Assembly (NCBI GenBank): GCA_017446685.1
Contig: JAFSQI010000130.1
Location: 1-34,964 of the forward strand
Direction of reading: 5' to 3'
DNA: 34,964 nucleotides
From: Butyrivibrio sp.
Lineage (GTDB): Bacteria; Bacillota; Clostridia; Lachnospirales; Lachnospiraceae
The stretch's first letter is position 1. The number at the start of each line of letters is the position of its first letter. Below, piece after piece: positions 1 to 34,964 of this stretch. A model generated the notes under the pieces. The model did not search any database. It was not told where the DNA came from and was given only the letters and a program-made list of their open reading frames with translations. A program made the translations under genes and the position numbers.

Positions 1-63
1 CAACGTTGAAATGAAGCTTGTTCTTGTATTTGAATCTTTATGAATTACGACGCATGTGCAGAT

Positions 64-92
64 CACTTAGCGAGGTTTTTTCGAGCTTAGTG
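64..92. repeat. imperfect inverted repeat in the AT-rich upstream region
   Basis: CACTTAGC at 64-71 pairs with GCTTAGTG at 85-92, with one T-T mismatch in the stem and a T-rich loop. It stands in the otherwise featureless first 200 bases, in which I see no supportable gene on either strand. It may be the tail of an upstream transcription unit or an intergenic repeat. No function can be assigned. Confidence 0.3.
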
Positions 93-203
93 AAATGTCA
101 TACAGCGTAGACGAAAACAAGCATTTATGTCCGCTTATATAATTAGGCTGACAACTGAATTGTAACGGGCTTTTAAAAAAATAATTTTTTTTAAAAAAAG
201 TAC

Positions 204-232
204 TTGCATATTTGGTTGAAATAGGATAATAT
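204..232 (+). promoter_or_regulatory. sigma-A-type promoter of tRNA-Glu
   Basis: TTGCAT (204-209), a 17-base spacer and TAATAT (227-232) lie about 35 bases upstream of the mature tRNA-Glu. An A/T-rich stretch just before the -35 box could act as an UP element. Spacing and position fit a strong stable-RNA promoter. Confidence 0.65.
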
Positions 233-266
233 AACTAAGTCGTCGCGATGCGATGACAAACGATAT

Positions 267-338
267 GCCTCGTTGGTCAAGCGGTTAAGACGCTGCCCTC
301 TCACGGCAGAATCAGCGGTTCGATTCCGCTACGAGGTA
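267..338 (+). tRNA. tRNA-Glu (anticodon CTC)
   Basis: The cloverleaf can be drawn by hand. The acceptor stem pairs 267-273 with 331-337 and leaves A338 as discriminator. The D stem is GTC/GAC (276-278/289-291). The anticodon stem CTGCC/GGCAG encloses the loop CTCTCAC, giving anticodon CTC, which reads GAG. The T stem AGCGG/CCGCT encloses TTCGATT. The D-arm and anticodon-arm sequence closely resembles Gram-positive tRNA-Glu genes. CCA is not encoded. The gene is monocistronic, with its own promoter and terminator. Confidence 0.95.
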
Positions 339-365
339 TTGACTGTTTATAACAGCCCAACCCGT

Positions 366-399
366 TTCCCAGGTCACTTTATGTGATGTGGGAATTTTT
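366..399 (+). terminator. intrinsic terminator of tRNA-Glu
   Basis: TTCCCA (366-371) pairs with TGGGAA and TCAC with GTGA around a short loop, with a small internal bulge, and is followed directly by a run of T residues (395-399). It separates the tRNA from the rimP-nusA operon promoter. Confidence 0.75.
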
Positions 400-418
400 A
401 TTGTGTAGCGCACGGGAC

Positions 419-447
419 TTGACGAAAATGCGTTATTGTGGTAATGT
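419..447 (+). promoter_or_regulatory. promoter of the rimP-nusA-infB operon
   Basis: TTGACG (419-424), a 17-base spacer and TAATGT (442-447). Transcription would begin near 454, just before the hairpin at 464-488, so the hairpin would form the very 5' end of the mRNA. Confidence 0.6.
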
Positions 448-463
448 TGATACGATGAATGTT

Positions 464-489
464 AAGTGGGCTTTGAAAGAGCCCACTTT
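464..489 (+). promoter_or_regulatory. 5' leader hairpin before rimP
   Basis: AAGTGGGCT (464-472) pairs perfectly with AGCCCACTT (480-488) around a 7-base loop and is followed by a pyrimidine-rich TTCTTTATG stretch. It resembles an attenuator with a weak U-tract. Because the operon encodes NusA, which acts on hairpin pausing and termination, a feedback role is attractive but inferred. Confidence 0.5.
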
Positions 490-531
490 CTTTATGTACA
501 GAATAACCTTTCATTTAATAGGAGCTTATTG

Positions 532-993
532 ATGAAGAAAAGTGAGATAGAAGAAAAAACAGAAGCGATGCTCACACCAATCGCTGAGGCTCATGGAGTG
601 TCGGTATATGATGTGGAGTTTATTAAGGAAGCGGGAGAGTGGTATCTGCGAGCTTATATTGATAAGCCTGAAGGCGTGGATATCAATGACTGCGTAGATG
701 TCAGTCATGCTCTTTCTGACGCACTCGATGAGGATGATTTCATTGATGAAGCATATACATTGGAAGTTAGCAGCCCGGGACTCGGACGCCAGCTAAAAAA
801 AGACAGACATTTCGCTAACAGTATCGGTATGGATGTTGAACTTAAGTTATTTAAGGCAAAAGACGGAGTAAAAGAATTTACCGGTACTTTAAAGGCTTTT
901 GATGACGAAACAGTGACTATAACAATAAATGGTACAGATGAGACTTTTATCAGGAAAGAAATTTCAGTGATTAAGCTTGCTCTTGATTTTTGA
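532..993 (+). CDS. rimP: ribosome maturation factor RimP
   Basis: RimP assists late assembly of the 30S ribosomal subunit. The 153-residue product has the usual family length (about 150) and shows the N-terminal alpha/beta domain (roughly 1-85) with the conserved stretch YTLEVSSPGLGR, followed by the small C-terminal Sm-like barrel (roughly 88-153). The ATG at 532 is chosen because AGGAG at 520-524 lies 7 bases upstream. An in-frame ATG at 466 lies inside the leader hairpin, has no ribosome binding site, and would add residues unlike the family. It is the first gene of a long operon and is followed 24 bases later by nusA, the standard bacterial order. Identification rests on motif and context and is firm. 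Confidence 0.95.
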   Translation: MKKSEIEEKTEAMLTPIAEAHGVSVYDVEFIKEAGEWYLRAYIDKPEGVDINDCVDVSHALSDALDEDDFIDEAYTLEVSSPGLGRQLKKDRHFANSIGMDVELKLFKAKDGVKEFTGTLKAFDDETVTITINGTDETFIRKEISVIKLALDF

Positions 994-1017
994 TCTGAGC
1001 GGAAAAAGGAGATTACG

Positions 1018-2199
1018 ATGAGTAAAGAATTAATGGATGCCCTCACTCTTTTAGAAAAGGAGAAGAACATCAGCAAGGATTCTCTGTTTGATGCAATTGA
1101 GAATTCTCTTATTACAGCATGCAAGAATAATTTTGGAAAAGTTGACAATATCAGAGTTGAAGTTGACAGAGAAAGCTGCGATTTCAAGTGCTACGCTGAG
1201 AAAGAAGTCGTTGAGACTGCTGATGATGTCATGGATCCAATGTTGGAGATATCACTTGATGATGCAAAAAAGATCAACAAGAAAGCCAGTGTTGGAGATT
1301 TGGTTGATGTATCTCTCAACTCAAAAGAATTTGGACGTATCGCAACTCAGAATGCCAAGAACGTTATACTCCAGAAAATCCGTGAGGAAGAGCGTGGCGC
1401 TATTTACAATGAATATTTTGAAAAAGAGCATGACATTGTAACAGGCGTTGTTCAGAGATTTGTTGGAAAAAATGTAAGTATCAATCTTGGACGTGCAGAT
1501 GCAATACTTAATGAAAATGAGCAGGTTAAAGGTGAAGTTTATAGACCGACATCACGTATCAGAGTATATGTACTCGAAGTTAAGAACGGATCAAAGGGAC
1601 CTAGAATACTTGTTTCACGTACACATCCTGATCTTGTAAAGAGACTTTTTGAACAGGAAGTTGCAGAAATTCAGGACGGAACAGTTGAAATTAAGAGCAT
1701 TGCAAGAGAAGCAGGAAGCCGTACAAAGATTGCAGTTTACTCCAACAACCCTAATGTTGATGCAGTAGGAGCATGTGTAGGTGTGAACGGTGCAAGAGTT
1801 AATCTTATTGTTGATGAACTAAACGGTGAGAAGATTGATGTTATAAACTGGGATGAGAATCCTGGTAATCTTATTCAGAATGCTCTTTCACCTGCCAAGA
1901 TTGTTGCAGTATTTGCAGATCCTGACGAGAAGAGCGCAAAGGTAGTAGTTCCTGACTATCAGCTTTCACTTGCTATCGGTAAGGAAGGTCAGAATGCAAG
2001 ACTTGCTGCAAGACTTACCGGATACAAGATTGATATTAAGAGTGAAACTCAGGCCAAGGATGCTCCAGGATTCCGTATGGAGGATTATCTTGACGATGAG
2101 GATTATGATGACGAGGAGTACGAAGAAGGCGAATACGAAGAGACCGCGGATGAAGAAGGAGAATACGGGGAATCTGAAGAGAGTACTTCCGAAGAATAA
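1018..2199 (+). CDS. nusA: transcription termination/antitermination factor NusA
   Basis: NusA binds RNA polymerase and modulates pausing, termination and antitermination. The 393-residue protein shows the RNAP-binding N-terminal domain (about 1-125), an S1 domain (about 133-200, around VTGVVQRFVGKNVSINLG), then two KH domains with GxxG loops (GVNG near residue 260 and GKEG near 320). The last 40 or so residues are an extremely acidic Asp/Glu/Tyr tail. Such acidic tails occur in some clostridial NusA proteins in place of the acidic repeats of enterobacterial NusA. The start follows GGAAAAAGGAG with good spacing. It lies in the rimP-nusA-rnpM-ylxQ-infB operon. Confidence 0.97.
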   Translation: MSKELMDALTLLEKEKNISKDSLFDAIENSLITACKNNFGKVDNIRVEVDRESCDFKCYAEKEVVETADDVMDPMLEISLDDAKKINKKASVGDLVDVSLNSKEFGRIATQNAKNVILQKIREEERGAIYNEYFEKEHDIVTGVVQRFVGKNVSINLGRADAILNENEQVKGEVYRPTSRIRVYVLEVKNGSKGPRILVSRTHPDLVKRLFEQEVAEIQDGTVEIKSIAREAGSRTKIAVYSNNPNVDAVGACVGVNGARVNLIVDELNGEKIDVINWDENPGNLIQNALSPAKIVAVFADPDEKSAKVVVPDYQLSLAIGKEGQNARLAARLTGYKIDIKSETQAKDAPGFRMEDYLDDEDYDDEEYEEGEYEETADEEGEYGESEESTSEE

Positions 2200-2217
2200 T
2201 CAGATAGGAGCTTTTTG

Positions 2218-2475
2218 ATGCAGAAAAAGATTCCATTGAGGAAATGTGTAGGTTGCGGAGAAATGAAAGAAAAGAAGAGTATGATCAGAGTTCTTAAGAC
2301 ACCTGAAGACGAGATTATACTTGACACCACGGGAAGAGCTAACGGACGTGGCGCATATATCTGTAACAGTGAGGAATGTCTTTTGAAGGCTATCAGGAAT
2401 AAGGGCCTTGAGAGATCGCTTAAATCACAGATACCTGAAGAGGTGTCCAATCGGCTAAAAAAGGAGCTTGGCTAA
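2218..2475 (+). CDS. rnpM: RNase P modulator RnpM (YlxR family)
   Basis: A small basic RNA-binding protein of 85 residues with the family signature RKCVGCGEMKEKK near the N-terminus and GRANGRGAYIC in the middle. The B. subtilis homologue YlxR has been reported to bind RNase P RNA and modulate its activity, hence RnpM. ATG at 2218 is preferred over the adjacent TTG at 2215 because AGGAG (2206-2210) then sits 7 bases away. Its end overlaps the likely start region of ylxQ, which implies translational coupling. Confidence 0.93.
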   Translation: MQKKIPLRKCVGCGEMKEKKSMIRVLKTPEDEIILDTTGRANGRGAYICNSEECLLKAIRNKGLERSLKSQIPEEVSNRLKKELG

Positions 2476-2809
2476 CATATTGGATTCAAATAAAATTTAT
2501 TCGTTGTTGGGATTGTGTATGCGAGCGGGAAAGCTTAAAAGTGGAGAATTTGCTACTCTTGAAGCAGTTCGTAAACACACGGCAGAAATGGTTATCGTAA
2601 GCGAGGATGCTTCCGATAATACTAAGAAACAGTTTAATGATAAATGTAGTTACTATAAAGTTCCGATCGTTTTCTTTGGAAACAAAGAAGAATTGGGACA
2701 TGCAATTGGTAAGGATGTTCGAACAAGTCTGGCTATAACAGACAAAGGCTTTGCGCAGTCGCTTCGGAAGAACTTACTTTCTACTAACACTAGTACGGAG
2801 GAAATGTAA
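2468..2809 (+). CDS. ylxQ: L7Ae/YlxQ-family RNA-binding protein
   Basis: A 113-residue L7Ae-type protein, expected to bind kink-turn RNA and to be ribosome-associated. The family core is seen in [16 protein letters not shown] at the N-terminus and in [14 protein letters not shown]. No ATG start is available. TTG at 2468 overlaps the rnpM stop but sits only one base after AAGGAG (2461-2466). TTG at 2480 is 13 bases away and would give a protein beginning [12 protein letters not shown], closer to homologues. The exact start is therefore uncertain. The stop codon overlaps the infB start (TAATG at 2807-2811). Confidence 0.9.
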
Positions 2810-5800
2810 TGGCAAAAATAAAAATATCCGATCTTGCATACGAGCTGGGATGTGAAGGAAAAGAGCTCTTGGCTTATCTGCAGGAGAAAGGCATCGAAGC
2901 AAAGCGTTCGAACAGTTCTATAGAAGATTCTGAAGCAGAGGTGGCAAGAAAGCATTTTGGCAATTCTGCAAAAAAAGAAGAAAACCCTGAAGCTGCAAAG
3001 GCACAGAAGCCTGCAGTTAAAACTGACGCTGCAAAGGCAGAGGGTGATGCACCAAAGAAAAAGAAGAAGATTATTATGGTAACTAATGCCGGTAATTCCA
3101 AGATGGGCGGATTTAGCAACCAGAATAATAATGGTGGAAACAACGCCAACAAGAATAACGGCAACAACAATAATAATCAGCGCCGTGATAACAGAAATAA
3201 TAATGGTAATAATCAGGGCGGAAAAAAGACTTTTGCACAGTCACAGAATGCATACCGTCCAATTAAGCCTTTGACTGCACCATCACAGCTTGAAAGTTAT
3301 GATACAGCTATTAAGAGGCAGGCAGCTGCAAATGCGGCACCTAAGAAAGAAACTCCTGTACAGGAAAAGCCGCAGCCTAAGCCACAGGTTCAGGAACAGC
3401 CTAAGGTTCAGGAACAGCCAAAAGCAGCAACAACTGTCCAGACTCAGAATGAGGTCTCTACTCAGCAGCAACCTGTTAAAAATGACAACAGAAACAGAGA
3501 GTTTAATAGGGAAAGTAAAGACAATAACAGGGAATATAATAGAGACAATAGCAGAGATAATAACAGAGACAACAGAGATAACAATAGAGATAATAACAGG
3601 GATAATAATAGAGATAATCGCGATTTCAGAAATAACCGTCCTCAAGGTGATAGAAACGGTGGCCGAAATGGTGACAGAAATAATTCCTACCAGAACGGAA
3701 GAAATGGTCAGAATAACGGCAATTTCCGCAGAGACAATAATCAGAACGGATTCGGCGGTCGCGATAACAACGGATCAAGAGGTCCACAGCAGAACGGCGG
3801 TAAGTTCGGCGGAAACAAAGACAATAGATTCGGAAATAAATTTGATAAGAATAATTCCTCAAGAGGTGGATTTGCAGATGCTGCACCTGTAAAGGAAGGC
3901 GCAGGACACAGAGACGAAGAAAGACGTCGTATGGGTCAGGAAAAGGATAAGAGAAACAAAAAAGATCTTGCTTATGAGCAGGAAGAAATGATGCCAAGAA
4001 GCAAGAGAGTAGGAAGATTTATTAAACCTGAGGTTAAAAAAGTGGAAGAGCCCGAAGAGCAGATCAAGGTTATTTCAATACCTGAAAAAGTATCAATAAA
4101 GGAACTTGCTGAAAAAATGAAGATGCAGCCTTCTGTAATTATTAAAAAGCTGTTTTTGGCAGGTCAGGTATCTACAGTAAATACTGAGCTTACTTATGAA
4201 GAAGCTGAGAATATTGCTATTGAATATGACATTATCTGTGAAAAGGAAGTTCCTGTAGATGTTATTGAAGAACTTCTTAAAGAGGATGAGGACGCACCGG
4301 AGACATTAAAGAAGAGACCTCCTGTAGTCTGTGTAATGGGTCACGTTGACCATGGTAAAACATCACTTCTTGACGCTATTCGTAAGACAAGTGTAACAGA
4401 TAGAGAAGCCGGTGGTATCACTCAGAGAATCGGTGCTTATACAGTATCAGTTAATGATCAGAAGATTACTTTCCTTGATACACCAGGACACGAAGCATTT
4501 ACTGCAATGCGTATGCGTGGTGCTAATTCTACAGATATTGCAGTTTTGGTTGTTGCTGCCGATGATGGTGTAATGCCTCAGACAGTAGAAGCTATCAACC
4601 ATGCAAAAGCTGCAGAAGTAGAGATAATCGTTGCAGTTAATAAGATTGATAAGCCTAATGCAAATGTAGATAGAGTTAAGCAGGAAATGACTGAATATGG
4701 TCTTATTTCTACAGATTGGGGCGGAACAACAGAATTTGTTCCTGTATCTGCAAAGTCAGGTGAAGGAATTGAAGATTTGCTTGAAACTATTATTCTTACT
4801 GCAGATATTCTTGAGCTTAAGGCCAATCCGGACAGAGAAGCAAGAGGACTTGTTCTTGAAGCAAGACTTGATAAGGGCCGTGGTCCTGTAGCAAACGTTC
4901 TTGTGCAGAAGGGTACACTTCACGTTGGTGATTTCATTTCAGCCGGTGCAAGCTCAGGTAAAGTTAGAGCAATGGTTGATGATAAGGGTAACAAGCTTAA
5001 AGAAGCTCGTCCTTCACAGCCTGTTGAGATTCTTGGTCTTTCAGATGTTCCTAACGCTGGTGAGGTATTCCTTGGCCATGAAACAGATAAAGAGGCTAAG
5101 CAGTATGCTAATACATATCTGCAGCAGCACAAGAAGGATCTTATCGAAGAGACAAAAGCCAAGATGTCACTCGATGATCTTTACTCTAAAATTGAGGAAG
5201 GCAGACTTCAGGAACTTGATATTATCATCAAGGCTGATGTTCAGGGTAGCGTAGAAGCACTTAAGCAGAGCCTTCTCAAGCTTTCTAATGATGAAGTTGT
5301 AGTTAAGGTTATTCATGGTGGTGTTGGTGCTATCAATGAATCTGATGTTACACTTGCTGCTGCATCAAACGCTATTATTATCGGATTTGATGTAAGACCT
5401 GATGCAACTGCTAAGAGCATGGCTGAGCATGAAGGCGTAGAGATCAAGCTTTACAAGGTTATTTACCAGGCTATCGAGGAAATCGAATATGCTATGAAGG
5501 GTATGCTTGCTCCTGTTTATGAAGAGAGAGTAACAGGTCACGCAGAAGTACGTCAGATCTTTAAGGCTTCCAAGGTTGGTAATATTGCCGGAGCATTTGT
5601 AAAGGATGGTATTATCAAGAAGGATTGCAAGGTACGTATTTCCAGAGAAGGAGAGCAGATCTTTGAAGGTGATCTTGCTTCACTTAAGAGATTCAAGGAT
5701 GATGTCAAGGAAGTTAAAGAAGGATTTGAATGTGGTCTTGTATTTGACGGATTTGATCAGATCCATGAAGGCGATATGGTAGAAGCTTACGAAATGGTAG

Positions 5801-5817
5801 AGGTACCAAGAACTTGA
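2809..5817 (+). CDS. infB: translation initiation factor IF-2
   Basis: IF-2 is the GTPase that delivers fMet-tRNA to the 30S subunit and promotes subunit joining. At 1002 residues it is long because of an extended disordered linker. An IF2-N helical motif begins at residue 1 ([20 protein letters not shown]) and a second IF2-N lies near 430-480 ([18 protein letters not shown]). The G domain has G1 GHVDHGKT (about 512), G3 DTPGH (about 557) and G4 NKID (611), followed by domains II-IV. Residues about 100-365 are rich in Asn, Arg, Asp, Gly and Gln, with a near-tandem RDN repeat around 241-271 (DNA 3529-3620). It overlaps ylxQ by one base and is followed by rbfA. Confidence 0.97.
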
Positions 5818-5854
5818 TATAAATGCTGATATCGCGAAGTATTCGGAGATAATT

Positions 5855-6280
5855 ATGAGAAAAAACAGCAATAAAAATAAAAGAATAAACGGAGAGGTCA
5901 TGAAAGTTATTTCAGAGGCACTTCGTTACAGCAAAGATCCCAGAATCAGTCCAATGACATCTGTTATGGACGTTGAAGTTGCTCCGGACCTTAAAACATG
6001 TAAGGTCTGGGTAACTGTAATGGGAGATGAAGAGGACAGGCTCAGAACTTCTGAGGGACTGAAAAGTGCTGCAGGATATGTTCGCAGTACATTGGCAAAA
6101 GAGCTTAATATGAGATATACTCCTGAGATTCGTTTTATTATGGATGATTCAATAGAGTATGCTATCAATATGTCCAAGAAAATCGATGAAGTTACAGCCA
6201 AAGATAATGAGGCAAGAATTGCAAGAGGCGAAAGCCTTGAAGATGAAAATTCCGATATTTCTGAAGATGAGGAGTATTGA
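5855..6280 (+). CDS. rbfA: 30S ribosome-binding factor RbfA
   Basis: RbfA binds the pre-30S particle near the 5' helix of 16S rRNA and is needed for cold adaptation and late maturation. The 141-residue product starts with the family pattern RINGEVMKVISEALR followed by KDPRISPMTSVMDVEVAPD, and RYTPEIRFIMDDSIEYA marks the end of the KH-like fold. About 25 residues beyond it form an acidic tail (DENSDISEDEEY). The start is supported by CGGAGA upstream. The position directly after infB is the standard one. Confidence 0.95.
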   Translation: MRKNSNKNKRINGEVMKVISEALRYSKDPRISPMTSVMDVEVAPDLKTCKVWVTVMGDEEDRLRTSEGLKSAAGYVRSTLAKELNMRYTPEIRFIMDDSIEYAINMSKKIDEVTAKDNEARIARGESLEDENSDISEDEEY

Positions 6281-6334
6281 TGCTTTAAATTAGCCTTATA
6301 ATTCAGATAGAAATGATTTAGGAGTAGGCTTGGA

Positions 6335-7294
6335 ATGAAGATAGATGAACAAATGACAGGAATAAAGACTGTCGGTATAAGTGGACACGTCAGACCTGAC
6401 GGCGATTGTATCGGCTCATGCATGGGTATGTATCTCTATCTTAAAAAGAACTATCCTGATGCAAGAGTAGATGTGTTTTTGGAGGAGATTCCTCCTGAGC
6501 TGGAATTTATTGCGGATATCGATAAGGTGAATCATGATTTTTCTACTGATGTCAAAGCATATGATTTATTTATCTGCCTTGACTGTGGTAAAGAAAGACT
6601 TGGAGATGCAGAGAAAATATTTGATGTTGCAATAAAAAAGATAAATATTGATCATCATGTCAGCAACTCTGGGACAGGTGATTTGAATTATATCGTTCCT
6701 TCAGCAAGTTCTTCGTGTGAGCTTGTATATGACATACTTGATGTAGATAAGATTGATATTGAAATAGCTAAGGCTTTATATACAGGAATGGTTACAGACA
6801 CAGGAGTGTTTAAGTATAACAACACTTCTCCAAAGACCATGAGGATTGCAGCGGAGCTTATAAGCTATGGATTTGACTTTGGAAGTTTGATCGATCATGT
6901 TTTTTATGAAAAGACTTACCTGCAGAATCAGATTCTTGGCAGAGCTCTTTTGGAGAGTATCAGGATTATGGACGGCAGATGTATAGTGTCTGTAGTCTCA
7001 AGACAATCTATGGATTTCTACGGTGCAAAGAGCAGTGATCTTGATGGAATCGTTAATCAGCTTCTTTTGACAATTGGCGTGGACTGTGCACTCTTTATGT
7101 ATGAGATGGAACCGCTTGTATATAAAGTTAGTCTTAGAAGTAATGGTGCTGTGGATGTGGCATCTGTTGCTGAGGTATTCGGAGGTGGAGGTCATGTCCG
7201 TGCTGCCGGATGTATTGTAAACGGAACACAACATGACGTTATAAATAACATTACAAAGTATATCCATCAGCAGTTATATAAAACAGTAATGTAA
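6335..7294 (+). CDS. nrnA: DHH-family phosphoesterase NrnA (nanoRNase / pAp phosphatase)
   Basis: NrnA degrades 2-5-nt RNAs and dephosphorylates 3'-phosphoadenosine 5'-phosphate in the cytoplasm. The DHH domain shows SGHVRPDGDCIGS (about residue 20-32), DCGKERLGD, and the namesake DHH motif IDHHVSNSG with Asp106-His107-His108. The DHHA1 domain ends with the glycine-rich GGGGHVRAAGC. The 319-residue length is typical. AGGAG at 6320-6324 supports ATG 6335. In Firmicutes this gene commonly sits between rbfA and truB, exactly as here. Confidence 0.94.
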   Translation: MKIDEQMTGIKTVGISGHVRPDGDCIGSCMGMYLYLKKNYPDARVDVFLEEIPPELEFIADIDKVNHDFSTDVKAYDLFICLDCGKERLGDAEKIFDVAIKKINIDHHVSNSGTGDLNYIVPSASSSCELVYDILDVDKIDIEIAKALYTGMVTDTGVFKYNNTSPKTMRIAAELISYGFDFGSLIDHVFYEKTYLQNQILGRALLESIRIMDGRCIVSVVSRQSMDFYGAKSSDLDGIVNQLLLTIGVDCALFMYEMEPLVYKVSLRSNGAVDVASVAEVFGGGGHVRAAGCIVNGTQHDVINNITKYIHQQLYKTVM

Positions 7295-7317
7295 AATGAA
7301 TTGATGATTATTTCATT

Positions 7318-7353
7318 GGCTACAAGATATTACATAGTAGTTATCTTGTAGCC
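7318..7353 (+). terminator. long hairpin between nrnA and truB
   Basis: GGCTACAAGATA (7318-7329) and TATCTTGTAGCC (7342-7353) form a perfect 12-bp stem with a 12-base loop, followed by ATAATTTTATAGGTTTTT. The T-tract is interrupted, so it may be a partial terminator or an mRNA-stabilising hairpin within the operon rather than a full stop. Confidence 0.5.
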
Positions 7354-7397
7354 ATAATTTTATAGGTTTTTGATTACACTAGTAGTTGGGAGATTGC

Positions 7398-8357
7398 ATG
7401 AGTAATAATTACAATGGTTTGATCAATATATATAAAGAGCCGGGTTTTACCTCTAACGATGTTGTTGCAAAATTAAGAGGCATACTTCACCAAAAAAAAA
7501 TTGGACATACAGGAACGCTTGATCCTGATGCTGTAGGTGTTCTTGTGGTGTGCCTTGGAACAGGAACAAAGCTGGTTGAAATGTTGACAGACCATGATAA
7601 GGAATACATTGCAGTCTGTAAACTTGGAGTTACTACAGATACACAGGATATGTCGGGAAAGGTTCTGGAAACTTCTGAGGTTAATGTTACTAAAGAACAG
7701 CTTCATGAGGCTGTTGCAGCTTTTGTAGGAGATTATGATCAGATTCCTCCAATGTATTCAGCAATCAAGCAGAATGGGAAAAAACTTTATGAATTAGCCC
7801 GCGAAGGAATTGAAGTTGAAAGAAAATCGAGAAGAATACATATAAGTGCAATAACAATTCTTGATGATTCGAAACTTGAAAATGAGCATATTTTTACAAT
7901 GGAGATAAAATGTTCCAAGGGGACATATATAAGGACATTGTGCAATGATATAGGACTAAGGTTAGGATGCGGGGCTGCAATGTCAAATCTTGCAAGAACA
8001 AGAGTAGGTGCCTTTGGAATGGATACAGCGCTTCCACTTTCTGAAATTGAAAGGTTAAGGGATGAAGGAAGGCTTGATGAAGTAATTAAATCTCCGGAGT
8101 ATATTTTTAGGGATATTGAAAAGGTTCATGTAAAAGACAACTGCAGAGTGCTTTTGGAAAACGGAAACAGTTTTAGACCTGATAATATTGTCAATGAAGA
8201 TCCAGAGGGAGTAAATGACAAAGATTATGCCAAAGAGATGTTACAAGATGGAAGTTTGATCAGGGTTTACTCACTCGATGAAGTCTTTTTTGGCATCTAT
8301 AAATATGATTCAAGGGTAAAACAGTTTAAAGTAGATAAGTTTTTTTACGAAAAATAA
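7398..8357 (+). CDS. truB: tRNA pseudouridine(55) synthase TruB
   Basis: TruB converts U55 to pseudouridine in the T-loop of tRNAs. The 319-residue protein opens with GLINIYKEPGFTSNDVV and carries GHTGTLDPDAVGVLVVC with the catalytic Asp at residue 42. The conserved IPPMYSAIKQNGKKLYELAR and the KGTYIRTLCNDIG segment are also present. The C-terminal third (about 240-319) is the less conserved PUA-like region. ATG at 7398 is chosen because GGGAG at 7388-7392 is 5 bases upstream. An earlier in-frame TTG at 7386 lacks a site. Confidence 0.95.
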   Translation: MSNNYNGLINIYKEPGFTSNDVVAKLRGILHQKKIGHTGTLDPDAVGVLVVCLGTGTKLVEMLTDHDKEYIAVCKLGVTTDTQDMSGKVLETSEVNVTKEQLHEAVAAFVGDYDQIPPMYSAIKQNGKKLYELAREGIEVERKSRRIHISAITILDDSKLENEHIFTMEIKCSKGTYIRTLCNDIGLRLGCGAAMSNLARTRVGAFGMDTALPLSEIERLRDEGRLDEVIKSPEYIFRDIEKVHVKDNCRVLLENGNSFRPDNIVNEDPEGVNDKDYAKEMLQDGSLIRVYSLDEVFFGIYKYDSRVKQFKVDKFFYEK

Positions 8358-8385
8358 TAGTTTTGATAGGAAATTGGCTATATAA

Positions 8386-9294
8386 ATGGAAATAATCACT
8401 AGTTTGGAACAACTTTATACAGATTCTAAAACGGCACTTGCCATGGGGAAATTTGATGGAATCCACCTTGGGCATAAGAAACTTTTAAATCTTATACTTG
8501 CTCAAAAGCAGGACCAGCTTAAAACTGCTATTTTTACTTTTGAGCCTTCGCCGGAAGAATTTTTTGTCGGACATACAGTTAAGCAGCTTTATACAAGAGA
8601 AGAGAAGAGAAATGCATTTGAAAAAATGGGAATAGATCTTCTTGTTGAGTTTCCATTAAATGCAGAGACGGCTGCAACTCCTCCGGATGAATTTGTAAAA
8701 AAAATACTTGTGGAACGTCTTAGAGCTGATTATATAGCGGCCGGAACTGATGTCACTTTTGGTGATAAAGGACGTGGAGATCAGTATCTTTTGAAGAATA
8801 TGAGTAAAGAACTTGGCTTTGAATTATGCTTGATTGACAAGGTAATGCTTGATGGTCAGGAAGTTAGTTCCACAAGAATCAGGAATGAGGTCTCTGATGG
8901 CAATATGCCGATGGTCAGAAGACTACTGGGAGATGATTATAGCATAAGTGGCATAGTTGAGCATGGTAACCATATCGGACATACGATTGGAATACCTACA
9001 GTCAATATTCTTCCAAAAGAGAATAAACTTTTGCCTCCTTTTGGTGTGTATCGCAGCAAAGTGGTTATCGGTAAAAGGGAATACCGCGGAATGACAAATA
9101 TCGGAAGAAAACCAACAATAGCTTCTGATAATCAAATCGGAGTTGAAACATATATTTATGATTTTGATTCTGATGTATATGGAAGGTTTATTGAGGTCAA
9201 GCTGGAAAAGTTTGTAAGGCCCGAGATGAAATTTTCAGGTATAGAGGAGCTTAAGGCTCAGATGAAGAAAGATATAGGCGACTGCGTTATTTAA
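8386..9294 (+). CDS. ribF: bifunctional riboflavin kinase / FAD synthetase RibF
   Basis: RibF phosphorylates riboflavin to FMN and adenylates FMN to FAD. The N-terminal FAD synthetase domain (about 1-170) carries the nucleotidyltransferase motif MGKFDGIHLGHKKLL and TFEPSPEEFF. The C-terminal riboflavin kinase domain (about 180-302) shows GIPTVNILPKENKLLPPFG, with the PTxN motif, and GVETYIYDFDSDVYGRFI. The 302-residue length is usual. It is the last gene of the first operon. The order truB-ribF-rpsO is conserved in many Firmicutes. Confidence 0.95.
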   Translation: MEIITSLEQLYTDSKTALAMGKFDGIHLGHKKLLNLILAQKQDQLKTAIFTFEPSPEEFFVGHTVKQLYTREEKRNAFEKMGIDLLVEFPLNAETAATPPDEFVKKILVERLRADYIAAGTDVTFGDKGRGDQYLLKNMSKELGFELCLIDKVMLDGQEVSSTRIRNEVSDGNMPMVRRLLGDDYSISGIVEHGNHIGHTIGIPTVNILPKENKLLPPFGVYRSKVVIGKREYRGMTNIGRKPTIASDNQIGVETYIYDFDSDVYGRFIEVKLEKFVRPEMKFSGIEELKAQMKKDIGDCVI

Positions 9295-9322
9295 TGCGTT
9301 GTTTAAAAATTGTAATATAAAC

Positions 9323-9351
9323 TTTACACATTTTTGTTTATATGCTAATAT
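9323..9351 (+). promoter_or_regulatory. promoter of rpsO
   Basis: TTTACA (9323-9328), a 17-base spacer and TAATAT (9346-9351), in an AT-rich stretch after ribF. It would give an rpsO mRNA with a leader of about 138 nt. Confidence 0.65.
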
Positions 9352-9357
9352 ATCTTA

Positions 9358-9496
9358 GTTGCTGTGTATTTTACGGCAACAGCTACAGAACTACCATCAC
9401 TCAGACCCTGGATACTCCAACCGGTTCTTGGTGTTTGGCGGATTCGGAATAATATTATATGGATGCCGGATTATTCGTCCGGAGAAGGAGAGAAAC
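9358..9496 (+). promoter_or_regulatory. structured rpsO leader, candidate S15 autoregulatory RNA
   Basis: The leader can form GCTGT/ACAGC at its 5' end (9361-9365/9379-9383). Near the ribosome binding site two structures exclude each other. One pairs CGGA and GAATAAT (9439-9442, 9447-9453) with ATTATTC and TCCG (9470-9476, 9478-9481). The other is a small hairpin CCGGA/TCCGG (9466-9470/9478-9482) abutting the purine-rich site GGAGAAGGAG. Ribosomal protein S15 is known to repress its own translation through several unrelated leader structures in bacteria. That this is such an element is inferred. Confidence 0.45.
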
Positions 9497-9763
9497 ATGA
9501 TTTCAAAAGAGAAAAAGACAGAAGTTATCGGTAAGTTCGCTAGAAAGGCCGGAGACACAGGTTCACCAGAAGTTCAGGTTGCAATTCTTACAGAGAGAAT
9601 TCAGGAGCTTAACGCTCACCTTGCAAAGAACCCTAAGGATCACCACTCAAGAAGAGGACTTCTTAAGATGGTAGGTCAGAGACGTAGTCTTCTTGGATAC
9701 CTCAAGAAGAAGGATATCGAAGCTTATCGTAAGCTTATCGCTGATCTTGGTCTCAGAAAGTAA
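9497..9763 (+). CDS. rpsO: 30S ribosomal protein S15
   Basis: S15 binds the central domain of 16S rRNA early in 30S assembly. The 88-residue product matches the usual length and shows the family stretches [17 protein letters not shown], the HHSRRGLL rRNA-contact loop, and [11 protein letters not shown]. The ATG at 9497 follows AAGGAGAGAAAC. The upstream open frame from 9359 is leader sequence, not protein. It has its own promoter and terminator and is followed by pnp, a classical pairing. Confidence 0.97.
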
Positions 9764-9776
9764 TTTTGTCAACTAC

Positions 9777-9819
9777 AAAAGCAGGAATAGGCTGACTTAT
9801 GTCAGTCTATTCCGCTTTT
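9777..9819 (+). terminator. intrinsic terminator after rpsO
   Basis: AAAAGC-GGAATAG-CTGAC pairs with GTCAG-CTATTCC-GCTTTT around a TTAT loop, giving a long nearly perfect stem with two single-base bulges and A/T tracts on both sides. Partial readthrough into pnp cannot be excluded, as no clear separate pnp promoter is visible. Confidence 0.8.
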
Positions 9820-9935
9820 AGTTATGAGTAAATGTAAAGAAACTGCACACGCACCTGAAGCGTTAGCTACTAATTGATAATAATATCATGGGCTGGCGGA
9901 TGAAGGACTGCGGATGAGCAGAAAAAGGAGAAAAA

Positions 9936-12026
9936 ATGGTAAAAACTTATTCGATGGAACTCGCCGGCCGTACACTTAAGGTTGAAATCGGCAAGGTTGG
10001 AAAACAGGCAAACGGTTGTGCATTCATGCAGTATGGTGATACAACAGTTCTTTGTACAGCAACAGCATCTGCAAAGCCTAGAGATGGAGTAGATTTCTTC
10101 CCGCTTTCAGTTGAGTATGGCGAGAAATTTTATTCTATAGGTAAATTCCCAGGTGGATATAATAAGAGAGAAGGTAAGCCTTCTGAGAACGCTATTCTTA
10201 CTAGCCGTGTAATTGACCGCCCTATGCGTCCTCTTTTCCCTAAGGATTATAGAAATGATGTAACGATTGAGACTATGGTTATGTCAGTTGATCCTCAGTG
10301 CAGACCTGAGCTTGTAGCTATGCTTGGCGCTTCTGTTTCAGTTTCTATTTCGGATATACCTTTTGACGGTCCATGTGCTATGACACAGATCGGTATGATT
10401 GATGGAGAGCTTATTGTTAATCCTACACAGGAACAGTGGAATAAGGGAGACCTTAAACTTACAGTAGCTTCTGTAGGTCAGAAGGTTATTATGATCGAGG
10501 CTGGAGCTAACGAGATTCCTGAAGCAAAAATGGAAGAAGCTATCTACAAGGCACATGACGTAAACCTTCAGCTCATCGAGTTCTTCAAGGGCATTGTTGC
10601 AGAGGTTGGAAAGCCAAAGCATGAATATACAAGCTGTGCAGTTCCTGAAGAGCTATTTGCTGCTATCAAGGAAGTTGTACCTCCTGAAGAAATGGAAAAA
10701 GCTGTATTTACAGATGATAAGCAGACAAGAGAAGCTAATATAGCTGAAATTACAGATAGATTGACTGAGAAGTTTGCTGACAATGAAGAGTGGATTGCTA
10801 TTCTTGGTGAGGCAATTTATCAGTATGAAAAGAAAACAGTTCGTAAGATGATCTTAAAGGATCACAAGAGACCTGACGGTCGTGAGATCAAGCAGATCAG
10901 ACCTCTTTCTGCTGAGATTGATCTTATCCCAAGAGTACATGGAAGCGCAATGTTTACACGTGGACAGACACAGATTTGTGATGTTACAACTCTTGCACCT
11001 CTTTCAGAAGCTCAGAAAGTTGAGGGACTTGATCCATTTGCTGCAGATAAGAGATATGTTCATCAGTATAATTTCCCTGCTTATTCAGTAGGTGAGACTA
11101 AGGTTTCAAGAGGACCCGGACGTAGAGAAATCGGACATGGTGCACTTGCTGAAAGAGCACTTCTTCCCGTACTTCCAAGCGTAGAAGAGTTCCCATATGC
11201 AATTCGTTGCGTATCAGAGACTTTTGAATCAAACGGTTCAACTTCAATGGCTTCAACATGTGCATCATGCATGTCTTTGATGGCTGCCGGAGTTCCTATT
11301 AAGAAGATGGTTGCAGGTATCAGCTGTGGTCTTGTAACTGGAGATACAGATGACGATTTCGTAGTTCTTACAGATATTCAGGGACTTGAAGACTTCTTCG
11401 GAGATATGGACTTTAAGGTAACAGGTACAAAGGATGGTATCACAGCTATTCAGATGGATATCAAGATTCATGGTCTTACAAAGCCTATCGTTGAAACTGC
11501 TATTGCACAGTGCCGTGAAGCTAGATTATTCATTATGGATGAGTGCATGAGCAAGGCAATTGCTGAGCCACGTAAGGAAGTATCCAAGTATGCTCCTAAG
11601 ATTGTCTCAATGCAGATTGATCCTGAGAAGATTGGTGATGTTGTTGGTCAGAGAGGAAAGACCATCAATGAAATTATTGCACGTACAGGTGTTAAGATTG
11701 ATATCACTGATGATGGCAAAGTATCTGTTTGCGGTGAAGATCAGAATGAAATAGCAAATGCTGTAAACATGATTAATGTAATTGTTACTGAATTTGAAAA
11801 AGGTCAGGTACTTACAGGTAAGGTGGTAAGTATCAAGGAATTCGGTGCATTTGTTGAATTTGCTCCCGGTAAAGAAGGTATGGTTCACATCAGTAAGATT
11901 TCAAAAGAGAGAATCGAGCATGTTGAGGATGTTCTTACACTTGGCGATACTGTAACAGTAGTTTGCCTTGGAAAAGACAAGATGGGCAGAATCAGCTTTT
12001 CTATGAAGGATGCTCCTAAGGCATGA
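9936..12026 (+). CDS. pnp: polyribonucleotide nucleotidyltransferase (PNPase)
   Basis: PNPase is a trimeric phosphorolytic 3'-5' exoribonuclease in mRNA decay. The 696-residue protein contains the first RNase PH domain (about 12-145), an all-helical linker, the second RNase PH domain (about 325-480, with FSRG-type MFTRGQTQ and the catalytic Asp-rich DIQGLEDFFGDMDFKVTGT), a KH domain with GQRG (about 570), and a C-terminal S1 domain (about 622-692, with GAFVEFAPGKEGMVHIS). AAAAAGGAG precedes the start. The 110-base leader has repeated GCGGATGA-like words near the start codon, of unknown meaning. Confidence 0.97.
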   Translation: MVKTYSMELAGRTLKVEIGKVGKQANGCAFMQYGDTTVLCTATASAKPRDGVDFFPLSVEYGEKFYSIGKFPGGYNKREGKPSENAILTSRVIDRPMRPLFPKDYRNDVTIETMVMSVDPQCRPELVAMLGASVSVSISDIPFDGPCAMTQIGMIDGELIVNPTQEQWNKGDLKLTVASVGQKVIMIEAGANEIPEAKMEEAIYKAHDVNLQLIEFFKGIVAEVGKPKHEYTSCAVPEELFAAIKEVVPPEEMEKAVFTDDKQTREANIAEITDRLTEKFADNEEWIAILGEAIYQYEKKTVRKMILKDHKRPDGREIKQIRPLSAEIDLIPRVHGSAMFTRGQTQICDVTTLAPLSEAQKVEGLDPFAADKRYVHQYNFPAYSVGETKVSRGPGRREIGHGALAERALLPVLPSVEEFPYAIRCVSETFESNGSTSMASTCASCMSLMAAGVPIKKMVAGISCGLVTGDTDDDFVVLTDIQGLEDFFGDMDFKVTGTKDGITAIQMDIKIHGLTKPIVETAIAQCREARLFIMDECMSKAIAEPRKEVSKYAPKIVSMQIDPEKIGDVVGQRGKTINEIIARTGVKIDITDDGKVSVCGEDQNEIANAVNMINVIVTEFEKGQVLTGKVVSIKEFGAFVEFAPGKEGMVHISKISKERIEHVEDVLTLGDTVTVVCLGKDKMGRISFSMKDAPKA

Positions 12027-12061
12027 GCTAAATTATAAATAGTTATATCAGTTTGGTTATT

Positions 12062-12092
12062 AAAGGCCGGCGTGCAGATGCATTCCGGCCTT
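12062..12092 (+). terminator. GC-rich hairpin after pnp, possible weak terminator
   Basis: AAGGCCGG (12063-12070) pairs with CCGGCCTT (12085-12092) around a 14-base loop. No T-run follows (AATGTAGG), so it may protect the pnp 3' end rather than terminate transcription. Confidence 0.45.
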
Positions 12093-12152
12093 AATGTAGG
12101 CTATGAAATATATTGTATTTTTTAATTGGATTCACAGAACAGGATTAATTAT

Positions 12153-13757
12153 ATGAGCAATACAAAAGAAACAATAAATGAGATAAATAAAAGGCGTACA
12201 TTTGCTATTATTTCCCACCCGGACGCAGGTAAGACAACACTTACAGAAAAGTTCCTTTTATATGGAGGAGCTATTAATATGGCCGGTAGTGTTAAGGGAA
12301 AGGCTACAGCAAGACACGCGGTTTCTGACTGGATGGAAATTGAGAAACAGAGAGGTATTTCTGTTACTTCTTCTGTTCTTCAGTTTAATTATGATAATTG
12401 TTGTATCAATATTCTTGATACTCCCGGACACCAGGATTTCTCAGAGGATACATATAGAACACTTATGGCTGCAGATTCTGCTGTCATGGTAATTGATGCC
12501 AGTAAGGGTGTTGAGGCTCAGACAAGAAAGCTTTTTAAAGTCTGTGCGATGAGCCATATTCCGATCTTTACTTTTATCAATAAGCTGGATCGTGATGCAA
12601 TGGATACTTTTGATCTTCTTGATGATATTGAGAATAATCTTGGTATTGCTACTTGCCCTATGAATTGGCCTATTGGTTCCGGTAAAAATTTCAAAGGAAT
12701 TTATGATAGAAGAGAAGGTCATATTGTAACATTCTCAGAAACACAAAAAGGTACTAAAGAAGGTAAAGAAACATTTATAAACCTTGATGATAAAGCTGGA
12801 ATAGATGAACTTGTAGGTCAGGATGCTTTTGAAAAACTTCAGGGAGAAATAGAGCTTCTTGATGGTGCAGGAGCTGAATATGATCTTGATAAAGTAAGAG
12901 CCGGAGAGCTTACCCCTGTATTTTTTGGTTCCGCTCTTCAGAATTTTGGCGTAGAGCTGTTTTTACATCATTTCCTTAAGATGGCAACTCCGCCCACAGG
13001 AAGAACTGCAGCAGATGGAGAGAAGATTGATCCTCTTGACAGAGATTTTTCAGCATTTGTATTTAAAATCCAGGCAAATATGAATAAGGCTCACAGAGAT
13101 AGAATTGCATTTATGAGAATTTGTTCCGGAAAATATGATGCTGATAAAGAAGTTAAGCATGTTCAGAGCGGTAAAGTTATGAGACTTTCACAGCCACAGC
13201 AGCTTATGGCAGATGAAAGAAAGATTTTGAGTGAAGCCTATGCCGGAGATATCATGGGAGTTTTTGATCCCGGAATTTTTTCAATTGGTGATACTGTTTG
13301 TATGCCAAAGGATAATATTGTTTATGAAGGTATTCCTACTTTTGCACCGGAGCACTTTGCAAGGGTACGTCAGGTTGATACTATGAAGCGTAAACAGTTT
13401 GTAAAAGGTATTACGCAGATAGCTCAGGAAGGTGCAATTCAGATTTTCCAGGAGTTTAATACCGGTCTGGAAGAAATAATTGTAGGCGTTGTAGGTGTTC
13501 TTCAATTTGATGTGTTGAAATTCAGACTTCAAACCGAGTACAATGTAGATATAATTTTAGAAAATCTTCCTTACGAATATATCAGATGGGTTGATAATGA
13601 AGATATAGATATGACTTCACTTGTTGGAACATCAGATATGAAGAAGATTAAGGATATGCATGACAGACCGCTTCTTTTGTTTGTAAATGAGTGGAGTGTT
13701 GGCATGACCATGGATAGAAATAAAGGACTTAAATTGTCCGAGTTTAAGAAAAACTAA
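12153..13757 (+). CDS. prfC: peptide chain release factor 3
   Basis: RF3 is a GTPase that recycles RF1/RF2 after peptide release. The G domain is at the N-terminus: G1 SHPDAGKTTLTEK, switch II DTPGHQDFSEDTYRTL (the SEDTYRTL continuation is typical of RF3 rather than EF-G), and G4 NKLD. Domains II and III follow, with the RF3-like GVVGVLQFDVLKFRL. The 534 residues match the family. ATG 12153 is chosen, with AGGA at 12141-12144; an upstream in-frame TTG at 12126 has no site. It lies between pnp and a lipoprotein gene, and 127 bases separate it from pnp. Confidence 0.94.
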   Translation: MSNTKETINEINKRRTFAIISHPDAGKTTLTEKFLLYGGAINMAGSVKGKATARHAVSDWMEIEKQRGISVTSSVLQFNYDNCCINILDTPGHQDFSEDTYRTLMAADSAVMVIDASKGVEAQTRKLFKVCAMSHIPIFTFINKLDRDAMDTFDLLDDIENNLGIATCPMNWPIGSGKNFKGIYDRREGHIVTFSETQKGTKEGKETFINLDDKAGIDELVGQDAFEKLQGEIELLDGAGAEYDLDKVRAGELTPVFFGSALQNFGVELFLHHFLKMATPPTGRTAADGEKIDPLDRDFSAFVFKIQANMNKAHRDRIAFMRICSGKYDADKEVKHVQSGKVMRLSQPQQLMADERKILSEAYAGDIMGVFDPGIFSIGDTVCMPKDNIVYEGIPTFAPEHFARVRQVDTMKRKQFVKGITQIAQEGAIQIFQEFNTGLEEIIVGVVGVLQFDVLKFRLQTEYNVDIILENLPYEYIRWVDNEDIDMTSLVGTSDMKKIKDMHDRPLLLFVNEWSVGMTMDRNKGLKLSEFKKN

Positions 13758-13792
13758 TACTGCTTTGCTTTTGTTGAGGAAAGGACACCGGT

Positions 13793-15280
13793 TTGAAAAT
13801 TCGAGTTGCCAATAAAAAATTAGCAATCCTACTTTGTTGTGTTGTTACAGCAGTTACAGTTTCCGGATGTCAGTATTCTAATTTTGATGAATATCTTGAA
13901 AAGCTTGGCTTAAAAGATCCATATCAAAATGAGAATGTTGCATCGGATGAAAGTACTTTTATAATTTCAGAAGATTCACTGACTGCTACTGACGGATATA
14001 CAAGTATATATCAAAATGACAATAGTAGTGAGAAAATATCACTTGACGGAGAATCGGTGTCTACAGATGTGTATCCTTCTGCTGAAGGCGAGTTTGAGGA
14101 ATATGAAAGTGTTTCTGAAACAGTTGATATAGAAGGAGCAGATAATGTTTATGCCGGATCATACATGAAACTGACTGAGGATGAGCTTAATTCCGAGATG
14201 AAGGCAGCGAGAGAAGCAGCAGGGCTTACTGACAGCAATATAGCTCTTTTAAAGAGTCAGCAGGAAGGCCTTTATGCTTATGAAAGACTCACAAATTCCG
14301 GTAAGACTCTTTATGTGGAAATATTGGCAATCATCCAGAATATGGCTGAGAATGTCCTTGTTTCGACAACAAGTGATGAGGCAATTGACCTGGTTTTTGA
14401 CTATGTTATGGCTGATCATCCTGAACTCTTTTATGTGGATGGGTATAAATATACCAATTATACATTGGGAGATGTAATAACCAAAATTGGTTTTTCCGGT
14501 GCCTATACAATGACATCTCAGGAAGTGGAAAGCAATCAGCAGCTAATTAATCAGGCGGTAAGTGATTGTCTTGCCGGAGCACCATCTTCTGAAGATGAAT
14601 ATTATGCCATTAAATACATTTATGAATATTTGATAAAAAATACTGAGTATGACATGAATGCTGAGAATAATCAGAATATCTGCTCTGTATTTATCGGAGG
14701 AAAGAGTGTATGTAATGGTTATTCCAAGGCTGCACAGTATCTTTTGAACAAGCTTGGAATAAACTGTACTCTGGTAACAGGAACGGTTAATACCAAGAAA
14801 GCTACAGGAGTAAGGCATGCCTGGAATCTGGTGAAATGTAATGACGCATATTATTACTTTGACGTGACATGGGGCGATTCTTCGTATCAGACTAATAATG
14901 GTGAGAGTGCAGATGCAACAAGACTGCCTAAAGTAAACTATGACTATCTGAATGTCACTACAGATGAAATCAGCAGTAATCATATTATTTCAGATGAAAT
15001 TGATATGCCTGTTTGCAACAGTCTGAAAGATAATTACTATGTCAGAGAGGATGAATATTTTACTTCTTCTGAGCTTCCACTTATCGGTGAACTTTTTGAG
15101 AGAAGATATAGGGATGGCAGTGCCAATGTGGTAATTAAGTGCGCTACAGATGACATTTATAATGTATTTTTTGAACAACTGATTACACAGCGGAAGGTAT
15201 TTGATTATTTGCAGGGAGATACATCTACAGTGTCATATACTACCTTTGCTGATACTAATACTATTATCTTTTGGCTATGA
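13793..15280 (+). CDS. secreted lipoprotein with transglutaminase-like domain
   Basis: The 495-residue product begins with a basic N-terminus, a hydrophobic stretch and lipobox VSGC with Cys26, so it should be a lipid-anchored extracytoplasmic protein. Residues 27-130 are acidic, low in complexity and probably disordered. A transglutaminase-like core follows with a visible triad: Cys307 in SVCNGYSKAAQ, His342 in VRHAWNLV and Asp357 in YYFDVTWGD. Bacterial proteins of this type are cysteine peptidases or protein crosslinkers at the envelope. The substrate is unknown. The start is TTG, with GAGGAAAGGA upstream at about 7 bases; no ATG fits. It stands alone between prfC and the asp23-nusB promoter. 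Confidence 0.85.
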   Translation: MKIRVANKKLAILLCCVVTAVTVSGCQYSNFDEYLEKLGLKDPYQNENVASDESTFIISEDSLTATDGYTSIYQNDNSSEKISLDGESVSTDVYPSAEGEFEEYESVSETVDIEGADNVYAGSYMKLTEDELNSEMKAAREAAGLTDSNIALLKSQQEGLYAYERLTNSGKTLYVEILAIIQNMAENVLVSTTSDEAIDLVFDYVMADHPELFYVDGYKYTNYTLGDVITKIGFSGAYTMTSQEVESNQQLINQAVSDCLAGAPSSEDEYYAIKYIYEYLIKNTEYDMNAENNQNICSVFIGGKSVCNGYSKAAQYLLNKLGINCTLVTGTVNTKKATGVRHAWNLVKCNDAYYYFDVTWGDSSYQTNNGESADATRLPKVNYDYLNVTTDEISSNHIISDEIDMPVCNSLKDNYYVREDEYFTSSELPLIGELFERRYRDGSANVVIKCATDDIYNVFFEQLITQRKVFDYLQGDTSTVSYTTFADTNTIIFWL

Positions 15281-15299
15281 CCTATATTTATGATATACT
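15271..15299 (+). promoter_or_regulatory. promoter of the asp23-nusB-xseA operon
   Basis: TTGGCT (15271-15276), a 17-base spacer and TATACT (15294-15299), preceded by TTTATGA. The -35 box overlaps the 3' end of the lipoprotein gene. The same TTTATGATATACT word occurs before the gene at 27885. Confidence 0.55.
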
Positions 15300-15340
15300 A
15301 TTGGTAAGTTTTGGATATTTTTTAGAATGGCGAGGATTAT

Positions 15341-15703
15341 TTGAAAATGGGAAAAGAGTTAGCAGAAATTGGATCAGTCAAAATAGCTGATGATGTAGTT
15401 GCAAGAATTGCTGTACTGGCTGCCCTTGAAGTTGACGGAGTATCAGCTATGGCAGGTAATTACACAAGCGATGTTCTCGAAAAAGTTGGTCGTAAAAATC
15501 TTTCTAAAGGTGCCAAAGTAGTAGTCGGAGCATCGCAGGTCAGAGTGGATCTTGCACTTATGATGGCATATGGATATAATATTCCGGCAACCTGTCAGCA
15601 GGCTCAGACTCGTGTGAAGTCTACTATTGAGAATATGACAGGCCTGGAAGTTACTGATGTAAATATTAGAATAGCGGGCATTACAATGTCAAAGGAACAG
15701 TAA
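15341..15703 (+). CDS. Asp23/Gls24 family (DUF322) envelope stress response protein
   Basis: A 120-residue protein with the family beginning GSVKIADDVVARIAVLAALEV, the middle GVSAMAG and the DVNIRIAGI end. Asp23/YqhY proteins are linked to envelope homeostasis and, in B. subtilis, to control of fatty acid synthesis (YqhY lies beside accBC and nusB). TTG at 15341 is 4-5 bases after GAGGA, while ATG at 15347 is about 11 away, so either could be the start. The nusB neighbour is the conserved context (yqhY-nusB). Confidence 0.88.
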   Translation: MKMGKELAEIGSVKIADDVVARIAVLAALEVDGVSAMAGNYTSDVLEKVGRKNLSKGAKVVVGASQVRVDLALMMAYGYNIPATCQQAQTRVKSTIENMTGLEVTDVNIRIAGITMSKEQ

Positions 15704-15776
15704 TAGGCGTTAATCTGATTTTTACTGAGATAGTTCCTGATTGTTGATATATATGAATTTAAGATTGGAATAAAAT

Positions 15777-16181
15777 ATGATGAATAGAAGTGAACTGAGA
15801 GAGCAGGTATTCAAACTGCTCTTTCGTGTTGAATTTAATACAATGGACGAAATGTTTGAACAGGAAGAGCTCTTTACTACAACAGGTGATAAAGAGTTTA
15901 CAAAGGCAGATGCTGATTATATCAGAGAAAAATATGAAAATATTGCCAAAAAGCTTCCTGAAATAGATGCGGCCATCAATGAGAAAACTTCAGGGTGGGA
16001 TACCGGACGTATGGCTAAGGTTGACCTTACCATTATCAGACTTGCTGTTTACGAGATTAAGTATGATGAGTCTGTTCCTACAGGCGTTGCAATTAATGAA
16101 GCGGTAGAACTTGCAAAAATGTTTGGACAAGATGGTTCACCTGCTTTTGTAAATGGAGTGTTGGCTAAATTTGCGGAGTGA
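15777..16181 (+). CDS. nusB: transcription antitermination factor NusB
   Basis: NusB, with NusE/S10, binds boxA and supports rRNA antitermination. The 134-residue all-helical protein shows SELREQVFKLLFRVEF at the N-terminus, and VDLTIIRLAVYEIKYD and VPTGVAINEAVELAKMFG in the C-terminal half. Two adjacent ATGs (15777, 15780) are possible and the ribosome binding site is weak. Its end overlaps the xseA start region, which suggests coupling. Confidence 0.95.
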   Translation: MMNRSELREQVFKLLFRVEFNTMDEMFEQEELFTTTGDKEFTKADADYIREKYENIAKKLPEIDAAINEKTSGWDTGRMAKVDLTIIRLAVYEIKYDESVPTGVAINEAVELAKMFGQDGSPAFVNGVLAKFAE

Positions 16182-17382
16182 GTACACTGTCACACAGGTT
16201 AATGCATATATAAAGAATATGTTTTCCCAGGACTTTTTACTTAAGGCGATTACTGTTAAGGGCGAAGTCAGCAACTGTAAATATCATTCTTCCGGACATA
16301 TTTATTTTACGATAAAAGACACAGGCGGTTCTATTGCCTGTGTCATGTTTCAGGGAGATAGAAACAGGGGCGGCTTAAAATTCCGTATGCAGGAAGGCCA
16401 GCAGGTTAAAGTTTCCGGGTCTATTGACGTGTATGAAAGAGACGGCAAATATCAGCTGTATGCCAGACAAATCGAGCTTGATGGTGCCGGAGCTTTATAT
16501 GAACGCTTTGAAGAATTGAAGAAAAGGCTAATGGAGTCCGGTATGTTTGCCGGTGAGTACAAGCAGCCTATTCCACATTATATATCAAAACTAGGTGTTG
16601 TTACAGCTCCAACAGGCGCAGCAGTGCGCGATATTATAAATGTTGCAACCAGGAGAAATCCGCATATTCAGATTATTCTTTATCCGGCTATCGTACAGGG
16701 TGATCAGGCCGCTTCGAGCATTGTTACAGGAATAGAAACTTTGGCGAGGGCACAGGTGGATGTGATCATTGTTGGAAGAGGCGGAGGTTCTATAGAAGAT
16801 TTATGGGCATTCAATGAAGAAGTAGTTGCACAGGCTATTTTTGACTGCCCGGTCCCGATCATTTCAGCAGTTGGACATGAAACAGATACAACGATAGCAG
16901 ATTATGTTGCCGATAGAAGAGCTCCTACACCTTCAGCAGCTGCTGAGCTTGCGGTTTTTGAATATAGAAGATTTCTTCAGGATGTAGATGATTATAAAGT
17001 TACCCTTGAAAAAGAGATGGAGAGAAAACTTCGACTTCTCAAGATGCTTGAGAGTCAGTACACAGAATCTTTAAGGCTTCTTAGCCCATCAGGAAGAATA
17101 CGTGACAGGCTTATCAGATTAGATCAGTATCAGGATGAGTTAAATCATTTAATGAATGAAAAAATAACGCTTCTTAGGCATCAGCTTGAAGTTGATATAG
17201 AAAGAATGAAGGGACTATCTCCTTTAGACAGGCTAAAAGGCGGATATTCCTATATTGCAGATTCGCAGGGCAATAATATCAGAAGTATAAAAGGAATTAA
17301 GGAAAATGACGAGTTGTCCGTTTATATTTCTGATGGGGTTATAAAGGCTACAGTAGATTCGGTTGAAAAAAGAGTTTATTGA
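16171..17382 (+). CDS. xseA: exodeoxyribonuclease VII large subunit
   Basis: XseA with several XseB subunits degrades single-stranded DNA in both directions. The protein begins YTVTQVNAYIKNMF, followed by an OB-fold (about 10-105, KAITVKGEVSNCKYH and GHIYFTIKD). The catalytic domain shows GVVTAPTGAAVRDI, VGRGGGSIEDLWAF and AVGHETDTTIADYVAD, followed by a long coiled-coil region and a conserved end SPLDRLKGGYSYI. TTG 16171 is preferred: homologues start about here, and GGAG lies 11 bases upstream. ATG 16153 would add six residues and overlaps nusB further. Confidence 0.95.
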   Translation: MRSEYTVTQVNAYIKNMFSQDFLLKAITVKGEVSNCKYHSSGHIYFTIKDTGGSIACVMFQGDRNRGGLKFRMQEGQQVKVSGSIDVYERDGKYQLYARQIELDGAGALYERFEELKKRLMESGMFAGEYKQPIPHYISKLGVVTAPTGAAVRDIINVATRRNPHIQIILYPAIVQGDQAASSIVTGIETLARAQVDVIIVGRGGGSIEDLWAFNEEVVAQAIFDCPVPIISAVGHETDTTIADYVADRRAPTPSAAAELAVFEYRRFLQDVDDYKVTLEKEMERKLRLLKMLESQYTESLRLLSPSGRIRDRLIRLDQYQDELNHLMNEKITLLRHQLEVDIERMKGLSPLDRLKGGYSYIADSQGNNIRSIKGIKENDELSVYISDGVIKATVDSVEKRVY

Positions 17383-17394
17383 GGAAAATAAATA

Positions 17395-17634
17395 ATGGCA
17401 CCTACCAGGAAAAACAAAGCTTCTGAAGAAAATCACATGTCTGTTGAAGAGGCTTTTTCACAAATAGAAGAGAAAATACAGGCTTTGGAAGCAGAAGATA
17501 TTTCTCTTGAGGATTCTTTTAAAGAGTATCAGGAGGGAATGAAGCTTTTGAAGTATTGTCATGAAGCAATTGCCGGTGTTGAACAGAAAATTCAGAAAAT
17601 TGCTGAAGATGGCAGTTTGGAGGACTTTGAATAA
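17395..17634 (+). CDS. xseB: exodeoxyribonuclease VII small subunit
   Basis: This 79-residue helical hairpin protein is the small subunit that binds the XseA coiled coil. It carries the typical MSVEEAFSQIEEKIQALE and SLEDSFKEYQEGMKLLKYC sequences. The first 14 residues are a basic extension not found in all homologues, and an internal ATG at residue 15 is an alternative start. It lies 12 bases after xseA and 3 bases before ispA. Confidence 0.93.
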   Translation: MAPTRKNKASEENHMSVEEAFSQIEEKIQALEAEDISLEDSFKEYQEGMKLLKYCHEAIAGVEQKIQKIAEDGSLEDFE

Positions 17635-17637
17635 GCG

Positions 17638-18561
17638 ATGAGTAATGAGTTTGAAGGAAAACTCCTTAACAAAGCAGCATATGTTGAGGATATATTAAAG
17701 AAATATCTTCCGAAGGAGGAAGGATATATTTCCAGAGTTACTGAGGCAATGAATTATTCTTTGCTTGCTGGTGGTAAAAGGTTAAGACCGGTTATGATGC
17801 TTGAGGCATATAGACTTTTTGCCAAAGATAATTCGGATGAATCAGAGGTTGAACCTTTTGTGGCTGCTATTGAAATGATTCATACTTATTCATTGGTTCA
17901 TGATGATCTTCCTGCTATGGATAATGATGAGTACAGACGCGGAAGGAAGACTACTCATGCAGTTTATGGAGCCGGGATGGCTACACTTGCAGGAGACGGG
18001 CTGTTAAATTATGCTTTTGAAACAGCAATCGATGGTGCTATAGCCGGAAAGGATGAGAAGTTTTTAAGAGCTTTAAAGGTTCTTTCGGCCAAAGCAGGAA
18101 TTTATGGAATGATAGGCGGGCAGTGTGCAGACATAATGGCTGAAAATGGCAGTGCAGACGCCGGAAGTTCTTTTGCTGATGAAAAAGCTGTACTTCATTT
18201 TATAGATGAAAATAAGACTGGTGCGTTAATTGAGGCAAGTCTTATGGTTGGTGCAATAATTGCCGGTGCGGACAATGAAAAAGTAAATCTTCTTGAAAAG
18301 GTCGGCAGTAATGTAGGTATAGCTTTCCAGATTCAGGATGATATACTTGACATTGTAAGTACACAGGAAGAGCTTGGTAAACCTATAGGTTCAGATATCA
18401 AAAACGGAAAGAGTACTTATGTGAGCTTATATGGCATGGAAGCAGCAAAAGATAAGGTAAAAGAACTTTCAGAAGAAGCTATGGATATTCTAAAAGATAT
18501 TGATGCATCTGATAGCTTTTTGGAGGAGCTTTTTAATTATTTGATATATAGAAAGAAATAA
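17638..18561 (+). CDS. ispA: polyprenyl synthetase, farnesyl/geranyl diphosphate synthase
   Basis: IspA condenses DMAPP/GPP with IPP to form farnesyl diphosphate, the precursor of undecaprenyl phosphate. The 307 residues contain LLAGGKRLRPVM, the first Asp-rich motif DDLPAMDND (from residue 89) followed by YRRGRKTTH, and the second Asp-rich motif DDILD (from 234) followed by TQEELGKPIGSD. The bulky aromatic-free context of the first motif suits a short-chain enzyme, but product length is inferred. The start is 3 bases after the xseB stop. dxs of the same pathway follows. Confidence 0.93.
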   Translation: MSNEFEGKLLNKAAYVEDILKKYLPKEEGYISRVTEAMNYSLLAGGKRLRPVMMLEAYRLFAKDNSDESEVEPFVAAIEMIHTYSLVHDDLPAMDNDEYRRGRKTTHAVYGAGMATLAGDGLLNYAFETAIDGAIAGKDEKFLRALKVLSAKAGIYGMIGGQCADIMAENGSADAGSSFADEKAVLHFIDENKTGALIEASLMVGAIIAGADNEKVNLLEKVGSNVGIAFQIQDDILDIVSTQEELGKPIGSDIKNGKSTYVSLYGMEAAKDKVKELSEEAMDILKDIDASDSFLEELFNYLIYRKK

Positions 18562-18639
18562 AAAAGTCAGTTCTATGCATAAATTGAAACGTTAATTTGT
18601 ATCTATAGACTGTAACAATATAGAAAGAGAGCAAAGGAT

Positions 18640-20493
18640 ATGCTTCTTGATCAGATTAACAAAACCGGTGATATCAAAAATATTCCAAAGTCGGAATATC
18701 CTAAGCTGGCACAGGAAATCAGAGATTTTTTAATAGAAAATATTTCAAAGACAGGTGGACATTTGGCGTCTAACCTTGGAACAGTTGAGCTGACTATGGC
18801 GCTTCATGTAGCACTTGATATTCCAAAAGACAAGATAATATGGGATGTGGGACATCAGTGCTATACACACAAGCTTCTTACCGGAAGAAAAGATAAGTTC
18901 TATTCTCTTAGAAAATACGGTGGGATGAGCGGTTTCCCAAAAAAGAGTGAGTCAGACTGTGATTGTTATGACACAGGACATAGCTCTACTTCAATTTCCG
19001 CAGGGCTTGGAATGGTCAAAGCCAGAGATTTAAGTGGAGATAATTATACAGTTGTTTCTGTTATTGGTGATGGTTCACTTACCGGTGGACTAGCATATGA
19101 GGCGCTCAATAATGCCAGTAAGCTTGAAACAAATTATATTATCATATTAAATGACAATGAGATGTCTATTTCAGAGAGCGTTGGAGGAATGAATAAATAC
19201 CTTAACACTGTTCGTACTGCAGAGGGGTACCTTAATCTGAAATGGGACGTTTATGAACAACTTCGTGACTCCAATCCAAAGGTAGTGAACAGCATCAGAA
19301 GGGCAAAGAACAGTTTTAAACAGCTCTTTGTTCCAGGAATGGTATTTGAAAATCTGGGAATAACTTACCTTGGACCTGTTGATGGACATGACACGGCGGC
19401 TTTAGTGAAAACAATTAATGAAGCAAAAAAAGTGAAAAAAGCCGTAATGATTCATGTGATGACCAAAAAAGGCAAAGGTTATGAGCCTGCAGAGAGACAT
19501 CCCGCAAGATTTCATGGTACAGAGCCTTTTCTTATTGAAAACGGTCTTCCAAGTAATCCGAGAAATACTGCCAATTATCAGGATATATTCAGTACAGTAA
19601 TGTGTAAGCTTGGTGCAAGAAATGAGAAAGTTGTTGCGATAACCGCTGCTATGGCTGATGGAACAGGACTTAAGCGCTTTAGAAATATGTATCCGCAGCG
19701 CTTTGTTGATGCTGGTATTGCAGAGGAACATGCTGTTACTTTTGCTGCTGGAATGGCTACTGCTGGTTATAAACCTGTTTTTGCTGTGTATTCATCTTTT
19801 TTGCAGAGGGCATATGATCAGATCATGGAGGATGTCTGCCTTCAAAATCTTCCGGTTGTATTTGCAGTTGACAGAGCAGGACTTGTCGGAAGTGATGGTG
19901 AGACTCATCAGGGAATATTTGATCTGTCCTATCTTTCATCTATGCCCAATATGGTTATTATGGCTCCCAAAAATAAGTGGGAACTTTCCGATATGCTCAA
20001 ATTTGCCGTGGATTATGATGGCCCGATTGCTGTCAGATATCCAAGGGGAAATGCCTATGCTGGCTTGAAAGAGCATAGAGATGAGATTTGCCTTGGAAAA
20101 AGTGAAATCATTTATGAGGAAAAAGATGTATGTCTTTTAGCTGTCGGAAGTATGGTCAAGATAGCTGAAAAATCCAGAGAAATATTGAAGGATAGCGGAA
20201 TAAACTGTTCTTTGGTAAATGCAAGATTTGTCAAACCGATTGATGAAGATTGTATCAAAATCCTTTCCAGAACTCATAAGCTGATTGTTACTTTGGAAGA
20301 AAACGTTGCATCCGGCGGTTTTGGAGAAAAAGTAAGAGCTTATGTAGATGATAATAGAATTGATGTAAATGTTATGAGCATAGCAATTCCTGATAAATTT
20401 GTAACTCATGGTAGCGTGGAGAAGCTGCTTTGTGAGCTTAGAATGGATTCGGAAGCTATAGCAAAAAGAGTTATAAATGAGATTAACAGGTGA
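18640..20493 (+). CDS. dxs: 1-deoxy-D-xylulose-5-phosphate synthase
   Basis: DXS joins pyruvate and glyceraldehyde 3-phosphate, the entry to the MEP isoprenoid pathway, using thiamine diphosphate. At 617 residues it has normal length. The TPP-binding domain shows ASNLGTVELTMALH, WDVGHQCYTHK and GDGSLTGGLAYEALNNA. The pyrimidine-binding domain has DAGIAEEHAVTFAAGMA with the catalytic Glu (about 361) and DRAGLVGSDGETHQG. A transketolase C-terminal domain completes it. AAAGGA precedes the ATG. The xseB-ispA-dxs-tlyA order is common in Firmicutes. Confidence 0.97.
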   Translation: MLLDQINKTGDIKNIPKSEYPKLAQEIRDFLIENISKTGGHLASNLGTVELTMALHVALDIPKDKIIWDVGHQCYTHKLLTGRKDKFYSLRKYGGMSGFPKKSESDCDCYDTGHSSTSISAGLGMVKARDLSGDNYTVVSVIGDGSLTGGLAYEALNNASKLETNYIIILNDNEMSISESVGGMNKYLNTVRTAEGYLNLKWDVYEQLRDSNPKVVNSIRRAKNSFKQLFVPGMVFENLGITYLGPVDGHDTAALVKTINEAKKVKKAVMIHVMTKKGKGYEPAERHPARFHGTEPFLIENGLPSNPRNTANYQDIFSTVMCKLGARNEKVVAITAAMADGTGLKRFRNMYPQRFVDAGIAEEHAVTFAAGMATAGYKPVFAVYSSFLQRAYDQIMEDVCLQNLPVVFAVDRAGLVGSDGETHQGIFDLSYLSSMPNMVIMAPKNKWELSDMLKFAVDYDGPIAVRYPRGNAYAGLKEHRDEICLGKSEIIYEEKDVCLLAVGSMVKIAEKSREILKDSGINCSLVNARFVKPIDEDCIKILSRTHKLIVTLEENVASGGFGEKVRAYVDDNRIDVNVMSIAIPDKFVTHGSVEKLLCELRMDSEAIAKRVINEINR

Positions 20494-20524
20494 CAATTGT
20501 GTCTCCTTTAGTAAGGAATAAGAT

Positions 20525-21430
20525 ATGGCAAAAGATAAAGAAAGGCTTGATGTCCTTTTGGTAAACAGAGGATTTGCGCCTTCAAGAGAAAAAGCCAAAA
20601 CACTCATAATGGCAGGAGAAGTATTTGTAAACGGTCAGCGTGAGGACAAACCAGGCACGACTTTTGAAGAAAGTAAAATCAACTCACTTGAGGTTAGGGG
20701 CGACACGCTTCCCTATGTTAGCAGAGGTGGGTTAAAGCTTGAAAAAGCTGTAAACAATTTTGGCTTTTCATTACAGGATAAAGTGTGTATGGACATAGGC
20801 GCCAGCACCGGTGGTTTTACAGATTGTATGCTTCAGAACGGTGCCAGGAAAGTATATTCCGTAGATGTAGGTCACGGACAGCTTGATTGGAAACTCAGAA
20901 GTGATGAGCGCGTGGTCTGTATGGAAAAAACGAATTTTAGATATATGGTTCGGGACGATATAGAAGATGAGCTGGATTTTGCGTCATGTGATGTATCGTT
21001 TATCTCATTGACCAAGATATTACTTCCGGCTAGGAGACTTCTAAAAGACGGCGGAGAAATGGTTTGTCTTATCAAACCGCAGTTTGAAGCAGGAAAAGAA
21101 AAAGTTGGTAAAAAAGGAGTAGTCAGAGACCCGAAGGTGCATGAGGAAGTAGTTCACAGAATAATGGATTTTGTGAATATCGCGGGATTTGAAGTGCTTC
21201 ACCTGGATTATTCACCTATAAAAGGACCTGAGGGAAATATTGAATACCTTATTCACATCAGAAAAAATCCTGAGATGAATGAAAAAGTAAGTGAACTGAC
21301 TGAGTCAGAAGGAGAGCGTCTTCTAAAGGCTTGTGAGGAGGCACTTAATGGCTATTCTCATATTGAAGATATGGAAAAGCTTATTAGCGAAACAGTAGGA
21401 AGAGCTCACGGGAGTCTTGATAAAGCGTAA
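20525..21430 (+). CDS. tlyA: TlyA family rRNA (cytidine-2'-O)-methyltransferase
   Basis: TlyA enzymes 2'-O-methylate cytidines in rRNA (C1409 in 16S and sometimes C1920 in 23S). An S4 RNA-binding domain occupies about 5-65 (ERLDVLLVNRGFAPSREKA, AGEVFVNGQ). It is followed by a FtsJ-like methyltransferase domain with the SAM motif DIGASTGGFTDCMLQ from residue 90, VDVGHGQLDWKLR, and FEAGKEKVGKKGVVRDP. The length (301) is slightly above the usual 270 owing to a C-terminal extension. Its 3' end overlaps the upstream region of nadK. The B. subtilis counterpart is YqxC. Whether it modifies one or both rRNAs cannot be told here. Confidence 0.92.
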   Translation: MAKDKERLDVLLVNRGFAPSREKAKTLIMAGEVFVNGQREDKPGTTFEESKINSLEVRGDTLPYVSRGGLKLEKAVNNFGFSLQDKVCMDIGASTGGFTDCMLQNGARKVYSVDVGHGQLDWKLRSDERVVCMEKTNFRYMVRDDIEDELDFASCDVSFISLTKILLPARRLLKDGGEMVCLIKPQFEAGKEKVGKKGVVRDPKVHEEVVHRIMDFVNIAGFEVLHLDYSPIKGPEGNIEYLIHIRKNPEMNEKVSELTESEGERLLKACEEALNGYSHIEDMEKLISETVGRAHGSLDKA

Positions 21431-21449
21431 TTGTTGGGGAAACATTGGG

Positions 21450-22301
21450 ATGGATCGTTTTTGTATAGTAACAAATAAGAGTAAGGATACTGATTTAAAT
21501 ATGACCATGTATATCAAGGAATATCTTGAAAAACATGGCAAGAAATGTACCATAGCGCAGGATAATGTTACCGGACTTGAAGATTATGCACAGAAGGGAA
21601 GGGAACATTTGAGTCATATTCCTGAAGATTCACAGTGTGTAATTGTTCTTGGTGGTGATGGCACTATGCTTCAGGCAGCACGCAGTGCCACTTATCTTGA
21701 CATTCCGCTTATTGGTGTTAATCTTGGAACTCTGGGTTATCTTGCAGAGGTTGAAAAAAACAGTGTTGACGAGGCACTTGAGCATATTTTGTCCGGGGAA
21801 TATGATACTGAGGACAGAATGATGCTTTACGGTCAGTCAGGAGAAAAGCATGATTTTGCTTTGAATGATATTGTTATCACGCGTAAATCAGTTATTCAGA
21901 CTATTAATTTTGATATATACATTAATGATCTTTTTTTATGTAATTATCATGCTGACGGAATAGTTATTTCAACACCTACAGGTTCTACCGGATACAATAT
22001 GTCTGCGGGTGGACCGATAGTTGAACCATCTGCAAATATGATACTTATTACGCCTATATGTCCTCATACTTTAAATTCCAGAAGTATGGTGCTCTCAGAT
22101 AAAACAAAGGTTGATGTTGTTATAAAGGAAGGCCGTGACGGCGCAAACCAGGAAGTCGTAGCGTATTTTGACGGAAGTGGCAGAATAGATCTTGGTACAG
22201 GTGAAAAAATATCTATAGAAAAATCAGATATTAAGACAAAAATCATTAAGCTTAGCAGGGAGAGTTTTCTTGCAGTTCTTGGAAAGAAGTTTGATAAATG
22301 A
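21450..22301 (+). CDS. nadK: NAD kinase
   Basis: NadK phosphorylates NAD to NADP. The 283-residue protein has the nucleotide-binding GGDGT motif at 68-72 (VIVLGGDGTMLQAAR), then GVNLGTLGYLAEVE, the second conserved stretch PTGSTGYNMSAGGPIVEP, and ITPICPHTLNSRSMVL. ATG 21450 is selected because GGGGA lies 9 bases upstream. An in-frame TTG at 21417 would overlap tlyA and add residues unlike the family. Order tlyA-nadK-argR-recN is typical of Clostridia. Confidence 0.95.
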   Translation: MDRFCIVTNKSKDTDLNMTMYIKEYLEKHGKKCTIAQDNVTGLEDYAQKGREHLSHIPEDSQCVIVLGGDGTMLQAARSATYLDIPLIGVNLGTLGYLAEVEKNSVDEALEHILSGEYDTEDRMMLYGQSGEKHDFALNDIVITRKSVIQTINFDIYINDLFLCNYHADGIVISTPTGSTGYNMSAGGPIVEPSANMILITPICPHTLNSRSMVLSDKTKVDVVIKEGRDGANQEVVAYFDGSGRIDLGTGEKISIEKSDIKTKIIKLSRESFLAVLGKKFDK

Positions 22302-22343
22302 TTATAGATATAAAAATTATTGATACAAGAGAGGTGCTATATC

Positions 22344-22799
22344 ATGAAAAGAAGTAGGCACGACAAAATTATTGAACTTATCAATAACAACGTAATAGAG
22401 ACACAGGAACAGCTTGCAAGTCTGCTAAAGGAATCTGGCTATGATGTTACTCAGGCTACTGTTTCCAGAGATATCAGGCAGATGAAATTAAGTAAACAGG
22501 TCACAGAGGACGGTAAACAGAAATATGTTTACAGTACCGCAGACAGCGAAGCAATGCAGGATAAATATATCAGTGTTCTAAGAGCCGGGTATGCAAGCAT
22601 GGACGTAGCACAGAATATACTTGTTATAAAAACTGTTTCAGGAATGGCTATGGCACTTGCAACAGCAATTGATGCACTGAATATTCCACAGGTGGTTGGA
22701 TGCATCGCAGGTGATGATACGATAATGGTTGCCATTAAAAGCAATGAAGATGCTTTGAATTTAATGGAAGATCTTAAAAAGCTTATAGAATATAGATAA
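22344..22799 (+). CDS. argR: arginine repressor ArgR/AhrC
   Basis: ArgR is an arginine-sensing hexameric repressor of arginine biosynthesis and activator of catabolism. The 151-residue protein has a winged helix at 1-70 (ETQEQLASLLKESGYDVTQ followed by ATVSRDIRQMKL as recognition helix) and a C-terminal oligomerisation and arginine-binding domain with VGCIAGDDTIMVAIKS, the Asp pair being the ligand contact in this family. ATG 22344 follows AGAGAGG with good spacing. Its place between nadK and recN is conserved and does not mean it regulates its neighbours. Confidence 0.95.
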   Translation: MKRSRHDKIIELINNNVIETQEQLASLLKESGYDVTQATVSRDIRQMKLSKQVTEDGKQKYVYSTADSEAMQDKYISVLRAGYASMDVAQNILVIKTVSGMAMALATAIDALNIPQVVGCIAGDDTIMVAIKSNEDALNLMEDLKKLIEYR

Positions 22800-22879
22800 A
22801 GTCGATGTAACATAATATTTTAGACGGGGTTCTCATTTAGAAAGGTGAGAGTGGCTTAAAGGCTGCAATTGAGGAATAT

Positions 22880-24568
22880 ATGTTATACAGTTTACATGTT
22901 AAGAATCTGGCTCTTATAAAAGAGCAGGAAATAGAGTTCTCTAAGGGACTAAACATTTTGACAGGAGAAACCGGTGCCGGAAAATCTGTTGTGATCGGAT
23001 CTGTAAATCTCGCACTTGGAGGAAAGGCAGATGCCGGACTTATCAGAACAGGGGAGGAATATGCTTTAGTTGAGCTTGTATTTGGTATTGAAAATGAGCA
23101 CCAGATTCAGCTCCTGAAGAATATGGATATTCCGGTTGATGAAGACGGAACAGTAGTTATTCAGAGAAAGCTTACACAGAGCAGAAGCATATCCAAGGTA
23201 TGCGGGGAGACTGTAACTACCAGACAATTAAAAGAAATATCAAATATTCTGATCAATATACATGGACAAAATGATCACCAGGAATTGCTTCACAAGAGAA
23301 AACATCTGGAAATTCTTGATGATTATAGCATGGATGGGCTCAAAGGACTGTTTGAGAAATTGTCAGTTGAGTTCAATAAAATGAAAAGTATACAAACTGA
23401 GCTTGAAGAAACCAATCTCGATGAAAACGAGAGGATAAGGGAACAGGAACTATTACAATTTGAAGTTCAGGAAATATCAGATGCAGGACTTGTGATTGGC
23501 GAAGATGAGAAGCTTGAAGCGGTATATCACAAAATGATAAACAGTCGAAGAATTTCTGAAGCTGCAAATATTGCTTATAGCATGACAGGTTCTGGGGATT
23601 CTGAAGAAACTGCATCCGATATGATTGGAAGAGCTGTGAGAGAATTATCATCGGTTGCATCCTATGATAAGGCATTGGAAGATTTGTTAGCACAGCTTTC
23701 TGATGTCGAAAATCTTTTGACAGATTTTAATCATGCTCTTTCTTATTACATTAAAGACCTTGAGTTTGACGACGAGGAATTCAGCACAACAGAGGAACGC
23801 CTTAATGAGCTCAATCATCTTAAGGATAAATACGGCGGTTCGATTGAGAGCGTTTTAAAGCAATTGGATGAAAAGCAGGCAAGACTTGATACTTTGACGG
23901 ATTTGGATGCTCATAGGGATAAGCTGGCAAAAGAACTTGCAGAAAGCAGAAAGAAGGTTCTTTCTCTTTGCAAAAAGATTTCAGATGTTAGAAGAAAAGG
24001 TGCATTAGAGCTACAGGATAAGCTGAAAGCTGCACTGGTGGATTTGAATTTCCTTGATGTTAAATTTGAAATTGCAATAAACAGTAATGAAGAAAATATG
24101 TCCTCAAAGGGCTATGATGATGTAGAATTTATGATTTCAACCAATCCCGGAGAGGCTCTAAGACCGCTTGAAAAGATTGCCAGTGGTGGTGAGCTTTCAA
24201 GAATAATGCTTGCATTAAAGACTGTTGTTGCAGATAAAGATGATATCAGCACGCTTATTTTTGATGAGATTGATGCAGGTATAAGTGGTAAGACAGCCTG
24301 GAAGGTTTCACAGAAACTTGGTGTGCTGGCAGCGGATCATCAGATTATATGCATAACACATTTACCGCAGATTGCTGCTATGGCTGATACTCATTTCATG
24401 ATTGAAAAGGGAATGGCTGACGGAAGAACAGTCACAAATATTTTTGCTCTTGATGATGAGGGTGATCTTAAAGAACTGGCCAGACTTCTTGGTGGAGAAG
24501 AAATAACAGATACAACGCTTCAAAACGCTAAAGAAATGCGTTTGCAGGCTAAAGGCAAGAGGATATAG
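22880..24568 (+). CDS. recN: DNA repair protein RecN
   Basis: RecN is an SMC-like ATPase acting early in double-strand break repair. The 562-residue product has a Walker A GETGAGKS at 29-36, a long coiled-coil middle (about 150-390), the ABC signature region IASGGELSRIMLALK, and Walker B STLIFDEIDAGISG near the C-terminus. The conserved HGQNDHQELLH is present. GAGGA precedes the start. In endospore formers recN is usually followed by spoIVB and spo0A, but here a DUF1836 gene begins two bases after the stop. Confidence 0.96.
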   Translation: MLYSLHVKNLALIKEQEIEFSKGLNILTGETGAGKSVVIGSVNLALGGKADAGLIRTGEEYALVELVFGIENEHQIQLLKNMDIPVDEDGTVVIQRKLTQSRSISKVCGETVTTRQLKEISNILINIHGQNDHQELLHKRKHLEILDDYSMDGLKGLFEKLSVEFNKMKSIQTELEETNLDENERIREQELLQFEVQEISDAGLVIGEDEKLEAVYHKMINSRRISEAANIAYSMTGSGDSEETASDMIGRAVRELSSVASYDKALEDLLAQLSDVENLLTDFNHALSYYIKDLEFDDEEFSTTEERLNELNHLKDKYGGSIESVLKQLDEKQARLDTLTDLDAHRDKLAKELAESRKKVLSLCKKISDVRRKGALELQDKLKAALVDLNFLDVKFEIAINSNEENMSSKGYDDVEFMISTNPGEALRPLEKIASGGELSRIMLALKTVVADKDDISTLIFDEIDAGISGKTAWKVSQKLGVLAADHQIICITHLPQIAAMADTHFMIEKGMADGRTVTNIFALDDEGDLKELARLLGGEEITDTTLQNAKEMRLQAKGKRI

Positions 24569-24570
24569 GA

Positions 24571-25218
24571 ATGACAATCGACAATGATGACCTTATGAAT
24601 AGCATAATTGCATCTCTTGGGAGAATTGACAATATTTCTTTGGCTGAGATGCCGAATATAGATATTTACATGGATCAGCTTACAACTTTTATGGATGAGC
24701 GTCTTAAGAAAACCACACGTCATCCTGAGACAGACAAGATTCTGACCAAAACCATGATAAATAATTATGCCAAGAATAACCTGCTTCCACCTCCTGTAAG
24801 GAAGAAGTATTCAAAGGATCATCTTATACTGTTGGTTTTTATTTATTACATGAAAAATATTCTGTCAATTAATGATATACAGACTATGATCGAGCCTTTA
24901 AAAGCAAGATTTCATGTAAGTGACGATGAGCTTAATTTAAGCAAGATATATTCGACTGCTTATGATCTGCAAAGCGAAGAACTGGAACCTGTTATAGAAG
25001 ATCTGAAAAAGAAATATGCACGAAGTCTTAAGACTTTTGAAGATGAAAATATCAGTGATGAAGAAAGAAAGCGTATGCAGATGTTTTCTTTTATCACGTT
25101 ACTGTCCTATGACGTTTATGTAAAAAAGCTTCTTATCGAAAAAATACTTGATAATGTAGTTGATAATCAGGAAAAAGAAAAGGCTAAGTCAAAGTCCAAA
25201 GATAAGAAGGACAAGTAA
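24571..25218 (+). CDS. DUF1836 domain-containing protein, putative DNA-binding regulator
   Basis: The 215-residue protein matches the DUF1836 pattern of Firmicutes: LTKTMINNYAKNNLLPPPVR, then KKYSKDHLILLVFIYYMKN and LSINDIQTMIEPL. This arrangement resembles a MerR-like helix-turn-helix (activation of a start helix, then a KYS...H wing), so a DNA-binding role is often suggested, but no target is known. The C-terminus is Lys/Asp/Ser rich. It begins two bases after recN and is followed 18 bases later by pcrA, so it is cotranscribed with repair genes. Confidence 0.8.
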   Translation: MTIDNDDLMNSIIASLGRIDNISLAEMPNIDIYMDQLTTFMDERLKKTTRHPETDKILTKTMINNYAKNNLLPPPVRKKYSKDHLILLVFIYYMKNILSINDIQTMIEPLKARFHVSDDELNLSKIYSTAYDLQSEELEPVIEDLKKKYARSLKTFEDENISDEERKRMQMFSFITLLSYDVYVKKLLIEKILDNVVDNQEKEKAKSKSKDKKDK

Positions 25219-25236
25219 AAAAGGAAATAATTGTAA

Positions 25237-27738
25237 ATGGGAATATATGATACACTTAACGCGCAGCAGAAAAAAGCTGTGCTTCAAACTGACGGCCCCG
25301 TACTGATACTTGCGGGTGCCGGTTCAGGAAAGACCCGAGTGCTTACTCACAGAGTTGCTTATTTAATAGATGAGTGTAATGTGAATCCATGGAATATTAT
25401 GGCTATCACTTTCACCAATAAAGCAGCGGGTGAGATGAGGGAGCGTGTCGACAAGATAGTAGGATTTGGTGCAGAGAGCATTTGGGTTTCTACATTTCAT
25501 TCCAGTTGTGTCCGCATTCTTAGAAGATATGCAGATAAACTTGGCTTTGGTAACAATTTTACCATCTATGATACAGATGATTCCAAGACTGTTATGAAGG
25601 AAATCTGCAAAAGATACCAGCTTGAAACTACTACTTTAAAATTTAGACAGATTATGGGAAGCATTTCCAAGTGCAAGGATAATCTGGTTTCTCCGGAAGA
25701 ATATGCGCTCAGCACTCAGAACGACTTTATTAAGGTTAAGATTTCAAAGGCATATACTGAATATCAGAACACCTTGAAAAAGAGCAATGCAATGGATTTT
25801 GATGACCTCATCATGAAGACAGTAGAGCTTTTTAAAACATGTCCTGAGGTGCTTGATTCCTACCAGGAAAGATTTCGCTATATCATGGTGGATGAGTATC
25901 AGGATACAAATAATGCGCAGTTTGAGCTTATAAGGCTTTTGGCTGATAAATATCGTAATCTCTGCGTAGTTGGAGATGATGATCAGAGTATTTACAGATT
26001 CAGAGGTGCGAATATCAGGAATATCCTTGACTTTGAAAAGGTATATCCCGATGCAGAGGTCATAAAGCTGGAGCAGAATTATCGTTCAACACAGCAGATT
26101 CTTGATGCCGCAAATGCAGTTATTCAAAATAATGCAGGCAGAAAAGATAAAGCTCTTTGGACTGATGAAAAAGACGGTGACAAGGTGTTGCTTAAGCAGT
26201 TTGACACCGCCTATGATGAAGCACAGTTTATTGCTGATGATATTTGCAGGCTTAGAAGAAACGGCAAGTTAAAATATGATGAGACGGCAGTTTTGTACAG
26301 AACAAATGCACAGTCCAGACTTATAGAAGAGCGATTTGTAGTTGAAGGAATTCCTTACGATATTGTAGGTGGAACAAATTTCTATTCCAGGAGAGAGATT
26401 AAAGATCTTTTGGCATACTTAAAGACGATAGATAATGGTCTTGATGATGTAGCTGTAAAGAGGATAATCAATGTTCCAAAAAGAGGAATAGGGCTTACAA
26501 CACTTGAACATGTGCAGAACTACGCAGATGAGAGACAGATAAGCTTTTATGATGCACTTTGTGAGGCCAATCAGATTATGGCAGTAACAAGAAGTGCTTC
26601 CAAACTCAATGATTTTGTTACTATGGTCAGGGCCTTCAGGACAAAGCAAAAAACTATGTCTTTGGAGGAGCTGTTAAAAGATGTGATTGATGTTGTTGGG
26701 TATATGGATTATCTTAAAACACTGGATGAAGATGATGACAGTGGAGATAATGACAGAGCCCAAAACGTGGATGAACTTATTTCCAAGATTGCTGCTTACG
26801 AAGAAAATGAGGAAGTGGAAAATCCTACACTTTCCGGATTCCTTGAGGAAGTAGCACTCGTTGCTGATATTGACAGAATCGGCGGAGATAATGAGAAGGT
26901 TCTGCTGATGACATTACACAGCGCAAAGGGACTTGAGTTTGAACATGTATATCTGGCAGGTATGGAAGAGGGTGTTTTCCCGAGCTTTATGACATTGCAG
27001 AATGAGGATTCTGATCCTGAGGGCATTGAAGAGGAGAGAAGACTGGCATATGTTGGAATAACCCGTGCAAAGAGGCATCTTACCTTAACTGCGGCTAAGC
27101 GCAGAATGGTAAGGGGTGAGACAATGTATAATCATCTGAGCCGTTTTGTTTCAGAAATTCCGTCAGATATGCTTGAAAAAGGAACAAATTCATCTGCGCC
27201 TGCATTTTTATTTGATGATGGTGACAGCATAGATGACTACGAAGGAGTAGAAAGTATCTATGGCAGAAAATCATCTTTTTCAGAGGATGATGATTTTGAA
27301 AGTCCCGGTGGAATTGGAATAAAATCGGCTTATGCCAAGGGAATAAGAAAGGCTAATGCTTTAAATTCCACATATAGCAGTAATGGAAAAAGTATATCAG
27401 GTATTTCTCCTAAGTCAGGACTGGCAGGCACTTATAAGTTAAAAGCTTCTCCAAAGCAAAAAACAGTAAAGCGTGCACAGCCCAAGGATAAGCCTTATAT
27501 TTCCGGTGTGGCTAAGACACATACAAAAGGATCACTTGCAGGTCTTTCAAAGGGTATGCCTGCTCAGACAGGAAAGCCTGAGTATACTACAGGGGACAGA
27601 GTTTTACACGTAAAATATGGAGTTGGCACAGTTACTTCGCTTGAGGAAGGCCCTCGTGATTACAAAGTTACGGTTGAATTTGATGACTGTGGACAGAAGA
27701 TTATGTATGCAGCTTTTGCCAAACTTAAAAAGATGTAA
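25237..27738 (+). CDS. pcrA: ATP-dependent DNA helicase PcrA (UvrD/Rep family)
   Basis: PcrA is the essential Gram-positive 3'-5' SF1A helicase in repair, plasmid rolling-circle replication and RNAP displacement. Motifs in order: Q motif LNAQQKKAVLQ, Walker A AGAGSGKT (26-33), Ia TFTNKAAGEMRER, II VDEYQDTN, III GDDDQSIYRFRGA, IV QNYRST, V TLHSAKGLEF and VI YVGITRAKRHL. At 833 residues it is longer than B. subtilis PcrA because of a disordered linker (about 640-775). The linker leads to a C-terminal Tudor-like module (GDRVLHVKYGVGTV), which in PcrA contacts RNA polymerase. Confidence 0.96.
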   Translation: MGIYDTLNAQQKKAVLQTDGPVLILAGAGSGKTRVLTHRVAYLIDECNVNPWNIMAITFTNKAAGEMRERVDKIVGFGAESIWVSTFHSSCVRILRRYADKLGFGNNFTIYDTDDSKTVMKEICKRYQLETTTLKFRQIMGSISKCKDNLVSPEEYALSTQNDFIKVKISKAYTEYQNTLKKSNAMDFDDLIMKTVELFKTCPEVLDSYQERFRYIMVDEYQDTNNAQFELIRLLADKYRNLCVVGDDDQSIYRFRGANIRNILDFEKVYPDAEVIKLEQNYRSTQQILDAANAVIQNNAGRKDKALWTDEKDGDKVLLKQFDTAYDEAQFIADDICRLRRNGKLKYDETAVLYRTNAQSRLIEERFVVEGIPYDIVGGTNFYSRREIKDLLAYLKTIDNGLDDVAVKRIINVPKRGIGLTTLEHVQNYADERQISFYDALCEANQIMAVTRSASKLNDFVTMVRAFRTKQKTMSLEELLKDVIDVVGYMDYLKTLDEDDDSGDNDRAQNVDELISKIAAYEENEEVENPTLSGFLEEVALVADIDRIGGDNEKVLLMTLHSAKGLEFEHVYLAGMEEGVFPSFMTLQNEDSDPEGIEEERRLAYVGITRAKRHLTLTAAKRRMVRGETMYNHLSRFVSEIPSDMLEKGTNSSAPAFLFDDGDSIDDYEGVESIYGRKSSFSEDDDFESPGGIGIKSAYAKGIRKANALNSTYSSNGKSISGISPKSGLAGTYKLKASPKQKTVKRAQPKDKPYISGVAKTHTKGSLAGLSKGMPAQTGKPEYTTGDRVLHVKYGVGTVTSLEEGPRDYKVTVEFDDCGQKIMYAAFAKLKKM

Positions 27739-27781
27739 CTCAAATCATATCTAATCAATATAGTCGAGAAATATAAAAACA

Positions 27782-27810
27782 GCTACACTAGATGGCATTT
27801 ATGATATACT
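27782..27810 (+). promoter_or_regulatory. possible promoter for the small membrane protein and rlmD
   Basis: TATACT (27805-27810) is preceded by TTTATGA as at 15294. The -35 region (GCTACA, 17-base spacer) is poor, so an extended -10 or an activator would be needed. The 147-base gap after pcrA contains no clear terminator. Confidence 0.35.
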
Positions 27811-27884
27811 TAATATATATTTTCATTTATTAAGAATCCAAAAATAGATGTAAAAAATTTTTCTTATTGAGAAAGGGGTTACTT

Positions 27885-28151
27885 ATGGAAGTTAAATCAA
27901 AAATCGACGACATTATTGAAATGACACGCATTAACGAATTGCTTGATAAGAGAGAAGCGGCTAACGCCAAGAAGCCTTCCAATGTGATCCTTTGGATTTT
28001 GGCTGTATTGGGAGCTATTTCATCTGTAGCTATTATTTCCTATTTGGTATATCGCTACATGACCCCTGCATTCGAAGATGATTACTATGATGATGACTTC
28101 GATGATTTTGATGATGATTTTGATGATGAGGATTTCATCAAGGAAAGTTAA
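27885..28151 (+). CDS. small single-pass membrane protein with acidic tail
   Basis: The 88-residue product has an amphipathic N-terminus (about 1-34), one strongly hydrophobic segment (about 38-60, VILWILAVLGAISSVAIISY), then about 25 residues that are almost only Asp, Glu, Phe and Tyr (DDYYDDDFDDFDDDFDDED). The positive residues lie before the helix, so the acidic tail is predicted outside. Similar proteins are often found beside rlmD in Lachnospiraceae and may belong to a DUF4366-like group, which is recollection, not a search. ATG 27885 follows AAAGGGG; TTG at 27867 is an unlikely alternative. Function unknown. Confidence 0.8.
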   Translation: MEVKSKIDDIIEMTRINELLDKREAANAKKPSNVILWILAVLGAISSVAIISYLVYRYMTPAFEDDYYDDDFDDFDDDFDDEDFIKES

Positions 28152-28161
28152 GAATTAGACA

Positions 28162-29574
28162 GTGAAGAAGAAAGATATTTTAGAAGGAATAGTAAAAAGG
28201 GTAGAATTCCCTAATAAAGGAATAGTAGAAACCGCTGAAGGAAAAGTCCTTGTTAAAGGTGTACTTCCAGAACAGAAGGTTTCGGTTCAGATTCAGAAAG
28301 TCAGAAAAGATCGCGCAGAGGGCAGACTCTTGGAAGTATTGGAGGAGCCCTCTGATTCTATTGAAAGTCCATGTATACACTTTGGTAAGTGTGGTGGATG
28401 CAGCTATCTTACCATGCCTTATGTCAAGGAGCTGGGACTTAAAGAGCAACAGGTTAAGACTCTTTTAAAACCTGCTTTTGACCGTCAGGTGTCAAAATGT
28501 ACATGGGAGGGTATTAAGACAAGCCCTATTAAATTTGCTTACAGAAACAAGATGGAGTTTACCTTTGGCGATGAAGTCATGGGTGGTCCTCTTTGCCTTG
28601 GTATGCATAAAAGAGGCAGTTTTTATGACATAGTTACTGTAAGCGGGTGCAGAATAGTTGATGACGACTATAGAGCAATTATTTCAGCTACAATTGACTA
28701 CTTTGCTTCCATGTATGAGAAAAAAGAGATCTCATTTTATCATAGAATGAAGCAGTCAGGCTATTTGAGACATCTCCTTGTCAGGAAAGCTGTAAGAACA
28801 GGTGATATACTGATTGATCTTATTACAACTACGCAGGAAGAACATGACCTGTCAGGTTACAAGGATATGCTTCTTTCCCTGACTTTGGCAGGCAGAATTG
28901 TTGGAGTCCTTCATACAAAGAACGATTCACTTGCTGATGCTGTTATTGATGAAGGTACAGAAATTTTGTATGGTCAGGATTATTTTTATGAGTATCTGCT
29001 GGGATTAAAGTTTAGGATTACACCTTTTTCTTTTTTCCAGACCAACTCCTTAAGCGCTGAGGTTCTTTATCAGACTGTAAGAGGCTATATTAAGAGCCTT
29101 TATGATCAGAAAAAAATCAATCATGACGGAGTAATCTATGATCTTTACTCAGGTACAGGTACAATTTCTCAGCTTCTTGCGCCGGTAGCAAATAAAGTCA
29201 TAGGTGTTGAAATTGTTGAAGAGGCAGTTGAAGCAGCCAAGGAGAATGCAAGACTAAATAACCTTGATAACTGTGAGTTTATTGCTGGCGATGTTCTTAA
29301 GGTCCTTGATGAGATTACGGATAGGCCTGATCTAATAATACTTGATCCTCCGCGTGATGGCATAAATCCAAAAGCCCTTCAAAAGATTATCGGCTATGGT
29401 GTTCCCTACATGATTTATGTATCCTGTAAGCCTACCAGCCTCGCCAGAGACCTGGAAATACTGCAGAACAGCGGATATGTCATGACCAGAGCTGTTGCGG
29501 TTGATCAATTCCCGTGGACAAGCCATGTGGAAACCGTCGTCCTGTTAACGAAGACAAGCGGTAGCGAAGGCTGA
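28162..29574 (+). CDS. rlmD: 23S rRNA (uracil-C5)-methyltransferase, RumA/RlmD family
   Basis: The enzyme makes 5-methyluridine in 23S rRNA (U1939, and in some Firmicutes also U747 as RlmCD), using SAM and a 4Fe-4S cluster. A TRAM-like domain occupies about 5-60. The cluster cysteines are Cys71, Cys77, Cys80 (CX5CX2C) and probably Cys163. The SAM motif is DLYSGTGT (about 327), and the catalytic Cys422 lies in YVSCKPTSLARDL after DPPRDGINPKAL. It starts with GTG at 28162, 10 bases after the previous gene. The last 51 bases of the gene are part of a direct repeat also found at 31276. Its C-terminus (KTSGSEG) extends past the usual HVETVVLL end. Confidence 0.93.
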   Translation: MKKKDILEGIVKRVEFPNKGIVETAEGKVLVKGVLPEQKVSVQIQKVRKDRAEGRLLEVLEEPSDSIESPCIHFGKCGGCSYLTMPYVKELGLKEQQVKTLLKPAFDRQVSKCTWEGIKTSPIKFAYRNKMEFTFGDEVMGGPLCLGMHKRGSFYDIVTVSGCRIVDDDYRAIISATIDYFASMYEKKEISFYHRMKQSGYLRHLLVRKAVRTGDILIDLITTTQEEHDLSGYKDMLLSLTLAGRIVGVLHTKNDSLADAVIDEGTEILYGQDYFYEYLLGLKFRITPFSFFQTNSLSAEVLYQTVRGYIKSLYDQKKINHDGVIYDLYSGTGTISQLLAPVANKVIGVEIVEEAVEAAKENARLNNLDNCEFIAGDVLKVLDEITDRPDLIILDPPRDGINPKALQKIIGYGVPYMIYVSCKPTSLARDLEILQNSGYVMTRAVAVDQFPWTSHVETVVLLTKTSGSEG

Positions 29575-29653
29575 GTGTTACAGGCGCGGTTGTTCTGGCG
29601 AGCCCCGCTTTTGGGGGCGAGAGCAGAACTTCCTTGTGAAATAGTGGTGGGAC
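29524..29653 (+). repeat. left copy of 130-bp rlmD-tail direct repeat
   Basis: It begins inside the rlmD His-Val-Glu codons, passes through the stop codon at 29572-29574 and ends at GTGGGAC (29653). By eye 119 of 130 positions match the copy at 31276, with no gaps. The noncoding part can fold: GTTCTG/CAGAAC closes an inner GCCCC/GGGGC hairpin, and CCTG-TAAC pairs with GTTACAGG around the rlmD stop codon. Confidence 0.85.
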
Positions 29654-29722
29654 ACCATGGGAGTTTGAGAAGGGGAAAAAGGAGATTTGTAGACTAAAAG
29701 ACCTCGTTGAGGGGGGAACAAT

Positions 29723-30160
29723 ATGCTAAGTATATATTTTGGTGAAAAAGAAAATGTAATGCATGGTCCATCATGGTTCAGATTTAATTACGAAGATGAA
29801 TGGCTGGCAGATCCTTTTGTGAAAGAGATGATGACTGATATAGATAAGTCGCACTATAAAGGAGGACAGCTAATTGAAAGTGATGTTCTTGGACCCATTC
29901 CACCGGAGAGACTTTCTGGTGGTCTACAGACACTTATTTGCATCTATAAAAGACCGGATCTTATTTTTAATGCCACAAGTTGCGGAGAGAATTGTGCTAA
30001 ATGGCTTGCGGAGATTGGCAGAAGAGAGAATGTCACTGTTAATCTTAAATACTATATGCCTTTTGATGATTGCGGTGATATAGAGTTTGAGATTCTTAAT
30101 GAGAATATCATAGTGACAAATACAAAAGATTATATGCATATAGCGTTAAAATATGTTTGA
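29723..30160 (+). CDS. DUF4869 domain-containing protein
   Basis: This 145-residue soluble protein of unknown function opens with MLSIYFGE, and further along has DEWLADPFVKEMMTDIDKS, LSGGLQTLICIYKRP and FNATSCGENCAKWLAEI, which I recognise as the DUF4869 family of Firmicutes. No catalytic motif, signal peptide or membrane segment is visible. A CxxxC pair (SCGENCAKW) could bind metal or form a disulfide. A very strong GAGGGGGG site precedes ATG 29723, partly inside a small CCTC/GAGG hairpin. It lies 21 bases before the ATPase gene, within the direct-repeat cassette, so the two probably act together. Confidence 0.75.
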   Translation: MLSIYFGEKENVMHGPSWFRFNYEDEWLADPFVKEMMTDIDKSHYKGGQLIESDVLGPIPPERLSGGLQTLICIYKRPDLIFNATSCGENCAKWLAEIGRRENVTVNLKYYMPFDDCGDIEFEILNENIIVTNTKDYMHIALKYV

Positions 30161-30181
30161 TGTCTGGAAAGTGCTTCATAT

Positions 30182-31159
30182 ATGAAGAATAAACATCATG
30201 TAATTGTTGAATCAAAGCGACTTAAATATGAATTTGACATAAAGAGGAATATTACTGTCATTCAAGGCGATAGTGCTTCTGGAAAGACTACACTTTTGGA
30301 TCTTTTGGGTACACATTCAAGATACGGAAAAGAAAGTGGCATTAATGTACAGTCAGATGTTCCTTGTGTGGTATTTGGTGGAGATGCTGTTCTTTGGAAG
30401 ACGATTTTAGAAGTCTATCAAGATAGCATAGTATTTATCGATGAGGATTATCAATTCATATATTCCAAAGATTTTGCGGAGTTGGTACAGGGTTCTTCCA
30501 ATTATTTTGTTTTGATTACAAGACAGCCTCTCTATAATCTGCCATATAGCATTCAGGAAATATATGGAATCAGAACAACGGGTAAATACCACTATCCGGA
30601 GCAAGTCTACCATGAGTTTTACAGAATTTATAATGATTCAAGTGAAGCTTTGGGTAAAGAAGTCCTGGTGATGGTAGAAGACTCAAAATCCGGATATCAG
30701 TTCTTTTCTAAGGTATGTAAGAATGGTGAGTGTGTAAGTGTAGAAGGAAACTCACAGTTTGTTGGGAAAATCGAGAATGTTGAAGAAAATAAGAAGGTGG
30801 TTGTAATTGCTGACGGTGCAGCCTTTGGCGCTTATGTTGCCAAGGTGACTACTATAGCAAAGAGCAGAAAAGATGTAATGCTTTATTTCCCTGAGTCATT
30901 TGAATGGCTGATTCTCAAGTCCGGAATAATAGGGATAAAGGACTTGGATGCTATATTAGCTGAGCCGGAGAAATATATTGACAGCAGGGAGTTCTTTAGC
31001 TGGGAGAGATATTTTACTGATCTGCTTATTACAGCAACTGCTGGTGATAGCATAAAGAAATATGATAAGAGCCAGTTGAAGCCGTATTATCTTGATGGAA
31101 AAAACAAAGATGCTATTATTGCTGTTCTTCCTGAAGAGTTAAGAAAAATCATGGCGTAA
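30182..31159 (+). CDS. P-loop ATPase/GTPase-like protein of unknown function
   Basis: The 325-residue product has a clear Walker A motif GDSASGKTT (29-37) after a short beta-rich start, a Walker B-like strand SIVFIDED (about 85-92) and a sensor-like strand YFVLITRQ (about 110-117). The second half (about 150-325) has a Rossmann-like feel (KVVVIADGAAFGAYVAKV) and no motif I recognise. There is no ABC signature and no HTH, transmembrane or nuclease motif. I recall similar proteins next to DUF4869 genes, sometimes carrying misleading annotations, but I cannot verify this. The gene ends 116 bases before the right direct repeat. A regulatory, defence or toxin-antitoxin-like role are all possible and unproved. 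Confidence 0.7.
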   Translation: MKNKHHVIVESKRLKYEFDIKRNITVIQGDSASGKTTLLDLLGTHSRYGKESGINVQSDVPCVVFGGDAVLWKTILEVYQDSIVFIDEDYQFIYSKDFAELVQGSSNYFVLITRQPLYNLPYSIQEIYGIRTTGKYHYPEQVYHEFYRIYNDSSEALGKEVLVMVEDSKSGYQFFSKVCKNGECVSVEGNSQFVGKIENVEENKKVVVIADGAAFGAYVAKVTTIAKSRKDVMLYFPESFEWLILKSGIIGIKDLDAILAEPEKYIDSREFFSWERYFTDLLITATAGDSIKKYDKSQLKPYYLDGKNKDAIIAVLPEELRKIMA

Positions 31160-31248
31160 ATGGTCTTTTTTGTCCGCTATTTCTTACCCCACGCGCCCCA
31201 AACCATGTAAAAAGTGGTAAACCTACCTGGTGCCTTATCCTCCGCAGT

Positions 31249-31326
31249 ATGTTTAAATTTTATGCAGTAGTACCGCATGTTGAAACCATCGTCCTGTTAA
31301 CGAAGACAAGCGTTAGCGAAGGCTGA
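31249..31326 (+). pseudogene. remnant of a second rlmD-like 3' end
   Basis: A 25-codon frame from ATG 31249 ends VVPHVETIVLLTKTSVSEG and then stops, matching the last 16 codons of rlmD except for changes Val to Ile and Gly to Val. The codons before the repeat do not match rlmD. No ribosome binding site is seen. It reads as a displaced or carried-in copy of the rlmD C-terminus rather than a functional gene. Confidence 0.65.
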
Positions 31327-31405
31327 GTGTTACAGGCGCGGTTGTTCTGGCAAACCCTGTATTTTGGGGCGAGAGCAGAACTTCCTTGTGAAAAAGCGGT
31401 GGGAC
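31276..31405 (+). repeat. right copy of 130-bp rlmD-tail direct repeat
   Basis: It is colinear with 29524-29653 and has 11 differences, six of which fall in the short GCCCC/GGGGC hairpin region (31350-31369). The outer GTTCTG/CAGAAC stem is unchanged, and the inner stem is kept partly by a T-G pair (CCCT/GGGG). This pattern suggests selection for a fold, or simply faster drift in the loop. Confidence 0.85.
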
Positions 31406-31617
31406 GGCATGCGATAGCTGTTCCAATTACGATTTAATGATTTTATGTGCGATCCGCCTGTCTGGCGGACTGCTACTATTCTTTCATTCGAAAGATAGGC
31501 AGTGATAATTACTTATCTGATTGCTGCTGATATTCCAAAGTTTAACTTCAATTGGCCTGATTTCTGCTACCTGAGCAATTTTTGCAATAGTGGCAGTTGA
31601 TTATTCAGGGATGCGTC

Positions 31618-31865
31618 TGCCTATATTCTGTAGCCTGTTGGTATAGGCAGTTGATTATACGGGGTGGTGTCTGCCTATATGCCAGGAGTGGCATTTGGTA
31701 GCAGTAAATTGTTGCTGAAAAACAATGCCTATATTGCGAACAAACTGGATATAGGCAGAACAGCCAATGAAAAATGCAATGCCTAAATTGCGAATAAACT
31801 GTATATAGGCAGAATTACCGTTGGAAAAGGCACTGCCCCCTATTGGGCATACTCTGATATAGGCA
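31618..31865. repeat. array of five hairpins with exact 54-nt period
   Basis: Units start at 31618, 31672, 31726, 31780 and 31834, each with TGCC or TGCCTA at the left arm. Right arms are TATAGGCAG (31642), a diverged GTAGCAG (31698), ATATAGGCA (31749), ATATAGGCA (31803) and ATATAGGCA (31857). Units 3 and 4 match at 32 of their first 35 bases, including the loop TGCGAACAAACTGG. Other units keep the arms but differ in loop and linker. Looser relatives may lie at 31471 and 31565 (CTGCTAC/GTGGCAG). The plus strand is not open. No cas genes or uniform repeats are present, so this is not CRISPR. Confidence 0.75.
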
Positions 31866-31891
31866 TGAAGTTTAGAACAATTATCACTCCC

Positions 31892-32060
31892 CCATAAAAA
31901 CAACAAGCAAACATAACAACAATAAAAAGAAAGAGCAAGCAAAAATTGCAACAATAAAAAATAACAGCAAGCAAAAGCAACAGCAAGCAAAAATAACAAC
32001 AATAAAAACAACAGCAAGCAAAAGCAACAACAAACAATACAGAAATATCAAAAACAAAAA
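31892..32060. repeat. A/C-rich low-complexity tract upstream of the nuclease-like gene
   Basis: About 170 bases almost devoid of T and poor in G on the plus strand, made of shuffled words such as AGCAAGCAAAA, AACAACAATAAAAA and CAACAGCAAGC. As RNA it would be unstructured. It directly precedes the AAAGGAG site of the gene at 32080 and could be its 5' untranslated region. Confidence 0.7.
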
Positions 32061-32079
32061 AGAACCATAAAAGGAGAAT

Positions 32080-32892
32080 TTGAAAGAAATGTTAGGACTA
32101 AAGAAATACTTAATTGCAGAAGAGGAAAGACTAAATAAAATCAAACAAGTTATAGATAAAAGGCTTATCGATATACCTGAGGGTAATCTGAGGATAACAT
32201 CATCCGGCAAACATATTCAGTATATGCATTGCAAAGAAAAGGATGGCAAGTACCAGAAACAAGGAGAATATCTTAAGAAAGAAAACATGTCTCTTGTAAG
32301 GGCATTGGCTCAAAAGTCTTATGATCAGAAGATGAAAAAATTGGTAGATAGGAGACTTAAGCAAATCCAGATTATTAGTAAGGAGTACTTAGATGATGAG
32401 ATTGAACTTATCTATACCAATATGAACATCAATAGACAGGCTCTGGTAACACCTGTAGAAAAGATATGGCAGCAGAAAGTGGCTGATTGGAAATCAATTC
32501 CATATACAGGAAAAGCGTTTGATGAAGGTATACCTGAAATATATACCAAAAAAGGAGAGAGGGTAAGATCAAAGTCAGAAAAGCTGATTGCAGATACTTT
32601 ATTGGAGAGTGGAATTGAATATAAGTATGAATGCCCAATCAGTTTAAAAGGCTATGGATTGGTATATCCGGACTTTACAATTCTCAGCCGCAAGATAGGA
32701 AAAGAAATGTATTGGGAGCATGATGGAAGAATGGATGATTCCAAATACTCCGAAAAAGCAGTAAGGAAGATCAATTCGTATATTTATAATGGAATAATAC
32801 CCGGGGATAGACTAATGCTTACATTTGAGACATCAAGCACTGTGCTCAATGACAGAACAATAAAGAAAATGATTGATAATTTCCTGCTATAA
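32080..32892 (+). CDS. PD-(D/E)XK-type nuclease-like protein
   Basis: The 270-residue product belongs to a family I recall as frequent, often multicopy, in Lachnospiraceae. An N-terminal helical part (about 1-120) has LIDIPEGNLRITSSGKHIQY. The C-terminal part resembles a PD-(D/E)XK fold: RSKSEKLIADTLLE with Glu167, then VYPDFTIL with Asp198, then YWEHDG with Glu213, and MDDSKYSEKAVRKINSY. The usual xK after Glu213 is replaced by His214-Asp215, where relatives as I remember them have EHFG. Nuclease activity is therefore inferred. The start is TTG 32080 (3 bases after GGAG) or ATG 32089 (12 bases); neither spacing is ideal. Confidence 0.7.
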   Translation: MKEMLGLKKYLIAEEERLNKIKQVIDKRLIDIPEGNLRITSSGKHIQYMHCKEKDGKYQKQGEYLKKENMSLVRALAQKSYDQKMKKLVDRRLKQIQIISKEYLDDEIELIYTNMNINRQALVTPVEKIWQQKVADWKSIPYTGKAFDEGIPEIYTKKGERVRSKSEKLIADTLLESGIEYKYECPISLKGYGLVYPDFTILSRKIGKEMYWEHDGRMDDSKYSEKAVRKINSYIYNGIIPGDRLMLTFETSSTVLNDRTIKKMIDNFLL

Positions 32893-32918
32893 TACTTAGA
32901 GAAAAAATGAAAAGCCTG

Positions 32919-32949
32919 TTGACTCTTCCCTTAGGAAATCCCTTAAGGT
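32919..32949 (+). promoter_or_regulatory. MerR-type promoter/operator
   Basis: TTGACT (32919-32924), a long 19-base spacer and TAAGGT (32944-32949). The spacer contains the dyad TTCC-CTTA-GGAA (32926-32937). A 19-20-base spacer with an internal dyad is the hallmark of MerR-regulated promoters, and these two hexamers equal those of the classical mercury merT promoter. It directly precedes a MerR-family gene, so autoregulation is likely. Confidence 0.55.
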
Positions 32950-32980
32950 GGTTTTATAAACAAATAAGGAGGTTCCAAAA

Positions 32981-34162
32981 ATGGAAAAGAAAATGACATC
33001 AGGAGAAATGGCAAAGAAAGCTGGAGTATCACAGAAGGCAATACGTCTTTATGATGAAAAAGGGCTACTTAAACCCACCGAATACTCTGAAGGTAACTAT
33101 CGTCTTTACGATGACGCAGCACTGCAGATTTTGGAAAAGATTGTGGCACTTAAGCAGATAGGGTTTTCCCTCGAAGAAATCAGAGATAATCTAAAGAGTG
33201 GTGAAGCCAGTGACATTAAGGGCGCGCTGGAAATTCAGCTTCAGAAGATGGAGGAAAAGAAATATCAACTGGAGAAGATCACTGACGCAATTAAAAGAAC
33301 TTTGGCACGAAAGGAAGAACTTGACTGGGATGACGTTGCAGAAATCGTACAGTATGTAAGTGCTGACCAGTCTGCTGATGAGCGCCACTGGGATGCACTG
33401 AAGCATACAAGCGGAGAACTTGACTGGTATGTGAGAATCTTCAATTCTCTTGATCTTAAAGACGGAAAAAGAGTTCTTGATCTGGGATGCGGATACGCTA
33501 AGCTCTGGAGAAACAATTGGACTAACATTCCAAAGGAAACAAAGATTACAGGGTATGACATTCACGGCAGCTGGGCAGATGATTTTGCAAGGTTCATTCC
33601 TGAGAACAAAGATAAACTGCCTGAAGGCGCAGACATTAAGCTTGAATTTGCAGATCTTGAGGATGAGAAGACCTGGGATAAGATTGATGAAAATGGCGAA
33701 TATGACGTAGTTATAGCTCATTACCTTGATTCTGAGATAAAAGATATCGAAGCTATCGTGGCACATGCCAGCAAGGTAGTCGCAGAGGATGGTCTGTTTT
33801 CTTTCAACGGTGCTAACGTGGCAAACTGGAATAATCTCTTTAAAGAAGCTATTGAAGCTATAGGTGAAGACTCATCATTCATAGATGAAACAGTAGCTGG
33901 TCAGACAGAGAAGAGAAATCAGTATATATCCATGATGGAGAAATATTTTGCAAGGGTGGAGTCAGTTCTTTTGCCTAATTTTTGGCATTACACTAAGGCA
34001 AAAGAAATCGTGGAGAAGATGAAGGATTACTACAGGGCTCATGAGAAAGCTATTGCCGGATATGAGAACAAGCTCCTTGCATATTTTGAAGATAAAATTG
34101 AAAAAGACGGTGAGTTTGTGCTTGAGGCAAGAAGCCAGTTCTGGCATTGCTATAAAAAGTGA
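32981..34162 (+). CDS. MerR-family regulator fused to a SAM-dependent methyltransferase
   Basis: The 393-residue protein has an N-terminal MerR winged helix (about 1-72: MTSGEMAKKAGVSQKAIRLY, then GLLKPTEY and NYRLYDDAAL) and a dimerisation coiled coil (about 75-112). A class I methyltransferase domain (about 125-300) follows, with SAM motif I GKRVLDLGCG at 160-169, an acidic second strand GYDIHG and a fourth strand EYDVVIAHYLD. Instead of binding a drug or metal, the effector domain could sense SAM or a methylation substrate, which is inference. AAGGAGG at 32966-32972 is an excellent site. The gene lies after a mer-like promoter and before a terminator-like hairpin pair. Confidence 0.85.
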   Translation: MEKKMTSGEMAKKAGVSQKAIRLYDEKGLLKPTEYSEGNYRLYDDAALQILEKIVALKQIGFSLEEIRDNLKSGEASDIKGALEIQLQKMEEKKYQLEKITDAIKRTLARKEELDWDDVAEIVQYVSADQSADERHWDALKHTSGELDWYVRIFNSLDLKDGKRVLDLGCGYAKLWRNNWTNIPKETKITGYDIHGSWADDFARFIPENKDKLPEGADIKLEFADLEDEKTWDKIDENGEYDVVIAHYLDSEIKDIEAIVAHASKVVAEDGLFSFNGANVANWNNLFKEAIEAIGEDSSFIDETVAGQTEKRNQYISMMEKYFARVESVLLPNFWHYTKAKEIVEKMKDYYRAHEKAIAGYENKLLAYFEDKIEKDGEFVLEARSQFWHCYKK

Positions 34163-34181
34163 CCGGATTCAAGAAGAGTGT

Positions 34182-34222
34182 CAACATTAATATGATGTTG
34201 GAGTAGATGCCAACAATTTTTT
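34182..34222 (+). terminator. terminator with competing upstream hairpin
   Basis: TGTTGG (34196-34201) pairs with CCAACA (34210-34215) and a run of six T follows (34217-34222), giving an intrinsic terminator for the MerR-methyltransferase gene. CAACAT (34182-34187) can instead pair with ATGTTG (34195-34200), which would disrupt the terminator stem. Confidence 0.5.
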
Positions 34223-34290
34223 CCGATTTCTGTAAAGCAGATAATTGATTTCTTTAGCACTAAATAAATGCTGGAAGGGGATTTTGAATA

Positions 34291-34765
34291 ATGAAAGTGC
34301 TTGTAATTCCGGATATACATTTAAAATCCTGGATATTTGACAGGGCAGAGAAAATCTCAGATTGCATTTATACATCGGATTGATAATGTACTATTTATGC
34401 ATGGTGGGTTGACTGCAGAGTATGTCAGCAGATTAAATTCTGAATTATTGGATGCAGATATAGATGAGGTTTTGGAAGCAGTAAACAGTGCATCAGATAA
34501 ATACCTATGGAATGATGAATCACCGCTTTGGTACAGACCACAGGACAAGGAGACGGAGGCCTTTAGAAAGGAAATCTATACGCAGGTGGTTGGCCACACT
34601 CCGGTTAAGGAAATCTATGAGAAGAACGGTTTCATTTCTACGGATGTCTTTTCAGCATATAGCGATGGAAGGCAGATTGGGGAATCAGCTATGATCATCA
34701 TTGATACTGAAACTAGGAAATACGAAAAGGTTCCAGTTATGGGGAAACTTGGATATAAAGTTTGA
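34291..34765 (+). pseudogene. calcineurin-like metallophosphoesterase, internally deleted and frameshifted
   Basis: The first frame starts at ATG 34291 with KVLVIPDIHLKSWIFDRAEK, a typical phosphoesterase start with the D-x-H metal motif, then reaches a stop at 34383. The +1 frame continues as QIAFIHRIDNVLFMHGGL and VVGHTPVKEIYEKNG, the C-terminal family motifs (GG...VxGHT/P), to a stop at 34765. The part that should lie between, including the GNHD motif, is missing, so about 70-90 residues seem to be deleted near 34345-34355 with a frame change. It cannot make an active enzyme. GGAAGGGG precedes the start, so a short product may still be translated. Confidence 0.8.
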
Positions 34766-34769
34766 TATC

Positions 34770-34964
34770 ATGAAATACATTTCCGATAAACATTCGGATC
34801 TGGTGCCGCTGTATGACGAAATTTATAACAAAAAGAACCGCAGCTATTTTGAAGCGCTGGAAAAGAAAGCAGAAGAGCTGGCTAAAAAGTATGATTGCAG
34901 GTTTGTTGATAATGAAACTCCGTATGAGAGAGTAGAGAAAGGACATCCAACAATCGTAGATTAC
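34770..34964 (+). CDS. partial open frame at window end, unidentified
   Basis: An open frame from ATG 34770 runs off the window end (65 codons visible: KYISDKHSDLVPLYDEIYNK at the start, VEKGHPTIVDY at the end). It is hydrophilic, helical and Lys/Glu rich. The PLYDEIYNKK pattern faintly recalls the C-terminal part of SPL-like radical SAM proteins, but I am not confident. The frame is also open upstream of the ATG for several codons, overlapping the pseudogene, and no ribosome binding site precedes the ATG. It could be a truncated gene whose front was lost together with the phosphoesterase core. Confidence 0.4.
   Translation, partial: MKYISDKHSDLVPLYDEIYNKKNRSYFEALEKKAEELAKKYDCRFVDNETPYERVEKGHPTIVDY

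What the first reader, a model, noticed from the sequence alone, without database searches (positions are those of the whole stretch)
29524..31405. Two-gene cassette bracketed by 130-bp direct repeats copied from the 3' end of rlmD
The repeats are the same length, gap-free and about 92% identical by direct count (119/130). They start inside the rlmD coding end, and the second copy keeps the reading frame through the stop. This is what is left when an element inserts at the 3' end of a gene and restores it. The interior has no integrase, so the cassette may be mobilised in trans or be an undescribed passenger module.
Basis: partly seen in the sequence, partly recalled or inferred. Interest (0 to 1): 0.8.

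Follow-up and report, generated by a model that had tools for sequence, protein, structure and literature searches.

The report
Inserted gene pair behind rlmD gene
In this Butyrivibrio genome a two-gene cassette sits at a cut-and-paste site in the tail of a ribosome-methylating gene, carries a replacement tail for that gene, and brings two proteins that look like the two halves of one split ATPase.

Summary
The repeats 29524-29662 and 31276-31414 match at 125 of 139 positions without gaps, the second keeps the RlmD frame, and the own genome holds no third copy. Insertion is supported: relative G100 has rlmD directly followed by the block that lies right of the second repeat in the window (2690 of 2745 aligned bases identical), without cassette. 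Other relatives carry other genes between rlmD and displaced rlmD tails. The site is used by large serine recombinases (LSR): in full relatives the LSR gene runs in frame into a displaced tail (14 of 17 frames), the reciprocal tail exchange already published for streptococcal rumA (=rlmD) ICEs. The window unit has no such LSR and is best read as a CIME-like cassette in a tandem array, with a conserved 106-bp right end shared by cassettes with other cargo, often abortive-infection genes. Two things look new. DUF4869 and its ATPase partner look like a split ABC ATPase (LSGG signature in one, Walker A/B in the other). And the repeat's non-coding half is a covarying two-hairpin RNA, found in 68 of 79 genus genomes, without Rfam match.

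The parts
28162..29574 (+). rlmD (rumA), 23S rRNA m5U methyltransferase; target gene, now ending in the tail ETVVLLTKTSGSEG*
   Evidence: Pfam tRNA_U5-meth_tr E 1.1e-20; match at E 1e-60 or better in 76 of 79 genus genomes
29530..29531 (+). inferred crossover point at GA of the Glu codon in HVE|TVVLL (left junction)
   Evidence: codon-tail linkage jumps at this codon (z 9.9) and is weak or absent upstream; several sites elsewhere match the repeat from query base 7 only
29524..29662 (+). copy 1 of the 139-nt repeat: new rlmD tail plus RNA element (element-side arm, inferred P')
29552..29642 (+). two-hairpin RNA motif; hairpin 2 (GUUCUGGCGAG..CGAGAGCAGAAC) is clear, hairpin 1 is weak here and would overlap the last rlmD codons
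   Evidence: covariance model R1, 47.7 bits, E 5.3e-10, with several non-pairs in hairpin 1
29713..29713 (+). left limit of homology of the cargo module in related loci
   Evidence: alignments begin at 29713 in L123, L124, L125, L128, L131, L132; left flanks differ from the window
29723..30160 (+). DUF4869 protein, read here as a degenerate ABC signature half; LSGG at 29912-29923, its SGG invariant in the alignment
   Evidence: Pfam PF16163 E 3.1e-40; profile match to ABC heads with permuted controls
30182..31159 (+). P-loop ATPase, Walker A GDSASGKT at 30266-30289, Walker B FIDE at 30434-30445; C-terminal Rossmann/Toprim-like domain
31170..31275 (+). class A right end of the cassette (inferred P arm), conserved in elements with unrelated cargo
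31276..31414 (+). copy 2 of the repeat: displaced older rlmD tail ETIVLLTKTSVSEG* plus RNA element (right junction)
31304..31394 (+). two-hairpin RNA motif, second copy
   Evidence: model R1, 40.9 bits, E 2.6e-8
32080..32892 (+). first gene of the older downstream block; C-terminal part resembles PDC-S68 (PD-(D/E)XK-like by inspection); commonest gene behind rlmD in the genus set
   Evidence: PADLOC PDC-S68 E 4.8e-25; in 16 of 59 compared rlmD loci, the window included
32981..34162 (+). MerR regulator fused to methyltransferase, older block
   Evidence: Pfam MerR_1 E 1.9e-19; 98-99% identical DNA in the G012 and G058 islands

Best explanation
The 1752-bp unit from the first HVE|T codon of rlmD to the second is an integrase-less (CIME-like) cassette at the attachment site of large serine recombinase (LSR) elements. 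LSR crossover at GA of the Glu codon in HVE-TVVLL joins the rlmD body to the tail carried by the element (new C-terminus plus 3' RNA hairpins) and pushes the old tail to the other end. Here it was pushed in front of an older block, so two units stand in tandem. rlmD stays translatable after every event. The window unit lost, or never had, an LSR; any movement would need one acting in trans (inferred). Its cargo is a two-protein module, most likely for phage defence. The 325-aa protein supplies Walker A and B and a Rossmann/Toprim-like C-domain; DUF4869 supplies the ABC signature LSGG, so the two would build one composite ATP site and gate the C-domain. Shown: both junctions, empty site, tandem structure, right end shared by cassettes with other cargo, LSR-tail fusions in relatives, near-constant gene pairing. 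Inferred: LSR as the agent in this event, mobility in trans, split ABC ATPase, defence role.
For: Empty site: G100 rlmD tail runs straight into window 31415-34160, 2690 of 2745 aligned bases identical (86 gap columns), while rlmD itself matches at 1075 of 1373 columns. Displaced tails behind rlmD in 16 of the 44 relatives with at least 2 kb downstream. Synonymous codon choice is tied to tail class from the Glu codon on (z 9.9, 7.2, 7.7 for E, T, V) and not at codons -10 to -2 (p 0.095 or more, codon -3 invariant). LSR frames run into an ETV..LL-type tail in 14 of 17 genus and 21 of 24 order-wide full-length frames. Class A right end: 11 of 79 genomes, one each, 0 in the reversed-pattern control; the 9 whose contig also holds rlmD lie downstream of it within 14 kb (coordinates). 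No match to three LSR queries at E 1e-5 in 17 of 17 class A-D or unclassed intervals, matches in 4 of 4 class E (E was named for its LSR). Same gene pair with a class A end at rlmD of G050, between other tails. Pairing: 28 of 30 genus loci and 24 of 24 other loci. DUF4869 against ABC heads: score 37.1, best of 120 permuted controls 22.9. AbiD or AbiE next to class A or B ends.
Confidence: 0.75

Rival explanations
1. Dead remnant: the unit is what deletions left of a once autonomous LSR element and is now fixed; it no longer moves in any way.
For: No LSR inside; the left part, with the region upstream of DUF4869 in 7 related loci, is missing; the consensus promoter scan found no site between 29400 and 30086 (counts at chance level).
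Against: Both genes are open. The ATPase is 92-93% identical as protein to the nearest copies although the DNA is about 88% identical, which points to selection; DUF4869, at 88-90% as protein, does not show this. The 106-bp right end is conserved in units with different cargo.
Confidence: 0.4
2. Homologous recombination between dispersed copies of the RNA motif brought the two genes behind rlmD; no site-specific recombinase was involved.
For: The motif is dispersed in the genus: 68 of 79 genomes. In G028 and G105 the cassette right end is joined to a TGTGAAATAGTGGTGGGA-type motif end.
Against: Both window junctions lie at CATGT.GA, upstream of the RNA; right ends in front of the displaced HVET codons are shared between genomes; codon-tail linkage begins at the Glu codon, outside the hairpins.
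Confidence: 0.12
3. Composite transposon or insertion-sequence event with long terminal direct repeats.
For: Two direct repeats flank two genes.
Against: The unit's two genes match no transposase family in Pfam; the repeats start in frame inside a host gene, and tails at the same codon recur in 16 relatives with other cargo; no other copy in the own genome.
Confidence: 0.03

Closest known systems
ICEs integrated in rumA (= rlmD) by a single serine integrase, Streptococcus (Ambroset 2016, PMC4701971; passages); rumA IMEs in PMC5704250 (passages)
   Same: Same target gene; reciprocal exchange of the 3' parts of rumA and of the integrase gene, so that both proteins get new C-termini.
   Different: There the exchange changes the frame of both proteins; in Butyrivibrio the frame is kept and HVETVVLL is rebuilt. 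Paralogues of rlmD are targets too. The window unit has no integrase and no transfer genes.
CIME (cis-mobilizable element) and tandem accretion (review PMC5704250; passages)
   Same: Ends kept, integration and transfer genes absent, stands in tandem with another unit at one site.
   Different: A right end shared by units with unrelated cargo, one per genome in 11 of 79 genomes, which hints at standardised cassettes rather than random decay.
SCC / ECC cassette chromosomes (Ccr serine recombinases; ECC paper PMC6222049, abstract and outline; rlmH as SCC target recalled)
   Same: Large serine recombinases, 3' end of an rRNA methyltransferase gene, variable cargo. The related LSR of L092 has CcrB as best NCBIfam match (229 bits).
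   Different: Target rlmD and not rlmH; 229 bits is far below the CcrB cut-off of 900.
OLD, Septu and PARIS type ABC-ATPase defence proteins (kinship of these systems recalled)

Membership tests
rumA/rlmD-site LSR elements | junction at the conserved C-terminal codons of rlmD with the gene end replaced | tested here: met
rumA/rlmD-site LSR elements | encodes its own serine integrase whose gene overlaps the right junction | tested here: not met
   no LSR match in the window unit; so the unit is not filed as an ICE/IME of this type, only as a user of the same site
CIME | both end sites kept, no integration or transfer genes | tested here: met
CIME | stands in tandem with another element at the same site | tested here: met
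   older block starts at the second tail and stands alone behind rlmD in G100; its own right end is not in the window (one class A match only)
CIME | can be moved by a neighbouring element's enzyme | not testable with these tools
   needs an excision assay
SCC/ECC | Ccr-type recombinase above the curated cut-off | tested here: not met
   a related LSR (L092) scores 229 bits against a cut-off of 900; the window unit has none
Integron gene cassette | attC site and IntI tyrosine integrase | not tested
   no search for attC or IntI was run
ABC-type ATPase (as a two-protein head) | Walker A and Walker B in one subunit | tested here: met
   Walker A stretch matched by the ABC profile, prob 94 over 26 columns; G34 K35 T36 and D87 E88 invariant in 19 of 19; Walker B read by eye
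ABC-type ATPase (as a two-protein head) | LSGG signature at the start of a helix | tested here: met
   S65 G66 G67 invariant in 22 of 22; helix 66-76 in the model; hhalign prob 71, score 37.1 against at most 22.9 in 120 permuted controls
OLD-like Toprim nuclease | Toprim catalytic residues and fold in the C-domain | tested here: inconclusive
Rfam RNA families | match of the hairpin motif to a described family | tested here: not met
   no match to the repeats at E 5 or better; in five motif loci only two sub-threshold minus-strand matches beside the motif of L228 at E 1 or better

The most novel reading that the evidence does not exclude
rlmD in Butyrivibrio is a docking port for a family of integrase-less defence cassettes with standard ends (classes A-D), moved in trans by rlmD-site serine recombinases, an integron-like traffic in which every docking swaps the tail and the 3' RNA of a ribosome-modifying gene. 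One cassette type carries a split ABC-ATPase defence system, DUF4869 giving the signature motif in trans to a P-loop/Toprim-like partner.
Probability: 0.33. Interest if true: 0.82.

Novelty: new variant of a known kind. Interest (0 to 1): 0.6.

Why it matters
The integration mechanism is known, but three points are useful if true. (1) Integrase-less cassettes with a common right end and often abortive-infection cargo make rlmD a place to look for new defence genes in rumen and gut Clostridia. (2) It gives a testable role for DUF4869, a domain of unknown function whose name is in none of the 5.39 million open papers searched: the missing signature half of an ABC ATPase. (3) It uncovers a strongly covarying RNA motif in a rumen genus, without Rfam match in the searches made, that adjoins the recombination tail.

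Tried and rejected
Rfam on the repeat region and on five motif loci: no real match. BLASTN of the repeat against plasmid and phage collections: none. Composite transposon: rejected, no transposase family matched, site-specific junctions. Terminator reading of the hairpins: the consensus scan lists none at the repeats. The first regular expression for recombinases missed the LSRs; they were found from frames that end in HVET. Pfam gave no function for DUF4869 beyond its own name and NCBIfam gave no match. A sequence search of solved structures gave for the ATPase mainly P-loop proteins (best E 4.5e-5) and for DUF4869 one chance-level match. In the codon test 18 of the 89 sequences scanned (30 loci, 58 oriented regions and the window) did not match the expression used and were left out, and identical contexts were counted once (71 sites, 54 distinct). 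The 13 ABC heads were picked from fetched loci by a motif search that asked for Walker A, signature and Walker B, so they are a convenience set.

Not done: no complex prediction was possible; no viral-contig scan was run; right ends of classes B, C and D were not searched genome-wide; the Pfam scans of the 110-aa tail and of three other proteins never ran (one search failed and was not repeated). Of the 3 plasmid and 5 phage records that matched the ATPase I fetched 2 and 3.
Full report
Observation. Both keep the RlmD frame to a stop: HVETVVLLTKTSGSEG* and HVETIVLLTKTSVSEG*. The own assembly holds only these two copies at E 0.001.

Host. By that (inference), G050 is strain AE2015, G012 B. proteoclasticus P18, G016 B. 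hungatei NK4A153, G037 VCD2006, G039 VCB2006, G048 INlla21 and G014 INlla14. G100's 3,554,804-bp contig fits the B. proteoclasticus B316 chromosome as I recall it; no call names it.

Empty site. In G100 the rlmD tail is followed directly by the sequence that in the window lies right of copy 2. Window 31415-34160 matches at 2690 of 2745 aligned bases (98.0%), with 86 gap columns, while rlmD up to HVE matches at only 1075 of 1373 columns. So the 1752-bp unit is an insertion relative to G100, and the downstream block itself probably moved recently between species. Its MerR-methyltransferase part is 98-99% identical in G012 and G058.

Hotspot. rlmD was found in 76 of 79 genus genomes, and 58 relatives were cut out with the DNA behind rlmD; 44 have 2 kb or more. 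Displaced HVET tails lie downstream in 16 of these 44. At least 14 of the 76 end their contig within about 180 nt of the rlmD end or before its stop, as expected for an assembly-breaking repeat. Gene content behind rlmD varies: the commonest gene, that of window 32080-32892, is in 16 of 59 loci (window included), DUF4869 in 6, the ATPase in 3.

Crossover. Among 54 distinct rlmD ends, synonymous codon choice is tied to tail class from the Glu codon of HVE onward (z 9.9 at E, 7.2 at T, 7.7 at V) and not at codons -10 to -2 (p 0.095 or more; codon -3 invariant). Codon -1 (p 0.02) and the V codon before Glu (p 0.005) show weak linkage; the H codon does not (p 0.13). The hairpins start downstream of the E and T codons, so RNA structure does not explain the jump.

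Enzyme. Related islands end in a large serine recombinase gene (Resolvase, Recombinase, Zn_ribbon_recom in the two tested) whose frame runs into the displaced tail: 14 of 17 full-length frames in the genus, 21 of 24 order-wide, by a motif search. Some rlmD and LSR genes carry a tail of about 110 aa instead. At E 1e-60 the family is in 17 of 79 genus genomes, not in the window genome, and in 46 of 392 genomes of the order. rlmD-like paralogues are used as well (L005, L009, L011, L019). This is the reciprocal 3' exchange published for streptococcal rumA ICEs (PMC4701971, passages).

Cassettes without recombinase. Seventeen intervals with other right ends (8 class A, 4 B, 3 C, 1 D, 1 unclassed) have no match to three LSR queries; the four class E intervals, named for their LSR, do. 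Other recombinase types were not searched for in the larger intervals. The class A end is a block of about 106 bp (window 31170-31275) aligned in the window and seven others with DUF4869+ATPase, AbiD, AbiE or MerR-methyltransferase cargo inside; L063 shares only its last part. The exact pattern occurs once per genome in 11 of 79 and never in the reversed control. AbiD (L080) and AbiEi/AbiEii (L082, L105, L116; class B: L066) stand next to these ends. L099 and L063 carry other cargo; the L099 MerR-methyltransferase has weak PADLOC matches to mad1 and mad2. The same gene pair lies behind rlmD of G050 between other tails, and in G041 with a class A-like end before an HVET tail, on a contig other than that of rlmD. 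The window copy begins at 29713 and lacks the upstream region seen in seven related loci, so it may depend on read-through from rlmD (inference).

RNA motif. The non-coding half of the repeat is a two-hairpin element. Sixteen copies outside rlmD, 15 of them 55-142 nt behind the stop of an open frame of 100 aa or more, give 97.7% paired cells, 13 of 20 pairs with changes on both sides, and 44 such cells against 11.7 in shuffles. A model built only from those copies finds both window copies, at 47.7 and 40.9 bits, and a weaker third at 57-143 (32.5 bits); in the two repeat copies hairpin 2 fits well and hairpin 1 poorly. It finds matches at E 0.001 in 68 of 79 genus genomes, up to 47 per genome, counts being lower bounds. 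No Rfam family matched it.

Against. No LSR with a class A arm was found; tails left of class A units differ in type; tails are mosaic; no circular form was seen. The unit may be a dead remnant.

Papers: PMC4701971, PMC5704250 and PMC12904643 seen as passages; PMC6222049 as abstract and outline; all others only in search listings (two searches found no paper).

Noticed in passing
window 57-143, 29552-29642, 31304-31394: Two-hairpin structured RNA motif with CGAG/CGAG (possible tandem G.A) elements, in 15 of 16 aligned copies shortly behind the stop of an open frame; strong covariation, found in 68 of 79 genus genomes, no Rfam match.
   Followed up: partly
window 31592-31825: Short repeats of TGCCTATAT and GATATAGGCAG type (two 54-nt and two 35-nt copies) before a run of CAACAATAAAAACAACAGCAAGC; similar DNA follows rlmD in G012, G041 and G053.
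   Followed up: no
L124 (G028) and L133 (G105), right end of the cassette: The ATPase gene is followed by a TGTGAAATAGTGGTGGGA-type motif end instead of the class A end, as if the two had recombined at a shared TGTGAAA.AGTGGT stretch.
   Followed up: no
L107, L111, L113, L117 and other rlmD tails: RlmD with a C-terminal tail of about 110 aa (..KATYEEI..YIAQVKRK..) in place of the short tail; the same kind of tail ends some LSR proteins; NCBIfam has no family for it.
   Followed up: partly
window 34292-34765: Fragment of a gene similar to a 258-aa protein (MKVLVIPDIHLKSW..) that recurs in 7 of 59 rlmD islands, the window included; in the window its middle is missing.
   Followed up: no
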